From: Bryobacterales bacterium
GTDB lineage: Bacteria; Acidobacteriota; Terriglobia; Bryobacterales; Bryobacteraceae
Direction of reading: 5' to 3'
DNA length: 64,000 nt
Assembly: GCA_003164035.1 (NCBI GenBank)
Contig: PLRS01000073.1
Span: forward strand, 61,479-125,478
In this document: positions 1-64,000 of the stretch, piece after piece
Numbering within the stretch: the first letter of the stretch is position 1
How the letters are laid out: each line of letters begins with the position of its first letter
Translations under genes and position numbers: made by a program
The notes under the pieces: generated by a model
The model's input: the letters and a program-made list of their open reading frames with translations, nothing else
What the model was told of the DNA's origin: nothing
Databases searched by the model: none

Positions 1-354
1 TTCTCCTCCGGCGACGACTCCGTCAGTCCCCGGGCTCTACCCACCATCGCGCGAATTGCCGATGTGCTCCGCGATATCCCCAATCGGGTGCGCCTCATCG
101 GCCATGCCGACACGGTTCCCATCCACAATCGCCGTTTCGGCAACAACTGGGAGCTTTCGATGGCGCGCAGCCGGAAAATCCTGGCGCTGTTGGCCGGCCG
201 CTACGCCGTTCCGGAGTCGCGTCTCTCGGTGGCAAGCTACGGTCCCTATCGCCCGGCGGCTCCCAACGACACCAGCGATGGCCGGGCATCGAACCGGCGC
301 GTCGAGATCGTGATTCTGGATGAGACCCAGCCGGAGAATCCTCAAGTGGAGTGA
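1..354 (+). CDS. OmpA/MotB-family C-terminal domain protein (5' end outside window)
   Basis: The open frame runs in from base 1 and stops at 352-354, so only the last ~117 residues are visible. They form a peptidoglycan-binding OmpA-C/MotB-like domain: a start-of-domain 'FSSGDDSV', the 'VRLIGHADTVPI' strand, then 'NWELSMARSRKIL' and a closing 'GRASNRRVEIVIL'. The 'GHAD...N..LS..RA' spacing and the final 'NRRVEIVI' are diagnostic of the family. Such domains anchor outer-membrane or flagellar stator proteins to the cell wall. MotB or a general OmpA-like lipoprotein are both possible, because the N-terminal region that would decide this is missing. Confidence 0.85.
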   Translation, partial: FSSGDDSVSPRALPTIARIADVLRDIPNRVRLIGHADTVPIHNRRFGNNWELSMARSRKILALLAGRYAVPESRLSVASYGPYRPAAPNDTSDGRASNRRVEIVILDETQPENPQVE

Positions 355-412
355 TTCGAAGTTGGCCGGGCAGCGGGACGCGCCGCCGCGGTGATAACGT
401 GAATGGGTCCCC

Positions 413-1288
413 ATGAGAGTTGCTGTCGCCCAAACCGGCTCCGTCCTATTCGACACTCCGGCCACCCTTCTCCGCGTCGAGCGTCTCGCCCGTGCTGCTT
501 GTTCGGATGGCGCCCGCCTGGTTGTGTTTCCGGAGGCCCTCCTCGGGGGCTATCCGAAAGCGCTCGCCTTTGGGGCTACCGTGGGTAATCGCACGCCGGA
601 AGGGCGCGAGTTGTTCCTGCGCTACGCGAAGGCTTCGATCGTCTGCCCCGGCATCGAAACCGATTTGCTGGCCGGTTGGGCCGCCGAGCTCAATCTGCAC
701 CTCGTCATCGGCGTGGTGGAGCGGTCCGGCGGCACGCTCTATTGTTCCAGCCTGCTCTTCTCCCCGGATGGCGGGCTCGTTTCCAAACATCGGAAGTTGA
801 TGCCGACCGGTAGTGAGCGTCTCCTTTGGGGGTTGGGAGACGGCTCGACCATCGAGGTCTCCCAAACCGGGATCGGCCGCATCGGCACGGCGATCTGCTG
901 GGAAAACTATATGCCGCTGTACCGCCAGCACCTTTACCAGCAGGGCGTACAACTCTGGTGCGCGCCTACCGTGGACGCCCGGGAAATCTGGCGGGCCAGT
1001 ATGCGGCACATTGCCTACGAAGGCCGCTGCTTTGTCCTCAGCGCTTGCCAGTACCTGACCAAACAGGATTGGCCAGACGACTTGCGGGAGGCCGGCGGCA
1101 CCATCGACGGCCGGAGCCTGGTGGTTTCTCCCATGGGAGAAGTCGTTGCCGGCCCTCTTTCCGGCGAGGGCCTCATCTTCGCCGATATCGACCTCGACGA
1201 CATCCCTCGGGGGAAGTTCGACCTGGATGTAGCCGGCCACTATAGCCGGCCGGATGTCTTTTCCTTTCAAGTGCGCGAAAAACCGTAA
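413..1288 (+). CDS. Nitrilase / carbon-nitrogen hydrolase
   Basis: 291 residues, full length for the nitrilase branch of the carbon-nitrogen hydrolase superfamily. The catalytic triad is visible: Glu41 in 'VFPEALLGGYP', Lys128 in 'SKHRKLMPT' and Cys162 in 'GTAICWENYMPL'. The 'CWENYMP' context and the 'KHRKLMPTGSERLLWG' stretch are those of true nitrilases (nitrile to carboxylate plus ammonia) rather than amidases such as NIT2. It begins at ATG 413, 59 bases after the preceding gene, and stands alone. Predicted cytoplasmic. The substrate (aliphatic, aryl or cyano compound) cannot be told from sequence. Confidence 0.9.
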   Translation: MRVAVAQTGSVLFDTPATLLRVERLARAACSDGARLVVFPEALLGGYPKALAFGATVGNRTPEGRELFLRYAKASIVCPGIETDLLAGWAAELNLHLVIGVVERSGGTLYCSSLLFSPDGGLVSKHRKLMPTGSERLLWGLGDGSTIEVSQTGIGRIGTAICWENYMPLYRQHLYQQGVQLWCAPTVDAREIWRASMRHIAYEGRCFVLSACQYLTKQDWPDDLREAGGTIDGRSLVVSPMGEVVAGPLSGEGLIFADIDLDDIPRGKFDLDVAGHYSRPDVFSFQVREKP

Positions 1289-1317
1289 GACGCGTACCTC
1301 ACCGGTCGATCGCGAAC

Positions 1318-1356
1318 ACGGCGCACGCACTCTTCTGTGCCGTCTCGAGACTCGGA
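1318..1356. repeat. Dispersed 'GCGCACGCACT' repeat, copy 1 (degenerate)
   Basis: The short spacer between the nitrilase and the convergent kinase holds a degenerate copy of a repeat whose intact form lies at 24307-24419. It keeps the 'GGCGCACGCACT' core and the following 'GTGCCG...CTCGAGACTCGG' segment. A related copy lies at 30303-30343. No gene is predicted in 1289-1361. Confidence 0.55.
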
Positions 1357-1361
1357 GTTCC

Positions 1362-4300
1362 CTAGAGCGGGCTGGCTTGCTTTTGCGGCAGCCATCGGGT
1401 CAGCGCCTCGCGCAGCTCGTTCAGATTCACGGGCTTGGTAATGTAGCCGTTCATCCCCGCTTCCTGGCACTTTTCGCGAGTCCCCGCCATGGCGTCGGCC
1501 GTGATCGCAACCACCGCAACCGGCGGCGCCGAGCCTTCGCGCCTCCGGATTTGGCGGGTGGCTTCGTAACCATCCATCTCGGGCATCTGGCAGTCCATCA
1601 GGACCAACCCGTAAGGCGCCAGCGCGCACATCTCCACAGCCTCCCGGCCGTTGGTCGCTACGTCGGCCTCCAGACCGAGACGTTCCAGCAACCGGCAGAC
1701 GACTTTCTGATTGACGGGATTGTCTTCCGCCACCAGGATCCGGCTGGCACACGCGGCGAACTGCCCGCTCATCGAGCGTCTTGAATCCGCCGCCTTCGAT
1801 TCGGCTCCGCGGCTGGTCAAAGGCTCTCTTCCCTGTCGCCTGGCCCAGACACCCGTCAGGGCCTCGAGCAGTTGCGACTGGCGGACCGGTTTGCTCAGAC
1901 ACACGTCGATGACGCCGCCCTGTATCTGGCTGATCTCCTGGTACTGCCCGATCGAGCTCAACATAATAATGGCGCAATCGCTCAGCCGCGGTTCGGCTTG
2001 AATCGTCCGCGCGATTCGAATCCCGTCGCCTTGCCCTATCGGACAGTCGAGAAGCACGAATCGATAGGGATCGCCAGCCGCTTCGGCTGCCCGCATCGAT
2101 TGCAGCGCCGGCTCGTTGCCGGCTACGGTGTCGTGGCGCATTCCCCAACCGGCGAGCTGTTCTTCGAGCACGCGCCGGCGGACTTCGCTGCCGCTCACAA
2201 GCAAACCCCGCAGACCGCCAATTTGAGATGCCGGAGCCATAGTGCCATGTGCGTATACCTCGTCGAGCCGCAGCGGCAATTCAAACCAGAAAACCGATCC
2301 TTCACCCGGACGGCTATCGACTCCGATCGATCCGCCCATGAGATTCACCAGTTCTCGGCTGATGGCCAGGCCCAGCCCCGTGCCGCCGTATTTCCGCGTC
2401 GTCGATCCGTCGACCTGGCTGAACTTCCTGAATAGCAATCCGATCTTTTCCTGGGGAATCCCTACCCCTGTGTCCCGCACGGAGATGCGCACCTGGACGA
2501 TGCCGCTTTCCCGGCCCGTCTGCGCCACGGAAATCAGGACATGTCCGTGCGAGGTGAACTTGATGGCATTGCCGACAAGATTGGTCAGCACCTGCCGAAT
2601 GTGCGCCGCATCTCCGATGAATCTACGCGGCGCCCGAACCGGATAGGACAGGATCAGGTCGATCCCCTTATCCTCGGCCCTGGACGCCAGCAGATCGTCG
2701 ACCGCTTCGACCGCCTCGCACAGGTCGAATGGATACGCTTCGGTCTTCACCTTGCCGGCCTCGATCTTGGAGTAATCCAATATTTCGTCGATGATGCCGA
2801 GCAGGTTTTCACCCGACAGGCGAACCGTCTCGGCAAATTCCCGTTGCGGCGGTGTCAGTTGGGTGTCGAGCAGCAGGCCCGTCATGCCAACCACGCCGTT
2901 CATCGGAGTGCGAATCTCGTGGCTCATGTTGGCCAGAAACTCTCCCTTCGCGCGGTTCGCCTGCTCGGCCCGCTCCATGGCTTCGGTCAAATCCCTGGTC
3001 CGTTCCGCTACCGCCGCTTCGAGCGCCGCTTGAACCCTGCGTTGACGAGTCTCCCTCTGCCGCCACCACCGCCGGAATAGCCCGGCCAGCGCGAGGCACT
3101 CACCGGCCTCCCACTGCCAGGTGCGAAACCAGGGCGGACGAATTCGAAACTGCAGCACCGCGGAGCGAGTCCATACTCCCGGCTCGGCTTCGCCCTCGAC
3201 CTCGAAGCGATGCAACCCCGCCGGCAGTTCGGCGAACCGGACCTCGCGGGTTTGCGTTTGCATCCATGGGTCCGATCCGGTTCCGATTCGGTAGCGAAAG
3301 TTCACCGTCCGCCTCCGGTACTGCAGCATGGTGAATCGCAGCGTCACAGAATGCGTCGAGGAATCGAAATCCGTGCTCCGGACCGGCTGATCGTTGCGAA
3401 GCACCGAGGTGATCAGCGTCTCCGGCAGCACGGTTTTCGGCGGCACCGCCGGGGAAAACCGGGCCAGGCCGGCGCTGGTTCCTGCCCAGAAGGTGCCGTC
3501 GGCTTCCGCCAGATACGCGTGCGCGTTGCAGTCGTTCCAGACGAAACCGTCGGAGGTATCGTAGCGTGTCCAGCGGTCGCCCTCTAGCACGGCGACGCCG
3601 CTGTCGGTGCCGATCCAGTGCCGGCCGCGTGCGTCGAAGAACTGGAAGTAGACGACGTCGCTCGGCAGTCCATCCCCGCTCGTCAAGTGCCGCAGCCGCA
3701 CCTTGCCGCCGTCCATTTCGACACGCGTGATGCCCACCGACGAAAAGTAGGCGATCCACAGCGCCCCATCCGGACCGATCGTGACGGACTGGACCGAATT
3801 GTCTTTAAGCCCATCGGCCACCGTGACCAGACGGTGCACCGATCCCTGCTGGATGTAGAGCCCCCGATTGCAGGCGACGAACAGGCCTTGCCCATTGGCT
3901 CTGACCTCGGAGATGTTCGCGCCAGCCACCGGCAGGGGCACCGGCTCGAGCTGGCTTGCGCCCGGCCGCAGCCGCATGACGCCGTGTGGCGTCGCCACCC
4001 AAATCGTGCCCTCGCCGTCGCGGTCGATCCCATTGATCGAGAATTCCGCCGTGGGCCGGGCCGGCCGGTAAACCAGCCGCCGGCCGGTCCGGGGATAATA
4101 TCGTACCAGCCCCTCCGCTTCTTTTTGAAAGGTCCCCACCCACAGCGAGCCGTCGGTTTCCACCGCCAATGCATAGACCGATAAGTCGCCGACGGCGTCC
4201 ACCGGCTGAAAGCGCCAGCGGCCGCTAACCTTGGAGCCCTCAAACAGCCCGCGGGTGGTGCCGATCCACAGTTCGCCGGTGGCGTCGCGTACGATGCGCC

Positions 4301-5288
4301 ATACGGAAGGGTTCGAAAGCCCCTCGCCCTCGGCGAAGCTCTGCCATTGCTCGCGTCCGAGCCAGCGTGCCACTCCGTGGCCACTGTAACCGATCCAAAG
4401 CGAGCCTTCGCGGTCCTCAATGGCAGTGAGCGCTTCCGCGTGGCGTAGGCCGCTTTCCGCACCGTAATTTCGGCAATCGCCGCCGTCGCAAATCGCCAGC
4501 CCGGCGTCGTTCGGAATCAGCATCTCCCCGCGGCGGGTGGGCACAAGTGGGGACCCGTGGGTCGACCGCAACTTGTCGAGCCTCGGCGCCTCATGAAATG
4601 GCGCTCCGGGCGCATCCCGCACCAGCACTTTTACGGCGGACCGAATCCATAGGCGCCCGGCCGTATCCTCCGCAATGCTTTGCCAGGGTCCGCCCGTCAC
4701 CCCGCTGCCTCCGCTCCATTCCCGTTCACCATCCCGACCAAGCGAGCACAGCGCCAGCCCGCAACCGTACCAAACCGTTTGGTCGCGTGTCACCAGCACG
4801 CTATAGGACGGCTTGGGTGAAACCAGGCGCGGCTTCCCGCGGCCGTCAAGAGGCATCGAGCGAAGCCCCGATGGCGAAGCCACGTACAGGTTGGTGGCAT
4901 CGCCGCCGATCGCTTCGCCGCTCAATAGAGCGGAGTCCTCAAAACCGGTAACCGGAACCAAGGACTCTCCGTTCCAGCGGAACAGTCCGGCGCTCGATCC
5001 CGTCCAGAGTGTGCCGTCGGCCGAACTGTAAATGGAGGTGCTGTTGGCCTTCTTGGCGGCCAAACTCGCGCCGAAGGGCCGAAAACGGTCTCCATCGTAG
5101 CGAAAAAGCCCGCCCTCGGTGCTAGCCCAAAGAAACCCTTCCCGATCCTGGTGCAAAGCGAGGACGGTGGGATTCGTCAAGCCTTGCTCGCTCCCATACA
5201 TTTGGAACGACCAGTATTGTCCCCGCGCCAGGAAAGGACACAGCCACAACAGGCCGGCGAGCCACGCAATCCGGGTTGACAACCACAT
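1362..5288 (-). CDS. Reg_prop beta-propeller hybrid histidine kinase with two receiver domains
   Basis: 1308 residues. A signal peptide (about residues 1-23, ending 'LARGQ') precedes a long two-component propeller made of repeated 'G.LWIGT..GL' and 'W.GT..GL.R' blades to about residue 600. A Y_Y_Y-type Ig domain follows (about 630-710, 'VNFRYRIGT...W'), then HisKA with His near 787 in '[10 protein letters not shown]', HATPase_c (N box near 906, 'GTGLGLAIS' G box) and two receivers. The second receiver is canonical ('VAEDNPVNQ', Asp near 1231 in '[13 protein letters not shown]'). The first, with Asp near 1080, lacks the N-terminal acidic pair. The segment expected to cross the membrane after the Y_Y_Y domain is short and contains a Glu. 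It probably senses extracellular ligand, often a carbohydrate in relatives, and signals within one polypeptide. No cognate regulator is adjacent. Confidence 0.92.
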
Positions 5289-5401
5289 CTACCGTGCTTA
5301 TCGGCCGAAACCGGCGGCAGCTTTAGACCGCAGCTCTAATCGCATTCCCGTCCGGAGAGCGAGGTAGAATGGATCGGGCTGCGACGCCCAAGGGGAATCG
5401 T

Positions 5402-6961
5402 ATGCCTCTTCCTATCGATCGCAGAAGCCTGCTGACGGGAGCCCTGGCCGGCGGCGCCTTTGCCCACCATGCCGGCGGCGCCGCCTCGCGGCCGAACATC
5501 CTGCACATCATGACGGACCAGCAGCAGTGGGGTACCATTGCGTCCCGGTCGGAATGCCGCACGCCGAACCTTAACCGCCTGGCGGAATCGGGCATGCTGT
5601 TCGAACGCTCCTACACCCCCTCGGCGGTGTGTTGCCCGGCGCGGGCGATGATTCTGTCGGGCGCGTATCACTGGCACAACGGGGTGTATAACCAGGTCCA
5701 TTCGACGCCGTCGGTCCATCGCGACATGAACGCCGGGGTGGTGCTGTATTCGAACCGGCTGCGGGACGCGGGGTATCGGCTGGGGTACGTGGGCAAGTGG
5801 CACGCCTCCTACGTGCGCACGCCGCTCGATTTCGGATTCCAGGAGGTAGCGGACCTGGAGGGCTGCGATCCGCGGCTCATTGAGGCGCTGGACAACAACC
5901 CGGACGGGGTCGAGCGGGTGCGCGGGCCCCTCAATTCGACGACCGTCCGCAACATGCGCTGGCCCGGTTCCGAGCCGTTTGCGATGTGGGGCTACCGCGA
6001 AGGACCGGAGGAGGCGACGCCGGAATGGTACCGGGCCGAGTGCGCGCTGCGGATGCTGCGGCGTTTCGCGCGCGGCGGCCGGCCATGGCACCTGGAAGTG
6101 CAGTTCGTAGCACCGCACGATCCGTATATGCCGATCAAGAAATACCTGGACCGGTACGATGCCGCAGCAATTCGCGTGCCGAAAAGTTTCGAGGACACCT
6201 TCACCGGCAAACCCGGTCTGCACCGGCGCGAATCGGAGACCTGGGGAAACATTACCGAAGACGACTACCGCGCCGGCCGCGCCCACTACTATGCCTATAC
6301 CGAGCAGGTGGATGCGCAGATCGGCCGCGTGCTGGACGCCCTTAAGGAATCCGGCCAGGAAGACAACACGCTGGTGGTAGCCACCACCGACCACGGCGAC
6401 ATGGTGGGAGCGCACCGGATGTGGATCAAGGGGTGGATCCCGTACGAGGAGACCTACCGCGTTCCTCTGATCGCAAGCTGGCCCGGCCGCATCGCGCCAG
6501 GTACGAAAACGGACCGCCTGGTGCAAACGCACGACCTCGCCTACACCTACGTGGCCGCGGCCGGCGCCAACCCCATGCCGTACCGGGATGGCTGTGCCTT
6601 ACAGCCCCTATTCGAGAACCCGCGGGCGGCAGCCTGGCCCGATCATATCTTGTGCGCTTACTACGGTGGAGAGTTTCTCTACACGCAGAGGATCGCCATC
6701 ACCGATCGCTTCAAGTACGTGTTCAACGGCTTCGACATCGACGAGTGTTACGACCTGGCGGAGGATCCCGAGGAGATGCGGAACCTGGTATCGAGCGGCG
6801 AGAGGCGGCCGTACGTGGACGATATGCGCGCCCGCCTGTACCAACTGATGAACCAGTTCGACGACCCCTACGGCGACCTGACCGGGCCCACCGCGCCGAT
6901 GCGCGGCGACCGGTATTGCGCTCCCCGTTACCTTGCCCGCGGCCAACGGCTGCGAGGCTGA
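5402..6961 (+). CDS. Secreted Cys-type sulfatase (arylsulfatase family)
   Basis: 519 residues from ATG 5402. That start has 'AAGGGGA' 5-10 bases upstream and gives a compact export signal with a twin-arginine-like 'DRRSLLTGALAGGAF'. An in-frame ATG at 5369 is possible and adds 11 residues. The alkaline-phosphatase-fold sulfatase signatures are present: 'PNILHIMTDQQ' with metal Asp, the formylglycine site Cys77-Cys-Pro-Ala-Arg81, 'GYVGKWHA' and 'TTDHGDMVG'. The Cys-type site requires maturation by a formylglycine-generating enzyme, which is not in this window. It is a likely periplasmic or surface hydrolase of sulfate esters; the substrate is unknown. Confidence 0.92.
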   Translation: MPLPIDRRSLLTGALAGGAFAHHAGGAASRPNILHIMTDQQQWGTIASRSECRTPNLNRLAESGMLFERSYTPSAVCCPARAMILSGAYHWHNGVYNQVHSTPSVHRDMNAGVVLYSNRLRDAGYRLGYVGKWHASYVRTPLDFGFQEVADLEGCDPRLIEALDNNPDGVERVRGPLNSTTVRNMRWPGSEPFAMWGYREGPEEATPEWYRAECALRMLRRFARGGRPWHLEVQFVAPHDPYMPIKKYLDRYDAAAIRVPKSFEDTFTGKPGLHRRESETWGNITEDDYRAGRAHYYAYTEQVDAQIGRVLDALKESGQEDNTLVVATTDHGDMVGAHRMWIKGWIPYEETYRVPLIASWPGRIAPGTKTDRLVQTHDLAYTYVAAAGANPMPYRDGCALQPLFENPRAAAWPDHILCAYYGGEFLYTQRIAITDRFKYVFNGFDIDECYDLAEDPEEMRNLVSSGERRPYVDDMRARLYQLMNQFDDPYGDLTGPTAPMRGDRYCAPRYLARGQRLRG

Positions 6962-7137
6962 AACAGGCCGTGCCGTGGCGCGGGCAGTCCTGCCGACGCT
7001 TGCCTCCGACACTGTGTTGCGGCCCGGAAGAAGTGTCGAGACGACTCCCGGAGCTCCTGAAGTCGCTCCGGCATTTCGAGCAGACAAGTAAAATGAGTTG
7101 AGCCCTTCGGTCCCATTACGACCGCCGGCAGAACCTG

Positions 7138-7171
7138 TGGGGTAGACCATCGTTTTTCGTGGTTTACCCTA
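7138..7171. repeat. Palindromic repeat family A, copy A1
   Basis: An imperfect hairpin with arms 'GGTAGACCA' and 'TGGTTTACC' around a loop 'TCGTTTTTCG'. It pairs in inverted orientation with copy A2 at 7251-7296. Copies of the same unit lie at 27381-27415, 27436-27470 and 41753-41786. The surrounding 485-base spacer (6962-7446) shows no convincing gene. Confidence 0.75.
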
Positions 7172-7250
7172 CACCACCCACGCGAACATGCTCGCTCGTC
7201 CTCCTATTCAGCCTCTTACCAGCACGAGATTGCCGGCGACCTGAACGACA

Positions 7251-7296
7251 CGGTGGCAGACCACCAAAAACGATGGTCTGCCCAGGTCTGCCCCAC
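7251..7296. repeat. Palindromic repeat family A, copy A2
   Basis: A perfect 9-bp stem, GGCAGACCA (7255-7263) against TGGTCTGCC (7274-7282), encloses the loop CCAAAAACGA. It is followed by 'CAGGTCTGCCCCAC'. It is the inverted partner of A1, so the two copies flank about 80 bases of spacer. The structure resembles REP-type elements. Confidence 0.8.
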
Positions 7297-7446
7297 GGAC
7301 CGCCCCACCCTGTGCACGGATTGAGAACTTGCGACGTCGTCCGGCGTTTTCCAGGTGTTCGCTTCGACGCCACACATCCAAGGTAGGAGCCGTATGCGTG
7401 AGCAACGCTCGTACGGATCTGTGCGGGGGGCGGTCATGCCTGACCG

Positions 7447-7830
7447 CTATCTCATGGCGCGAAGCTGGTCGTGTTTCAGCCAATTCGCTAAAAACAGCGC
7501 CCCGATCACGAATGCCGGCAACGCAATCATCGCAATCCACAGCAGCTTGATCGAGGGCGGCGGCAACCTGCGCGGCAGGAGCATGACCACATACAGCATG
7601 CCGGCGGCCGTGTAAATGACGGCGCCGATCCACTCCCAGCGCCATGCCACTGCCAGGGCACCGATCAGCACCAATGATGGAACCAGATGAATAGTCAACG
7701 CCAGGAGGGTATTCCAGAAGCCAAGATTCGCGCCGAAAACATCCAACGCGAACATGCCGATAAAAGTGATGAATAGGATGGATAGCAACCGCGGTGCCCA
7801 GAACAGTGTCCGCTTTGAGATATTGCTCAT
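7447..7830 (-). CDS. Small four-helix membrane protein of unknown function
   Basis: 127 residues. I chose the ATG at 7830 because 'AGGAGGAGCT' lies directly before it; an in-frame upstream ATG (7878) lacks a ribosome site. The protein is almost entirely hydrophobic, with four predicted membrane helices (for example 'LSILFITFIGMFALDVFG', 'LTIHLVPSLVLIGALAVAW', 'WIGAVIYTAAGMLYVVML', 'WIAMIALPAFVIGALFLANW') and a basic C-terminus. It resembles short conserved membrane proteins of the DUF7670 type, but I cannot name a function. It is monocistronic and flanked by spacers. Confidence 0.7.
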   Translation of the reverse strand: MSNISKRTLFWAPRLLSILFITFIGMFALDVFGANLGFWNTLLALTIHLVPSLVLIGALAVAWRWEWIGAVIYTAAGMLYVVMLLPRRLPPPSIKLLWIAMIALPAFVIGALFLANWLKHDQLRAMR

Positions 7831-8190
7831 AGCTCCTCCTGCTCCCCGTAAGCAGATGGCGTTCCGGAGGGCATCCACGAAGACGCGATTTCACGCTCGG
7901 CTTGGGGGACCACCTCCAGAATACATCCGGTGGGCCCATTTCGGATATATTAACCTCATTTCGTTCGCTTGACTGCCCCGCCTCCAACCAGCAGGGCCTT
8001 CATCGCCCAGTTTCGGCTCGAAAGTTCGGCCTATCCGGGCACTGGCCCCGTACGGCGCTTTGCGAACTCGCGACCGCACCATAGCCCGAGACTGGATTGC
8101 GCGCAGGCGGGGTCGTTTGTGCCGACGGCCTTATTTTGACGCTCATGTGCGAATCCCGCGCCACCGGCCCTGCGATTAGAATGAACGGTG
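7831..8190. other. Intergenic spacer, no recognised feature
   Basis: About 360 bases between divergent genes. Upstream of the membrane protein it presumably contains that gene's promoter, and near 8160 the promoter of the beta-lactamase/NamZ fusion. I saw no convincing hairpin, repeat copy or small gene. Confidence 0.5.
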
Positions 8191-10542
8191 ATGAGAACAT
8201 TCTGGTGGGCGGTGGGGTTGGGCGCGGCATTGGTTTCCGGCGCGGCATGGGCGCAGGAGTTTAGCGCGGGGCCGGCGGTTGACCGGGTAATCGACGAAGC
8301 GATCGAGCAGGGGCGCATGCCGGGGGCGGTGCTGCTGGTGGGGCACGACGGGAACGTGGTTTACCGCAAGGCTTACGGCAAGCGGGCGCTGGTGCCGTCG
8401 GCGGAAGCGATGACGGTGGACACGATTTTCGACCTGGCATCGCTGACCAAAGTTGTCGCCACCACGACCTCGCTGATGAAGCTGTTCGAGGAGGGGCGGT
8501 TCCGGCTGAACGACCGCGTGACGGCGTACATCCCGGAATTTCAGGGCGGCAAGAGCGACATCACGCTGCGCAACCTGTTCACGCATTTTTCGGGGCTGCG
8601 GCCGGACGTGCCGCTGGCGAATCCCTGGTCGGGTTACGACACCGGCATTCAGCTTGCATGTACCGACCCTCCCGCCGGGCCGCCGGGGGTGCGCTTCGTC
8701 TATAGCGACATCAACTTCATTCTGCTGGGGGAACTGGTACACCGGCTGAGCGGGCAGACTCTGGCGGATTATGCGCGCGACAACGTGTTCCGGCCGCTGG
8801 GGATGAAGGAGACGATGTTCCAGCCGCCGGCTTCGCTGCGGCCGCGGATTGCGCCGACCGAGCGCTGGCCCATAAAGGACGGCGCGCCGTTGCGGGGGGT
8901 GGTACACGACCCGACGGCGCGCAACATGGGCGGCATTGCGGGACACGCCGGGGTATTCTCCACGGCCGACGACCTGGCGCGGTTCGCGCAAATGATGCTG
9001 AACCAGGGGACGCTCGATGGGGTGCGCATCGCGAGCCCGCTCACGGTGGAGAAATTCACCGAGCCGCAGAGTCCGCCGGATCAGCCGATCCTGCGCGGGT
9101 TGGGGTGGGATATGGATTCGCCGTACTCGGGCAACCGGGGCGAGTTGTTTCCGATCGGCTCGTACGGGCACACGGGGTTTACGGGCACGTCGATCTGGAT
9201 CGATCCATCGACGAAGACGCTCGTGATTCTGCTGGCGAATAGCGTACACCCGGCGCAGCGCCCGGCCATCACGTCATTGCGCGCCAAGGTGGCGACGATC
9301 GTGGCGGCGGCGGTGGGGACTCGCACGCAGGGGGTGATACTGACCGGGTACGAGGAAACCATGGCCGGGCCATCGGCGGGTATGCGCCGCGAGGTGGAAC
9401 ACGCGGGCGCGACCGAGACCGGGCTGGACGCGCTGGAGGCCGCGCACTTCGCGGCGCTCGAGGGCAAGCGCGTGGGCCTCGTCACCAACCAGACCGGGGT
9501 GGATGCGCGCGGGCGGAGGAATATCGACGTGATGCGCGAGGCCGGGGTGCGGCTGACGGCATTGTTTTCGCCCGAGCACGGATTCGCGGGCAAGGAAGAC
9601 CGGGAAGGGTTGGCGGATTCGGTGGACGCGGCGAGCGGGTTGAAGATTTACAGCCTCTACGGCGCCACCCAGCGGCCGACGCCGGAAATGCTGCAGGGAA
9701 TCGACGCGCTGGTGTTCGATATCGCGGACGTGGGCGCGCGCTTTTACACCTACGAAACCACTATGGCCTACGCGCTGGAGGCGGCGGCCAAGGCCGGGAT
9801 TTCGTTCTACGTGCTGGACCGGCCGAACCCGCTCACGGGCATGCACGTGGAAGGGCCGCCGCTCGACAGCGCGAATCGTTCTTTCGTGGGCTACTTCGCC
9901 GGTTTGCCGGTGCGGCACGGAATGACGATGGGCGAGCTGGCGCGGTTGTTCAATGGCGAAGGGAAGCTGGGCGCGAAGTTGACGGTGATTCCGATGGAGC
10001 ACTGGCAGCGCGGGGACTGGTTCGATGCCACCGGCCAGCCGTGGGTGGATCCGTCGCCGAATATGCGCAGCCTGAACGCGGCCATGCTGTATCCGGGATT
10101 GGCGCTGCTGGAATACTCGAAGAACCTTTCGGTGGGCAGGGGCACGGATGCGCCGTTCGAGCAGGTGGGGGCGGATTTCATCGGCGGGCGGGAGCTGGCT
10201 GCGTACCTGAACCAGCGGGGGATTCCGGGCGTGCGCGTGTATCCCACCAGTTTCAAGCCGGCGGAATCGAACTTCCAAGGCGTGCGGGTGGAGGGGGTGC
10301 GGTTTCAGATCGTCAACCGGGAGGCGCTCGACTCGACGCGGCTGGGGCTGGAACTGGCGGCGGCACTGGAAAAACTATATCCCGGGAAGATTGACCTGGG
10401 GGCGGGTGCGCGGCTGATCGGGAGCGACGAGGCGATTCGGCGGTTGAAGGCGGGTGACGATCCGCGGGCGATTCAGCAGGGACTGCAGGGAGCCATGGAG
10501 GATTTTCTGAAGGTCAGGGAGCGGTACCTGATTTACCGGTAG
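8191..10542 (+). CDS. Fusion: serine beta-lactamase-family hydrolase + DUF1343 / NamZ-type muramidase
   Basis: 783 residues from ATG 8191; a GTG directly before it at 8188 adds one residue. A signal peptide ends near 'AWAQ'. The N-terminal half is a class C beta-lactamase/penicillin-binding-like domain with the SxxK motif 'SLTK' (about residues 84-87), 'YSD' (about 171-173) and 'GHTGFTGT'. The C-terminal half, from about residue 420, is a DUF1343 domain: 'VGLVTNQTGVD', 'LFSPEHGF', 'DIADVGARFYTY', 'VLDRPNPL' and 'HGMTMGELA'. DUF1343 includes NamZ exo-beta-N-acetylmuramidases. The likely role is periplasmic peptidoglycan turnover or muropeptide recycling. A recycling-type sugar kinase lies 3 kb downstream. 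Confidence 0.9.
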   Translation: MRTFWWAVGLGAALVSGAAWAQEFSAGPAVDRVIDEAIEQGRMPGAVLLVGHDGNVVYRKAYGKRALVPSAEAMTVDTIFDLASLTKVVATTTSLMKLFEEGRFRLNDRVTAYIPEFQGGKSDITLRNLFTHFSGLRPDVPLANPWSGYDTGIQLACTDPPAGPPGVRFVYSDINFILLGELVHRLSGQTLADYARDNVFRPLGMKETMFQPPASLRPRIAPTERWPIKDGAPLRGVVHDPTARNMGGIAGHAGVFSTADDLARFAQMMLNQGTLDGVRIASPLTVEKFTEPQSPPDQPILRGLGWDMDSPYSGNRGELFPIGSYGHTGFTGTSIWIDPSTKTLVILLANSVHPAQRPAITSLRAKVATIVAAAVGTRTQGVILTGYEETMAGPSAGMRREVEHAGATETGLDALEAAHFAALEGKRVGLVTNQTGVDARGRRNIDVMREAGVRLTALFSPEHGFAGKEDREGLADSVDAASGLKIYSLYGATQRPTPEMLQGIDALVFDIADVGARFYTYETTMAYALEAAAKAGISFYVLDRPNPLTGMHVEGPPLDSANRSFVGYFAGLPVRHGMTMGELARLFNGEGKLGAKLTVIPMEHWQRGDWFDATGQPWVDPSPNMRSLNAAMLYPGLALLEYSKNLSVGRGTDAPFEQVGADFIGGRELAAYLNQRGIPGVRVYPTSFKPAESNFQGVRVEGVRFQIVNREALDSTRLGLELAAALEKLYPGKIDLGAGARLIGSDEAIRRLKAGDDPRAIQQGLQGAMEDFLKVRERYLIYR

Positions 10543-10574
10543 GCGAGGGCTTTGCGGTGTGAACACAGGGGCGC

Positions 10575-10725
10575 TTAACCGATCTTGGCAAGTCCGTTCC
10601 CGGCAACCGCTCCCTCACGGTCGCGGCTCGGTTAACGGGCGCCGTGTGTTTTCAGTCAGTTACCGAGCCGCGACCGTGAGGGAGCGGTTGCCGCGCCTGA
10701 GCTGTCAAATCCCCAGATCGGTTAA
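10575..10725. repeat. Composite nested inverted repeat (families B and C)
   Basis: A 151-bp element with an 11-bp outer inverted repeat TTAACCGATCT (10575-10585) / AGATCGGTTAA (10715-10725), related to family C at 19257-19308. Inside it is a perfect 31-bp inverted repeat (10602-10632 against 10662-10692) of family B, core 'GACCGTGAGGGAGCGGT'. A single family B arm recurs at 41680-41709, between nifH and nifD. There is no coding potential. It is likely a REP/BIME-like element and could terminate or stabilise the upstream transcript. Confidence 0.88.
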
Positions 10726-10775
10726 CAGCTTGAACACGGGCTAAAGCCTTGTGGCACCATGTACAATCGGGGTTC

Positions 10776-11312
10776 GTGTTCGGCTTCCACACAATACGAC
10801 TGATGGCCGCGTTGATCGCCCTGACTGCGGCCGGCTGCAGCCGTTTGCCCACGGTGTATGCGCCGCCGGCGCAGGCAGCCGGATTTTCGGACGCTTCCGG
10901 AGCGGGACTAGGGGCGATGGTGGCGATGGCAGACCCGCGGGCGGACGCCTATATCGTGGGAGGCTTTCGGACGGCGAGCGAGGGGAGCTGGCGGTGGTCG
11001 TACGACCGGCCCGTGCTGCGCTTCTATCTGCCGAACTCCGGACCGCTCGAATTCGTCATGGACCTGACGCTCCCGGAGCAGACGTTTGCGGCCACGGGAC
11101 CGATCACGATCGGGATTGCGGTGAACGGGCGCGAGGTGGACCGGCTGCGCTGCGAGCACGCGGGGTCTTATTCCTACCATCACGCGGTGGCGGAAGAATT
11201 GTTGCGGCGTAGCGCCATCAATATCGTGGCGATGACGCCGGACAAAACGGCGCGGCGAGATGGTGGGGAGAAGCTGGGATTTGTACTGACGCGCGCGGGG
11301 TTTGCGGAGTGA
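10776..11312 (+). CDS. Lipoprotein of unknown function
   Basis: 178 residues if started at GTG 10776. An ATG at 10803 is also in frame but would remove the only basic residue before the hydrophobic stretch. The N-terminus 'RLMAALIALTAAGC' is a lipoprotein signal with lipobox 'TAAGC'. The mature part is a soluble, mostly beta domain with 'GPLEFVMDLTLPEQTF' and 'GPITIGIAVNGREVDRL', which looks like a beta-sandwich; I do not recognise a family. It lies 250 bases upstream of the GT-C-like membrane protein. The gap between them contains a repeat, so co-transcription is uncertain. Confidence 0.7.
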   Translation: MFGFHTIRLMAALIALTAAGCSRLPTVYAPPAQAAGFSDASGAGLGAMVAMADPRADAYIVGGFRTASEGSWRWSYDRPVLRFYLPNSGPLEFVMDLTLPEQTFAATGPITIGIAVNGREVDRLRCEHAGSYSYHHAVAEELLRRSAINIVAMTPDKTARRDGGEKLGFVLTRAGFAE

Positions 11313-11346
11313 CTTTTCCAGGCCCCGAGCGCATGCATAAGGTCCG

Positions 11347-11465
11347 GTGGGGCGGGCAATCTTGCCCGCAACCGCCTTTCAGGCGGCTTTTCGCGCCGGA
11401 AACGAGCCTTCGCACTTGGCGAATGCCGGCTAAAAGCCGGCTGCAGCCAGAATTGGCTGCCCCAC
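11347..11465. repeat. Composite hairpin element (family E)
   Basis: The element is bounded by GTGGGGC (11347-11353) and GCCCCAC (11459-11465). Between them are at least four small perfect hairpins, 'GCGGGCAA..TTGCCCGC', 'CCGCC..GGCGG', 'GCCGGC..GCCGGC' and 'CAGCCA..TGGCTG'. It fills most of the spacer 11313-11562. There is no coding potential. Similar short hairpins occur at 14689-14708 and 21689-21708. Confidence 0.75.
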
Positions 11466-11562
11466 GATTTATGCTGCATCGGGCTGAGAGCCAGCTCCAC
11501 ATAACTCAAGGATGGCGTCCACCTGATGCCTGACAGATCCATGCAGGGGATGGTCTGATCCC

Positions 11563-13752
11563 GTGGAAGTCTTGGCGATTCTTTTCGGTGCGGCGCTGAC
11601 TGCGGCGGCGGCGACAGGGTTGGGTGGGCTGGTGCTGGGAAAGGCGTGCCGGGAGTATGCCGTCCGGTTCGTGACCGGGGCGGCGCTACTCAGCATAACG
11701 GTGTTTGTGCTTTGCGCGTTGCGGCTAGCGTATCCGGCGGCGTTCCTGACGGTCGGAGCCTGCGGCCTGGCGGGATTGTGGCGGGAGCGGGGAACGCTTA
11801 GCGAGGAAGAGCCGGCGGCGGAATTCGGGCGCGTAGCCAAATATATATTTCTTGTGACATTTGGCGCGTACTTCCTACTTTATCTCTTGAACGCCATGGC
11901 GCCGGAAGTCAGCCCGGATGGATCGGGCTATCACCTCGGGTTGGTGAACCGGTATTTGCACCAGCACGGATTTCAAGTAATTACTTGGGATATCTACGCT
12001 AACTTGTCGCAGGGAATCGAGATGCTGTTCCTGTTCGCGTTTGCGTTCGGGAAGCATTCGGCGGCGGCACTGGTGCATTTCACCTTTCTGATCGCGCTCG
12101 CCTGGATGATGGTTTGTTACGGGCGGCGAGTGGGGTTTTTCCGGCCGGCAGTGTGCGGTGCTTTGCTGCTCTTCGCGAGCCCGGTGGTGGGCATTGACGG
12201 GACCAGCGCTTATATTGATGTAGCGGTTGCAGCTATAGCATTTACGTTGTTCTATTGTTTGCAGTTATGGGATCGCGACAAGAACCGGCGGCTGCTTCTG
12301 GCAATCGGTCTGTTGGCGGGGTTCGGCTTCGCCGCAAAGTACACCGCCTGGACGGGCGTGGTTTATGCGCTGGGATTCGTCTGGTGGAAGAGCCGGCGGT
12401 GGAAGGACTTGGCGGTGGTGGGCGCTCCGGCCGGCGCGCTCATCTTTCCCTGGATGGTGAAGAACTACCTTTGGGTAGCTAACCCCTTATCCCCTTTCTT
12501 GAATCGATACTTTCCAAATCCATATGTAACTATTTCATTTGAAGAAGATTATCGAAAATATTTCACCCACTATGAGCTGACCAGCCTGTGGCAGATTCCG
12601 ATGCAGGTGACGACTCACGGGCTGCTGGCGGGGCTGCTGGGTCCGGTATTTCTGCTGGTGCCGCTGGCGCTGCTGGCGGCGCGGAAGCCGGCCGGGCGGC
12701 AACTGCTGCTGGCGGCGGTCGTATTCGGGGCGAACTACTTCAGCAATATCGGGACGCGGTTCTTGATTCCACCGCTGCCGTTTGTGGCACTGGCGCTGGC
12801 CATGGTGCTGTCGAGCTTTCCGGGGCTGGCGGTTGCAATAGCGCTGATTCACGCGGCGATTTCATGGCCGGCGGTGGTACCGCGGTATGCGCGCGCGGAA
12901 GCCTGGCGGCTCGCGCCGAGAATCCCCTGGAAGGAAGCGCTGCGGATCCGGCCACAGAGATACGCGGAATACTACAAAGAGTCGCGGCTGGTCGGATATC
13001 GGCTGGACCGATTGATCGAAGCCGCGACCGAACCGGGGGCGACCGTGTTCACCTACCGTGGGTTTTCCGAGGCGTACACTTCGCGGCGGATTCTGGTGGA
13101 GTACGAATCGGCGGCGAGCTCGATTACAGGGGTGATTCTGCGGACCGGCAACGCCGAGGCTTTCACCGAGTATCAGCCGACGTGGCGGCTGGCGTTTCGC
13201 TTTCCGGAGGCGAGGTTGAGTGGAATCCGGGTGGTCGAAACGGCCTCGGGCGACGACCTCTGGAGCATCCATGAGCTGCGGGTTTTCGACGGCGGCAGCG
13301 AGTTGCCGCGGCGGCCCGGATGGCGGCTGACGGCCAATCCCGATCCGTGGACGATTCAGGCGGCTTTCGACAATTCGCCGGTGACGTTCTGGCGCACGGG
13401 CGAGGCAATTCATCCGGGGATGTACGCGGCGGTAGATTTCGGCGGGCTGGAGACAGCCGATTCGGTACGGGTGGAGACGGCGCCGGACCAATGGGGGATT
13501 CGGCTGAAACTGGAAGGGCTGGACGCGCGGGGCCAGTGGCGGCGACTGGGCGGGGCGCCGGAAATCGGCACCGTGGCGCCTCCGCTGGGGCTGCGGCGGG
13601 CGGCGGCGGAAGAGGCGCACCGGCGCGGAGTGGATTACCTGGTGGTATTCGACGATGAACCGGGGGCGGCCGATTACCGGCTGCATCGAGCCTCGTGGGG
13701 AACCGAAGAGGTGGGACGGGCCGACGGAGCGCGGCTGTACAAATTACCATGA
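11563..13752 (+). CDS. Polytopic GT-C-like glycosyltransferase with discoidin-like C-terminal domain
   Basis: 729 residues from GTG 11563. Residues 1-440 hold about eleven hydrophobic helices. A periplasmic loop after the second or third helix contains 'MAPEVSPDGSGYHLGL', the placement of the acidic catalytic loop in ArnT/PMT-type GT-C enzymes. Residues about 540-680 are a soluble F5/8 type C (discoidin-like) domain, seen from 'WTIQAAFDNSPVTFWRTGE' and 'AAVDFGGLETADSVRVET'. The likely function is lipid-linked sugar transfer at the outer face of the inner membrane. It overlaps the next gene by ATGA, which implies translational coupling. An uncharacterised transporter-like protein remains possible. 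Confidence 0.75.
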   Translation: MEVLAILFGAALTAAAATGLGGLVLGKACREYAVRFVTGAALLSITVFVLCALRLAYPAAFLTVGACGLAGLWRERGTLSEEEPAAEFGRVAKYIFLVTFGAYFLLYLLNAMAPEVSPDGSGYHLGLVNRYLHQHGFQVITWDIYANLSQGIEMLFLFAFAFGKHSAAALVHFTFLIALAWMMVCYGRRVGFFRPAVCGALLLFASPVVGIDGTSAYIDVAVAAIAFTLFYCLQLWDRDKNRRLLLAIGLLAGFGFAAKYTAWTGVVYALGFVWWKSRRWKDLAVVGAPAGALIFPWMVKNYLWVANPLSPFLNRYFPNPYVTISFEEDYRKYFTHYELTSLWQIPMQVTTHGLLAGLLGPVFLLVPLALLAARKPAGRQLLLAAVVFGANYFSNIGTRFLIPPLPFVALALAMVLSSFPGLAVAIALIHAAISWPAVVPRYARAEAWRLAPRIPWKEALRIRPQRYAEYYKESRLVGYRLDRLIEAATEPGATVFTYRGFSEAYTSRRILVEYESAASSITGVILRTGNAEAFTEYQPTWRLAFRFPEARLSGIRVVETASGDDLWSIHELRVFDGGSELPRRPGWRLTANPDPWTIQAAFDNSPVTFWRTGEAIHPGMYAAVDFGGLETADSVRVETAPDQWGIRLKLEGLDARGQWRRLGGAPEIGTVAPPLGLRRAAAEEAHRRGVDYLVVFDDEPGAADYRLHRASWGTEEVGRADGARLYKLP

Positions 13753-14678
13753 AATTGTTTTTAGGGATCGACGGAGGACAATCGGGAACGGCCGCGCTGG
13801 TCGGCGACGAAACCGGGCGGGTGCTGGGACACGGCGAGGCCGGTCCGTGCAACCACGCGGCGGCGGGCGAAGGACGCGCCAAGCTGGAGCGAGCCATATC
13901 GGACAGCGTTCGGTGGGCCTGCGCGCAGGCCGGACTGGATCCGGGCGCGGTGGAGTTCGAGGCGGCGTGCTGCGGGATGAGCGGGGGGCCGGACGACAAA
14001 GAGGCTATCCTGGCACAACTGCTGCGGGTGCGGAAACTGGTGGTGACCACGGACATGGTCGTCGCGCTGGCGGGTGCGACATCGAACGGGCAGGGGATCG
14101 TGGTGAACGCCGGCACCGGCTCGTTCGCGCTGGGGCGGGACGAAAGGGGGCGGACGGCGCGGGCCGGCGGCTGGGGGCACGTGATTGGCGATGAAGGCGC
14201 GGCCTTCGATATTGCCCGCCAGGCCGTGCGCGCGGCGCTCCGAATGGAGGAGGGCTGGGGGCCGGCGACGGCGCTGGTTCCGATGCTGCTGGAGGCGACC
14301 GGGTCGCGCAGCGCCAATCAATTGCTGCATAAGTTGTATACCGAGGAATGGCCGCGGGCGCGCGCGGCGCGGCTGGCCCCGCTGGTTGACGAAGCGGCGG
14401 CGGCGGGCGACGCCGTGGCGGCGGCCATCCTGAACGGGGCGGCGCAGGATCTGGCGACACTTGCCGGGGCGGTGCGCGGCCAGTTGTGGAAACCGGGCGA
14501 CGTGGTGGAAGTGGCGCACATCGGCGGCGTATTCGAAAGCCGGCGGGTGTTGGAACGTTTCCGCACGCTGGTGGAACTGGAGGCGCCAAACCGGTCGGTC
14601 GCGCCGCGGCATTCGCCGGCCGAAGGCGCGCTGCGGGAAGCCTGGCGGGCGGCGGGTATCGACGCCTGGCCGGAGTAA
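13749..14678 (+). CDS. BadF/BadG/BcrA/BcrD-type ATPase; N-acetylglucosamine-kinase-like
   Basis: 309 residues from the ATG that overlaps the previous stop by four bases. It is an ASKHA-fold kinase: 'FLGIDGGQSGTAALVGDE' (phosphate 1), 'VVTTDMVVALAGAT', 'GIVVNAGTGSFALG' (phosphate 2), 'GGWGHVIGDEGAAFDIARQAV' and 'VVEVAHIGGVFES' (adenosine motif). The sequence is typical of N-acetylglucosamine/N-acetylmuramic acid kinases of this family rather than of benzoyl-CoA reductase subunits, since the Cys ligands for a cluster are not apparent. It may phosphorylate sugars released by wall turnover. Confidence 0.85.
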   Translation: MKLFLGIDGGQSGTAALVGDETGRVLGHGEAGPCNHAAAGEGRAKLERAISDSVRWACAQAGLDPGAVEFEAACCGMSGGPDDKEAILAQLLRVRKLVVTTDMVVALAGATSNGQGIVVNAGTGSFALGRDERGRTARAGGWGHVIGDEGAAFDIARQAVRAALRMEEGWGPATALVPMLLEATGSRSANQLLHKLYTEEWPRARAARLAPLVDEAAAAGDAVAAAILNGAAQDLATLAGAVRGQLWKPGDVVEVAHIGGVFESRRVLERFRTLVELEAPNRSVAPRHSPAEGALREAWRAAGIDAWPE

Positions 14679-14688
14679 GGGCGGGCTT

Positions 14689-14708
14689 GGCAGGCGGAAC
14701 CGCCTGCC
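14689..14708 (+). terminator. GC-rich hairpin after the BadF-type gene
   Basis: Stem GGCAGGCGG (14689-14697) / CCGCCTGCC (14700-14708) with a two-base AA loop, 11 bases after the stop codon. No U-run follows, so it is either a weak terminator or a REP-like 3'-end stabiliser. The rest of 14709-14928 has no recognised feature. Confidence 0.5.
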
Positions 14709-14928
14709 CCACCCTGAGCCTCCAGGCCCCGATGCGGACTTCCAGCTTGGAAACAAACGGAGTTTGTCGTACGGAGCACACGATTTTAACGGGCTCTATT
14801 CCAACGGGGCGTTGCGACGGCCAACCCATTGTGTTATTCATGGGTCAAGTCGGAAAACCCAACTGAAACCGCCCGCTCGGACCCGAAGCTGACGGCTAAT
14901 TTTTCGTCATATTAAAGGATGGCATCCC

Positions 14929-15240
14929 GTGGAAGCTGTCAATCGCAAGCTCATTCGTCCGTCTCTGAACGAGATCAAAGAGCAAATCGCACCTCCCCGC
15001 AGGGCGGCGCCGCCGCAACAGAAGAAGCCGGTCCCACCGGACCATACCAACGCGGAAAATTTCTATTACGTGAAACAGATGCAGGCCAAGACTCCCATGG
15101 TGTTCGTGCTGTGCGATGGAGAGACCCTGCATGGCGTGATCGAGTGGTACGACCGCTGCTGCCTGAAGGTGAACCGGGAGGGCTCTCCCAATATTCTGCT
15201 CTACAAGCCGGCCATCAAGTACATGTACAAGGAGGCCTAG
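14929..15240 (+). CDS. hfq: Hfq-family RNA chaperone with N-terminal extension
   Basis: 103 residues from GTG 14929, with 'AAAGGA' nine bases upstream. The C-terminal ~60 residues form an Sm-like domain: 'ENFYYVKQMQAKTPMVFVL' (helix and Sm1), 'DGETLHGVIEWYDRCCLKV' (Sm1) and 'LLYKPAIKYMYKE' (Sm2, replacing the canonical YKHAISTI). About 48 residues precede it, with a Pro/Arg/Gln-rich linker 'PPRRAAPPQQKKPVPP'. Hfq rings bind sRNAs and mRNAs; the His of the Sm2 'KH' motif is Pro here. It sits just ahead of a sigma-factor gene. Confidence 0.8.
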   Translation: MEAVNRKLIRPSLNEIKEQIAPPRRAAPPQQKKPVPPDHTNAENFYYVKQMQAKTPMVFVLCDGETLHGVIEWYDRCCLKVNREGSPNILLYKPAIKYMYKEA

Positions 15241-15264
15241 CCGGCCAGGGTGGCGATGTTATGA

Positions 15265-15804
15265 TTGGCACGGGTTTTCAAAACCGTGCAGCGCGACGAG
15301 ATTCTCGCCCGGCTTCGTGAAAGGATTACGGCGTTCGCGGCATCTCATGGATCGAGGGAAGCCGCCGAAGATGTAGCCCAGGAGGTGCTCATGCTGCTGC
15401 ATGAAAAGTACGCGCACCTCGAGAGCCCGGAAGAACTGCTGCCGCTGGCACTGAAGATTGTCCGATTCAAGCTGATGAGTCTGCGGCGCAAGTCCGCGCG
15501 GCGGGGCGAGTACCATTCCGTTTCGATTACCGACATTCCATTGCCGGACGTGGGGCCCGGCCCGGCCGAATTGCTGGAACGGAAGGAAATGCTGGAACGG
15601 CTGGAGCGGGCCGTGGGGCAGTTGCCGGAGCGCTGCCGCCAGTTGCTCGGGTTGAAGCTGGAAGGGTTGACGTTTGCCCAGATCCAGCGCCGGTTGGGTG
15701 CGGGCGCGATCAACACGGTTTACACCTGGGACCATCGTTGCCGCCAGCGGTTGCTGCGTCTGATGGGCGGGGATTGGGAGCGCCCAGGGGAAGGGAAGCG
15801 GTGA
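15265..15804 (+). CDS. ECF-type RNA polymerase sigma factor
   Basis: 179 residues from TTG 15265; a GTG at 15286 is an alternative. Region 2 is seen in 'SREAAEDVAQEVLMLLHEKYAHL' and 'ALKIVRFKLMSLRRKSARR'. Region 4 is seen in 'RLERAVGQLPERCRQLLGLKLEGLTFAQIQRRL', which is a helix-turn-helix. The next gene starts at the stop codon (GTGA overlap) and encodes a membrane protein of the expected anti-sigma topology, so this is most likely a sigma/anti-sigma pair. The promoter specificity is unknown. Confidence 0.85.
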   Translation: MARVFKTVQRDEILARLRERITAFAASHGSREAAEDVAQEVLMLLHEKYAHLESPEELLPLALKIVRFKLMSLRRKSARRGEYHSVSITDIPLPDVGPGPAELLERKEMLERLERAVGQLPERCRQLLGLKLEGLTFAQIQRRLGAGAINTVYTWDHRCRQRLLRLMGGDWERPGEGKR

Positions 15805-16811
15805 TTCCGGGCGATTTCAAGAAGCTGGTGGGCGGGTACGCAACCGGCACGCTGACACCGGAAGAGCGGCAGGCGCTGTTCCAGGCGGCGCTCCAGGACC
15901 AGGGGCTTTTCGATGCGCTGGCGCGGGAAGAAGCCCTGCGCGACGCGCTGAGCGACCCGGCGGCGCGGGCGCGCCTGCTGGCGGCGCTCGATCGGCGGCG
16001 GTGGTGGTGGTGGTCCGTGCCGGCGCGGGCTTTGGCTGCCGCGGCGGCGTTATCGATAGGCGTTTTCGCGGGTTATTGGGCGTGGCATCCGCGCCCGCGT
16101 CATGCGGTTAGGGAAGTGGCTGCGATAAGGCCGCTGGCGGCGCCCCTTGCCGTGGGAAATGATCCAGCTTCCGCGCCCGCCGCGAAGCCAGTGGCGCCGG
16201 TGCGGCGTTTGCCGGCCAAGTCCGCTCCGGTTCGGCAAAGTTCGCCTGGCACGGGCACGGCCCAGCCAGTGGCGCCAAGCCCTTCCGGGATGGGGTCGTT
16301 AGCTCCAGCGCCAGCCGCGCCCCCGACCGAGGCACAGCCGACCAGCGTGGAAGTCACGGCGGCGACCGGCACCCTGGCGACTCGCAGCCCGGTGGCGCAG
16401 GCCTTACAGAGCGGAGCGGCCGGCAACAATTTTCGACCGGCGCGGGGGCCGATCGTGTCGTCGGCAGGGGCTTCGGTGGCGAGTCCGCTGCGATGGGCGG
16501 TGTTGCGGCGAAGGGACGGCGACTCTGTCGATCCAGGCGCGTTCGAACCGATCGAGCCTGGGGAATTGCGCGAGGGCGACACCATCGAATTGCGGTTGGA
16601 GTCGACATTGGAGGGTGAGATCAGCGTGGCCGGAGGCCTTCCTCTAGGGATGGTGCCGATGGCGCTGGCCGACACGCACATTGTCCCTGGCCAGGCCGTG
16701 GTTACGCCCCCGATCGGGCCGGTGGGAGCAGGCGAACACGTCCTGACGCTGCGTCTTACGCGTCCCCAAGCGCCGCCGATTCTCTTGGTTGTGCGGCTGA
16801 ATTACCGGTAA
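15801..16811 (+). CDS. Membrane-anchored probable anti-sigma factor
   Basis: 336 residues from GTG 15801, which overlaps the sigma-factor stop and has 'GGGGAAG' upstream. The N-terminal ~70 residues are helical and acidic/basic ('LTPEERQALFQAALQDQGLF', 'ALREEALRDALSDPAARARLL'), as in anti-sigma domains lacking a zinc finger. One membrane segment follows ('ALAAAAALSIGVFAGYWAW'). The rest is a Pro/Ala-rich extracytoplasmic region ending in a beta-rich domain, 'EPGELREGDTIELRLE...HVLTLRLTRP'. No HxxxCxxC motif is present. The functional call rests mainly on operon position. Confidence 0.65.
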   Translation: MIPGDFKKLVGGYATGTLTPEERQALFQAALQDQGLFDALAREEALRDALSDPAARARLLAALDRRRWWWWSVPARALAAAAALSIGVFAGYWAWHPRPRHAVREVAAIRPLAAPLAVGNDPASAPAAKPVAPVRRLPAKSAPVRQSSPGTGTAQPVAPSPSGMGSLAPAPAAPPTEAQPTSVEVTAATGTLATRSPVAQALQSGAAGNNFRPARGPIVSSAGASVASPLRWAVLRRRDGDSVDPGAFEPIEPGELREGDTIELRLESTLEGEISVAGGLPLGMVPMALADTHIVPGQAVVTPPIGPVGAGEHVLTLRLTRPQAPPILLVVRLNYR

Positions 16812-16816
16812 GCGGC

Positions 16817-17785
16817 GTGCGATACCCGGCCAAGCTCAGAATCGATACACCGGTGACGCGCGAAGAGCACCGCTCGGGCTGGCGCTATGCCCTGGAGGCG
16901 CTGGCGCCCATTTGCGCGGCGGATGGCATTTTGGTGGACTCGTTCGTGGAGCGCAATTTCGGCTGGGATCTGGAGCAGGCGCGGGCGGCGGCGACCATCC
17001 CCTATCGGGAACCATGGATCGGATTCCTGCACAACCCGCCGAACATTCCGCGATGGCACGAATACTACTCGGCGCCGCAAGTCATGATGGAATTGCCCGA
17101 GTGGCGCCAGAGTATTGGTCACTGCCGGGGGCTGATTACGCTGGCGAACTGGATGGCGGACTGGCTGCGGGAACGAACCGGCGTCCCCGTCATCTCCCTG
17201 GTTCATCCCACCGAGATTCCAGCGCTCAAGTTCCAATGGGAGCGTTACCGGGAGAACCCCCGTCCGAAAATCGTGCAGGTGGGGTGGTGGCTCAGGCGAT
17301 TGCACTCCATCTACCAGCTTTCGACGCCTGGTTTGGAACGGGCGATCCTCAACCCGGTGGGCGCGTCCCGGCAGGCGGAATTCCGCAGGGTGATGGAACG
17401 CGAGAGGTTCGAGTTAGGGCTCGCCGGAGTTGCCCGCGGTGGAGTGGAGCACCTGCCGTACCTGGATGCCGCCGGTTTCGACCGCTTACTCTCGGAGAAC
17501 CTGGTGTTTCTCGATCTGTTCGACAGCGTCTGCAACAACACGGTGATCGAGTGCATCGTTCGCGACACGCCAGTATTAATCAACCGGCTGCCGTGCGTGG
17601 AGGAGTATCTGGGTAAAGAGTACCCATTGTACTTCGCGGACCTGGACGATGCGAGCCGGATGGCGGCGGACAAGGGAAGATTGCTGGCCGCGCACCGGCA
17701 TTTACACGCTTTGCCGAAGGATCCCTACACGCCGGAGTACTTTCGGCGGACGCTGGCGGAGTCGGCGATGTACCGGGGATTGTAG
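16817..17785 (+). CDS. Glycosyltransferase-like protein, uncharacterised
   Basis: 322 residues from GTG 16817, five bases after the anti-sigma-like gene. Motifs such as 'PWIGFLHNPPNIPRW', 'CRGLITLANWMADWLRE', 'KIVQVGWWLRRLHSIY' and 'ENLVFLDLFDSVCNNTVIECI' resemble a GT-B nucleotide-sugar binding arrangement: an N-terminal Rossmann-like half, then an acceptor/donor half with a late acidic 'VIEC'. I do not recognise a named family. It may form an operon with the sigma/anti-sigma pair, but a functional link is not evident. Confidence 0.6.
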   Translation: MRYPAKLRIDTPVTREEHRSGWRYALEALAPICAADGILVDSFVERNFGWDLEQARAAATIPYREPWIGFLHNPPNIPRWHEYYSAPQVMMELPEWRQSIGHCRGLITLANWMADWLRERTGVPVISLVHPTEIPALKFQWERYRENPRPKIVQVGWWLRRLHSIYQLSTPGLERAILNPVGASRQAEFRRVMERERFELGLAGVARGGVEHLPYLDAAGFDRLLSENLVFLDLFDSVCNNTVIECIVRDTPVLINRLPCVEEYLGKEYPLYFADLDDASRMAADKGRLLAAHRHLHALPKDPYTPEYFRRTLAESAMYRGL

Positions 17786-17932
17786 CCTGGCACCCCGTAA
17801 CCTTAACCCTGGGTTAAGCACCCGCGTCGATTGAGTGGGAACGCACCGGCCACTCGGATTGGAGAATACATAACGAGGAAGCGCACCGGTAATTTGGTCC
17901 AGTTCGTGCACTGACAATACCGGAGGGCCGAT

Positions 17933-18511
17933 ATGGCGGGAAAGAACACTGCAGTCTACGGTATTTTTGGCGACCAGTCCGATGTCATCTATGCTGTCGA
18001 TAAAATGATTGAGGCTGGCTTCCGGAGCGAGGATATCTCGGTGTTGCTGCCGAACAACCTGGGGACCAAGGATTTCGGTCACGAAAAGCACACCAAGGGG
18101 CCCGAAGGCACCGCTGCTGGCGTGGCGGCCGGAGGAGTCATTGGCGGCTTGCTCGGCTTGCTTGTCAGCCTCGGGACTCTGGCCATTCCGGGCCTTGCTC
18201 CCGTTCTGGCGGCGGGCCCGATCCTAGCTACCCTCGCCGGCGTAGGCGCCGCCGGCACAGTAGGCGGAGTGATCGGCTGTTTGGTGGGTTTGGGCATGCC
18301 GGAGTACGAAGCCAAGCGGTACGAGGGCCGCGTGAGAGAACGCGGCATCCTGGCGTCCGTCCATTGCGATAATGCGGACTGGACGCGCCGGGCTAAGGAA
18401 CTCATGAAGGCGACCGGAGCCGGGGATATCTCGTCCTCGACCGAGGCCAGTGCGGACTTCGCGAAGACCGACAGGCCGCTGCGGCGTCCGCGGGTCCCCG
18501 GCACTCTCTGA
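17933..18511 (+). CDS. YflT-like general stress protein with Gly-rich hydrophobic segment
   Basis: 192 residues, start ATG 17933 after 'CCGGAGGGCCGAT'. The N-terminal ~50 residues, 'TAVYGIFGDQSDVIYAVDKMIEAGF', match the heat-induced/general stress (YflT) domain. A Gly/Ala-rich hydrophobic hairpin (about residues 60-125) resembles glycine-zipper segments and could insert in membranes. A second alpha/beta piece, 'RYEGRVRERGILASVHCDN', completes the ferredoxin-like unit. It is followed within 450 bases by DUF3309 and CsbD genes, the typical company of stress-inducible small proteins. Confidence 0.8.
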   Translation: MAGKNTAVYGIFGDQSDVIYAVDKMIEAGFRSEDISVLLPNNLGTKDFGHEKHTKGPEGTAAGVAAGGVIGGLLGLLVSLGTLAIPGLAPVLAAGPILATLAGVGAAGTVGGVIGCLVGLGMPEYEAKRYEGRVRERGILASVHCDNADWTRRAKELMKATGAGDISSSTEASADFAKTDRPLRRPRVPGTL

Positions 18512-18615
18512 GCTTGCAAATTATACATCCTGGCGTTCTTGAGGGGACCGGCGCAGATACGAATCGTACAACGGTCCGGCATTTACAAATCGATTGAAGG
18601 AGGTGAACCGGTATT

Positions 18616-18762
18616 ATGTTGCTGCTGTTGATCCTGCTGGTGTTGCTATTTGCGGTTGTTCCGGCTTGGCCATACAGCCGGGGATGGGGCTACTACCCGA
18701 GTGGAGGGCTCGGTCTGGTCGCGCTGATACTGCTGATTCTGGTGCTGGCGGGCCGCGTTTAG
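18616..18762 (+). CDS. DUF3309 small membrane protein
   Basis: 48 residues, start ATG 18616, preceded by a near-perfect Shine-Dalgarno 'AAGGAGGTGA' at 18597-18606. The protein begins 'MLLLLILLVLLFAVVPAWPY', then 'SRGWGYYPSGGLGLVAL' and a second hydrophobic helix ending 'VLAGRV'. The central W-P-Y/H-S-R-x-W-G-Y-x-P-S-G-G motif identifies the DUF3309 family, a short two-helix inner-membrane protein of unknown function that is common next to stress genes. It is easily missed because of its size. Confidence 0.88.
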   Translation: MLLLLILLVLLFAVVPAWPYSRGWGYYPSGGLGLVALILLILVLAGRV

Positions 18763-18831
18763 GCCGGCTCTTCGTTTTCGCATCCGCACGGGCACGCACT
18801 TACCTCTGTGCGAGCCCCCTCGGATGTTGCG

Positions 18832-18862
18832 GTCTCTTATAAGAGGAGTTGTCTCTTGTAAG
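18832..18862 (+). promoter_or_regulatory. Operator-like direct repeat upstream of the CsbD gene
   Basis: Two copies of GTCTCTTRTAAG, at 18832-18843 and 18851-18862, are spaced 19 bases start to start, close to two helical turns. The first overlaps a perfect 12-bp palindrome CTCTTATAAGAG (18834-18845). The pair lies 51-81 bases before the csbD start codon. The regulator is unknown; this is inferred from pattern only. Confidence 0.45.
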
Positions 18863-18912
18863 TAGGTTCTTGCTCGATCAAGAACAGTAGGTTATACAAA
18901 GGAGAAACGAAC

Positions 18913-19155
18913 ATGAATTGGGACCAAGTCGCAGGTAAGTGGATGCAGGTACGCGGCTCCGTGCGGGAGCACTGGGGTAAGCTGACCGATGACGACTTCG
19001 AGCGGATCGCGGGAAATCGCGATAAGTTTGTCGGGATCATTCAGGAACGCTACGGCATCGCAAAGGAGGAAGCTCTGAAGCGGGCTGATGAATGGGCAAA
19101 GACCCTGCGGGAACCGGAGGCGACCAAGGCTCACAGCCTCACCGGTAGACCGTAA
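18913..19155 (+). CDS. CsbD-family stress response protein
   Basis: 80 residues, ATG 18913 after 'AAAGGAGAAACGAAC'. 'MNWDQVAGKWMQVRGSVREHWGKLTDDDFERIAG' followed by 'RDKFVGIIQERYGIAKEEA' is the CsbD signature, a small hydrophilic helical protein induced under general stress in many bacteria. A strong hairpin follows the stop. Together with the YflT-like and DUF3309 genes it forms a small stress island. Confidence 0.92.
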   Translation: MNWDQVAGKWMQVRGSVREHWGKLTDDDFERIAGNRDKFVGIIQERYGIAKEEALKRADEWAKTLREPEATKAHSLTGRP

Positions 19156-19167
19156 GGAAACCCACGA

Positions 19168-19201
19168 ACGGGAGGCGGCGCGGCGAGGGGCCGCCTCCCG
19201 T
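19168..19201 (+). terminator. Strong GC hairpin after the CsbD gene
   Basis: A perfect 12-bp stem ACGGGAGGCGGC (19168-19179) / GCCGCCTCCCGT (19190-19201) with a 10-base loop, 12 bases after the stop. There is no U-tract, but its position and stability fit a terminator or 3' stabiliser. Confidence 0.65.
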
Positions 19202-19256
19202 GCACCGGCCCGAGTAATTCCTACCCGACGGAATCTTCGCCGCTCTCCCGGGAGTG

Positions 19257-19308
19257 CTTAACCGATCTGGGGATTTCGCCGGGAACGAACTCCCCCAAAT
19301 CGGTTAAG
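19257..19308. repeat. Family C inverted repeat
   Basis: Arms CTTAACCGAT (19257-19266) and ATCGGTTAAG (19299-19308) enclose a second pairing GGGG/CCCC. The arm matches the outer arms of the composite element at 10575-10725, so the unit is dispersed. It lies upstream of queC. I looked for a preQ1 riboswitch in 19309-19375 and saw none. Confidence 0.75.
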
Positions 19309-19375
19309 CGCCGCTGTCCCGGCGCGCGCTTGGCAACCATTTCCGCTGCCGCGATAATGGTAGAAGATCAACGTG

Positions 19376-20059
19376 ATGCTTACCCCCTTTAAACCAGCCG
19401 TGTGCCTGCTGAGCGGCGGACTGGACTCGACCACCTGCCTGGCGCTCGCCACCCGTGACGGCTACGCCTGCTACGCGCTTTCCTTCGATTACGGGCAGCG
19501 GCACCGGTACGAGCTGGATGCGGCGGCGCGCGTGGCGGCGCATTTCGGGGCTGCCCGGCACATGGTCGCGAAAATCGGTTTGGATGCGTTTGGCGGCTCG
19601 GCGCTGACCGATTCCATCGCTGTGCCGAAGGCGCGCTCGGCGGCGGAAATGGGCGCCGGCATTCCGATTACCTACGTGCCCGCGCGCAACACCATCTTTC
19701 TTTCTTTCGCCCTGGCCTGGGCGGAAGTGCTGGAAGCTTCGGACATTTTTATCGGCGTGAACGCACTGGATTATTCGGGTTATCCGGATTGCCGTCCGGA
19801 GTACATCGAAGCCTACCAGCGCATGGCCAATCTGGCCACCAAGGCCGGCGTGGAAGGGCGCACGCGGGTCCGCATTCATGCCCCGCTCATCGAGCTGACC
19901 AAAGCCGGAATTGTGAAGCTGGCGCAATCGCTCGCGGTGCCGTTTGCGCTCACCCACAGTTGCTACGATCCAGGCGCGGCGGGCGAGCCCTGCGGCGCCT
20001 GCGACGCCTGCCTGCTGCGGCGCAAGGGATTCGAAGAGGCGGGCATTGAAGATCGCTGA
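19376..20059 (+). CDS. queC: 7-cyano-7-deazaguanine synthase QueC
   Basis: 227 residues from ATG 19376; a GTG directly before it adds one residue. It shows the PP-loop ATPase motif '[11 protein letters not shown]', 'SFDYGQRH', '[11 protein letters not shown]', '[18 protein letters not shown]' and the C-terminal zinc site 'HSCYDP....[14 protein letters not shown]'. It converts CDG to preQ0 with ammonia and ATP in queuosine/7-deazaguanine biosynthesis. The downstream queE, which makes CDG, overlaps its 3' end by 14 bases. Confidence 0.96.
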
Positions 20060-20717
20060 GCTGTTCTATTCGTTGCAGGGAGAAGGCGTGCTGGTGGGCG
20101 TACCCTCGGTATTCGTGCGCACCAGCGGCTGCAATCTGCGCTGCGGATGGTGCGATACGCCCTACACTTCCTGGAAGGCGGAGGGGGACGACTTCAGCCT
20201 GGACCGGATCGTCGAGGAAGTAGCCGCGCATCCCGCCCGGCACGTGGTGGTGACCGGGGGCGAGCCCATGATCGCGCCGGAGATAGTACCGCTCACCGAA
20301 CGGCTGCGCGCGGCCGGACTGCACATCACCATCGAGACCGCCGGAACCGTGTTTCAACCGGTGGCCTGCGACCTGATGAGCATCAGCCCCAAATTATCCA
20401 ACTCGGCGCCCGATCACGCTTTCGCGGCGCGGCACAACCGCACGCGCATTCAACCCGAGCGGCTGCGGGAGCTGATGGGCCGCTACCAGTATCAACTGAA
20501 ATTTGTGATCGCGCGCCCCAGCGACCTGGAGGAAGTCCGGTTGCTGGTGGAGGGCCTGGGTGCCGACCGGTCGCGCGTGCTGCTGATGCCGGAGGGCACC
20601 GACCCGGCCGTGCTGCGCGAGCGCGGGGTGTGGCTGGCCGAGATCTGCAAACGCGAGAACCTGCGTTTCAGCCCGCGCCTGCACGTGGAACTGTGGGGCA
20701 ATCGCCGCGGCGTGTAA
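20046..20717 (+). CDS. queE: 7-carboxy-7-deazaguanine synthase QueE
   Basis: 223 residues if started at TTG 20046, which gives the family N-terminus '[13 protein letters not shown]' and overlaps queC. The radical-SAM cysteines are in '[15 protein letters not shown]' (CX3CX2C). It also has 'VVTGGEPMI', '[21 protein letters not shown]' and a C-terminal '[15 protein letters not shown]', all typical of QueE. The reaction is CPH4 to CDG with ring contraction. queD/folE were not seen in this window. Confidence 0.94.
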
Positions 20718-20726
20718 AATACAAGC

Positions 20727-21683
20727 TTGCCCCGAGCGAAGACTACCGGCCTTTTGGCCGACCCGCTGTTTCGCCGGCACCTGGAAGGCCGGGAGCATCC
20801 CGAGCGGCCGGAGCGCTTCGACGCCGTCATGGAAGGGTTGCGGGCCGCCGGGCTGCTTTCGCGCCTGGAGCCGATTCCGGCACGGGCCGCCAGTGACGAC
20901 GAGCTGTTGCTCTGCCACAGCCGCGAATACCTGGCGGTGGTGCGCCGCGACGTAGAGAGCGGGGCGAGCTACCTGAGCACGGGCGATACGGAAGTGACGT
21001 GCGAATCGGAGCGGGTGGCGGCCGCGGCCGTGGGCGGGGTGCTGAACGCGGTGGACGCGGTGTGCGCCGGAGAGATCGGAAATGCCTTCTGCGCCGTGCG
21101 CCCGCCGGGGCATCATGCCGGCAGGAGCCGCGGCATGGGCTTTTGCATCTACAACAACATCGCTCTCGCGGCGCGGCACGCGCAGCGCCGGCATGGGATC
21201 GAGCGGGTGCTGATTCTCGATTGGGACGTGCATCACGGCAATGGGACCCAGGACATTTTCTACAGCGACGGAGACGTCTTCTTCTGCAGCACCCACCAAT
21301 GGCCGCTCTATCCGGGCACGGGGCGGGCGGACGAAACCGGCGCCGGCGCGGGACGGGGAACTACGCTGAATTTCCCGCTGCCGGCCGGAAGCGGCCGGGC
21401 CGAGATTCTGGGACCTGTGGAGGGTCCGCTACCGGAGGAGATGAAGAAGTTCCGGCCCGAACTGGTGCTGATCTCGGCCGGATTCGATTCGCGCGAAGGC
21501 GACCTGCTGGGGCGGTTCACTTTGACCGACGGCGATTTTGCCGATCTCACCGGCGCCGCCATGGCGATGGCCGATAAATATGCCGGCGGACGGCTGGTCA
21601 GCATTCTGGAAGGCGGTTACACGTTGAGCGGCCTGGCCAGCGCGGCGGCGGCGCATGTGGGGAGGCTGCTCAACGGGGAGTAA
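20727..21683 (+). CDS. Histone-deacetylase-family amidohydrolase
   Basis: 318 residues from TTG 20727, nine bases after queE. It belongs to the class II HDAC/acetylpolyamine amidohydrolase fold: 'HPERPERFDAVMEGL' near the N-terminus, 'RPPGHHAGRSRGMGFCIYNN' (His pair of the charge relay), 'LDWDVHHGNGTQDIF' (zinc Asp and His), 'STHQWPLYPGTG' and 'ISAGFDSREGD' (zinc Asp). The substrate could be an acetylated small molecule or protein. The link to queuosine genes is probably only positional. Confidence 0.92.
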   Translation: MPRAKTTGLLADPLFRRHLEGREHPERPERFDAVMEGLRAAGLLSRLEPIPARAASDDELLLCHSREYLAVVRRDVESGASYLSTGDTEVTCESERVAAAAVGGVLNAVDAVCAGEIGNAFCAVRPPGHHAGRSRGMGFCIYNNIALAARHAQRRHGIERVLILDWDVHHGNGTQDIFYSDGDVFFCSTHQWPLYPGTGRADETGAGAGRGTTLNFPLPAGSGRAEILGPVEGPLPEEMKKFRPELVLISAGFDSREGDLLGRFTLTDGDFADLTGAAMAMADKYAGGRLVSILEGGYTLSGLASAAAAHVGRLLNGE

Positions 21684-21688
21684 AAGAT

Positions 21689-21708
21689 GACAGGCCAGGA
21701 GGCCTGTC
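21689..21708 (+). terminator. Short hairpin between convergent genes
   Basis: GACAGGCC (21689-21696), loop AGGA, GGCCTGTC (21701-21708). It lies 5 bases after the deacetylase-family stop and 4 bases before the stop of the convergent Uma2 gene. It may be a bidirectional terminator or a short REP-like unit; no U-run is seen. Confidence 0.5.
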
Positions 21709-21711
21709 CCA

Positions 21712-22212
21712 CTACTCGAAGAGGGCGTCGAGCGGCACCACGATTTCGGGATCGGCGGTGCGTAGTTCGGTGACTTCCAACATGCCCTCCCGAGTGCAGC
21801 GGAGCGCTTCGCGGCTCTTGGGATTCAGAATCCAGATGTAGGGGACGCCGAAAGCGATGTAGTCATTGACGCGTTCCCGCACCCTCGCCATTCGATCCTC
21901 CGGCGAAAGTATCTCGATGCAGATAAAGGGAGGGGTTCGAAGAATCTGCTCCGCCGGCTCCTGCCCGGCGATTACGCAGATGTCCGGCACGCGAAATCTC
22001 GTGGCCGACACCTGGACGCGCAACTCCACGCCCACATGGATACCCCATTGCTTGCGGCGCGCGTATAAATAGGCGGAGACAGCGCCTTGCAATTTTGCGT
22101 GATCCCATTCTCCCAAGTTTCGCTCCTCGATGATGCCATCCACGTAGTCGCAGTCCGGTCGGAAGACCGTGGTCAAGTATTCCTGAATACTGGTGAGGGA
22201 TCCGGTCGCCAT
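21712..22212 (-). CDS. Uma2 family (DUF820) PD-(D/E)XK nuclease-like protein, copy 1
   Basis: 166 residues from ATG 22212. Residues include 'VDGIIEERNLGEWDHAKLQ', 'RVQVSATRFRVPDICVIAG' (Asp of the nuclease core), 'TPPFICIEILSPEDRMARV' (Glu-X-Leu, the ExL/ExK position) and 'DYIAFGVPYIWILNP'. This is the DUF820/Uma2 fold, a restriction-endonuclease-like domain widespread in cyanobacteria and acidobacteria; the function is not established. An upstream in-frame extension exists but has no family match. It is the downstream half of a tandem duplication with copy 2. Confidence 0.88.
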   Translation of the reverse strand: MATGSLTSIQEYLTTVFRPDCDYVDGIIEERNLGEWDHAKLQGAVSAYLYARRKQWGIHVGVELRVQVSATRFRVPDICVIAGQEPAEQILRTPPFICIEILSPEDRMARVRERVNDYIAFGVPYIWILNPKSREALRCTREGMLEVTELRTADPEIVVPLDALFE

Positions 22213-22309
22213 GGGAATCGTTGTGCCCGCCAAATTCGGGCCGCACTCCTTGAGCCAAATATAGCAGACGCGTGCAAGCCACGAAGGATTTCCGCGTGGC
22301 AGGAAGCCC

Positions 22310-22810
22310 CTACTCGAACAGGGCATCGAGCGGCACTACGATTTCGGGATTGGCGGTGCGGAGTTCCTTGACTTCCAGCATGCCCTCCACTGTGCAGCGG
22401 TATGCTTTGTGGTTCTCGGGATTCAGGAGCCAGATATTGGGAACGCCGAAGGTGATATAGTCGTCAATGCGCTGCTGCACCCTCGCTATTCGGTCGTCCG
22501 GCGAAAGGATCTCGATGCAGATGAAGGGCGGGGTTCGAAAAATCTGCTCCTCCGGTCTCGCCCCGGCGACCACGCAGACGTCCGGCACGCGAAATCTGGC
22601 TGCGGACACCTGGACACGCTGTTCCGGATACACGTGGATGCCCCATTCCTTACGGCGGGCATATAGATAGGCAGCAACGGCAATTTGCAGCTCTGAATGA
22701 TCGCGTTCTCCCAAGTTCCGCTCCTCGACGACGCCATCCACATAGTCACAGTCCGGTCGGAAAACCGAGGTCAAGTATTCCTGAATGCTGACAAGTGCAC
22801 CTGCAGCCAT
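22310..22810 (-). CDS. Uma2 family (DUF820) PD-(D/E)XK nuclease-like protein, copy 2
   Basis: 166 residues from ATG 22810, closely similar over its whole length to copy 1 and of identical length. It keeps 'VDGVVEERNLGERDHSELQ', 'RVPDVCVVAG', 'FICIEILSPDDRIARV' and 'FGVPNIWLLNPE'. Start and stop codons are both exactly 598 bases from those of copy 1, and the upstream DNA ('TTGAGCCAAATATAGCAGAC' in both) is also duplicated. The unit therefore includes the promoter region. Confidence 0.88.
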   Translation of the reverse strand: MAAGALVSIQEYLTSVFRPDCDYVDGVVEERNLGERDHSELQIAVAAYLYARRKEWGIHVYPEQRVQVSAARFRVPDVCVVAGARPEEQIFRTPPFICIEILSPDDRIARVQQRIDDYITFGVPNIWLLNPENHKAYRCTVEGMLEVKELRTANPEIVVPLDALFE

Positions 22811-22899
22811 GAAAATTCATCGCGCCCGCCGAGCCGGGCCGCGCTCCTTGAGCCAAATATAGCAGACGCGCGGCGGCCTGGCGCTACAATAGCCGCTTC

Positions 22900-24237
22900 A
22901 TGCCCGCGCATAGCGCCTCGCTTATTCTGGTCACGGTCCTCTCCATCGGACTGCTGCTGGCCCTGATTCTGCTTCTGAAGCTGCACGCGTTTCTGGCGCT
23001 GCTGATTTCGAGCATGGCGCTGGGCGTGGCGGCGGGGATGCCGCCGGATAAATTGCTGAAATCGATTCAGTTCGGCTTCGGCGACGCGTTGGGCTTCGTG
23101 GCCGTGGTGGTCGGACTGGGAGCGATGATCGGCCGCTACCTGGAATATTCGGGCGGAGGCCGCGCCCTGGCGGATTGGCTGCTGGAGAAGTTCGGCAAGG
23201 AGCGGGCGGCCTGGGCCATGCTGGTGGCGGCGCTGCTGGTGGGGCTGCCGATCTTTTTCGAGGTAGGGTTCGTCATCATGGCGCCGCTGGTGTTCAACCT
23301 CACGCGGGAAACCAAGCGTTCGCTGCTGTTTTACGGTTTGCCCATGGCGGGCGCGCTGACCATCACGCATTCCCTGGTGCCACCGCATCCGGCGCCGGCG
23401 GCCGCGGCCCAACTGCTGGGCGCCGACCTGGGGCGCGCCATCCTTTACGGCATCGCGCTTTCGATTCCGCTGGCGGTGATTTCGGGTATCGTCTATGGCG
23501 GCTGGATCGCCAAGCGGATGTACGTGCCCTTGCCGGCCGCGGTGGAAGCCGCCGAGACCTCCGAGAGCGAGGCCAAACCGCCGGCGGTAGCCATGGTGGT
23601 GCTGTTGCTCCTGCTGCCGGTCCTATTGATCTTCAGCGCCACGGTGGTCGGTATGCACCCGGTGCCGTTTCGCGGCGTAGCGGTGTTTCTGGGACACCCG
23701 TTCACGGCCCTGACGATTGCCACCCTGCTGGCGCTGTACTATTTCGGCATACGCCGCGGGCTGACCCTGGAACGCGCGGCGCGGATGGCCACCGAGTCGC
23801 TGGCGCCGATGGGGTCGCTGCTGGTGATCATGGGCGCGGGCGGGGCGTTCAAGCAGGTGATCGTCGATTCCGGAGTGGGCGCGGTGGCGGGCAAGTTGCT
23901 GGCAACAAGTTCGATTTCGCCCCTGCTGGTGGTGTTTCTCATCGCCATGGCGATGCGCATCGCGCAAGGGTCGGCCACGGTGGCGATCATTACCGCGGCG
24001 GGGATCGTGGCGCCCATCGTCAAGGGACTCCCCGGCTATAGCCCGGACGCCATCATGCTCGCGCTGGCTTGCGGCGGCTCCGGCTTTTCGCACGTCAACG
24101 ACTCCGGTTTCTGGCTGGTAAACCAGTACTTCGGGATGACGGTCCCGCAAACCCTGCGTTCCTGGACGGCGATGAAAGTCCTGGCCTCGTTCGTGGGCCT
24201 GGCCATCGTGCTGGCCGCGAACGCCTGGATTCGATAG
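22900..24237 (+). CDS. GntP-family gluconate/organic acid:H+ symporter
   Basis: 445 residues with about 12-13 membrane helices from ATG 22900. Family features include 'LHAFLALLISSMALGVAAGM', 'GFGDALGFVAVVVGLGAMIG', 'VGLPIFFEVGFVIMAPLVF', 'THSLVPPHPAPAAAA' and 'ACGGSGFSHVNDSGFWLVNQ'. These are the characteristic GntP/GntT/DsdX signatures. It imports gluconate or a related sugar acid. No gluconate kinase is adjacent. It is transcribed divergently from the Uma2 genes. Confidence 0.95.
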   Translation: MPAHSASLILVTVLSIGLLLALILLLKLHAFLALLISSMALGVAAGMPPDKLLKSIQFGFGDALGFVAVVVGLGAMIGRYLEYSGGGRALADWLLEKFGKERAAWAMLVAALLVGLPIFFEVGFVIMAPLVFNLTRETKRSLLFYGLPMAGALTITHSLVPPHPAPAAAAQLLGADLGRAILYGIALSIPLAVISGIVYGGWIAKRMYVPLPAAVEAAETSESEAKPPAVAMVVLLLLLPVLLIFSATVVGMHPVPFRGVAVFLGHPFTALTIATLLALYYFGIRRGLTLERAARMATESLAPMGSLLVIMGAGGAFKQVIVDSGVGAVAGKLLATSSISPLLVVFLIAMAMRIAQGSATVAIITAAGIVAPIVKGLPGYSPDAIMLALACGGSGFSHVNDSGFWLVNQYFGMTVPQTLRSWTAMKVLASFVGLAIVLAANAWIR

Positions 24238-24306
24238 CGCGCCAGCCGGCGTGCAGCCGGGCGAATCCCCAGGCCGGTCGATGAACGGCGACGATTCCAT
24301 TCCGAC

Positions 24307-24419
24307 GTGGCGCACGCACTCGTGCGTGCCGCGTCGGCACTTTTGCCGACGCTCGGCGTACCATGCACGAGCGGGTGTCGAGAGAGTCTCGACACGGCAC
24401 GCACGAGTGCGTGCGCCAC
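24307..24419. repeat. Family D composite palindrome (intact copy)
   Basis: A perfect 24-bp inverted repeat (24307-24330 against 24396-24419, core 'GCGCACGCACTCGTGCGTGC') is separated by 65 bases. The interior contains two more perfect hairpins: CGTCGGCA/TGCCGACG around 24332-24351 and GTGTCGAGA/TCTCGACAC at 24375-24395. Partial relatives lie at 1318-1356 and 30303-30343. It sits exactly where the 5' half of a blaI-like gene is missing. Confidence 0.88.
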
Positions 24420-24432
24420 GCCGGACTCCAAG

Positions 24433-24698
24433 CCACGGTACAGACGACGGTCTATCGCCTGGAACGGAAAAAGGTCCTCCGCTGCGTGAAGCGGATCAGC
24501 AACGCCAATATTTTCGAGGCCGCGATATCCCGCAACGACGCGCAGCGGCGGCTGATCGACGAATTGCTGGCATTAATTGGGGGCCGGGGCAAACTGGTGA
24601 TGACGCATCTGATCGAAGCGGGCGAGATTACGCTGGATGACCTGAAAGAGGCCGAGAAGGCTCTGCGAAAAACCTCGCGAAAGGAGCCACCGCGGTGA
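24433..24698 (+). pseudogene. Truncated BlaI/MecI-type repressor (5' part lost)
   Basis: The C-terminal ~88 residues of a BlaI/MecI/CopY winged-helix repressor are intact. They run from the recognition helix 'TVQTTVYRLERKKVLRCVKR' through 'NANIFEAAISRNDAQRRLID' to 'THLIEAGEITLDDLKEAEKAL'. The first ~35 residues are missing and replaced by the family D repeat, though an open frame continues through the repeat. Its stop overlaps the start of the following M56 remnant (GTGA), preserving the ancestral blaI-blaR1 operon arrangement. DNA binding is unlikely without the N-terminal helices. Confidence 0.75.
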
Positions 24699-25567
24699 CT
24701 GCCCCAGACCTGTCGCCTTTGGCGAATCACCTCTGGCAATCTACTCTCTGCATCGCTGTGGCGTGGCTGCTGACGTTGGCGCTCCGGAACAACCGCGCGG
24801 CGGCGCGCTATTGGGTTTGGCTGGCGGCATCGGTGAAATTCTTAATCCCGTTCTCGCCGAGACGCTGCTGGGTCTCATGATGGCCGCCTATGGCGTTTTC
24901 GCGGACGGCGTGACGGTCGGTACGAGGATCCCCGATATCACCGGCGGCCCCGGCTGGGTAAGGTCCGACCCCTAACGACGTTGCGGCGAAGGCCGAAGGC
25001 AATGCGCCGTTTCCCCGGATGGCCGGGCCGATGCTGCGGGCGCTTCTGGAAGATCGATTCAAACTGAGGGTCCATCGGGAACCCAAAGAAGTTCCGGTGT
25101 ATTTCCTGACTCTGGCAAAGAACGGACCTAAGCTGGAAGCAACCAAGGAAGGAAGCTGTGTCCCCATCGATGCGAACCACATACCGGCACCAATCGCGAC
25201 GCCCGGCCAGCCCCTCCCTAATTACTGCGGGCCGAGGTTTCAACTTAGAGGGCTAACCGCGACCCTGACGTCGCAAGGGGTCACGATGGAACAGTTTTCG
25301 GGCGTTCCTCTCTCCCGGATGGTGGGGCGCCCGGTTATCGATAAGACGGGACTCGCATCAGGGCGATATGACTTCCAGATCGACTTCGAGTACGCGCCAA
25401 GAAGCGGCCCTTCGAGCGATCCCGGCGCGCCCGAGCCACCGGCCGCCTCGGAGGCGCCGTCGATTTTTGAAGTTTTGCAGGCCAAGCTCGGGCTGAAGCT
25501 CGAGCCGGGCAAAGGCCCGGGCGAAACACTGGTGATCGATCACGTGGAGCGGCCCACCGAGAATTAG
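24695..25567 (+). pseudogene. Decayed M56 (BlaR1-like) - DUF3738/TIGR03435 fusion gene
   Basis: Three segments in two frames read as one broken gene. From GTG 24695 comes an M56 N-terminus, 'LANHLWQSTLCIAVAWLLTL' and 'NNRAAARYWVWLAASVKFLI', which ends at about 24845. In the +1 frame there follows the start of a DUF3738 (TIGR03435) domain, 'ETLLGLMMAAYGVF...RIPDITGGPGWVRSDP', ending at TAA 24973. A one-base shift later the frame resumes with 'NDVAAKAEGNAPFPRMAGPM', then 'LLEDRFKLRVHREPKEVPVYF' and the rest of DUF3738 to 25567. The whole zinc-protease core (HEXXH) is deleted. The last part alone (ATG 25019) could still be translated as 182 residues. Confidence 0.8.
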
Positions 25568-25701
25568 TCAGTCGGGGGCAGGCGCCCCGGGAGAAAATGG
25601 AGCGAGATCGGGAGTTCGGAGATTCGTCTCGGCGGTTCACGCGGTCCGGGGAAGCGTCGAGAGGGGCGTCCGGCCCACTGTTTGGGCTATCCTATACCAA
25701 T

Positions 25702-27357
25702 ATGAAAAAAGCACTTCTCCTGTTGGCAGTCTCCTGGATTCTTGTGGGCCAGACCGGCGCGGACAGCGTAGACACCGCGACCGTGGCGCGGATGCGCGCT
25801 GAAGAGATGGAACATTCCGAGATCATGCATACCCTGCACATGCTGACGGACCGGTACGGGCCGCGCGTGACCGGGACGCCCAATCACGAGGCGGCGGTGA
25901 AGTGGGTGATTGCCGAAACCACCCGGTGGGGGATGAAAAACGCGCACCAGGAAGCTTGGGACTTCGGCCGGGACGGATGGTCGAACGAACGCGCCAGCGG
26001 GTTCATCGTGGCGCCGGTGCATCAGAATCTGAAATTCGAAGTTCTGGCCTGGACGCCGTCGACTAAAGGCACGGTGACGGCTTCGGCGATCCGGATCGAT
26101 CCACCCCAGGGACCGCCGGTGGAGCCGAGCGCCGATGCGAATGCCGGACGCGGCGGGCGCGGTTTCGGGCCGACGCACCAGGGACCGACCAGGGAAGAAA
26201 TGGATGCGTGGATTGCGGCGACGAAGGACAAGGTGGGCGGCAAGATCGTGCTGGTGGGCAAGCAGACGGCGATTCCGGTCAGCTTCGAGGCGCCGCAGAA
26301 GCGCCGGCCGGACGACCTGGTGAAAGCGATGTACGATCCCGAGCACGGCGACGGCGGGCGGGGCGCATTCGGCGGGCGCGGGCGCGGCGGCCCGCAGGAT
26401 CCCAACCGGCTGACGGCCGCTCAAGTGAGCGACCGGGTCGACACCATGCTGCTCGAAGGCGGCGCCATCGCGCGGGTAAACGACGCGGCGCGGGCCGACG
26501 GCATCATCGTGGCGCAGCAGAACCGCTTTTACGACGTCGCCAAGTGTGTGCCCACGGTGATTGTGCGCAACGACGATTACGGGCGCATCGAACGCCTGCT
26601 GGCCGATGGCGACGATGTGAAACTCGAGTTCAACATCCTGAACCACACCTATCCGGACGGTAAGACCAGCTACAATGCCGTGGCCGAGATTCCGGGCACG
26701 GACAAGGCCGATGAAGTAGTCATGCTGGGCGGGCACCTGGATAGCTGGCACTCGGCCACGGGCGCTACCGACAACGGCATCGGTTCCTCGATCATGCTGG
26801 AGGCCGTGCGGCTGATTCAGACGCTGGAATTGAAGCCGCGGCGCACCATCCGGATCGCGCTGTGGTCGGGCGAAGAGGAGGGGTTGCTGGGGTCGCTGGC
26901 GTACGTGAAACAGCATTTCGGCACGGCCGAAGACCCCAAGCCGGAGTGGTCCAAACTGGATTGTTATTTCAATGTGGACACCGGCACCGGCCGGCTGCGC
27001 GGCGGCAGCGTTTTCGGACCCAGGGATGCGGCGGCGGTGCTGCGCCCGCTCTTCGCCCAGTTTGAAGATTGGGGGTTGTTCGGCGCCGCCAGCACCGCGA
27101 GCCGCCAGACCGGGGGCACCGACAGCACCTCGTTCAATAACGCCGGGTTGCCCGGGGTGGGCATGTCGCAGGACCCCATCGAATACAATACGCTGACGCA
27201 CCATACCAATCTCGACACCTACGAGAGGATCGTTCCCGACGATGTGAAGAAAGCGTCGGCGGAGATTGCGGCGGCAGTATGGTACGTGGCCAACCGGGGA
27301 GAGATGGTGCCGCGCTTCAGCAAGGCGGACATGCCGGCGCCGGTCGAGCCGCGGTAG
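25702..27357 (+). CDS. Secreted M28-family metallopeptidase
   Basis: 551 residues from ATG 25702 ('MKKALLLLAVSWILVGQTGA' signal peptide); earlier in-frame starts lack export features. The zinc-aminopeptidase ligands are seen in 'LGGHLDSWHSATGATDNGIG' (His and Asp), 'WSGEEEGLLGS' (Glu), 'FNVDTGTGRL' (Asp) and 'LTHHTNLDTYE' (His). Two Gly/Arg-rich low-complexity insertions, near residues 145-165 and 215-235, interrupt the PA-like region. It is likely a periplasmic di/aminopeptidase or glutamate-carboxypeptidase-type enzyme. Confidence 0.9.
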   Translation: MKKALLLLAVSWILVGQTGADSVDTATVARMRAEEMEHSEIMHTLHMLTDRYGPRVTGTPNHEAAVKWVIAETTRWGMKNAHQEAWDFGRDGWSNERASGFIVAPVHQNLKFEVLAWTPSTKGTVTASAIRIDPPQGPPVEPSADANAGRGGRGFGPTHQGPTREEMDAWIAATKDKVGGKIVLVGKQTAIPVSFEAPQKRRPDDLVKAMYDPEHGDGGRGAFGGRGRGGPQDPNRLTAAQVSDRVDTMLLEGGAIARVNDAARADGIIVAQQNRFYDVAKCVPTVIVRNDDYGRIERLLADGDDVKLEFNILNHTYPDGKTSYNAVAEIPGTDKADEVVMLGGHLDSWHSATGATDNGIGSSIMLEAVRLIQTLELKPRRTIRIALWSGEEEGLLGSLAYVKQHFGTAEDPKPEWSKLDCYFNVDTGTGRLRGGSVFGPRDAAAVLRPLFAQFEDWGLFGAASTASRQTGGTDSTSFNNAGLPGVGMSQDPIEYNTLTHHTNLDTYERIVPDDVKKASAEIAAAVWYVANRGEMVPRFSKADMPAPVEPR

Positions 27358-27380
27358 GCCGGCACGTCGGCGCCGAGAAG

Positions 27381-27415
27381 GTGGGACAGACTATCGTTGT
27401 TTGTGGTCTGTCGGG
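27381..27415. repeat. Palindromic repeat family A, copy A3
   Basis: Starts GTGGGACAGACTATCG and ends GTGGTCTGTCGGG. It matches the family A arms (GACAGACYA ... TGGTCTGTC) with minor changes. It forms an inverted pair with A4, 20 bases further on, downstream of the M28 gene. Confidence 0.78.
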
Positions 27416-27435
27416 CCTCGTCAGGTCGTAACAGC

Positions 27436-27470
27436 CTGACAGACGACAAAAAAACGATCGTCTGTCCCAC
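27436..27470. repeat. Palindromic repeat family A, copy A4
   Basis: Perfect 9-bp arms GACAGACGA and TCGTCTGTC enclose an A-rich loop, followed by CCCAC. It is the inverted partner of A3. The pair sits between the M28 peptidase stop and the glycosyltransferase-thioesterase start. Confidence 0.8.
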
Positions 27471-27507
27471 CGCCATGGCTCGATTACCATGAGGGTGGGG
27501 GCTCCTG

Positions 27508-29520
27508 TTGCGCATCCTGCTGGCACAGAATTCGCTCTATTTTCCGGCTCATGGCGGTGGGGACAAATCCAACCGGCTGCTGATGGAGGCGCTGGCGGCT
27601 CGCGGACACGTGTGCCGGGCGGTGGCGCGCATCGCGGGTTTCGGGGTGCGCCAGCGGGAGGCGTACCTGGCGGAACTGGCGGGGCGCGCGGTCGAAGCGC
27701 GAACGGCGGCCGGCGGGCTGGTGGAGTTCGAACGGCGCGGGGTCGAGGTGAGCGTGGTCACGGAGGGTAATTCGCGGGCGCATTTCGCCGGCGCGGCGGC
27801 CGCGTTTCATCCCGACGTGATTTTGACCTCGACCGACGACCCGGCGCAGCTTCTGCTGGGCGCGGCGCTGGACGATCCGGGGGCCCGCGTGGTGTACCTG
27901 GTGCGGGCCACGGTGGCTGTGCCGTTCGGCCCGGATTGCGCCTTTCCGAGCGAGGCCAAGTCGGCTCGCGTCCGCCAGGCGGACCGGGTGGTGTGCGTGA
28001 GCGAGTACGTGGCCGGCTACACGCGCCGGTACGGCGGCATGGACGCGGTACACGTGCCGATATCGCTGCTCGAATCGGAGGTTTGGCCCGACCTGGGTCG
28101 CTTCGACGGCGAGTTCGTCACGCTGGTGAATCCGTGCGCGGTGAAGGGAATCGCCATTCTGCTGGGGCTGGCGGATAGCATGCCGGAAACGGCGTTTGCG
28201 GCGGTGCCGACGTGGGGAACCACGCGGGAGGACCGGGCGGCGCTGGCGCGGCGGCCGAACATCGCGGTGCTCGATCCGGTGGACGACATCAACCGCCTGC
28301 TGGAACGCACGCGGGTATTGCTGGTGCCTTCGTTGTGGGCGGAGGCGCGGTCGCGGATGGTACTGGAAGCCATGGCGAGGGGGGTGCCGGTGATGGCCAG
28401 CGCGGTAGGCGGCCTGGAGGAAGCCAAACTGGGCGTTCCTTATTTGCTGCCGGTGACGCCCATCGAAAAATACGCGGCCGAGTTGGACGACCGGATGGTG
28501 CCGGTGGCGCAGGTTCCGCCGCAGGACATCGCGCCGTGGCGGGAGACACTGCGGCATTTATTAACGGACCAGGCGCATTGGAGCCGGATCGCGCGCGATT
28601 CGCGGGCGGCGGCTTTGGCCTATGCGGGCAGCATCAGCGTGGGGCCGTTTGAGAGGATCCTGGAGCAAGTGCTGGCGGAACCGAAGCGCGCGACCGGGAG
28701 CGTCCGCTCCACCACCACTGCCGCGGCGCTTTCGGTGGAGAAGCGGCAGTTGCTGGCGTTGCGGCTGCGCAGGCAGGCTCCGGCGGCGGCGTGGTTCCCG
28801 GGCATCGAGCGGGTGGACGGGCCGAGGCTGTTTTGTTTCCCGCACGCAGGGGGCGGCGCGTCGGGATTTGCGGCCTGGGCGAGCGGTTGGAGTGGGGCCA
28901 GGACGATCTGTCCGGTGCGGCTGCCGGGCAGGGAATCGCGGCAGATCGAAGCGCCTATCGGACGCATGCCGGCTCTGGTGACGGCGCTGGCCGATGCGCT
29001 GGCGGGCTATCTCGACCAGCCCTTCGGGTTTTTCGGCCACAGCATGGGCGCGGCGGTGGGTTTTGAATTGGCGCGGGAACTGCGCCGGCGGGGACTGACT
29101 CAACCACGAGTGCTGATCGCATCCGGGGCGCGGGCGCCGCAGTTCCGCCGCGGCCACGTGCCGCCGCCGGATCCGACCGACGAACAATTGCTGGCCGAGT
29201 TGGGCCGGCTGGAAGGCACGCCGCCCGGACTATGGGAAAACGGCGCGACGCGGGCTGTACTGTTGCCGGCGCTGCGGGCCGATACCGGCCTCTATCGCCG
29301 CTATGTCTATTCCGAGGAAGCGCCGCTCGACTGCGCCATTTGCGCCTACGGCGGCGCGGCCGACGCCAACGTCGGCGAGGCGCACCTTTCGGCATGGCGG
29401 GAGCAAACCACGGGGCCCTTCCGGCTGCGCCGCTTCGAGGGAGGACATTTCTATCTGCAGCCGCCGTCGGCGGAATTCCTGGCGGCGCTGGCCGAAGACT
29501 GGGAGGGGAACGGCAGGTAG
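27508..29520 (+). CDS. Fusion: GT-B glycosyltransferase + type II thioesterase
   Basis: 670 residues from TTG 27508. Residues 1 to about 395 form a family 1-like GT-B glycosyltransferase ('NSLYFPAHGGGDKSNRLL', 'VCVSEYVAGYTRRYG', 'VLLVPSLWAEARSRMVLEAM'). Residues about 435-668 form an alpha/beta-hydrolase type II thioesterase (GrsT-like): 'RLFCFPHAGGGASGF', 'VRLPGRESR', nucleophile Ser512 in 'FFGHSMGAAVG', 'SGARAPQ', and late His in 'FEGGHFYL'. The linker 'LSVEKRQLLALRLRRQAP' resembles the linker ahead of domains in nonribosomal peptide synthetases. No synthetase lies in the window, so the thioesterase partner is unknown. Confidence 0.87.
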   Translation: MRILLAQNSLYFPAHGGGDKSNRLLMEALAARGHVCRAVARIAGFGVRQREAYLAELAGRAVEARTAAGGLVEFERRGVEVSVVTEGNSRAHFAGAAAAFHPDVILTSTDDPAQLLLGAALDDPGARVVYLVRATVAVPFGPDCAFPSEAKSARVRQADRVVCVSEYVAGYTRRYGGMDAVHVPISLLESEVWPDLGRFDGEFVTLVNPCAVKGIAILLGLADSMPETAFAAVPTWGTTREDRAALARRPNIAVLDPVDDINRLLERTRVLLVPSLWAEARSRMVLEAMARGVPVMASAVGGLEEAKLGVPYLLPVTPIEKYAAELDDRMVPVAQVPPQDIAPWRETLRHLLTDQAHWSRIARDSRAAALAYAGSISVGPFERILEQVLAEPKRATGSVRSTTTAAALSVEKRQLLALRLRRQAPAAAWFPGIERVDGPRLFCFPHAGGGASGFAAWASGWSGARTICPVRLPGRESRQIEAPIGRMPALVTALADALAGYLDQPFGFFGHSMGAAVGFELARELRRRGLTQPRVLIASGARAPQFRRGHVPPPDPTDEQLLAELGRLEGTPPGLWENGATRAVLLPALRADTGLYRRYVYSEEAPLDCAICAYGGAADANVGEAHLSAWREQTTGPFRLRRFEGGHFYLQPPSAEFLAALAEDWEGNGR

Positions 29521-29595
29521 GGGGAATCTGAGCTCACTCAGTTCGCCCAAAGCGCAGTGACATTGGGTCGCACGGTGTCTTACCTCAGGAGAGGA

Positions 29596-30375
29596 TCATC
29601 GCTGCCGGTGGTCTGGCGCTCGGCCAAACTCAAGGAAATATTGATACGGGAGGAAGGTTTCTTTTCGCAGCAGGAGGAAGCCGGCTTGCTTGAATTCCGC
29701 TGTCAGCGCTTCGTCGTCGAGTTTCATTTCCGGCGGAGGTCCGATGGGAAGGGGGCGTTTGTAGAAGTCCACCACCACCACTCTGCCGCCAATTTTGAGC
29801 GCCGGGGTCATGCGACGGTAATAGGCAAGCCGGTCCTGGATATGATGCAGCACGTCGCAGAAGAAGATCAGGTCCACGGACGCGGGCGCGAGCAACGGAT
29901 CGTCGGGCTTCGAGACCAGCGCGATCAGATTGGGCGGGGCGCCTTTGGCCGCGATTTCGAGCAGCTTGGGATCGATATCGATGGCGAATACCTTTGCCGC
30001 GTGCATGGCAAAACGGCGCGCGAAGTAGCCGGTGCCCGCGCCGATATCGGCCACCACGTCGGTGGATTTCAACTGCAACGCCATCATGACTTCGTGCGGC
30101 TTTTGCCACTCGTCGCGGGCTGGGTCTTCGAGAACGCGGGCGTACTCCTCGGCGGATTGGGGCGGGTGGTGCTCCTGGTGCATGGTCTGTGCGTTGCCGG
30201 AGGGAGCCAACAGTGCCGCCAGAATCGAAAAGGCAAGCCAGAGACGTAGGGACGGCGCGGGCTGGGTCGACGGCTGCCGCTTCCCCAGGACGCAGAGGCG
30301 TCGGGTAGAGACTCGACGCGGCACGCGCAAGTTCGTGCGCCACGGAAGCTGGTAAGTGGGTAAGTCCATCTCCAT
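29596..30375 (-). CDS. Exported SAM-dependent methyltransferase (start uncertain)
   Basis: The body is a class I methyltransferase: 'VVADIGAGTGYFARRFA' (SAM loop), 'VFAIDIDPKLLE', 'DLIFFCDVLHHIQD', 'GGRVVVVDFYKRPLPIG' and 'KQAGFLLLRKETFLPYQYF'. A hydrophobic segment 'LWLAFSILAALLAPSGNAQT' precedes it and looks like a signal peptide, as is usual for relatives beginning 'SAEEYARVLEDPARDEWQ'. No ATG/GTG/TTG lies just before that segment. The available starts (ATG 30375, or TTG/GTG nearer 30330) fall in or beside a family D repeat. Starting at ATG 30183 would give a 195-residue cytoplasmic enzyme. Confidence 0.8.
   Translation of the reverse strand: MEMDLPTYQLPWRTNLRVPRRVSTRRLCVLGKRQPSTQPAPSLRLWLAFSILAALLAPSGNAQTMHQEHHPPQSAEEYARVLEDPARDEWQKPHEVMMALQLKSTDVVADIGAGTGYFARRFAMHAAKVFAIDIDPKLLEIAAKGAPPNLIALVSKPDDPLLAPASVDLIFFCDVLHHIQDRLAYYRRMTPALKIGGRVVVVDFYKRPLPIGPPPEMKLDDEALTAEFKQAGFLLLRKETFLPYQYFLEFGRAPDHRQR
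30303..30343. repeat. Family D repeat, partial copy
   Basis: Contains 'AGAGACTCGACGCGGCACGC' followed by 'GTTCGTGCGCCAC', matching the distal arm of the intact element at 24375-24419. It overlaps the 5' end of the methyltransferase frame. Confidence 0.65.
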
Positions 30376-30425
30376 GTTAGGTTACCAGAGCGTGTTACTA
30401 CCGCTTCTCCAATTCCGCGGCATTT

Positions 30426-30755
30426 TCATGAGGATCTGGTCCCGGTCAGCGATGAAACGGGCACCAGGGGAGCGGAGGGTGGATTGACGGCGTCTTTAAG
30501 CACCTTGAACACCCGTTCGTTGAGCGGCGACGATTTGACGAAGTCGGCATAGGCGCGCTCCAGATGCGCCCTGCAGAGGCCGCGCGCGGTATCGTCATCG
30601 GACTCCGCGAGCGCATCCTGGCGCAGGTATTGGCCCATTCTTTTGAGGATGTGCAAGCGCGCCACGTTCAACACGGCCGGATCGTAGGCGACGTTCAGCA
30701 GGTCGAAGAACTCTTCGGCTGCCGACAGGTTTTTCAACTGGTTCCATACGGTCAT
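30426..30755 (-). CDS. nifW: Nitrogenase-stabilising/protective protein NifW
   Basis: 109 residues from ATG 30755. 'LKNLSAAEEFFDLLNVAYDP', 'VLNVARLHILKRMGQYL', 'LCRAHLERAYADFVKSSPLN' and 'ERVFKV' are the NifW signature. NifW associates with the MoFe protein and aids its maturation or protection from oxygen. It is the third gene of the nifS-nifV-nifW transcript, 14 bases after nifV. Confidence 0.95.
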   Translation of the reverse strand: MTVWNQLKNLSAAEEFFDLLNVAYDPAVLNVARLHILKRMGQYLRQDALAESDDDTARGLCRAHLERAYADFVKSSPLNERVFKVLKDAVNPPSAPLVPVSSLTGTRSS

Positions 30756-30769
30756 TTCCGGCCCCTCTC

Positions 30770-31936
30770 TTATATCGAACGGCTCATCGATTCGCAGCGG
30801 CCCGCCACGCTGACGTTGGCGTAAAAATCCAGCAGTTCGTTGGTGCTTACGGTCCGCTTGGTTCTCGACGCGTGGTCGCGCACCTGCGCGAGGACTAACC
30901 GGGTGCGCTGCTCGTCGGCCGCCAGACCGAGGGTATGCAGGGCGTCGACTACCGCGGCCGTGCCGGAGTGCTTACCGAGCACGAACTGGCGCTGGCGCCC
31001 AAAACAACTGGGGGAGATGCCTTCATAAGTCCGGGGATCCTTCAATAGCCCATGTACATGAATGCCGGATTCGTGGGTAAACGCCGCACTGCCGACGATC
31101 GATTTGCCGGGAGGGATGGGCCGCCCGGCGGCAGCCGCGACCACATCGGCGAGGGCGGGCAGGCGCGCGAGATCGATGCCGGTCTTCAGGTCCGACAGAT
31201 GAGCCAGGCCGGCAACCACTTCTTCCAGGGCCGCATTGCCGGCACGCTCTCCCAGGCCGAGCACGCAGACGCTGGCATGAGTAGCCCCGCCATGCACGGC
31301 GGCCAGAGTGTTGGCGGTTGCCAGGCCGAGGTCGTCGTGGCCGTGGAACTCCAGTTCCATGTCGGTATCGGCCCACAAGCGGCGGAAGATGGCGTAAGTG
31401 CCGAATGGGTCGAGCACTCCCAGCGTGTCGGCAAATCGAAAGCGATGGGCGCCGGCTTCTTCAGCGGTCAGAATCACTTCGCGGACGAAATCCAGGTCGG
31501 CGCGGCTGGAATCTTCGCCGCCCACGGCGACCTGCAATCCGCAGCCGAGCGCGTAGGGCACAATCTTGCGGATGCGCTCGAGCACGTCGGCGCGGCCGGT
31601 ATTGAACTTGGCGCGAATCTGGCAATCGGAAACGGGGACCGACAGATTCACGCGAGTGAGACCGGTCCGGACGGAGGCATCGACATCGGACTTGGTCATG
31701 CGTCCCCAGGCGATGGGGACGGCGGTTCGCAGGGTCTGGCCGACGGCGGCGATGGATTCGATTTCCTGCTCGCCCATGGCCGGGATGCCGGCTTCAATTT
31801 CATCGACACCTGCCTGCTCGAGAGCCAGCGCGATCGCAAGCTTTTCCGCCGGGGTGAAGACTACGCCCGGAGTCTGCTCGCCATCGCGCAGCGTCGAATC
31901 GTTAATGAAGACGGGAAGAGGATTCGTGTTGAACAT
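30770..31936 (-). CDS. nifV: Homocitrate synthase NifV
   Basis: 388 residues from ATG 31936. It is a DRE-TIM metallolyase: 'FINDSTLRDGEQTPGVVF', 'GIPAMGEQEIESI', 'RVNLSVPVSDCQIRAKF', 'EFHGHDDLGLATANTLAAV' (metal His) and 'GLGERAGNAALEEVV'. It condenses acetyl-CoA and 2-oxoglutarate to homocitrate, the organic ligand of FeMo-co. The late 'GKHSGTAAV' is typical of NifV-type enzymes. Its place between nifS and nifW confirms the assignment over isopropylmalate synthase. Confidence 0.96.
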   Translation of the reverse strand: MFNTNPLPVFINDSTLRDGEQTPGVVFTPAEKLAIALALEQAGVDEIEAGIPAMGEQEIESIAAVGQTLRTAVPIAWGRMTKSDVDASVRTGLTRVNLSVPVSDCQIRAKFNTGRADVLERIRKIVPYALGCGLQVAVGGEDSSRADLDFVREVILTAEEAGAHRFRFADTLGVLDPFGTYAIFRRLWADTDMELEFHGHDDLGLATANTLAAVHGGATHASVCVLGLGERAGNAALEEVVAGLAHLSDLKTGIDLARLPALADVVAAAAGRPIPPGKSIVGSAAFTHESGIHVHGLLKDPRTYEGISPSCFGRQRQFVLGKHSGTAAVVDALHTLGLAADEQRTRLVLAQVRDHASRTKRTVSTNELLDFYANVSVAGRCESMSRSI

Positions 31937-31948
31937 GGTTTGGCCTCG

Positions 31949-33163
31949 TTACACGTAGCTCGATTTGAGTACCGGGTCCGCGACGTCGTCGCCGCTTCGC
32001 GGCGGTGAGAGGTTGCGCAGCTTTTCGATGATGGGCGGCATTGCCGCCAGCACGCGGTCGACATCCCCGGCGGTGTTTTCGCGTGAAAAGGAGAAGCGAA
32101 CGGCGCCGTGGGCCTCGGTATACGGAACCTTCATGGCGCGCAACACGTGCGAAGGTTCCATGGATCCCGCGGCGCAGGCGGATCCTGAGGAGGCGGCGAT
32201 GTTCCGCCTGTCCAGCAGGAGCAGGATGGCCTCCGACTCCAGAAATTTGAACGCGATATTGAGAGTATTTGGAACGCGGTTTTCCACGTCCCCGATTACG
32301 GTGGCGGCCGGGACGCGGGCCAGCAGCCCCTGTTGCAAACGGTCTCGCAGCGCGCCGATTCGGGGGAGTTCGTCGAGCGCCGCTGCCGCCAGTTCCGCCG
32401 CTTTGCCGAAGCCTGCAATAGCGGGGACATTCTCCGTACCGGCGCGGCGGCCACGCTCCTGGCGTCCGCCCCGTAGCAGGGGAGCGAGGCGCACTCCCTT
32501 GCGCACATAGAGCGCGCCGATGCCTTTGGGGCCGTGGAACTTGTGGGCGGAAAGCGAGGCCATGTCGATAGCCGTGTCCTGGAGATTCATAGCGAGTTTG
32601 CCGGCCGCCTGGACGGCGTCGGTATGGAAGAGCGCGCCGGCTTCATGCGCCATGGATGCCAATTGCGCGACCGGGAAAATGGTCCCGGTCTCGTTATTGG
32701 CCCACATCAAGGAGACTACGGCGGTTCGGCAGCCCAGAGCCTGGCGGTAGGCATGCATGTCGAGACGGCCGCGCAGATCGACGGGCAGATGGTGGACTTT
32801 CACGCCGCGGCGCTTCTGTAGAAACTCACAAAGCGCCAGCACCGCCGGATGCTCCACCATCGAGGTGACGACTTCGTCGCGGCCGGTTTGGGTTTCGAGG
32901 GCGGAAAGAATTGCGGTGTTGTCCGACTCGGTGCCACCCGAGGTAAAGACAATCTCGGAATCGAAGGATGCGCCAACCAGTTCCTGTACCTGGCGGCGCG
33001 CGGTCTTGACCGCATCGGCCGCCGGGCAGCCAAGCGAGTGCATGGAGGAAGCGTTGCCGAAATGCTCGCTGAAGAAGGGAAGCATGGCTGCGACGACTCG
33101 CGGATCGACGCGCGTGCTGGCGTTGTTATCGAGATAGACTGGCGTCGTTCGGTCCGGTTTCAA
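31949..33163 (-). CDS. nifS: Cysteine desulfurase NifS
   Basis: 404 residues from TTG 33163, preceded by 'AGGAGGAACGCGACT'. It is a class V PLP enzyme: 'VYLDNNASTRVDP', 'FTSGGTESDNTAI', 'MWANNETGTIFP', 'FHTDAVQAAGK', PLP lysine in 'SLSAHKFHGPKG' and active-site Cys in 'ASSGSACAAGSMEPSHVL'. It supplies sulfur for nitrogenase clusters. It is the first gene of the nifSVW operon, with a sigma-54 promoter about 100 bases upstream. No nifU scaffold is adjacent. Confidence 0.95.
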   Translation of the reverse strand: MKPDRTTPVYLDNNASTRVDPRVVAAMLPFFSEHFGNASSMHSLGCPAADAVKTARRQVQELVGASFDSEIVFTSGGTESDNTAILSALETQTGRDEVVTSMVEHPAVLALCEFLQKRRGVKVHHLPVDLRGRLDMHAYRQALGCRTAVVSLMWANNETGTIFPVAQLASMAHEAGALFHTDAVQAAGKLAMNLQDTAIDMASLSAHKFHGPKGIGALYVRKGVRLAPLLRGGRQERGRRAGTENVPAIAGFGKAAELAAAALDELPRIGALRDRLQQGLLARVPAATVIGDVENRVPNTLNIAFKFLESEAILLLLDRRNIAASSGSACAAGSMEPSHVLRAMKVPYTEAHGAVRFSFSRENTAGDVDRVLAAMPPIIEKLRNLSPPRSGDDVADPVLKSSYV

Positions 33164-33263
33164 AGTCGCGTTCCTCCTGGGTGAAGCTGTCAGCGGTCAG
33201 CGATCACGGCTGATTGCGAACGGGGACGACACCGGCGGCAGGGACGGCGACGCTATCTTGTTA

Positions 33264-33279
33264 TGCAACCCGAGTTCCA
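33264..33279 (-). promoter_or_regulatory. Sigma-54 promoter (-24/-12) of nifSVW
   Basis: On the minus strand the sequence is TGGAACTCGGGTTGCA, with GG and GC separated by exactly 10 bases and the strong TTGCA -12 box. The -24 box differs from TGGCAC by one base. It lies about 100 bases before the nifS start and 61 bases from a perfect NifA site. Confidence 0.8.
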
Positions 33280-33339
33280 TCCCGTAAGCGATTGACACAA
33301 GATAGATTACTGGATTCTTGATGGTTACAGGGCCAAGCT

Positions 33340-33355
33340 TGTCAGGTTTGCGACA
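33340..33355. promoter_or_regulatory. NifA upstream activator site (nifS/nifA spacer)
   Basis: TGTCAGGTTTGCGACA, an exact TGT-N10-ACA. It is flanked so that the dyad extends to CTTGTC...GACAAG. It is 61 bases upstream of the nifSVW -24/-12 element and about 210 bases before nifA, so it could also influence nifA. Confidence 0.8.
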
Positions 33356-33566
33356 AGTCGCATCCGCGCCAACCACCGGATTGGGGTCTTCGCAAAACGG
33401 GGTCGCCCGATTCTGTGTTATCCTGACAGTGACGCTGGCTTAATCGAACGTCGAAACAGTTTTTTGTTCGCCTTGAACTTCAGAGCGAACCCGACTTCCC
33501 CGTCCTGAGTCCTGTTCCCAGCCACACGGCGTTCGCGAAATGCGTCACGCAGAGGGGACCAGGATC

Positions 33567-35321
33567 ATGTCTTCAACGGACAATCTAACTCCGGTCGCCG
33601 ATGATGGCGGGCGCTCCACCCGAGCCGAGATCAGGCTGGTGGGGATCTACGAAATATCCAAGATACTGGCGCGTCCGGCGCGAATCGAAGTCACCCTTTC
33701 CGGCGTGATCAGCCTGCTCTCGAGCTTTCTCGATATGGAGAATGGGCTGATCGCCATGCTGGACGAGGCTGGCGAGCCGCGGATGGTGGTGGGCGCCGGG
33801 TGGAGCGAAAGCACGGCGAAACGCTATTTCGCCCATCTGCCCGAACGCGCGGTGGGCCAGATCGTGGTCAGCAAGATGCCCTTCGTGGTGCGGGACGTCG
33901 ATACCGACCCGCTGTTCACGGACTGGGCCGCGGATCTCACCGATTCCGAGCGTCATCGTTCGTTCGTGGGGGTTCCCATAAAGGATCGCGACCGGGTGAT
34001 CGGCACGCTAACCGTGGAGTGCCATCACGCGGGTGGGGCCGCCATGATTTCGCTGGACGAAGAGGTACGCTTTCTGACCATGATCGCTAATCTGGTGGGA
34101 CAGACGGTGAGTCTGCAGGCGATGGTGGCGCGCGATCGCGAGCGCTTGATGACGGAACGGCATCGGCTGGAAAAGCAACTGGAGCAGGCGGCTCCCGGCG
34201 AGCGCGGTCAGGGAACAGCCGGCATTATCGGCGAGAGCGAGGCTGTCCGTACGGCGCTGGATCAAATCCGCATCGTGGCGCGCAGCAATTTGCCGATTCT
34301 GCTGCGCGGCGAGTCCGGCACGGGCAAGGAGTTGTTCGCGCAGGCGATTCACGATCTTTCACCGCGCAGGAACGGGCCGTGCGTGAAGTTGAATTGCGCG
34401 GCGCTGCCGGAAAGCGTACTGGAATCGGAGTTATTCGGCCATGAGAAAGGCGCTTTCACCGGCGCCATCACGCAACGAAAAGGGCGTTTCGAACTGGCCG
34501 ACGGCGGCACGCTTTTTCTGGACGAGATTGGCGACATATCGGGGGCCTTCCAGGGAAAGCTGCTGCGAGTGCTGCAAGAGGGAGAGTTCGAACGCGTCGG
34601 CGGAAGCCGCACGCTGAAGGTCGACGTGCGGCTGGTGACGGCAACCAACCGCAACCTGGAGGCGGCGGTGACGTCGGGTGAGTTTCGGGCCGATCTCTAT
34701 TACCGCATTAGCGTGGTTCCGATCATGCTGGCCCCGCTGCGGCAGAGGCGCGAGGATATTCCGCTGCTCGCGGACGCGTTTCTGCGCCGATTCAACGAGG
34801 AACACGGGGGCTCCCTTACCCTGTCCAACGCCGCGGTGGAGGTTCTGCGATCCTGCGATTTTCCCGGCAACGTGCGCGAACTCGAAAGTTGCGTGCGACG
34901 GACGGCGGCATTCACGCAAGGGTCGTCGATCGGCGCCGACGACTTCGCGTGCAGCAACGGCAGTTGTTTATCGTCGGTGATAGGCAAGACGATCATCGAC
35001 AAGGCCGGCACCGGCAGCGGATACATTCCCCTGCCCGTGGGCACGCCTCCCGCACGAGTACGGGCCTCGAAGGCGCTGGCGGAGACCAATGGGACTCACG
35101 ACGAGCCGCACGACCAGTCGTCCTTCCCGGGTGTGTCCAAAGCTGCCGACATCGATTCCGGCATTCCCCGAACGGATGACGGCACAGATCGCCAACGCTT
35201 GATCCAGGCCATGGAAACCGCCGGCTGGGTGCAGGCCAAAGCGGCGCGGATCCTCGGCCTAACTCCGCGGCAGATGGGGTATGCCCTGCGCAAGCATCAG
35301 ATCGATATCAAGAGATTGTAA
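33567..35321 (+). CDS. nifA: Nitrogen fixation activator NifA (oxygen-sensitive class)
   Basis: 584 residues from ATG 33567, which has 'GAGGGGACCAGG' upstream; an ATG at 33540 lacks a ribosome site. The N-terminal GAF domain covers about 40-185. The sigma-54-interacting AAA+ domain covers about 220-450: Walker A 'GESGTGKE', 'FGHEKGAFTGA' with the GAFTGA loop, Walker B 'GGTLFLDEIGD'. A C-terminal Fis-type helix-turn-helix ends the protein ('AAKAARILGLTPRQMGYALRKHQ'). Cys430, 442, 462 and 467 give C-X11-C-X19-C-X4-C, the redox motif of rhizobial-type NifA that works without NifL. It is divergent from nifSVW. Confidence 0.96.
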   Translation: MSSTDNLTPVADDGGRSTRAEIRLVGIYEISKILARPARIEVTLSGVISLLSSFLDMENGLIAMLDEAGEPRMVVGAGWSESTAKRYFAHLPERAVGQIVVSKMPFVVRDVDTDPLFTDWAADLTDSERHRSFVGVPIKDRDRVIGTLTVECHHAGGAAMISLDEEVRFLTMIANLVGQTVSLQAMVARDRERLMTERHRLEKQLEQAAPGERGQGTAGIIGESEAVRTALDQIRIVARSNLPILLRGESGTGKELFAQAIHDLSPRRNGPCVKLNCAALPESVLESELFGHEKGAFTGAITQRKGRFELADGGTLFLDEIGDISGAFQGKLLRVLQEGEFERVGGSRTLKVDVRLVTATNRNLEAAVTSGEFRADLYYRISVVPIMLAPLRQRREDIPLLADAFLRRFNEEHGGSLTLSNAAVEVLRSCDFPGNVRELESCVRRTAAFTQGSSIGADDFACSNGSCLSSVIGKTIIDKAGTGSGYIPLPVGTPPARVRASKALAETNGTHDEPHDQSSFPGVSKAADIDSGIPRTDDGTDRQRLIQAMETAGWVQAKAARILGLTPRQMGYALRKHQIDIKRL

Positions 35322-35401
35322 GCGGCCACCATCGCCAACTGCGCCTGGCAGCGTAGCGAATGGCGGGTTTCGAACACACCGCTCAAAACCCTCCCCACGC
35401 G

Positions 35402-35417
35402 TGTAAGCATCCCGACA
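35402..35417. promoter_or_regulatory. NifA upstream activator site of nifB
   Basis: TGTAAGCATCCCGACA, an exact TGT-N10-ACA, 46 bases before the nifB -24/-12 promoter. Its 3' half, CCCGACA, is the same as in the site upstream of the SIR2-like gene. Confidence 0.85.
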
Positions 35418-35462
35418 CAACAGTTGACATAGAAGCCCCTATGTTTTCAAAGCCTTCCCCGT

Positions 35463-35478
35463 TGGCACGGTAGTTGCA
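35463..35478 (+). promoter_or_regulatory. Sigma-54 promoter (-24/-12) of the nifB operon
   Basis: TGGCACGGTAGTTGCA, a full match to the TGGCAC-N5-TTGCA consensus with GG-N10-GC. It lies 40 bases before the nifB start codon. The remainder of the nifA-nifB spacer shows no gene. Confidence 0.93.
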
Positions 35479-35518
35479 CTGAACCGCCGCAATTCCGTGT
35501 TTGGAAGCGAGGGAAAAC

Positions 35519-37078
35519 ATGCAAGGGGTGGCACAGCAACCGGTCGTCCAACTAACGGTGCTGCAACCGAGCAGCGAGACGATGCAGAAGATTGCCGGGC
35601 ACAAGGGATGCGCCACACAGGGCGGCAGCGGCAAAGCCAGTTGCGGGTCGGGAGCGGGCCAGGGCGACCTGGCGCCGGAGATTTGGGAGAAAATCAAGAA
35701 CCACCCATGCTACAGCGAAGAAGCGCACCACCACTACGCGCGCATGCACGTGGCGGTGGCGCCGGCTTGCAACATTCAATGCAATTACTGCAACCGCAAG
35801 TACGACTGCGCCAATGAGTCGCGGCCCGGCGTGGTAAGCGAGAAACTGACTCCGGAACAGGCGGCTAAGAAAGTCCTGGCCGTGGCTTCCACCATTCCGC
35901 AAATGACGGTGCTTGGGATCGCGGGGCCGGGAGATCCGCTGGCCAACCCCGCGAAGACTTTCAAGACGTTTGAGCTGATCGCGAAAACCGCGCCCGATAT
36001 CAAGCTCTGCCTGTCGACCAACGGTCTGATGCTTCCCGATCGCGTGGACACCATCAAGAACTTCAATGTGGATCACGTCACCATCACCATCAACATGACG
36101 GATCCCGAGATCGGCGCCAAAATCTACCCGTGGGTGTACTACAAGCACAAACGCTACACCGGGGTGGAAGGGGCCAAAATTCTCAGCGAGCGGCAATTGC
36201 AAGGCCTCGAGATGCTGACCGAGCGCGGCATCCTGTGCAAGGTGAACTCGGTGATGATTCCGGGCGTCAACGACAAGCACCTGGTGGAGGTAAATCGGGC
36301 GGTTAAGTCGCGCGGAGCCTTCCTGCACAACATCATGCCGCTGATTTCCGCGCCGGAGCATGGAACGGTGTTCGGCTTGACCGGGCAGCGCGGCCCCTCG
36401 GCCCAGGAACTAAAGGCGCTGCAGGACGGTTGCGAAGGCGAAATGAACATGATGCGGCATTGCCGCCAGTGCCGCGCCGACGCGGTGGGCCTGCTGGGCG
36501 AGGATCGCAGCGCCGAGTTCACCACCGACAAGATCATGGACCGGGAGGTCGACTACGACCTCGAAACGCGCAAGGCTTACCAGGAGAAAGTGGAAGAAGA
36601 GCGCCAGGCCAAGGTGGCGGCGAAACAAGCCGAACTCGAGACCCTGGCGGGCGAGCGGAGCGACATCAAGGTCCTGGTGGCGGTGGCCACCAAGGGCAGC
36701 GGGCGCATCAACGAGCATTTCGGCCACGCCAAGGAGTTCCAGGTGTACGAGCTGTCGACGGCGGGGGCGAAATTCGTGGGACACCGCCGCGTGGACCTGT
36801 ACTGCCAGGGCGGCTATGGAGAGGAAGACAGCCTCGACACCGTCATCCGCGCCATCAACGACTGCGCCGCGGTGTTGGTGGCCAAGATCGGCGGCTGCCC
36901 CAAGGAGACGCTGAGGAAAGCCGGCATCGAGCCGGTGGACAAGTACGCCCTGGAATTCATCGAGCAATCCGCCATCGCCTACTTCAGGGAATACGTGGAG
37001 AAGGTAAAGACGGGCGAGATCCAACACGTGGAACCCGGCGATGCGGCGATCCGCCAGGGCGCGCTGGTGGCGGCGTGA
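35519..37078 (+). CDS. nifB: FeMo cofactor biosynthesis protein NifB
   Basis: 519 residues from ATG 35519 after 'GCGAGGGAAAAC'. The radical-SAM domain has Cys84, Cys88 and Cys91 in '[20 protein letters not shown]', plus '[12 protein letters not shown]' and '[15 protein letters not shown]' with further cluster cysteines. A C-terminal NifX/NafY-like domain runs from about residue 385 to 500 ('[20 protein letters not shown]', '[16 protein letters not shown]'). It makes the NifB-co [8Fe-9S-C] precursor of FeMo-co. It leads a co-directional run through nifT. Confidence 0.98.
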
Positions 37079-37110
37079 CAGATTCAAGCAATTAAGAACA
37101 GGAGAAGAGC

Positions 37111-37335
37111 ATGGCCTACACGATTGTCGCCGAGAATTGCACGTCCTGCGCGGCGTGCGAGGCGGAATGCCCGAACGTGGCGATTTCCGCAAAAGACTTC
37201 GCTTTCGTCATTAATCCGAAGAAGTGCACCGAGTGCATCGGATACTTCGACGACCCGCAATGCGTGGCGGTCTGTCCGATCGACGCCACTTGCATCATCG
37301 ACACCGTGTACCCGCGGTACCAGGCCCGGGCCTGA
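37111..37335 (+). CDS. 2[4Fe-4S] ferredoxin, FdxN-like
   Basis: 74 residues from ATG 37111, with 'GGAGAAGAGC' before it. There are two cluster motifs: '[13 protein letters not shown]' (CX2CX2CX3CP) and '[18 protein letters not shown]', where the second has the longer CX2CX8C loop typical of nif-linked Alvin-type ferredoxins. It lies 32 bases after nifB, the usual place of fdxN. It probably donates electrons to nitrogenase reductase or to NifB. Confidence 0.93.
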
Positions 37336-37344
37336 AAGAGTTGC

Positions 37345-37728
37345 ATGGACATGACCCCTAGGAACGTGACTATTACTCCGGCGGCGGAGAAGTTCATTAA
37401 ACGCATGATTCGCTTCGGTGGAGGCCCGGGCAGCGGCTTCCGGCTGGTGGTGAGCCCGGGCGGATGTTCCGGCCTGGCCGCCGACTTCGACGTGGAGGCG
37501 GCGCCGCGAGCGGGCGACGCGGTGCTCGATCGCAACGGCATGAGGCTGTTTCTGCCGGCGGAGAGCCGGTTGCTGCTGGATGGCGTCACTATCGATTTCG
37601 CCGAGACGCCGACGCAAAGCGGGCTGCTTTTCCACGATCCGAAGTCGCGCGGCGCCAGTTGCCCGTCGAGCCAGCCGATGGTGATGCTGGATAGCTTGCT
37701 GCGCCCGCGCCGGGAGCCACGACCATGA
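37345..37728 (+). CDS. IscA/HesB-like iron-sulfur assembly protein
   Basis: 127 residues from ATG 37345 or 37351. The A-type carrier fold is seen in 'VTITPAAEKFIKRMIRF', 'GFRLVVSPGGCSGLAADFDVE' (first conserved Cys), 'VLDRNGMRLFLPAESRLLLDG' and 'TIDFAE'. The usual C-terminal CGCG motif is replaced by 'RGASCPSS', leaving one cysteine there. It may supply Fe or clusters to NifB or the other nif products; its ligand set is unusual. Confidence 0.8.
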   Translation: MDMTPRNVTITPAAEKFIKRMIRFGGGPGSGFRLVVSPGGCSGLAADFDVEAAPRAGDAVLDRNGMRLFLPAESRLLLDGVTIDFAETPTQSGLLFHDPKSRGASCPSSQPMVMLDSLLRPRREPRP

Positions 37729-37765
37729 ATGCGGCGGCTGGAATGCCTGCCGGGGAGGAATTGAG

Positions 37766-38047
37766 ATGGGAGAGATCAGCCGCGACAGCGACGTGGTGGA
37801 ACTGGACGGCCCGCCGGCTTATGACTACGGCGCCAAGGTGCGCTCGCGCCGTACGATTCGCAACGACGGCACATTCCCGGGAAAGGACATCGGTGAAATC
37901 CTGGTGAAAAAAGGCGAGGAAGGTTACGTCACCAGCATTGGCACGTTTCTGCAGCAGTTTTACATCTACGGGGTGGAATTCATCGCCTCCGGTTATCGCG
38001 TCGGTATGAAGCGCAAAGAGCTGGAGACGCTGGAACAGCATGATTGA
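37766..38047 (+). CDS. nifZ: NifZ-domain protein (first copy)
   Basis: 93 residues from ATG 37766. 'YDYGAKVRSRRTIRNDGTFPGKD', 'GEILVKKGEEGYVTSIGTFLQQ' and 'FYIYGVEFIASGYRVGMKRKEL' match NifZ, which assists P-cluster formation in the MoFe protein. It overlaps the next gene, also NifZ-like, by 8 bases. The split into two small proteins is noted as a finding. Confidence 0.9.
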   Translation: MGEISRDSDVVELDGPPAYDYGAKVRSRRTIRNDGTFPGKDIGEILVKKGEEGYVTSIGTFLQQFYIYGVEFIASGYRVGMKRKELETLEQHD

Positions 38048-38282
38048 ACCGCGCACGCCCAGATACGATTGGGGCCAGCGAGTGCGGGCCTGCCAGGACC
38101 TGTACAACGACGGTTCCTATCCCGAGGTTGCCGAGGACGCCCTGCTGGTGAATACGGGCGACACAGGCGAGATCGTCAATGTGGGAACGCATGTCGAGTC
38201 GAACACGCCGGTCTACATGGTGGAGTTCCCGGCCAATCGCGTGGTGGGCTGTCTGGAAGAAGAGATTGCGCCGGCGGAATGA
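38040..38282 (+). CDS. NifZ-domain protein (second copy)
   Basis: 80 residues from ATG 38040, overlapping the first nifZ. 'PRYDWGQRVRACQDLYNDGSYP', 'LLVNTGDTGEIVNVGTHVES' and 'NTPVYMVEFPANRVVGCLEEEI' form a second NifZ-type SH3-like module. The two copies share the 'Y(D/E)(Y/W)G..VR.....NDG(T/S)(F/Y)P' opening but are otherwise diverged. Confidence 0.87.
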   Translation: MIEPRTPRYDWGQRVRACQDLYNDGSYPEVAEDALLVNTGDTGEIVNVGTHVESNTPVYMVEFPANRVVGCLEEEIAPAE

Positions 38283-38283
38283 G

Positions 38284-38637
38284 ATGACGGAGTCACACCC
38301 AAACACGGCGACCGGCGGATCGCTGGCGGCAAACGCGTTTGACCGCAAGCGGGTGGAGCGCGCGCTTGCCCAACGGAGCCGCTACCGCTACGTGAAACCG
38401 GCGGTGCGGACGGTTGAGGGGGGATTCCGGATTGAGAGCCCCTGCTGTTCGCGCAGGGTAGATCCCGGGGGCGGCATGGTGGACATCGCGCTGTTGCTTC
38501 ATCAGAAGCCGGGCGCCTGGGAACTGTACCGCAAGGACCATGCCGCCAAGGAATGGATATGGCACGGGACCTACGAAGAGCTCGGCGAACTGCTGGACGA
38601 GTTGAAACAAGACCGCAAGCAGTTGTTTTGGCAATGA
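38284..38637 (+). CDS. DUF3024-like protein in the nif operon
   Basis: 117 residues from ATG 38284, one base after the previous stop. 'RYRYVKPAVRTVEGGFRIESPCCSRRVDPGGG', 'VDIALLLHQKPGAWELYRKDHA' and 'LLDELKQDRKQLFWQ' resemble the DUF3024 family, small proteins of unknown function. Position between nifZ and nifT suggests a part in nitrogenase maturation, but no activity is known to me. Confidence 0.75.
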   Translation: MTESHPNTATGGSLAANAFDRKRVERALAQRSRYRYVKPAVRTVEGGFRIESPCCSRRVDPGGGMVDIALLLHQKPGAWELYRKDHAAKEWIWHGTYEELGELLDELKQDRKQLFWQ

Positions 38638-38654
38638 AGGGAACAAGGGACCAG

Positions 38655-38864
38655 ATGAAAGTGATGATCCGCAAGAATTCGGACGGTGAGCTGTCGGCCT
38701 ATATCGCCAAGAAAGACCTGGAAGAGCCCATCGTCGCGATGGAGAATCCGCGGATGTGGGGCGGGCGGGTCACTCTCGCCAACGGCTGGCAGCTTGCCTT
38801 GCCGGATCTCAACTCCGACACCCGGCTGCCGATTACCGTGGAGGCCCGCCGGTTGGGGGAATAG
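38655..38864 (+). CDS. nifT: NifT/FixU protein
   Basis: 69 residues. ATG 38655 gives the family N-terminus 'MKVMIRKNSDGELSAYIAKKDLEEP', with 'AAGGGA' upstream; ATG 38634 would add seven residues. 'WGGRVTLANGWQLALPDL' and 'TRLPITVEARRL' complete the NifT/FixU signature. The function is not essential and remains unclear in model diazotrophs. It is the last gene of the nifB transcript before the next promoter. Confidence 0.95.
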   Translation: MKVMIRKNSDGELSAYIAKKDLEEPIVAMENPRMWGGRVTLANGWQLALPDLNSDTRLPITVEARRLGE

Positions 38865-38961
38865 ATGGGCCTGCTGCTCAAAAGCGAAGACGTGACGGTG
38901 GAACTGCCTGGCTTTGGGAATGGCGGGTTTCCCACACACACGCTGCATCCTCGTTCGGACC

Positions 38962-38977
38962 TGTCGGTATCCCGACA
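38962..38977. promoter_or_regulatory. NifA upstream activator site of the SIR2-like gene
   Basis: TGTCGGTATCCCGACA, an exact TGT-N10-ACA that extends to a near-perfect dyad (TGTCGG / CCCGACA). It is 56 bases before a consensus sigma-54 promoter. Confidence 0.88.
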
Positions 38978-39032
38978 AGCCAATTGTCGCTGCCTGCCGC
39001 CGAAGGCGCTTTGTCTTCAGAATCTTGCCGGT

Positions 39033-39048
39033 TGGCACTGCAGTTGCA
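39033..39048 (+). promoter_or_regulatory. Sigma-54 promoter (-24/-12) of the SIR2-like gene
   Basis: TGGCACTGCAGTTGCA, a full consensus TGGCAC-N5-TTGCA with GG-N10-GC, 41 bases before ATG 39090. Together with the NifA site it makes the downstream SIR2-like and Mop genes members of the nif regulon. Confidence 0.94.
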
Positions 39049-39089
39049 ATGCTCCCATATGGAAATTCGCGTAAGCAGCGAGGCTATTC

Positions 39090-39941
39090 ATGAACGCACT
39101 GACGATAGACACCATTCACGCCGCCTTGATGGACGGTCGCGCAATTCCCTATCTCGGACCGGGAGTGCTGGGCTTCGGCGCCGACGGGAGCCCGCTTCCG
39201 GCCTCCCACGAGGCACTGGCCGCCAAGCTGACGGCAAAGAGCAGCGTGCCGTTCAAGATCCGCAAGAACCTGACGGCCGCGGCGCAGTTCATCGAAAACT
39301 TCAAGCACCGCAAGACGGTGAAACAGGCAATGGTGGAAGCGTTTCGCGATGGGGCCGATCCCACCGGGCTGCACCGCTATCTCGCCACCCTGCCTTCGCT
39401 GCCGCTGGTGGTCCACGCCTGGTACGACGATCTGCCGCAGCGGGCCTTCGCCGAGCGCGGCCGCTGGGGCATGGTACAGGGCGTGAGTCAGGCCGAACAC
39501 TTCGGATCCTGGGTACACCATTTCGGCTCCGACGGCGCGCCCGCCACCGCCAGCAACGCCTGGAATACGCTGCTGTATCAGCCGTTGGGCTCGGTTTGGC
39601 CGGCAGGCAACTTTCTGGTCTCGGATTCGGACTTCGTCGAAGTGCTTACGGAGATCGACATTCAGACGCCCATTCCCGAGTCCGTGCAACATCTTCGGGC
39701 AGGCCGGAATTTCCTGTTCCTGGGCTGCCGGTTCTCGACCCAGCTCGAGCGCCTCTTCGCGCGCCAGATCATGAAGCGGTCGTCGAACCGGCACTGGGCG
39801 GTCCTACCGGAAGAGCCGACCAGGAACGAGGCCCGGTTCCTGGAGCAATACCAGATCGAGCGTATCGACGCTCCCCTGCCTGAGTTCATAGAAGCTCTGG
39901 AGGAAATTCTGGCAAGCCCGGGCATGCGGATGGCTAGTTAG
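39090..39941 (+). CDS. SIR2-like NAD-binding-fold protein under NifA/sigma-54 control
   Basis: 283 residues from ATG 39090, with 'GCGAGG' upstream. N-terminal 'IPYLGPGVLGFGADGSPLPASHEALAAKL' resembles the nucleotide-binding opening of SIR2-like (SIR2_2) domains, which usually read GAGxS. C-terminal 'LRAGRNFLFLGCRFSTQLERLF' and 'RNEARFLEQYQIERIDAPLPEFIEAL' match the end of that fold. The centre has 'LPSLPLVVHAWYDDLPQRA'. Sirtuin zinc cysteines are not seen. It could be a deacylase, an NAD hydrolase or a binding-only protein. Its own nif-type promoter is the best functional clue. Confidence 0.75.
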   Translation: MNALTIDTIHAALMDGRAIPYLGPGVLGFGADGSPLPASHEALAAKLTAKSSVPFKIRKNLTAAAQFIENFKHRKTVKQAMVEAFRDGADPTGLHRYLATLPSLPLVVHAWYDDLPQRAFAERGRWGMVQGVSQAEHFGSWVHHFGSDGAPATASNAWNTLLYQPLGSVWPAGNFLVSDSDFVEVLTEIDIQTPIPESVQHLRAGRNFLFLGCRFSTQLERLFARQIMKRSSNRHWAVLPEEPTRNEARFLEQYQIERIDAPLPEFIEALEEILASPGMRMAS

Positions 39942-40004
39942 TTAACCGAAGCACAAACACCAGCCAGAGAGGGCCATTTTCTTGTATGATTGAGGCACAC
40001 GACT

Positions 40005-40211
40005 ATGGCACTTTCCGCACGTAACAAACTGAATGGCCGCATCGAGCAACTGAAACTCGGCGACATCATGGCGCACGTGTTCGTTCGCGTCGGGGACAAC
40101 ATTATTGAGAGCGTGATTACGCGAATCAGCGCTGAGGAAATGAATCTTAGCGTGGGCGATTCGGTGAAAATTGTAGTCAAGTCCACCGAGGTCATGATCC
40201 AAAAGGACTAG
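40005..40211 (+). CDS. Mop/TOBE-domain molybdate-binding protein (molbindin)
   Basis: 68 residues from ATG 40005. 'LSARNKLNGRIEQLKLGDIMAHVFV' and 'VITRISAEEMNLSVGDSVKIVVKSTEVMI' are a single Mop domain of the type that oligomerises to bind molybdate or tungstate. It lies 63 bases after the SIR2-like gene and probably shares its transcript. It would buffer intracellular molybdate for FeMo-co assembly, upstream of NifQ. Confidence 0.92.
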   Translation: MALSARNKLNGRIEQLKLGDIMAHVFVRVGDNIIESVITRISAEEMNLSVGDSVKIVVKSTEVMIQKD

Positions 40212-40224
40212 CCGATCCGGCCGA

Positions 40225-40449
40225 TCATTTCCGGGTGGAACGCGAGTAACGCCACCGGAATGAAATCCGCACCAGATCCGGCTTCCAATCGCGAGCCTCG
40301 GCAAGAGCCGCGTCCAGACTCGCCAGTTCGCGAGCCTCGTTTTCATCGTGCAGCATAAACTGCAGCACGGCGCGGTCGATTTCGTCGCTATCCACTACAA
40401 AGACGCGCTGATTCTCCACGGCGCCTGACGTTTCCACTCCGATTTGCAT
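40225..40449 (-). pseudogene. Truncated receiver-domain-like protein (possibly frameshifted)
   Basis: A 74-codon frame on the minus strand. 'RVFVVDSDEIDRAVLQFMLHDE', then 'ELASLDAALAEARDWKPDLV', is the first half of a CheY-like receiver (beta1, acidic pair, alpha1, to just before the phosphoacceptor strand). The frame then turns basic ('RISFRWRYSRSTRK') and stops. A neighbouring frame reads 'ADFIPVALLAFHPEMIGRIG' to a stop at about 40210, so a one-base shift is possible. It could instead be a genuine small protein. It is convergent with the Mop gene and divergent from nifH. Confidence 0.5.
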
Positions 40450-40531
40450 CGTGCTGCGTCACGAGCAACCCCAGCTCCAATCGAAAACCGGCGGAACCTT
40501 GTTATTGCGGCTCCGATTTCAGGCGAGGGGT

Positions 40532-40547
40532 TGTTTTGTTGCCGACA
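40532..40547. promoter_or_regulatory. NifA upstream activator site of nifHDK
   Basis: TGTTTTGTTGCCGACA, an exact TGT-N10-ACA, 96 bases upstream of the nifH -24/-12 element. It shares the CCGACA half-site with the nifB and SIR2-gene sites. Confidence 0.85.
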
Positions 40548-40642
40548 AATGGCCTTTCCGATGTCACCTTTGAAACAAGCCCGACAATCCAATGCCAGCG
40601 GCGATTCCATTGATAACCAACCACTTGGGGCCAACATCGGAT

Positions 40643-40658
40643 TGGCATGGAGATTGCC
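40643..40658 (+). promoter_or_regulatory. Sigma-54 promoter (-24/-12) of nifHDK
   Basis: TGGCATGGAGATTGCC, with GG-N10-GC and the TTGC -12 core. It leaves a leader of about 110 bases before nifH ATG 40778, longer than at the other nif promoters. The leader ends with an 'AAGGAG' ribosome site. Confidence 0.88.
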
Positions 40659-40711
40659 TTTGTGGAAGGTGACCGCCGGAATTCAAAACCGGCGCCGGCA
40701 TCTTAAAATAG

Positions 40712-41659
<948 letters not shown>

Positions 41660-41679
41660 CCGGGATAAACTGCGCGAGT

Positions 41680-41709
41680 CCGAGCCGCGACCGTGAGGGA
41701 GCGGTCGCC
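41680..41709. repeat. Family B repeat arm between nifH and nifD
   Basis: A single arm of the family B unit (core 'GACCGTGAGGGAGCGGT'), matching 10662-10692 at all but about one position. It starts 21 bases after the nifH stop. The complementary arm is absent here. Confidence 0.8.
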
Positions 41710-41752
41710 GGATGCACTAACTCTAGCCACGAAAGACAACTAACTTAAACAG

Positions 41753-41786
41753 CACGACAGGCCACCAAGGACGATGGTCTGTCCAC
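41753..41786. repeat. Palindromic repeat family A, copy A5, in the nifH-nifD spacer
   Basis: GACAGGCCA (41756-41764), loop CCAAGGACGA, TGGTCTGTC (41775-41783), with one mismatch in the stem. It ends 19 bases before nifD ATG 41805, just upstream of its ribosome site. It could act as an RNA processing or stability element in nifHDK mRNA. Confidence 0.82.
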
Positions 41787-41804
41787 TTTCCGAGAGGGGA
41801 TACT

Positions 41805-43262
41805 ATGAGCCTGACCGCACCGACCGTGGAAGAGATCAAAGCCAGGAACAAGCAACTCATCAACGATGTCCTGGAAGTCTATCCCGAAAAGACCGCTAAG
41901 AAGCGGGTCAAGCACCTCAACACCTTTGAACAGGGCAAGCCGGATTGCGGGGTTAAGTCGAATATCAAGTCCATTCCCGGCGTGATGACCATCCGTGGCT
42001 GCGCCTATGCCGGATCGAAGGGCGTGGTGTGGGGACCGATCAAGGATATGGTCCACATCAGCCACGGGCCCGTGGGCTGTGGCCAGTATTCCTGGGGGGC
42101 GCGGCGCAACTATTACATCGGGACCACCGGCGTCGACACCTTTGTCACGATGCAATTCACCTCCGATTTTCAGGAGAAAGACATCGTCTTCGGCGGCGAC
42201 AAGAAGCTCGCCAAGATCATGGACGAAATCCAGGAACTCTTCCCCCTCAACAAAGGGATAACGGTGCAATCGGAATGTCCGATTGGGCTGATTGGCGATG
42301 ATATCGAAGCGGTCTCCAGAGCCAAATCGAAAGAATACGGCAAAACCATCGTGCCGGTCCGTTGCGAAGGCTTTCGCGGCGTGTCGCAGTCGCTGGGCCA
42401 TCACCTTGCAAACGACTCGATTCGCGACTGGGTATTCGATAAGCTCAGCGGCAAGCCCGTCAAGTTCGAAAGCACGCCCTACGACGTTGCGATCATCGGC
42501 GACTACAACATCGGCGGCGACGCCTGGTCGTCCCGAATTCTGCTCGAAGAGATGGGCCTGCGCGTGATTGCTCAGTGGTCGGGAGACGGCAGCATCGCCG
42601 AGCTCGAAGCCACTCCAAGGGCCAAGCTGAATATCTTGCACTGCTACCGCTCGATGAACTATATCTCGCGTCACATGGAAGAGAAGTATGGCATTCCGTG
42701 GTGCGAGTACAACTTTTTCGGCCCCAGCAAAATCGCCGAATCGCTGCGCCGGGTGGCCGGCCATTTCGACGACAAGATCAAGGAAGGCGCCGAGCGCGTC
42801 ATCGCCAAATACCAGGCACTAATGGACGGTGTGATCGCCAAGTACCGGCCGCGCCTCGCGGGCAAGAAGGTGATGCTCTTCGTCGGTGGCCTGCGTCCGC
42901 GCCACGTCATCGGCGCGTATGAGGACCTCGGTATGGAAGTCGTCGGCACCGGTTACGAGTTCGGGCACAACGACGATTACCAGCGAACCACGCATTACGT
43001 CAAAGATGGAACCCTGATCTACGACGACGTGACCGGCTTCGAGTTCGAAAAGTTCGTGGAGAAGGTCCAGCCCGACCTGGTTGGTTCGGGGATCAAAGAG
43101 AAATATGTTTTCCAGAAGATGGGCGTGCCGTTCCGGCAGATGCATTCATGGGACTACTCCGGTCCCTACCACGGCTACGACGGCTTTGCCATCTTCGCGC
43201 GCGATATGGATATGGCGATCAATGCCCCTGTCTGGCAATTGGCTAAGGCGCCCTGGAAGTAG
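41805..43262 (+). CDS. nifD: Nitrogenase molybdenum-iron protein alpha chain NifD
   Basis: 485 residues. P-cluster ligands are Cys66 ('[12 protein letters not shown]'), Cys92 ('[10 protein letters not shown]') and Cys158 ('[11 protein letters not shown]'). FeMo-co ligands are Cys280 ('[13 protein letters not shown]') and His447 ('[16 protein letters not shown]'). The His replaces no residue seen in VnfD/AnfD, and the length fits Mo nitrogenase. It forms the catalytic heterotetramer with NifK. It begins after a spacer with two dispersed repeats. Confidence 0.99.
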
Positions 43263-43303
43263 CTTCATCCGGTTCGACGAAAAACCAAGCAGAGGACTTT
43301 ACC

Positions 43304-44863
43304 ATGAGCCAGAATGCCGACCATGTACTCGACCATTTCGAGCTATTCCGCGGCCCGGAATACAAAGAGATGCTCGCCAACAAGAGGGAGAAGTTCGAGG
43401 ACCCTTGCGCGGCGGCGGAGATCGAACGGGTACGGGAGTGGACCAAGACTCCGGAATACCGCGAGAAAAACTTCGGCCGCGAGGCGCTGACCATCAACCC
43501 GGCCAAGGCGTGCCAGCCGCTGGGAGCTGTTTTCGCGGCCGTCGGCTTCGAAGGCACGCTGCCGTTTGTGCACGGTTCGCAGGGGTGCGTGGCTTACTAT
43601 CGCAGCCATTTCTCGCGGCATTTCAAGGAGCCCACTTCGTGCGTGTCTTCGTCGATGACCGAGGACGCCGCCGTCTTCGGCGGGCTCAATAACATGGTCG
43701 ACGGGCTGGCCAACGCCTATACGCTATATAAACCCAAGATGATCTCAGTCTCCACCACATGTATGGCCGAAGTGATTGGCGACGACTTGAACGCCTTCAT
43801 CAAGGGCGCCAAAGAGAAGGGTTCGGTGCCGGCGGAATTCGACGTGCCTTTCGCCCACACTCCGGCCTTCGTGGGCAGCCACATCACCGGCTACGACAAC
43901 GTCATGAAGGGCATTGTCGAGCACTTCTGGGATGGCAAAGCGGGCACCGCTCCCAGGCTGGAGCGCGTCCCCAACGAAAAGATCAACTTCATTGGCGGCT
44001 TCGACGGCTATACGGTGGGCAACCTTCGCGAGGTGAAGCGTCTGCTTGGCCTGATGGGAGTGGAGCACACCATCCTGGCCGACAACAGCGACACCTGGGA
44101 CACTCCCACCGACGGTGAATTCCGCATGTACGACGGCGGCACCACGCTCGAAGACGCGGCTAACGCGGTGCATGCCAAAGGCACCATCTCGATGCAGGAA
44201 TTCTGCACCGAGAAGACTCTGGCGTACATCGCCGGCAAAGGCCACCAGGTAGCGGCGTTCAATCATCCGATCGGCGTCGCCGCAACCGACAAGTTCCTGA
44301 TGGAGATTTCGCGCATCACGGGTAAATCGATTCCCGAAGCCATAACCAAAGAGCGCGGCCGCCTGGTAGATGCCATCGGCGATTCCAGCGCCCACATCCA
44401 CGGCAAGAAGTTCGCCCTCTACGGCGATCCGGATCTGACTCTGGGCCTGGCTGGCTTCCTGATGGAACTGGGCGCGGAACCGGTGCACATTCTCTCCACC
44501 AACGGCGGCAAGGCCTGGGCGGAGCGCGTCAAGGCGCTGCTCGAGAGTTCTCCCTTCGGCAGGAATTGCCACGCTTACCCGGGTAAGGACCTGTGGCACA
44601 TGCGCTCGCTGCTGTTCACCGAACCGGTGGACTTCTTGATTGGCAACACACACGGCAAGTACCTGGAACGCGACACGGGCACACCGCTGATCCGCATCGG
44701 GTTCCCGATCTTCGACCGCCATCACCACCACCGGTACCCGGTTTGGGGTTACCAGGGCGGAATGAACGTGTTGGTGTGGATCCTCGACAAGATCTTCGAC
44801 GAGATCGACCGAAACACGAACGTGGCCGGTAAGAACGATTTCAGCTTCGACATCATTCGCTGA
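43304..44863 (+). CDS. nifK: Nitrogenase molybdenum-iron protein beta chain NifK
   Basis: 519 residues from ATG 43304. '[20 protein letters not shown]', '[21 protein letters not shown]' and '[19 protein letters not shown]' carry the three beta-chain P-cluster cysteines, with the conserved '[16 protein letters not shown]' serine ligand region. The C-terminal '[22 protein letters not shown]' is typical. It is the partner of NifD, 41 bases downstream of it. Confidence 0.99.
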
Positions 44864-44870
44864 GGCGTCC

Positions 44871-46286
44871 ATGAGCCTTTCGAACAAAATCCAGGATGTC
44901 TTCAACGAACCCGGTTGCGGCAAGAACCAGGGAAAGCAGGAGAAGGAACGCAAGAAAGGCTGCACCAAACAGTTGCAACCGGGCGCGGCGGCGGGCGGCT
45001 GCGCCTTCGACGGCGCCAAAATCGCGCTGCAGCCCATCACCGACGTGGCCCACCTGGTGCACGGTCCCATCGCCTGCGAAGGCCATTCCTGGGATAACCG
45101 CGGGACCAAATCCTCGGGCTCACGCCTGTACCGCACGGGCTTTACCACCGACATCAACGAACACGATGTCGTGTTCGGGGGCGAGAAACATCTCTACAGG
45201 GCAATCAAAGAAATCATTGAAAAGTACAATCCTCCGGCGGTCTTCGTTTACCAGACCTGTGTCCCGGCCATGATCGGGGACGATATCGAATCGGTATGCA
45301 GAGCCGCCTCGCAAAAGTTCGGCAAACCCGTGATCCCGGTCAATTCGCCGGGGTTCGTCGGCGCGAAGAATCTGGGCAACAAGCTGGCCGGCGAAGCGAT
45401 TCTGGATCACGTGATCGGAACCGAGGAGCCCGAATACACCACCCCCTATGACATCAATATCATCGGAGAGTACAACCTCTCAGGCGAGTTATGGCAGGTC
45501 AAGCCGCTGCTGGACGAGCTCGGCATCCGGATTCTGGCCTGCATTTCAGGCGATGCCCGTTATCGCGAGGTGGCCAGTTCGCACCGCGCCCGCGCCGCCA
45601 TGATGGTATGTTCCAAGGCCATGATCAACATCGCCCGAAAAATGGAGGAGCGCTACGGCATTCCCTTCTTCGAAGGCTCGTTCTACGGCGTCGGCGATAT
45701 GAGCGATTCGTTGCGGCAGATTGCCAGGCTGTTAGTAAGTCGCGGCGCTCCCGAGGAACTGGTCGCGCGGACCGAAGCTGTGGTTGCACGCGAAGAGGCC
45801 CGCGCCTGGCAACGGCTCGAGCCCTACAAAGCGCGCCTCGAGGGGAAGAGGGTGCTGCTCATCACCGGCGGCGTCAAATCCTGGTCGGTGGTCGCGGCGC
45901 TCCAGGAAGTGGGACTCGAGATTGTTGGCACCAGCGTCAAGAAATCGACCAAGGAAGATAAGGAACGCATTAAGGAAATCATGGGCGACGATGCCCACAT
46001 GATCGACGATATGACGCCACGCGAGATGTACAAAGTACTCAAGGAAGCGCGGGCCGACATTATGCTTTCCGGCGGACGCACGCAGTTCGTCGCCCTAAAG
46101 GCGAAGATGCCGTGGTTGGACATCAACCAGGAGCGCCACCACGCCTATGCCGGGTACGAGGGCATGGTCGAACTGGTCGGCGAGATCGACAAATCGCTTT
46201 CGAACCCCGTTTGGGAGCAGGTGCGCCGCCCGGCCCCGTGGGAACGGGCTGCACAGGACGCGGCTGGAATGATACGGGCCGCATAG
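44871..46286 (+). CDS. nifE: FeMo-co scaffold protein NifE
   Basis: 471 residues from ATG 44871, seven bases after nifK. It is homologous to NifD: '[21 protein letters not shown]', '[15 protein letters not shown]', '[17 protein letters not shown]', '[19 protein letters not shown]' and '[18 protein letters not shown]'. A Lys-rich N-terminus with '[19 protein letters not shown]' is characteristic of NifE. With NifN it converts NifB-co to FeMo-co. Confidence 0.98.
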
Positions 46287-46294
46287 GTTTCTCC

Positions 46295-47665
46295 ATGGCC
46301 AAGGTACTCACATCCCGAAAAGCTTGCACCGTGAACCCGCTGAAGATGAGCCAGCCGATGGGCGGCGCCCTTGCGTTCATGGGAGTGAATGGCTGCATGC
46401 CGCTATTGCACGGATCGCAAGGCTGCACTTCGTTCGGGCTGGTGCTGTTCGTCCGCCACTTCCGCGAAGCCATTCCCCTGCAGACCACCGCCATGAGCGA
46501 AGTCGCCACCGTGCTGGGCGGCCTGGAAAATGTCGAGCGGGCCGTGATCAATATCGCCAACCGGGCCAAGCCTGAGATCATCGGGATTTGTTCCACCGGC
46601 GTCACCGAAACCAAAGGCGACGACGTGGACGGCTTCATTCGGCTGATCCGCGCCCGACACCCGGAACTGGACCACGTGGCGATGGTTTCTGTTTCGACGC
46701 CGGACTTCACGGGCGCCTTTCAGGACGGCTGGTCCAAAACCGTGGACCGGATGGTGGAGGCGTTCGTCGAGCCACCCGCGGAAGGCGTCTTGCGCACCCG
46801 GAAGATAAACGTCCTTCCCGGCTGTCACCTCACGCCAGGCGATCTGGAGGAATTGCGCGATGTGATCGAGGCGTTTGGTCTCGAGCCGCACTTTCTCCCC
46901 GATCTTTCCGGCTCTTTGGACGGCCATATTCCCGACGAGTTCACCCCCACCACGCTGGGCGGCATCGGCCTGGTCGAGATCCGCGCTATGGGTTCGGCGC
47001 TGGCGACCGTTGCCATCGGCGAGCAGATGCGCGGCGCCGCCATCACCCTGGAGCATAAAACCGGAGTGCCGTACGTGGTATTCGATCGGCTCACCGGTCT
47101 GGCGCCCAACGACGATCTGATGGCGCACCTGTCACGCATGAGCGGCATGCCCGTTCCCAGCAAATACCGCCGGCAGCGGAGCCAACTCGTGGATGCCATG
47201 CTCGACGGCCATTTCTTTTTCGGGGGCAAGAAAATTGCCATTGGGGCCGAACCGGACCTGCTGTGGAGCATGGCGAGCTGCCTTACGGAGATGGGCAGCC
47301 ACGTTACCGCCGCAGTGACGACGACCGCGTCCCCGGTGCTCGAACGGCTGCCGGTGGACGAGGTTCTGATCGGGGACCTGGAGGATTTGGAAGATCGCGC
47401 CGCCACCGCCGACCTGCTGGTGACCCATTCGCACGGCCGGCAAGCGGCCGAGCGACTCAAGATTCCGTTTTACCGCCTGGGCCTGCCGACGTTCGATCGG
47501 CTCGGCGCGGCGCACCTGGTAACCGTGGGCTATCGCGGCACCCGCGACCTTATTTTCAGCATTGGCAACCTCTTCATGGGCGATGCCCACGAGCCCGATC
47601 CGGACACCTGGCGGTATTGCGCACCCCAGCCGGAACAGTTGGTTCAATTGAACGGAGGAGTATGA
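46295..47665 (+). CDS. nifN: FeMo-co scaffold protein NifN
   Basis: 456 residues. ATG 46295 (nine bases after nifE) yields the family start 'KVLTSRKACTVNPLKMSQPM'; longer in-frame sequence upstream lies inside nifE and is not used. 'GCMPLLHGSQGCTSFGLVLFV' and 'GICSTGVTETKGDDVDGFI' are NifN motifs. It is the partner of NifE. Its stop overlaps nifX by ATGA. Confidence 0.98.
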   Translation: MAKVLTSRKACTVNPLKMSQPMGGALAFMGVNGCMPLLHGSQGCTSFGLVLFVRHFREAIPLQTTAMSEVATVLGGLENVERAVINIANRAKPEIIGICSTGVTETKGDDVDGFIRLIRARHPELDHVAMVSVSTPDFTGAFQDGWSKTVDRMVEAFVEPPAEGVLRTRKINVLPGCHLTPGDLEELRDVIEAFGLEPHFLPDLSGSLDGHIPDEFTPTTLGGIGLVEIRAMGSALATVAIGEQMRGAAITLEHKTGVPYVVFDRLTGLAPNDDLMAHLSRMSGMPVPSKYRRQRSQLVDAMLDGHFFFGGKKIAIGAEPDLLWSMASCLTEMGSHVTAAVTTTASPVLERLPVDEVLIGDLEDLEDRAATADLLVTHSHGRQAAERLKIPFYRLGLPTFDRLGAAHLVTVGYRGTRDLIFSIGNLFMGDAHEPDPDTWRYCAPQPEQLVQLNGGV

Positions 47666-48072
47666 AAATTGCATTCGCCACCCAGGATCTGAAGCGCGTC
47701 GACGCTCATTTCGGTTGGGCCAAAAACATCGCCATTTACGACGTTTCACCGAACGGGCACCACTTCGTGGAGCTCTTCGAGTTCGGCGGCGATCTGGAGG
47801 AAGATGGCAACGAGGATAAGCTGGCGCCCAAGCTGGATGCCATCCATGACTGCGCCATTCTGTATGTCGCCGCCATCGGCGGGTCCGGCGCCGCTCGCGT
47901 GGTGGCGAAGAACATCCATCCCATGAAGGTAGACCAGCCCGAGGAGATCGACGGCATCCTCGTCCGGCTGGAGGCGGTTTTGAAAGGCACTCCGCCGCCC
48001 TGGCTGCGCAAGGCGCTCAACAAGGGCAAGGAGCGAAATCTGAATTTCGAAGACGAGGTGAAAAATGGCTGA
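47662..48072 (+). CDS. nifX: NifX, FeMo-co/NifB-co carrier
   Basis: 136 residues from ATG 47662, which overlaps the nifN stop and has 'CGGAGGAG' just upstream. '[20 protein letters not shown]', '[22 protein letters not shown]' and a basic tail '[14 protein letters not shown]' identify NifX, which carries NifB-co and the VK-cluster between NifB, NifEN and NifDK. It overlaps the next gene by 8 bases. Confidence 0.96.
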
Positions 48073-48529
48073 AACTCTGGCGGCGGCCACTCCGGCGGTG
48101 GAGATGGTCTTTATCAAGGAGCTGATCAAACAATGGCGCGCGCAGGATGCGCACGGCGCCTGGGACGGGAAGAGCGACCTGGACCTGATCGCGCCCTACA
48201 TCGTGACCAAGGAGATGCGCCGCCAGATGCCCGTCATGGGCGATCCCGACCCGGAGACCCTGTGGCGCGTGGAACTCTTTTACAATGCCGTCGGCCTTGC
48301 CATCGAGCGCTCTACCGGCATCATGGTCGCGCCCATGATGAAGATGCATCATGAGGGTTTCGGCCGCATGATCCTCACCGCCGGACGTCTGATCGTCGCC
48401 AATAAGTATCTTCGCGACGTACACCGCTTCGGTTTTGACAGTCTGGAAAAGCTGGCGGAAGAGGGCGCCAAGCTCATCGCGGCGGGCACGGAGATGATTG
48501 AGAAATACCCCGAAGTGGCCCGGCTGTAG
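48065..48529 (+). CDS. NifX-associated nitrogen fixation protein (DUF269)
   Basis: 154 residues from ATG 48065. '[23 protein letters not shown]', '[23 protein letters not shown]', '[17 protein letters not shown]' and '[29 protein letters not shown]' are the DUF269 signature of the gene that follows nifX in many diazotrophs. The precise function is unknown; it is translationally coupled to nifX. Confidence 0.95.
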
Positions 48530-48538
48530 GCGAACTCT

Positions 48539-48832
48539 ATGCAAGCTACCTTAACCACTTTTACCCGCGATGGCCGCGCCTGGCAGCCGTCGTACCTGCT
48601 CGAAATCAATCCGGCGCTCTGCATCGGTTGCGGCCGCTGCTTCAAGGTTTGTGGCCAGCGCGTGATGGAGCTGAAGGGCATCGACGAAGACGGCAATCTG
48701 GTGGAACTGGGCGACGACGATGTGGAGATCGAGCGCAAGATCATGACCCTGGTGGACGCGGGCGCCTGCATCGGCTGCGCCGCTTGCGCGCGCGCCTGCC
48801 CCAAGGATTGCCAGACGCACGGATTCGCCTGA
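48539..48832 (+). CDS. fdxB: Nif-specific ferredoxin III (FdxB)
   Basis: 97 residues from ATG 48539. The two 4Fe-4S motifs are 'CIGCGRCFKVCGQ' and 'CIGCAACARACPKDC', separated by a long insert with 'IDEDGNLVELGDDD', as in the nif-specific ferredoxin III family. A probable electron carrier in nitrogenase electron supply or cofactor assembly. It lies 9 bases after the DUF269 gene. Confidence 0.96.
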   Translation: MQATLTTFTRDGRAWQPSYLLEINPALCIGCGRCFKVCGQRVMELKGIDEDGNLVELGDDDVEIERKIMTLVDAGACIGCAACARACPKDCQTHGFA

Positions 48833-48845
48833 GCCGGGAGATTCC

Positions 48846-49586
48846 ATGGAAAAGCACGCCATTTACGACTGGTTGATCGGCGCGCCTACCGGCCCTTCGT
48901 GTGACGCCGGCGACGCTCACGTGGTGGCTTCCATCATCGCCATGGCGGCGCACGAAGCCAATGCCGGCCGCGCCCTGACGCAGGGTCTCGGAATCGCGGG
49001 CGCCGAACTGCGCCACTTGATTTCCGCCCTCTTCCCTCACGCCCTGCCCCTGCTGGAACGATTCGGTCTGGATGCCAATGTCTCCATTGCGGAGGACGAA
49101 GGCTGCTTGCGGGAGCTGCTGACCCGGTGTAGCAACGGCGGAACCTGGCTGGAACTGCGGCTCGCGAAACTGATCGCCCGCCGCTCCATGCGCCCCAACC
49201 ACCTCTGGCAGGACCTTGGCCTTCGCAACCGCCGCGAGCTCTCCGCTTTGATGGCGCGCCATTTCGCGCCCCTCGCCGCGCGCAACAACCAGGACATGAA
49301 GTGGAAGAAGTTCTTCTTTCGTATGATCTGCCGCGACGAAGGCTTCCGCCTCTGCGCCGCCCCCAGTTGCTCGGAATGCGACGATTTCGCCGTCTGCTTC
49401 GGCGACGAATCCGGAGAAAGCCTGCTCGCCCGGATCCGCCACGACGGCGAGCCGCCCGTCACGATCGGAGCAGGATCGGTGTGGGATGGGCGCGGCATGG
49501 CGCCCGGCAACAAGCGCCCGCGCGCCGGCGCTACAGCGGCTTGGGCTGGGGCGGGGGAAGTTCGCGGGCCTCAACGGTGTGAGTGA
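48846..49586 (+). CDS. nifQ: Molybdenum donor protein NifQ
   Basis: 246 residues from ATG 48846. The cluster motif is complete: 'RLCAAPSCSECDDFAVCFG' gives C-X4-C-X2-C-X5-C, near residues 175-190. The upstream 'NNQDMKWKKFFFRMICRDEGF' is also typical. NifQ carries a [Mo-Fe-S] cluster and gives Mo to NifEN/NifH. About 40 residues after 'GSVWDGRGM' form a low-complexity tail beyond the usual end. The last 56 bases overlap the 3' end of the convergent CDGSH gene. Confidence 0.95.
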   Translation: MEKHAIYDWLIGAPTGPSCDAGDAHVVASIIAMAAHEANAGRALTQGLGIAGAELRHLISALFPHALPLLERFGLDANVSIAEDEGCLRELLTRCSNGGTWLELRLAKLIARRSMRPNHLWQDLGLRNRRELSALMARHFAPLAARNNQDMKWKKFFFRMICRDEGFRLCAAPSCSECDDFAVCFGDESGESLLARIRHDGEPPVTIGAGSVWDGRGMAPGNKRPRAGATAAWAGAGEVRGPQRCE

Positions 49587-49764
49587 AACCGCAAGCGCGG
49601 TGGGCGCCATCGCAGAAGGGCTTATTGGCGGACTGGCCACACCGGCACAGGGAGATCGCGGTGCGGCCGGCAAGGCCGAAGGTCTTGCCGCTGGGATCTT
49701 GAATCTCAAATTCGCCTTCGATGCGAATCGGGCCGTTGTGAACGACGGTAACTTTGGTAGCCAT
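49531..49764 (-). CDS. CDGSH iron-sulfur domain protein
   Basis: 77 residues from ATG 49764. The motif 'CRCGQSANKPFCDGAH' gives the C-X-C-X8-C-X3-H ligands of a [2Fe-2S] CDGSH cluster. It is preceded by 'GPIRIEGEFEIQDPSGKTFGL', the short beta region of bacterial CDGSH proteins. A redox or cluster-transfer role is possible. Convergent overlap with nifQ and lack of a sigma-54 site upstream suggest it is not part of the nif transcript. Confidence 0.92.
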   Translation of the reverse strand: MATKVTVVHNGPIRIEGEFEIQDPSGKTFGLAGRTAISLCRCGQSANKPFCDGAHRACGFTHTVEARELPPPQPKPL

Positions 49765-50087
49765 ATAAGTAGAGAAGCGGTTAGACCTTATTGTAGCCGC
49801 CCGGACTCGAGGCGAGGGTGCGATTCCGCACCTTGAGTGTGCGGCCCAGGTGGATTTCCCGGCGGCCACAAGAAACGCCGGTTCCACGAACCTGCGCAGG
49901 ATGCGATCCCTGTTCCAATGCCGACTCCGTTGTGTGCGTTTTATCACCCTGACTGGCTCCCATTTCGGAACTTTTCGACTTGGGATGGGTAATGTAGAGA
50001 CAGCGGGGATGAGTGAAGTTAGTCGGAATGCAGTAATGCCGAGTAACTGGTAAGCCGAAGGCCAACTGAACTTGAGGAGGCAGAATG
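49765..50087. other. Spacer with divergent promoters, nothing further recognised
   Basis: About 320 bases between the CDGSH gene and the Spy/CpxP-like gene. I searched for -24/-12 promoters, NifA sites and the dispersed repeats and saw none. Short open frames here lack ribosome sites. It ends with the strong 'GAGGAGG' ribosome site of the next gene. Confidence 0.5.
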
Positions 50088-50567
50088 ATGGAACGACGGA
50101 TGTTCGTAGCACTTCCCGGGCTCGCCGCGCTCGCCGCCAGCCAGGCAATCGGCCAAACGGATACGTTGAGCACCGAAACCGGAACACACTTATCGAGGAA
50201 GGTGCTGGTCAAGCACAGCGGCTCGAAGGGCGCTTACCGGATCCCCAAGAACGCGGCTAAGCAAGCGCAATATGTGGGCACTCTGACCGCATTGTTGTCG
50301 CTCACCTCCGCGCAGCAGCAGCAGGCTGCGGCCATCTACAGCAATGCCGCCACGGCGCGCACCTCGGTGACCACCAGTTTAAAAGCGGCGCGCAAGGCAC
50401 TTCGCGACGCGGTGGAGAACAACGATAGCGGCGGGATCGCGCAGGCCTCTACAACCCTGGGTACCTTGACGGGCCAGTATATCTCAAACGGCGCGATTGC
50501 CAACGCGGCGGTCTTTCAGCTTCTCACGCCGGACCAGCAATCGACTCTCTCCAGGTTCCAATTCTAA
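50088..50567 (+). CDS. Exported Spy/CpxP-like (LTXXQ) protein
   Basis: 159 residues. ATG 50088 is seven bases after AGGAGG; ATG 50085 is also in frame. A signal peptide, 'MFVALPGLAALAASQAIGQ', precedes a helical domain with two LTxxQ-type motifs, 'LLSLTSAQQQQAAAIYSNA' and 'LLTPDQQSTLSRF'. This pattern is that of Spy/CpxP periplasmic chaperone-like proteins, which respond to envelope stress. The match is by motif and helical pattern only. Confidence 0.75.
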   Translation: MERRMFVALPGLAALAASQAIGQTDTLSTETGTHLSRKVLVKHSGSKGAYRIPKNAAKQAQYVGTLTALLSLTSAQQQQAAAIYSNAATARTSVTTSLKAARKALRDAVENNDSGGIAQASTTLGTLTGQYISNGAIANAAVFQLLTPDQQSTLSRFQF

Positions 50568-50702
50568 GGCGAAGCGGGCTGCGATCGTGCGGCTGTGAGC
50601 CGGGCCGCGAGCAATTTCGACGTGCGACAGCGCGTCGAGGCGGTGGTGTGCGCCAGGCCGCTTGTTACTTGCGAGCGATCGGCTAGGGGACAGGTACTTC
50701 TT

Positions 50703-52664
50703 ATGTCCGTCAATATTCATGCAATGTTCCGGGTTGTGGGGTACTTGATGGTTGTGCCGGCGGCCCTGGCGCAAACGGAGGCGATTCCGTTTCTTAACGA
50801 TTCCGTGGTGCAACAGATCCATCTGACGGTAGGTGCGAGCGACTGGGCGTCTCTGCTTGCAAACTATGAGGCCGACACTTACTATCCGGCGACGTTCACC
50901 TGGAACGGTATCCTGGAAGAGGTGGGAATCCGCCAGCACGGCGATGCGAGCCGGAGTGGCGTAAAGCCCAACCTCGACATCGATTTCGCCTATTACTCCA
51001 AGAAACAAACGTTTCTGGGACTGCCGTTCATCCTTTTGAAAGCGAATAACGAAGACCCTTCCAATCTACACGAGTGGCTGTCGATGAAGTTATTCCGCAT
51101 GATGGGCTTGCCGGCGCCGCGGGAGGCCCCCGCGCAGCTTTACGTCAACGGCCAGTATTTCGGCTTTTACATGATTGTGGAGCACGAAGACGCCACCTTC
51201 CTCGAGAGAAACCTGGGAGAGAGCGGAGGATATCTTTACGAATGGCAGTTCGCGAACAATTATGATTTCGAAAATCTCGGGACCGACCCGTCCTTGTACG
51301 CGCAGTATCTCAAGTTGAAGTCGAACCAGACGGCTGCCGATCTGCAGACGTTTTCGAACCTGGTGCAGACGATCAACGAGCCATCGAGCGCGACGTTTAC
51401 GGACGCGGACTTCATCGCCGCGCTGTCCGAATACATCGACCCGAAGTCGTTTCTGACTTACGCGGCGACCGAGAACGTATTGGCCGAGGCGGACGCCCTG
51501 GTGGGCGGCATTGTCGGCATGAATAACTTCTATTTCTATCAATACCAGGGCAGCACGTTTTACCAGTTGATTCCCTGGGATAAGGATATGACGTTTTCGA
51601 TCTGGAGCCGGGACATCATGACCGGCTTCACCCTGCCTCCGAACATCAATGTTCTGGCGCAGCGCCTGATAGGCATTCCGGAATACCTGAATTTTTACCT
51701 CGGCCAGGTTTTCAAGGCGGCCAACCTGCTGGGTGGTACCGGCGGCTGGGCGGATACGAAGGTCACATCCGAATATGCGGTGATCGACGGCGCGGCATCC
51801 AACGATCCGAACAAGCAGTGCTTTGCGGGAGGTGGATTATATTCCTGCGGCACGGCGGATTTCCAGAATGGCATCCAGTGGATGCAAACATTCCTGGCGG
51901 AACGCTCCGCCTTCGTTCTGTCGGAGCTACAGACCTACCAGTTTGGGCCGTTGGCCGACGATCCGCAGATCTCTAGCGCGGCGATGGCCGCGCCGAGCGA
52001 CCCGCTGGGACCGGCGCCGGCGCTCACCCTGCCGCAGGGGTGGGCCGCCCCCGGCGCCCTGGTGAATGTCCTGGGCGCGAACCTGGGACAGACGTCGCAG
52101 TCCTCGGGCGGCCCGCTGCCACGCTCGCTGGCGAATACCTATGTAGCGGTGGATGGCGTACGGGCGCCGCTGGCGACGACGTCGGCGGGGCAGATCGAGA
52201 TCCAGATACCGGGAGACATTCCGGCGGGCAACGCAAGCATCGTGGTTTCGGTGGGCGGCGAGATGAGCAACACGTTTGTCGTTAACCTGACGGTCACTCT
52301 ATCGGCGATTCTGGCGGTTACCCACCAAGCGGATGGCTCGGCGGTCAGCGCCTCCGATCCGGCCGTTGCGGGTGAGACATTAGTCGTGTACATGGCCGGT
52401 TTGGGCGCAGCGACTCCGGACTTGAGCCTTGGAGCGGCGGCACCGGCAAGTCCGGCAATCTCGACGGTGATTACACCGCTGGCGACCTTGGCGGGCAACC
52501 CGTTGACGGTCGGGTTTTCGGGGCTGGCGCCGGGATTTATCGGGCTATACCAGGTGACGGTAGCCCTGCCTGCCACGCTGCCGCCGGGCGGCGCCGCAAA
52601 CTTGACCATGATCGCCACCGGCTCGGCGGCGGCGTCCACGCCGATTGCGCTCGCGACTCAATAG
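50703..52664 (+). CDS. CotH-kinase-family protein with Solibacter-type C-terminal domain (TIGR03437)
   Basis: 653 residues from ATG 50703, giving a signal peptide ending 'PAALAQ'. The CotH fold spans about residues 30-420: 'VGIRQHGDASRSGVKPNLDIDF', 'LHEWLSMKLFRMMGLPAPREAPA', 'YVNGQYFGFYMIVEHED' and 'FYQLIPWDKDMTFSI', where the 'WDxD' is the metal-binding kinase motif. From about 430 the TIGR03437 Ig-like domain follows ('APGALVNVLGANLG', 'VRAPLATTSAGQIEIQIPGD', 'GLAPGFIGLYQVTVALP'). It is probably a secreted or surface protein kinase-like enzyme. Confidence 0.88.
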   Translation: MSVNIHAMFRVVGYLMVVPAALAQTEAIPFLNDSVVQQIHLTVGASDWASLLANYEADTYYPATFTWNGILEEVGIRQHGDASRSGVKPNLDIDFAYYSKKQTFLGLPFILLKANNEDPSNLHEWLSMKLFRMMGLPAPREAPAQLYVNGQYFGFYMIVEHEDATFLERNLGESGGYLYEWQFANNYDFENLGTDPSLYAQYLKLKSNQTAADLQTFSNLVQTINEPSSATFTDADFIAALSEYIDPKSFLTYAATENVLAEADALVGGIVGMNNFYFYQYQGSTFYQLIPWDKDMTFSIWSRDIMTGFTLPPNINVLAQRLIGIPEYLNFYLGQVFKAANLLGGTGGWADTKVTSEYAVIDGAASNDPNKQCFAGGGLYSCGTADFQNGIQWMQTFLAERSAFVLSELQTYQFGPLADDPQISSAAMAAPSDPLGPAPALTLPQGWAAPGALVNVLGANLGQTSQSSGGPLPRSLANTYVAVDGVRAPLATTSAGQIEIQIPGDIPAGNASIVVSVGGEMSNTFVVNLTVTLSAILAVTHQADGSAVSASDPAVAGETLVVYMAGLGAATPDLSLGAAAPASPAISTVITPLATLAGNPLTVGFSGLAPGFIGLYQVTVALPATLPPGGAANLTMIATGSAAASTPIALATQ

Positions 52665-52668
52665 GGAA

Positions 52669-54603
52669 TTACGTTACGACTCTGGATCGGGCGCGGTTGT
52701 TGCGGTAGGCAGGTCCGCGGGAGAACACATCCAGGTTGGCGGGACGGCTGCCGGCGCCTCCGGCCGTTACACGAAGCGCATAGATCCCGTCCGGCAGATC
52801 CGTTGGGATCGCCACATCCACCCGGTAGACACCGGCGCGGCCCGGCGCCAGGCCGGCAAAGCGCGTTTCAAGCTGCATGGGGCCGAGCCAAACCTCCACC
52901 GGGGAAACCACCGGATCGGGAGCGAAGGGCGCGGCCCGACCCGATTCGACGCTCGTTCGGACCTCTCCCAGACCGGTCAGGTGAAGCGAGAGAAGGTCGC
53001 CCGGTCTGGCTGGATTGGCACCGCAAAAAAGGCCGCGTGGGGTGACAATCTGCAACAGGGAGGGCGCTTCGGGCGATACGGTAATGCCGGCGGAGGCGAA
53101 CCCGGACGGCGTGGAAACCTCCAGCATGACCGGGCCGGAGACGTGGTAGGGTATCTGGGCTTCGATCTGAGTGGAGGAAACCGAGAGCAAGGGCGCGGGC
53201 TGACCGGCGACTTTGAGGGAGACTCCCGCGAGGCCGGCGGGAAGCGGATAACCGGGACTCAGCGCACTGGCCCTTGCCAGATCCTGTCCCGAGATCGCGA
53301 CCAGTGAGCCGGGCGCGATGCGGGAAGTGTAATCGCCCTTGCTGAGCACTCGATCGATGGCGACGCGATTGGCCGCGCCGAGAGTGACCCGATCGATCTG
53401 GGCGCCGTCGAGCCCGATGGCGGTTATGGTGAGCGCCCGGCCCTTCACATCGATGCGCAAGTAGTGGAACGCTTCCACGGAAATAGCGGTTTGCCCGGAA
53501 CATCCGACCGACTCCAGCGCACCCCCGCCGCCGCCGGTGACCACATAGGTTGTGGACGGGGCGGGAGGAGTGGCGACCTGGCCGCCGGCCAGAGGGTAGG
53601 TGCGTTCATAGCCGTGTTCGTGCCCGGCCAGCAGAAGTTGAACCCCGTGGCTTTCCACGATGGGATTCACGAACTGCTGGACGGCCGCGCAAATGGGGTC
53701 ACCCAGGTGAAAGCCGGTAGGGTAGGGGGTATGGTGCAGGAAGACGATGCGCCAGTGGCGATCCGTAGCCGCCAGATCCGCATCCAGCCAGGCGAGCATC
53801 GCCGGGGCGCGCGAGGTGGCCAGCAGGTTCGAATCCACCGAGACGAAATGCGCGTTGTCCCAATCGAAGGAGTAATAGCGGCCCCGATCCGCCCCGGGAA
53901 CGCCGCACTCCGGTGTGGCCACCCCCGCCAGATACGGGGCCGCGTTGCCGGTATTGTACTCGTGGTTGCCTGGGGTGGAAAAGAACGGCACGCGCGCCAT
54001 CAGCGGGGCGTTGATGCCGAAATACGAGTCTTCGAACTCCTCGAAGGTACCATCCGGGTACGCCAAGTCTCCTACGTGGACCACCATCGAGATATCCGCC
54101 TCGGCAGCCATCCATCGGGCCAGGGTTTGTTGCTGGCACGAACCCGCTCCGCTGTCGCCAAAGGCCAGAAAAGAAAACCCGTCCGCCCGTGTCGCGCGGT
54201 CTTGGAACGGGCTGGCGGCCAAGTACTGCGGAGCAGTTTGAAACTGCAATGGGCTGGCACCCGAAACCAGCATCTGGCCGTCGAGGGCAACGCTATAGCT
54301 GTACAACGTTCCGGGCTGCAAGCCGGCAAAATCCGCCTGGAACCGATAAAACGCGCAAGTAAGCCCGGTATCGGCGGGTTGAAACACCTCAGTGGCAGCC
54401 GGCGCGCTGAACGAAGTGCCATCGGGGGCGACCGCCGTTACGGTTCCGCAGCCGGTTTGCTGAGCGGTCCAGAGCACGGATGCCCGGTTGGCCTGCACGT
54501 TCTGGAGATATGGCTGGCGCAGGAGGGTAGCCGCGCGCGCGGTACGAGGCAGGCAAAGGGCGGTGGACGCAACCTGGAGAAAAGTGCGCCGGTTAATCGT
54601 CAT
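52669..54603 (-). CDS. Exported purple-acid-phosphatase-like metallophosphoesterase with TIGR03437 domain
   Basis: 644 residues from ATG 54603. A twin-arginine-type signal, 'NRRTFLQVASTALCLP', starts it. A FnIII-like N-domain (about 30-120) precedes the calcineurin-like phosphoesterase: 'FLAFGDSGAGSC', 'VVHVGDLAYPDG', 'STPGNHEYNTG', 'VFLHHTPYPTG' and 'LLAGHEHGYERTYP'. The C-terminal ~200 residues are a TIGR03437 domain ('IAPGSLVAISGQDLA', 'GLAPGRAGVYRVDVAIP'). It is likely an extracellular phosphatase. It is convergent with the CotH gene, with four bases between stops. Confidence 0.92.
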   Translation of the reverse strand: MTINRRTFLQVASTALCLPRTARAATLLRQPYLQNVQANRASVLWTAQQTGCGTVTAVAPDGTSFSAPAATEVFQPADTGLTCAFYRFQADFAGLQPGTLYSYSVALDGQMLVSGASPLQFQTAPQYLAASPFQDRATRADGFSFLAFGDSGAGSCQQQTLARWMAAEADISMVVHVGDLAYPDGTFEEFEDSYFGINAPLMARVPFFSTPGNHEYNTGNAAPYLAGVATPECGVPGADRGRYYSFDWDNAHFVSVDSNLLATSRAPAMLAWLDADLAATDRHWRIVFLHHTPYPTGFHLGDPICAAVQQFVNPIVESHGVQLLLAGHEHGYERTYPLAGGQVATPPAPSTTYVVTGGGGGALESVGCSGQTAISVEAFHYLRIDVKGRALTITAIGLDGAQIDRVTLGAANRVAIDRVLSKGDYTSRIAPGSLVAISGQDLARASALSPGYPLPAGLAGVSLKVAGQPAPLLSVSSTQIEAQIPYHVSGPVMLEVSTPSGFASAGITVSPEAPSLLQIVTPRGLFCGANPARPGDLLSLHLTGLGEVRTSVESGRAAPFAPDPVVSPVEVWLGPMQLETRFAGLAPGRAGVYRVDVAIPTDLPDGIYALRVTAGGAGSRPANLDVFSRGPAYRNNRARSRVVT

Positions 54604-54880
54604 TTTGTGCTCGATAGCACAATTGTCATCCTAATTCTTGAGCTAAACAACGCGGAAAATGCGGGTGGCGGGTGGAATATAGGGGGGCGCTGGAGATCCG
54701 CCGTCTTAGAACGTACTACATAAGGCACCGTAGTCTCGGCAACGCCGTCGGCGCCCGCTCCTGGTAACCCTAGCGGCGCGGATACATTCTATAAACATAG
54801 ATCGAGGCGCACATCGCGGAAAACATCGCGCCAGGGAGTGAGCGGAGTCGGGCGGAGCGAGTCGGGCGGAGCTTGAGGCT
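54604..54880. other. Spacer with a short tandem repeat
   Basis: The spacer between the phosphatase start and the end of the addA-like gene. It contains two exact tandem copies of the 14-mer GAGTCGGGCGGAGC (54845-54858 and 54859-54872) close to the addA-like stop. The rest, including an AT-richer stretch near 54620-54690 that probably holds the phosphatase promoter, shows no gene. Confidence 0.55.
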
Positions 54881-57800
54881 TCAGCGCCCCGCCGGACAGA
54901 GGTCCCGGTAGAACGGGCAGCGGCGGCAGTGGTCGCCCTCGCGCAGCGGGAACTCCAGTTTGTCCTGGGCCTGTTCCAGTTCGGCGGCAATCCCGGCGGG
55001 CGACTCCCAGAGCGGCGGCTCCAGGTCCACGCGCACCACCGTATCCGGCCGCAGGAAGTGCAGCCACGCGCTCGCTACCTTGCGTCCGGCCACCTGTTCC
55101 ACGGCTAGGGCGTAAAGACGCAGTTGCAGGGCGTAATCTTCGGCATGGCGGTGGGCCTGGTGCGACGTGACGGCATCGGTCTTATAGTCCACAATTACGA
55201 CTTCGCCATTCTCCTCGAACCAGAGATCCACCTGGCCGCGCACCACCAGGCCGCCCAGCGCCATCAGGAAATCGAATTCGCGCTCGACGCGGGCGGCCTT
55301 TGCCAGACGGCGGCCCAGCGGCCCTCGGCGGAAAACATCTGCCAGCCGCAGCGCTTCGGCGTCCGGGTTGGGCACATCGAGGCCGGCCAGGAGCCGGTGC
55401 ACGGCGGTTCCCAACTCGGCGGCGTCCATCCCGACGGTCGCGGGCTCGGCAGGCTCGGCCGCGCCGGCTTTTACGCGGCCGGCAAACCCCAGGTAGCGGC
55501 CCAGCAGGTAGCGGCGGGGGCAGCGGGCGAATACCGCCAGATCGGTGACGGCGGCGGCGGAGTCCTGCTGGCCGGTGACCACAGGGGGCGCCATCCACTC
55601 CACTTCATCTGCCTCAGCCGGCGCGGTGTCCGCGGCGGCGATATTCCGCGCGACTCGCAGCTCGGGGGCGCGGTCCGCGGTGACCAGGCGCAGCTTCCAG
55701 GGGCTGCCATCGGGCCCGGTGCGCTGGAGGATTTCATCGCGGCCGGGAGCGAGATCGAGCTGCAGCTTGCCGGCAACCAGTTCGGCCCATGAGCTTCGCC
55801 TGGCACCGGTGGCGAAGCTCATGACGAGCAATTCTTCGGCGCGCGTCATGGCCACGTAGAGCAGCCGGGCGCTCTCTTCGCTTTCGCGGCGGGTCAACTC
55901 GCGGCCAATGGCGGCGTGAAACAGATCGCCGTGATCTTTGGCGGTGACGGGATTGCGCCAGCGCGCGCCCAGGCCGATGGTTGGGGAAAACGCCACCACC
56001 GGCGCGCTATTTCTGACTCCTTTGTGCAAGGCGGCGATGAACACCACTGGAAACTCCAGCCCTTTGGCCGAATGCACCGTCATCAGCTTGACGGCAGCCG
56101 AGGAATCGTCGGGAGGCGCGTCGGGTTCCCGGGGATCGGCCAGACGGAGCCGCGCCAGCTCGTCCACAAACTCGTCCAGCGTCCCGCGCCCGGAAGCGGC
56201 GCGTGCCATGCCGAGGAACTTATCGATGTTACCGGCGGCTCGCTCTCCGGCCGGGTAGCCGGCATCGTCCATGGCAGCCACCAGCAGCCGGTCGAACGAC
56301 ACTGCTTCGCGGCGCCGGCGCCATTGGGCCAGGTTGCGGCGGAAGCGGTCGAGGGCGGCAAAATCTTCCGGTGAGAAACTGGTGGCGTGGGCCCGCGTTA
56401 AGGCGGCCAGCGCGGCGCCGAGGTTGGGGAATTGGCCGGCATGTTCGGCGGCGCGTCCGGGCGGTCGCGCGCGGACGATGGGGTCCGCCGCACCGGTTTC
56501 GCTCCCCAACAGGCGTAGCGCCAGCAAGCCTTCGTCGGAAACGCCCGCCAGCGGAGAGCGCAGCACGGCGGCCAGGGCGAGCTCGTCGCGGGGATTGGCG
56601 ACGACGCGCAGCAGGTTCGAAAGATCGGCGACTTCGCCGGCCTCGTAAAAACCCCTGCCGCGGTTGACTACGTATGGGACCGCCGCTTCGTCGAGTGTGT
56701 CGGCGAGCGTGCCCAGCACCTCGGTATTGCGCACCAGCACGGCCATGTCCTTGAAACCGAAGCCCTCATCGGAAACCAGGTCGACTATCCGCCGCGCGAT
56801 CCAGCGCGCTTCGGTGGCCTGGGCCGCGTCGGTATCCGGGGCGGTGAAGGCGGCGGCCTCGACCGATACCTCACGCGGATGGTTGAAGGCGCGCCGTGCG
56901 TCGAAGCTTCGCGGCTCGATGCCCTGGGCACCGGCGGCCACGGTTTCGACGGCGTGCAGGATATCGGCGCGGCTGCGGAAATTCTCCGCCAGCTCGACGA
57001 CCCGTTCGCCGCGGGCGGCCACTTCCCGGCGATAGCGGCGGAACACTTCCGGCTCGGCGTGGCGAAAGCCGAAGATCGATTGGTTGATGTCGCCCACGGC
57101 ATAGAAGCGGCCGGGCGCGCGCACCAGTTCCAGCAGGCGGGCCTGCTGCCCGTTGGTGTCCTGGAACTCGTCCATTAGAATATGGTCGAACTGGGCCTGT
57201 ACGCGGCGGCGCGTTTCCGGATGCCGCTCCAGCAGGCGGACGCCGGCTTCTTCCAGGTCGGCAAAATCGAGCAGGCCGGCCTCCGTTTTGCGGTCGCGAT
57301 AGATGCGGTCGAAGCGCCGCAAGACTTCAAACAAGGTGCCCCGTTCGGGAGCGTGGTGGGCGGTGAGCAGCGGGCGCTCGGCTTTCGCGCCGATCAATTC
57401 CTTCAATTCGATCAGCTTGGGACGGAGGGGATGGTTCCGTTTACCGCGGCGCATATCGACGGCAAAAGCCTGGATGGCGGCGAGCCTTTCGCGCGGCGTG
57501 CGGGCGGCGAGCAACCGTCCGGCACCCTCGCGCGCGGCCTCCAGTTGTTGGCGAATGGCCGCATCGGAATGGTCGGGCCGGGCATCGCGGAGTTCCGCCG
57601 CGAGGGCGCCGATACGGACCAGGGTATCGTCGGCGGGAGCCGGCCGGGCCGCCACGTCCTCGATTCCCAGGCCCGCGCCGCGCATGGCGTCGTAGGCCGC
57701 CAGCACGGCTTCCTCGAACTCGAACGAAGCCAGCGCGCGGATCAGGGCGCGGACCTCGGCCGGCCGGGCGGCGAACAGTTCGTCCATGGCATCAGCCATG

Positions 57801-58186
57801 GCTTCATGCTGCAGGCGGACCGCGTCCGGCTGGTCGGCTATGGCGAATTCGGGATCGATGGCGGCGGCCACCGCGTTTTCCCGCAGCAGACGGGCGCAGA
57901 AACCGTGCACCGTGGATACCCAGGCGCGTTCCAGGGCGCCGCGCACCCCGGTCTGTTCCGGGAACTGTCCGGCGAGTTTCTTGCGCATGTTGGCGGCGGC
58001 TTTTTCGGTGAAGGTGATGGCGAGAATGCGTAGCGGGTCGGCGCCAGCCTCCACCAGGCGGCGAAAATATTCCACCAGCACGGTGGTTTTGCCGGAACCG
58101 GGTCCCGCCACGATACACGTATCCTGGCGGCGCTCGGACACTTCGAAGGCGCGGGTCTGCGCGGGGGTGAACTCGACCGGGCTCAT
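54881..58186 (-). CDS. AddA-like UvrD helicase-nuclease subunit
   Basis: 1101 residues from ATG 58186, whose codon overlaps the addB-like stop. The superfamily 1A helicase has Walker A 'VAGPGSGKTT' (28-35), 'ILAITFTEKAAANMRKKL', 'HILMDEFQDTNGQQ' (motif II) and 'LMTVHSAKGLEFPVVF'. The C-terminal RecB-type nuclease is seen in 'RGQVDLWFEENGEVVIVDYKTD'. Cysteines in 'FARCPRRYLLGRY' and 'HCRRCPFYRDLCPAG' give a C...CX2CX5C set like the Fe-S clamp of AddB. It repairs double-strand breaks with the upstream subunit. Confidence 0.9.
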   Translation of the reverse strand: MSPVEFTPAQTRAFEVSERRQDTCIVAGPGSGKTTVLVEYFRRLVEAGADPLRILAITFTEKAAANMRKKLAGQFPEQTGVRGALERAWVSTVHGFCARLLRENAVAAAIDPEFAIADQPDAVRLQHEAMADAMDELFAARPAEVRALIRALASFEFEEAVLAAYDAMRGAGLGIEDVAARPAPADDTLVRIGALAAELRDARPDHSDAAIRQQLEAAREGAGRLLAARTPRERLAAIQAFAVDMRRGKRNHPLRPKLIELKELIGAKAERPLLTAHHAPERGTLFEVLRRFDRIYRDRKTEAGLLDFADLEEAGVRLLERHPETRRRVQAQFDHILMDEFQDTNGQQARLLELVRAPGRFYAVGDINQSIFGFRHAEPEVFRRYRREVAARGERVVELAENFRSRADILHAVETVAAGAQGIEPRSFDARRAFNHPREVSVEAAAFTAPDTDAAQATEARWIARRIVDLVSDEGFGFKDMAVLVRNTEVLGTLADTLDEAAVPYVVNRGRGFYEAGEVADLSNLLRVVANPRDELALAAVLRSPLAGVSDEGLLALRLLGSETGAADPIVRARPPGRAAEHAGQFPNLGAALAALTRAHATSFSPEDFAALDRFRRNLAQWRRRREAVSFDRLLVAAMDDAGYPAGERAAGNIDKFLGMARAASGRGTLDEFVDELARLRLADPREPDAPPDDSSAAVKLMTVHSAKGLEFPVVFIAALHKGVRNSAPVVAFSPTIGLGARWRNPVTAKDHGDLFHAAIGRELTRRESEESARLLYVAMTRAEELLVMSFATGARRSSWAELVAGKLQLDLAPGRDEILQRTGPDGSPWKLRLVTADRAPELRVARNIAAADTAPAEADEVEWMAPPVVTGQQDSAAAVTDLAVFARCPRRYLLGRYLGFAGRVKAGAAEPAEPATVGMDAAELGTAVHRLLAGLDVPNPDAEALRLADVFRRGPLGRRLAKAARVEREFDFLMALGGLVVRGQVDLWFEENGEVVIVDYKTDAVTSHQAHRHAEDYALQLRLYALAVEQVAGRKVASAWLHFLRPDTVVRVDLEPPLWESPAGIAAELEQAQDKLEFPLREGDHCRRCPFYRDLCPAGR

Positions 58187-60894
58187 TCGGCGGCACCCTC
58201 CACAGCCGCTTGCCCGGCGCGGAAGCGGCAGGCGTCGCGGTAATCGCACTGCCGGCACTTAGCCGGATCGGCGGGATTGGGCGCGACGCGGCCGGAGCGA
58301 ATTTCCTCGACTACGCGGGAGGTCTTGCGGCGGGCCGCGGCCAGCCAATCGGCGGGTATCGGCAGGCTATCGAGAAAACCGTCCTCGCTCCAGCCGGCAT
58401 ATTTGACCTCCTTTTTCAAGCCGAGGTAGAAGACGCCCGCTACGCGAAGCCCGAATTGTTCGCCGGCGGCCATGGCGTAGAGCGGCGCCTGCAGCAGGTT
58501 TTCGTCGGTCAATTTGCCGCGCGTGGTGGCGGGGTTGCTGTATTTGTAGTCGACTACGTAGGCGCGGCCGTCCGGAGCGGTATCGAGACGGTCGATCTTG
58601 CCGCGCAGAAGGAGGGTTTCGTCGAAACGGAAACCGAACGGCTCTTCCACTTTGGAGGTGAAGTCCTGGCGCCGCCAGCGGCTGTCGGAAGCGAACTTCT
58701 CCAGGTCGTCCCGAATCTGGTTGCGCAGCCGCTCGGTGTGGTAGAGAAGCGGCACGTTGTTTTCTTCCAGCGCGGTGGCAAATTCCTCCTCGAACAGCGC
58801 GGCGATATTCCCTCCCTCGGAATAAAAGCGCTTCAACGTGTCGTGAACGATGTTGCCCTGGGTGAGGAAGTCGAGGCGATTCTGCGGCGCTTCGGGGCGC
58901 TCCCGCAGACGGAGGGTCTGGCGCGCGAAATATTTGAACGGACAGGTGAGATAGGTTTCGAGGGCTGTGGGCGAGAGCCTGGCTGTGCGTTCGGCCAGGG
59001 CGGCGAGCAAGCGCGGCGCCGCGATGGATTTGAGCGAAGGCGGGGGCGTCACGCGCGGCGGACGGGGGCGAACCGGGCGAGCGGTTTGTTCGGGCAACGG
59101 CAGGCCGTCCAGGAACAGGGAGGGAAGATGGCGCTCGCCGCGGCCGTCAAGCTCGGGATAGGTCAAGGTGGCGAGCACGGTAGCACGGCCGATGGCGGCG
59201 TCGAACAGCGCCCGTTCTTCGCGCTCGAATTCCTCGCCGCTACGCACCGCGATTCCAGCCGCGCCGAGCCGCCGCCGGGCGCTATCCGGAAAGAACGGAT
59301 CGGGACGGTTCAGGCTGGGAAACTGCTTCTCCACCAGGCCGCACACGAACACCACCGGCAAGTTCCACTCCCGCGCTTCGGAAGCCGACAGCACGTGGAC
59401 CACGTTGCGGCGCCCATCGGGAAGGCGAAGAGGCTTGCGGGCGATTACGGTTTCGAAGGCGGTTTGAAATTCGGCGAGCTCCATTTCGCGGCCAGGCGAA
59501 TCGGCCACGGCGGACAAGGCGGAGGCGGTTTCGTGCGCGGCCTCCTCGAACAGCCGCATGGCAATGGCCTGGGCGCGGAATTCAAGGGCCGACTGCGGGT
59601 CGATCGGCTCCTCGACGAGAGGCAGGACGAGGCTGGTCAACTCGGCGAGCCGCGCCGCCCAATCCCGCGGCGACAAGGTGTACGACTGCCATTCCTCCAG
59701 CGCGCGCATGCGCTCGAGGAGCGGAATCAGGCGCTCGGCTCCACATTCGCGAGCCAGTTCCCTAAGTCCGGCCAGGCCCGAGCCCGGCATGGTCTCGCGC
59801 ACGGCGAAGTCCCAGCGGTCGGCCGCATTCGAGTCCGCGAAGCGCGGCGCCAGGCGCACGGCGGCCAGGGTTCGCTGCCAATCCCAGCCGCTGCCGAGGG
59901 CGTGCAGGGCGCGCAGGAGGAAGCGGCAAACCGGATGGTCGCCGAGCCGCCGATCGAAGTAAAACCGGGCCGGAATGCCGAAACGGTCGAGAGTGGTGCG
60001 CAACAGGGGGACATAGTTTTCGGGGGAACGAACGATCACGGCGATTTCGCGGAACGGCCTTCCGGCAGCCGAAAGCTCGATAATGCGGCGGGCGATTTCC
60101 TCGGCTTCGCGATCGACGGACGCGGCGCGAACCAGTAAGCGGGCGGGAACGAGCCGGCGCGCGGGCAACCGCTCTTCGTGGAAACCCATTTCGCCGAGAC
60201 GCGCGCGCAAGCCGCCGCCGTCCTCGCCTTCCGCGAGGGTGATGGTGACATCGGCATGCGCTGCCAGGGCGGAGACGAGGCGCAATTCGGGTTCGGGAAG
60301 AGCGTGAAAGCCATCCAGCCAGATAGTCTCGACGCCAGGCAATCCCTTGGCGGCAATCCGTTCGGCGGCGCGTTCCAGACGGCGCGCCCGCAATCCCATA
60401 CCGCCGCGGTCGAGCAGACGCTCCACTTCCCCGTAGACTGCGGTGAAGGCCTCCGCGAGTGGAGCTTCGCCGGCCAACCGCGTCCGCGCCAACGCTTGCC
60501 TCAGGCGCGCTGCATCGCAACCGGCGGAGGCGAATTCCGCTATCGTGCGTGCCAGTTGCGAATGAAATCCCGCCATCCCCGCGACGCCGGCAAATTGCGG
60601 CCGGTTAACCCTCCGGGCAGCGTCGGCGGCGACCAGTGCAAGCACAGCGTCGGTCACTTCCGTGAGGCCGGAGCACCACGGCTCCACGAACGCGTGCAGA
60701 GTTTGAATCGAGCCAGGCCGAAATACGAAGCCTTCGCGCGCCAGCAGATTCTCCAGGTGCGTGGCGAGCGTGGCGGTGGGAGCCAACAAGCGCGTGCCGC
60801 TTTCCTTGCGGCCCAGCGCCGCGCGAAGAGTGTCCAGCGCACAGGCGCTTTTGCCGGAGCCCGCCGGGCCGATCAGAAGACGCAATTGGCGCAT
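58183..60894 (-). CDS. AddB-like helicase-nuclease subunit
   Basis: 903 residues from ATG 60894. An intact P-loop, 'IGPAGSGKSACALDTL', opens the protein. The middle has 'VHVLSASEAREWNLPVVFVCGL', a helicase motif V/VI-like region. The C-terminal PD-(D/E)XK nuclease has 'GKIDRLDTAPDGRAYVVDYKYS'. Fe-S cysteines are 'TYLTCPFKYFARQTL' and 'KCRQCDYRDACRF'. It precedes the AddA-like gene with a four-base overlap, forming a two-gene operon for recombinational repair. Confidence 0.9.
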   Translation of the reverse strand: MRQLRLLIGPAGSGKSACALDTLRAALGRKESGTRLLAPTATLATHLENLLAREGFVFRPGSIQTLHAFVEPWCSGLTEVTDAVLALVAADAARRVNRPQFAGVAGMAGFHSQLARTIAEFASAGCDAARLRQALARTRLAGEAPLAEAFTAVYGEVERLLDRGGMGLRARRLERAAERIAAKGLPGVETIWLDGFHALPEPELRLVSALAAHADVTITLAEGEDGGGLRARLGEMGFHEERLPARRLVPARLLVRAASVDREAEEIARRIIELSAAGRPFREIAVIVRSPENYVPLLRTTLDRFGIPARFYFDRRLGDHPVCRFLLRALHALGSGWDWQRTLAAVRLAPRFADSNAADRWDFAVRETMPGSGLAGLRELARECGAERLIPLLERMRALEEWQSYTLSPRDWAARLAELTSLVLPLVEEPIDPQSALEFRAQAIAMRLFEEAAHETASALSAVADSPGREMELAEFQTAFETVIARKPLRLPDGRRNVVHVLSASEAREWNLPVVFVCGLVEKQFPSLNRPDPFFPDSARRRLGAAGIAVRSGEEFEREERALFDAAIGRATVLATLTYPELDGRGERHLPSLFLDGLPLPEQTARPVRPRPPRVTPPPSLKSIAAPRLLAALAERTARLSPTALETYLTCPFKYFARQTLRLRERPEAPQNRLDFLTQGNIVHDTLKRFYSEGGNIAALFEEEFATALEENNVPLLYHTERLRNQIRDDLEKFASDSRWRRQDFTSKVEEPFGFRFDETLLLRGKIDRLDTAPDGRAYVVDYKYSNPATTRGKLTDENLLQAPLYAMAAGEQFGLRVAGVFYLGLKKEVKYAGWSEDGFLDSLPIPADWLAAARRKTSRVVEEIRSGRVAPNPADPAKCRQCDYRDACRFRAGQAAVEGAAE

Positions 60895-61020
60895 CGGCTT
60901 TCAGTGTATCGCAGGCGAAGAAAATACGAAATAAGATTGGGATTGGGCGAGTTAGGCGTGGAGGGGACAGCTCTGAAGCCTAGCCGGACGTATGGGCTGC
61001 GTGCAGGATTGGACGTTGCA

Positions 61021-61063
61021 CAAACACAAAAAGACCAGAACACCCGCTGGCGCTCTGGTCTTT
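61021..61063 (-). terminator. Rho-independent terminator of the PEP-CTERM gene
   Basis: On the minus strand a perfect 10-bp stem, AAAGACCAGA / TCTGGTCTTT (61063-61054 against 61039-61030), is followed directly by TTTGTGTTTG. It lies 34 bases after the PEP-CTERM stop codon. It is the clearest intrinsic terminator in the window. The remaining spacer, 60895-61096, has no other feature. Confidence 0.88.
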
Positions 61064-61096
61064 GAGGAAGGACTCTTCGCTCGGAATATATTTTTC

Positions 61097-61888
61097 TTAG
61101 CGGCGAATGCGCTTGCGTCTCAAAAGACCCAAACCGACCAGCGCGGAGCCCAACAGGGCCAGCGTGCCAGGTTCCGGAGCCCCGGAGATCAAGCCGGTGT
61201 CGAACGTGCCTGAAGCGGCAGCGTCAAAGCCCATCACACCCATGCAGTTGCCGCCAGTTGTGCCGGTCATGGCCCCGCCTGAGCAGGCGCTCGTCGGGTA
61301 GTTCGGGGGCGCGCTGCCGTTGGCCAAACTCAACACAGGCTGCAGGCTGCTCAGCGCGATGCTAAAATCGGAAATGTTGTCGACAGTACCGATACTCCAT
61401 AAGGTGCTGTTGAATACGACCTCCGTGTAGTTGGAGGCGCCATCCGAAAAAGAGAATGTCGCCGAAGAGGCGTATGCGCCACCGCTGAGGCCGTCGTTGC
61501 TGGAATCCATCGCGCCAAAGGTGCCGCTCAGAATGGTTGTCCCGTCGAGATTGCCTGCGGCGCCCGTTATCGAGAACGTGCCACTCTGATAACCATTCTG
61601 CGAGAGAAAGCTGCCGGAGTTAATTACAGCGGGGGTAGTAGTCTCGGCCGACAGCGACAGGGTCGCGAGGATGTTCTCGTCGTAGGCGGAGTTGTTCGTG
61701 TTGTACAGCGTGATATAGATCGGAATGCTGGCGGCGGTGACCGTGTCTTGTGTGCCTCCCGCGTTGAGCGTAACGTCGAAGTCTAAGGCTCCGTTTGCCG
61801 AACTGAACGAAGCGATCTCTGTTGCTTGCGCCGTGCCTAGCAACGCTAATCCGGCGAGCGCGAGAGCAAGCGCTAGTTTCTTAACCAT
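61097..61888 (-). CDS. PEP-CTERM sorting-domain exported protein
   Basis: 263 residues from ATG 61888, with 'GGAGGAGATTTTCTC' upstream. A signal peptide, 'MVKKLALALALAGLALLGTA', is followed by a Ser/Thr/Gly-rich beta-type ectodomain with only two cysteine pairs near 'SACSGGAMTGTTGGNCMG'. The C-terminus 'GAPEPGTLALLGSALVGLGL' plus 'LRRKRIRR' is a PEP-CTERM anchor. It is processed by an exosortase, usually in bacteria that make exopolysaccharide. No exosortase gene is in this window. Confidence 0.92.
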   Translation of the reverse strand: MVKKLALALALAGLALLGTAQATEIASFSSANGALDFDVTLNAGGTQDTVTAASIPIYITLYNTNNSAYDENILATLSLSAETTTPAVINSGSFLSQNGYQSGTFSITGAAGNLDGTTILSGTFGAMDSSNDGLSGGAYASSATFSFSDGASNYTEVVFNSTLWSIGTVDNISDFSIALSSLQPVLSLANGSAPPNYPTSACSGGAMTGTTGGNCMGVMGFDAAASGTFDTGLISGAPEPGTLALLGSALVGLGLLRRKRIRR

Positions 61889-62193
61889 TGAGAAAATCTC
61901 CTCCAAAAAGAGTTTGTTTCCAAGCCTAATCAAAATCCGAGCGCTGCAGTCCTCCTGCCGCACTTGTAGATCGAGTTTAGCAGAATGTCAGGTGTTGTCA
62001 ATATGGAAGTGGGTGAAAATACCGATATTCATTAACAATTTACGAGAGATGGGTACCAGTACCAAACATCACATTTTGCACAAGGGAGGGTTGACGGTCG
62101 GGTTGTCAGAGAAGTTTTAGCGAAACGACCCCGGATGGCAGGATTTTGGAACGGTTTTTCTTCGATCCGACGCGCTATGGTACCGTGAGCGTG
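61889..62193. other. AT-richer divergent promoter region
   Basis: About 305 bases between the PEP-CTERM gene and the divergent M28 peptidase. It is noticeably more AT-rich (for example near 61970-62060) than flanking genes, as expected for promoters. No repeat copy or small gene was recognised. Confidence 0.5.
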
Positions 62194-63795
62194 ATGCGCG
62201 CAATTCTCTGCCTATCCGCAATTTCCGCGGCCGCGCTGGTGCTGGCGCAGGAGGGTTCCATCTCCGCCGGCCGGATTCGAGAGGATGTCCGCTTCCTTTC
62301 GAGCGATGCTTTGGAAGGCCGCGGAGTCGGACAGCGGGGCGGCGACTTGGCTACCGAATACCTTGCCCGCCAGTTCGCCCAGGCCGGGGCTCTACCGGCC
62401 GGCCTCCAAGGCTCGTATTATCAGGATGTTCCGTTGGTCGGTGTGGAAACTCAAGGCGACCGCGCGGAGCTTTCCGCCGAGGCTCACGGGAAGCGAATCG
62501 ATTTCGCCTGGTTGGAGGATTTCGTGGGTATCGGCGCTGACGAGCGGCCGGACACCCGCTTCGAAGGGGAGGCCGTCTTCGTGGGGCACGGCATCCAGGC
62601 ACCCGAGTGGAATTGGGATGATTTTAAAGGACTTGACCTCACCGGTAAGGTATTGGTTCTTTTCACCAACGAACCGCCGGGCGACGACCCGAAATTCTTC
62701 GACGGCCGGGCACTCACCTACTACGGCCGTTGGGTCTACAAATACGAAGAGGGATTGCGCCGCGGAGCCCGCGCGGTACTGATCCTGCACACCGATCAAA
62801 CCGCTGGCTACGGCTGGGACGTAGTACGGAGTTCCTGGGGCCGCGAAACACCCTTCCTGAAACTAGCCGCCGGAGAGCCGGCCTTGGCTCTGGAGGGCTG
62901 GCTATCGCGCGCGGCCGCCGAAAAACTGCTCGGCCTGGCGGGCAAAACCGTGGACGGGATGCTGGCCGCCGCCGACCGGCCGGATTTCAAGCCCGTCCCC
63001 CTCGGTATCCGCATCGAGGGGCGCTTGCACTCGAAGGTCCGCGACCTCCGAACCCGGAACGTGGCTGCCATGGTGCCGGGCAGCGACCCCAACCTGAAAG
63101 GCGAATTCGTCGTCTACAGCGCCCATTGGGACCATCTGGGAATTGCCGCTCCGGTCAACGGCGACAGCATTTACAACGGCGCCATCGATAATGCCACCGG
63201 CTGCGGAATCCTGCTGGAATTGGCTCGCGCCTGGGCCGCGCTGCCGCACAAACCCAGGCGCTCCGCCTTGTTTCTGTCGGTCACCGCCGAAGAAGCCGTC
63301 ATGAAGGGCTCCGAATATTACGCCGCCCACCCGCTGGTTCCGGCGGCGAAGACCGCCATCGATCTCAATTACGACGCGGTGTATCCGTGGGGCCGCGCCA
63401 AAGAAATTGTCATCTCGGGAGCCGAGCGCACGACCGCGCTTGCCGAGGCTCTGGCCATAGCTCGGCGCATGAACCTGGCCGTCAAACCGGACGCCCACCC
63501 CGAACAGGGCCACTATTTCCGCTCCGACCATTTTTCCTTCGCCCGCGCCGGCATCCCCGCCTTTTCGATCGGCGTGGGCACCGAATTCTACGGCAAACCG
63601 CCCGGCTATGGCGAGCGCATGTTCCAGGAGTACAACACCCTTCATTACCATCAGCCGTCCGACGAATTTCACGACGACTGGGACTTCACCGCCCCTGCCC
63701 AAGCCGCCGATTATGGCTTCCTGCTAGGCACCACCATCGCCAACCAGGAAAAGCTCCCCGACTGGGTTCCGGGCGATACGTTCCGAAGGCGGTAG
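62194..63795 (+). CDS. Secreted M28-family metallopeptidase (second)
   Basis: 533 residues from ATG 62194, giving the signal peptide 'MRAILCLSAISAAALVLAQ'. A PA-type insert is seen in 'FVGHGIQAPEWNWDDFKGLDL' and 'GARAVLILHTDQTAGYGW'. The M28 zinc site is seen in 'YSAHWDHLGI' (His, Asp), 'NGAIDNATGCGILLELA' (Asp), 'SVTAEEAVMKGS' (Glu), 'DLNYD' (Asp) and 'TLHYHQPSDEFHDDWD' (His). It is related to, but clearly different from, the enzyme at 25702-27357. It probably degrades peptides in the periplasm. Confidence 0.92.
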   Translation: MRAILCLSAISAAALVLAQEGSISAGRIREDVRFLSSDALEGRGVGQRGGDLATEYLARQFAQAGALPAGLQGSYYQDVPLVGVETQGDRAELSAEAHGKRIDFAWLEDFVGIGADERPDTRFEGEAVFVGHGIQAPEWNWDDFKGLDLTGKVLVLFTNEPPGDDPKFFDGRALTYYGRWVYKYEEGLRRGARAVLILHTDQTAGYGWDVVRSSWGRETPFLKLAAGEPALALEGWLSRAAAEKLLGLAGKTVDGMLAAADRPDFKPVPLGIRIEGRLHSKVRDLRTRNVAAMVPGSDPNLKGEFVVYSAHWDHLGIAAPVNGDSIYNGAIDNATGCGILLELARAWAALPHKPRRSALFLSVTAEEAVMKGSEYYAAHPLVPAAKTAIDLNYDAVYPWGRAKEIVISGAERTTALAEALAIARRMNLAVKPDAHPEQGHYFRSDHFSFARAGIPAFSIGVGTEFYGKPPGYGERMFQEYNTLHYHQPSDEFHDDWDFTAPAQAADYGFLLGTTIANQEKLPDWVPGDTFRRR

Positions 63796-64000
63796 GCGGG
63801 AGGAGGGGCGTACAATCGACCGCGGCGATTCTTGGCGCTATTCCTGCGGATCAGGACCGGACAACACCGCGGCAGCCGTCCTTGGTGGGAGTGCCGAAAG
63901 CCAGTCACGGCAAACGCAACAATATTCTCCCAACCCCTGCAACCACTTACAGCCATCACGCCCTCGTCACCCCCTACCCGCATCGTACAGTATAGTCGCG
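63796..64000. other. Window end, no recognised feature
   Basis: About 205 bases after the M28 stop. No repeat copy, hairpin with U-run or start of a gene could be supported. Confidence 0.5.

Follow-up and report, generated by a model that had tools for sequence, protein, structure and literature searches.

A nif-linked SIR2-like protein with a replaced NAD-cleaving residue pair as a possible conditional accessory of nitrogenase

The SIR2-like gene between nifT and nifH in the DNA analyzed here (a stretch of 64,000 nucleotides from a Bryobacterales bacterium, termed the window) is a nif gene by its linkage and its NifA/sigma-54 elements, and its homologues track nif genes, with nifD co-occurrence in sampled genomes. 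Both residues of the NAD-cleaving pair, an Asn and a His, are replaced in its product. We propose that the protein is a non-catalytic, conditional accessory that helps to keep nitrogenase active, probably at a step after transcription and mainly during respiration, a tentative reading whose probability we place slightly below even, at about 0.47. It fits four facts: the nif linkage, the dispensability of the gene for some nitrogen fixers, the post-transcriptional defect of a pnfA mutant with a respiratory acceptor, and the replacement of the NAD-cleaving residues. The first-pass annotation of this DNA had suggested an undescribed function; mutants of two relatives (pnfA and msi351) and a NifA-dependent relative (Rcc03262) are, however, in print. 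The family is a described, poorly understood nif-linked family and not a new system; what is new here is the analysis of the catalytic residues, the tie to PnfA through two classes and the co-occurrence test.

Gene order, promoter and Mop neighbor in the window

The plus strand of the window reads nifA, nifB, a ferredoxin gene, an IscA-like gene, two nifZ genes, DUF3024, nifT, the SIR2-like gene, Mop, nifH, nifD, nifK and nifE, where the ferredoxin, nifD, nifK and nifE are named by reading their translations alone; nifV-like and nifS-like genes lie on the minus strand. nifB heads the gene run in which relatives carry the SIR2-like gene. The 283-residue open reading frame, already called SIR2-like in the first-pass annotation, matches Pfam SIR2_2 (E 1.3e-20) and showed no second domain in a Pfam scan (Table 1).

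Table 1. Positions of the SIR2-like gene, its control elements and neighboring nif genes in the window
Feature	Position	Strand	Evidence	Remark
nifB	35501..37078	+		own NifA site at 35402, own -24/-12 at 35463
nifZ, first of two	37766..38047	+	family scan	
nifZ, second of two	38040..38282	+	family scan	
nifT	38655..38864	+	family scan	most constant upstream neighbor of the SIR2 family
Putative NifA upstream activator site, TGT-N10-ACA	38962..38977	+		exact match
Putative sigma-54 -24/-12 promoter of the SIR2-like gene	39033..39048	+	pattern scan	TGGCACTGCAGTTGCA
nif-linked SIR2_2 protein	39090..39941	+	Pfam PF13289, alignments, model pLDDT 91.6	283 aa, 852 bp
Mop/TOBE protein	40005..40211	+	family scan	68 aa
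nifH	40778..41659	+		downstream, same strand as the SIR2-like gene; NifA sites at 40532 and 40562

An exact NifA site and a full-consensus -24/-12 promoter had been assigned to this gene, and both are present. The promoter, TGGCACTGCAGTTGCA, ends 41 bases ahead of the ATG and matches TGGCAY-N5-TTGCW in full and 15 of the 16 positions of TGGCACG-N4-TTGCW. Across the 64 kb there are two occurrences of the -24/-12 pattern against 0.15 expected, once ahead of nifB and once ahead of the SIR2-like gene. The NifA pattern (eight in the window versus 4.6 expected) is weak evidence when taken alone; the two elements are, however, arranged as they are at nifB, and a functional promoter is therefore likely. 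Read-through from nifB may also transcribe the gene. Elsewhere in the window, a sigma-54-like site matching 14 of 16 positions (33279, minus strand) and a TGT-N10-ACA motif (33340, plus strand) lie between nifS and nifA and possibly serve nifSV.

The proposal of a private NifA/sigma-54 unit for SIR2 and Mop fits the window and was not seen in its relatives. Of the 78 relatives with enough sequence (from the best 80 of 521 loci), six contain TGT-N10-ACA and none the -24/-12 pattern in the 500 bases ahead of the SIR2-like gene, although both elements often precede nifB (39/63) and nifH (36/40) in the relatives' loci from the same best 80. A looser TGGC-N8-GC pattern within 400 bases occurs in 16 of 79 relatives from this set, which we put down to chance without a control. 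We therefore rejected the private unit as a conserved feature.

The 68-residue Mop domain foreseen downstream is also there; it starts 63 bases past the SIR2 stop codon, and the two genes probably form one transcription unit. As a conserved partner, Mop was rejected: no Mop match was found among open reading frames in the 4 kb downstream of the SIR2-like gene in the best 80 of 521 loci, 72 of which have at least 1 kb downstream, using a single 68-residue query that may miss distant Mops. Any Mop match at all occurred in two of these best 80 loci, more than 6 kb upstream and on the opposite strand. Since relatives show neither, the private promoter and the Mop neighbor belong to this window, although Rhodobacter capsulatus has such a Mop neighbor too, as judged by locus tag order. 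There, the tags run Mop, SIR2 (Rcc03262), NifT as in the window, and Rcc03262, listed as SIR2 family, has a level in the wild type and NF in delta-nifA, whereas the Mop protein is still made in delta-nifA according to the table of the same paper (PMC6925177). A link of the SIR2-Mop unit to molybdate supply may exist locally in the window.

In the window, positions 40225-40449 (minus strand) hold a remnant of a receiver-domain (response-regulator-like) gene whose frame ends soon after; its 63 residues are 68% identical to a protein matched in 23 of the best 80 of 521 loci, in 15 of these on the minus strand downstream of the SIR2-like gene. The gap between nifT and the SIR2-like gene measures 225 bases in the window and 15 bases in four Acidobacteriota loci. 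One locus (L091, 6921-8983) has a small protein, a DegT-type aminotransferase, a 2Fe-2S ferredoxin and another small protein in this gap, and related open reading frames recur between the two genes in many proteobacterial loci.

Distribution of the family and co-occurrence with nif genes

Of 7999 candidates scored against the SIR2-like protein, 4827 are homologues at E <= 1e-3, the class having been checked for only some of them. The best 80 of 521 confirmed genome loci span Acidobacteriota, Fibrobacterota, Binatota and many Proteobacteria. The expected co-occurrence with nifT and nifZ across phyla was borne out in these best 80: NifT lies upstream in 74, NifZ is found in 73 and NifB in 70, and in the six loci without NifT, the locus ends 289 to 2099 bases from the start of the SIR2-like gene. 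A nifD check covered 50 of the 80 loci (49 genomes), with 38 genomes over the cut-off, 42 with a match and seven without. Four of these seven (L046, L052, L059 and L076) have other nif genes in the locus; the remaining three (L025, L062 and L075) have none there except a 35%-identical NifA-like match in L062, and their SIR2-like genes begin 289-910 bases from a contig end. A similar protein occurs in 76 plasmid records (class unchecked per record), 69 of them from Rhizobium, Sinorhizobium or Mesorhizobium. All four plasmid neighborhoods that were read are nif regions; in three (rhizobial or Bradyrhizobium) the gene directly follows nifT, and in the fourth (Methylococcus) four genes separate the two.

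Co-occurrence with nifD was tested in two sets of genomes, each built around a center genome picked as a known carrier of the gene. In 289 alphaproteobacterial genomes, the gene is present in 6/9 with nifD and 0/280 without (Fisher p = 3.5e-9 without the center genome). In 312 gammaproteobacterial genomes, 26 have a family match, namely 24 of the 28 with nifD and two without. One of the latter two (G836) was dropped as an exception to the nif linkage, as its protein retains both catalytic motifs (TTNYD and MHG) and falls among canonical SIR2_2 proteins; the counts then stand at 24/28 versus 1/284 (p = 1.1e-30, or 1.1e-29 without the center genome). The other (G751) has the gene at a contig end next to a nifH fragment (196 residues at 80% identity). 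Across 297 genomes of Acidobacteriota, nifB exceeded the cut-off in two, too few to inform on co-occurrence; the phylum-wide search for the SIR2-like protein matched the window's own genome and one other (G115), which was rejected as a family member for its canonical SIR2 motifs.

Replaced catalytic residues in two classes of the family

The predicted structure of the window protein adopts the SIR2 fold (model pLDDT 91.6), in line with the structural part of the earlier proposal. Its nearest solved folds are the defense NADases ThsA, DSR2 and KomC; in contrast to these, its 283 residues hold just one domain in the Pfam scan. In alignments, Trp111 and Leu166 stand at the positions of the catalytic Asn and His of ThsA, Leu166 being placed there mainly by profile alignment with ordinary SIR2_2 proteins, as the direct sequence match is weak. 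The family falls into two classes. In class I, to which the window protein belongs, W-Y-D replaces the canonical N-Y-D, and mostly P-L-G, P-F-G or P-I-G replaces x-H-G; class II has N-R-D and mostly P-M-G, i.e., it keeps the Asn and has Met, Leu or Ile for the His. Trp occupies the Asn position in 217/217 class I rows, and position 166 is His in 4/217; class II has Asn in 136/136 and His in 0/136. None of these 353 rows, some of which are one protein reached twice, has both residues. The four plasmid proteins all carry Trp, with His in two, Tyr in one and Leu in one at the second position. By way of control, 29 of 29 new SIR2_2 loci from related genomes (best matches only) keep TTN-x-D and HG, including two loci that the first motif script missed and re-inspection accepted; outside this control, the window's genome has a third SIR2_2 protein (L096), with the Asn motif and no clear HG.

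Loss of His is not complete: four alphaproteobacterial rows (L099-L102) form a class I branch with His at position 166 together with Trp for Asn, and His may therefore have been lost after Asn. One of the four (L102, from G553) has one in-frame TGA inside the class I match.

A tree built from 51 selected rows sets the nif-linked family apart from ordinary SIR2_2 proteins: one branch each separates class I (94/91), class II (100/99) and four canonical rows (100/99), with a long-branch warning issued and L003, L094, L097 and L129 left out as short or duplicate. The window protein shares 24-29% identity with eight class II proteins, and class II genes diverge from nifH in 9/15 loci, the other six showing no nifH in the available stretch. 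No clear second domain was seen in the long open frames of L111, L112 and L116, whose N-terminal parts were unscanned.

Candidate roles in the light of published relatives

PnfA (PST1325) of Pseudomonas stutzeri A1501 is nif-linked, NifA-sigma-54 dependent and divergent from nifHDK (PMC2820453), the prevalent arrangement of class II loci. A non-polar pnfA mutant fell to 23% nitrogenase activity at 0.5% O2 with nifH transcription unchanged, and complementation restored activity (data not shown in that paper); activity was wild-type-like under argon, fixation was lost with nitrate as acceptor, and growth on nitrogen-free medium persisted (PMC2820453). As this mutant still grows and 3/9 and 4/28 nifD-positive genomes in our two sets do without the gene, the SIR2-like gene is dispensable. 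The authors saw similarity of PnfA to UspA and ETF, with SIR2 not named in the parts of the paper covered, and noted a second subfamily at 20% identity (PMC2820453), which may correspond to class I; PST_1325 was later listed as SIR2 family (PMC11332353). Our placement of PnfA in class II follows its name and gene arrangement and not its sequence. Together with the NifA-dependent Rcc03262 (PMC6925177), these data from other groups establish NifA-dependent production in relatives.

Msi351 of Mesorhizobium loti R7A, annotated as sirtuin-like, is the last gene of the NifA-RpoN operon nifB-fdxN-nifZ-fixU-msi351 (PMC3538637). We liken it to the window gene by description, by its position after nifT/fixU and by its class I gene order. 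It differs in being listed under the nifB promoter and not a private one, with no Mop partner named in the parts of the paper covered, and its mutant showed full effectiveness in nodules, unlike the nifZ and fdxN mutants, which were Fix- (PMC3538637). The paper reports a complete cluster of this type in R. etli CFN42; the R. etli protein (L090) and the window protein share 44% identity. A Rhodovulum SIR2-like gene is likewise listed after nifT (PMC9412634), and two further papers add no function for the family in the parts covered (PMC6053447, PMC10581106). A description of the family as a pseudoenzyme was not found in the open-access literature searched.

As a conditional helper, the window protein would do what PnfA does: it might bind a nitrogenase component, or the electron supply or maturation partners of nitrogenase, and its remodeled pocket might sense or hold a nucleotide without cutting it. 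Several observations speak against this. The msi351 result limits the claim, since a gene in class I order is not needed in the nodule; the gene is dispensable; the class to which we assign PnfA is distantly similar to the window protein; and the loss of His is not universal in class I. A more elaborate version, in which a pseudo-sirtuin without NAD cleavage (class I by Trp for Asn, class II by Met, Leu or Ile for His) binds NADH, NAD, ADP-ribose or nothing, controls nitrogenase or its electron supply through contact in response to respiratory state and is wired here to a molybdate-binding partner, is speculative and somewhat unlikely as a whole.

Alternatively, instead of a redox-linked helper, the protein could be a partner of NifB, FdxN, NifZ and NifT in maturing or chaperoning NifDK or NifH. 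The position of the gene in the relatives' nifB-fdxN-iscA-nifZ-nifT run, with no promoter of its own seen there, and directly after nifT on the three plasmids agrees with such a role, which is nonetheless unlikely: the msi351 mutant does not share the Fix- phenotype of the nifZ and fdxN mutants, and wild-type-like activity of the pnfA mutant without oxygen or nitrate is unexpected for a general maturation defect. Less probable still is an altered enzyme activity in which the SIR2 pocket serves a different substrate. The 46 positions invariant in 81 sequences, including the SDxDxVExxTEIDIQ stretch and Cys213, suit an active site no less than a binding surface; Cys213 and Gln218 are, however, not kept in class II, and no replacement catalytic pair can be named.

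Because the Asn/His pair is replaced and no row has both residues, NADase, deacylase and defense roles are unlikely, and the NAD-dependent modification of nitrogenase suggested by the first-pass annotation is not supported, although the window protein may bind a nucleotide in a non-canonical manner. An NAD-dependent deacylase acting on nitrogenase or NifA was suggested for Zymomonas ZMO1821, a member of the nif cluster (PMC8594446) that increases under N2 fixation and was considered a likely deacetylase by authors who reported acetylated NifA, NifH and NifK (PMC8600466). ZMO1821 is linked to the family by description. A four-Cys zinc site is a sirtuin hallmark. The window protein has a single Cys in 283 residues and hence no such site, and with Trp for Asn throughout class I a deacylase is very improbable here. 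An NADase defending nitrogen-fixing cells against phage, another earlier suggestion, has in its favor the fold neighbors and a PADLOC ThsA match (E 3.1e-5), but both residues required in ThsA are replaced and the neighbors are nif genes, which leaves this role with minimal likelihood. The same holds for a replacement of DraT/DraG in reversible NifH control. The observations behind that idea stand for DraT and NifH, in that no PF07357 (DraT) match occurs in the whole genome of the window's organism and the NifH translation keeps the arginine of GRGVIT, which we take to be the DraT target; yet DraT is found in 6/10 other genomes carrying a class I gene, which speaks against a general stand-in, and the residues for NAD use are replaced.

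Several database homologues are named NAD-dependent deacylase or SIR2 protein, and these names mislead if the catalytic pair is really gone. In that case, it is a binding protein that has to account for the pnfA phenotype, normal nitrogenase mRNA with poor activity under respiration. The SIR2-like gene also bears on the choice of genes when nif clusters are moved into new hosts.
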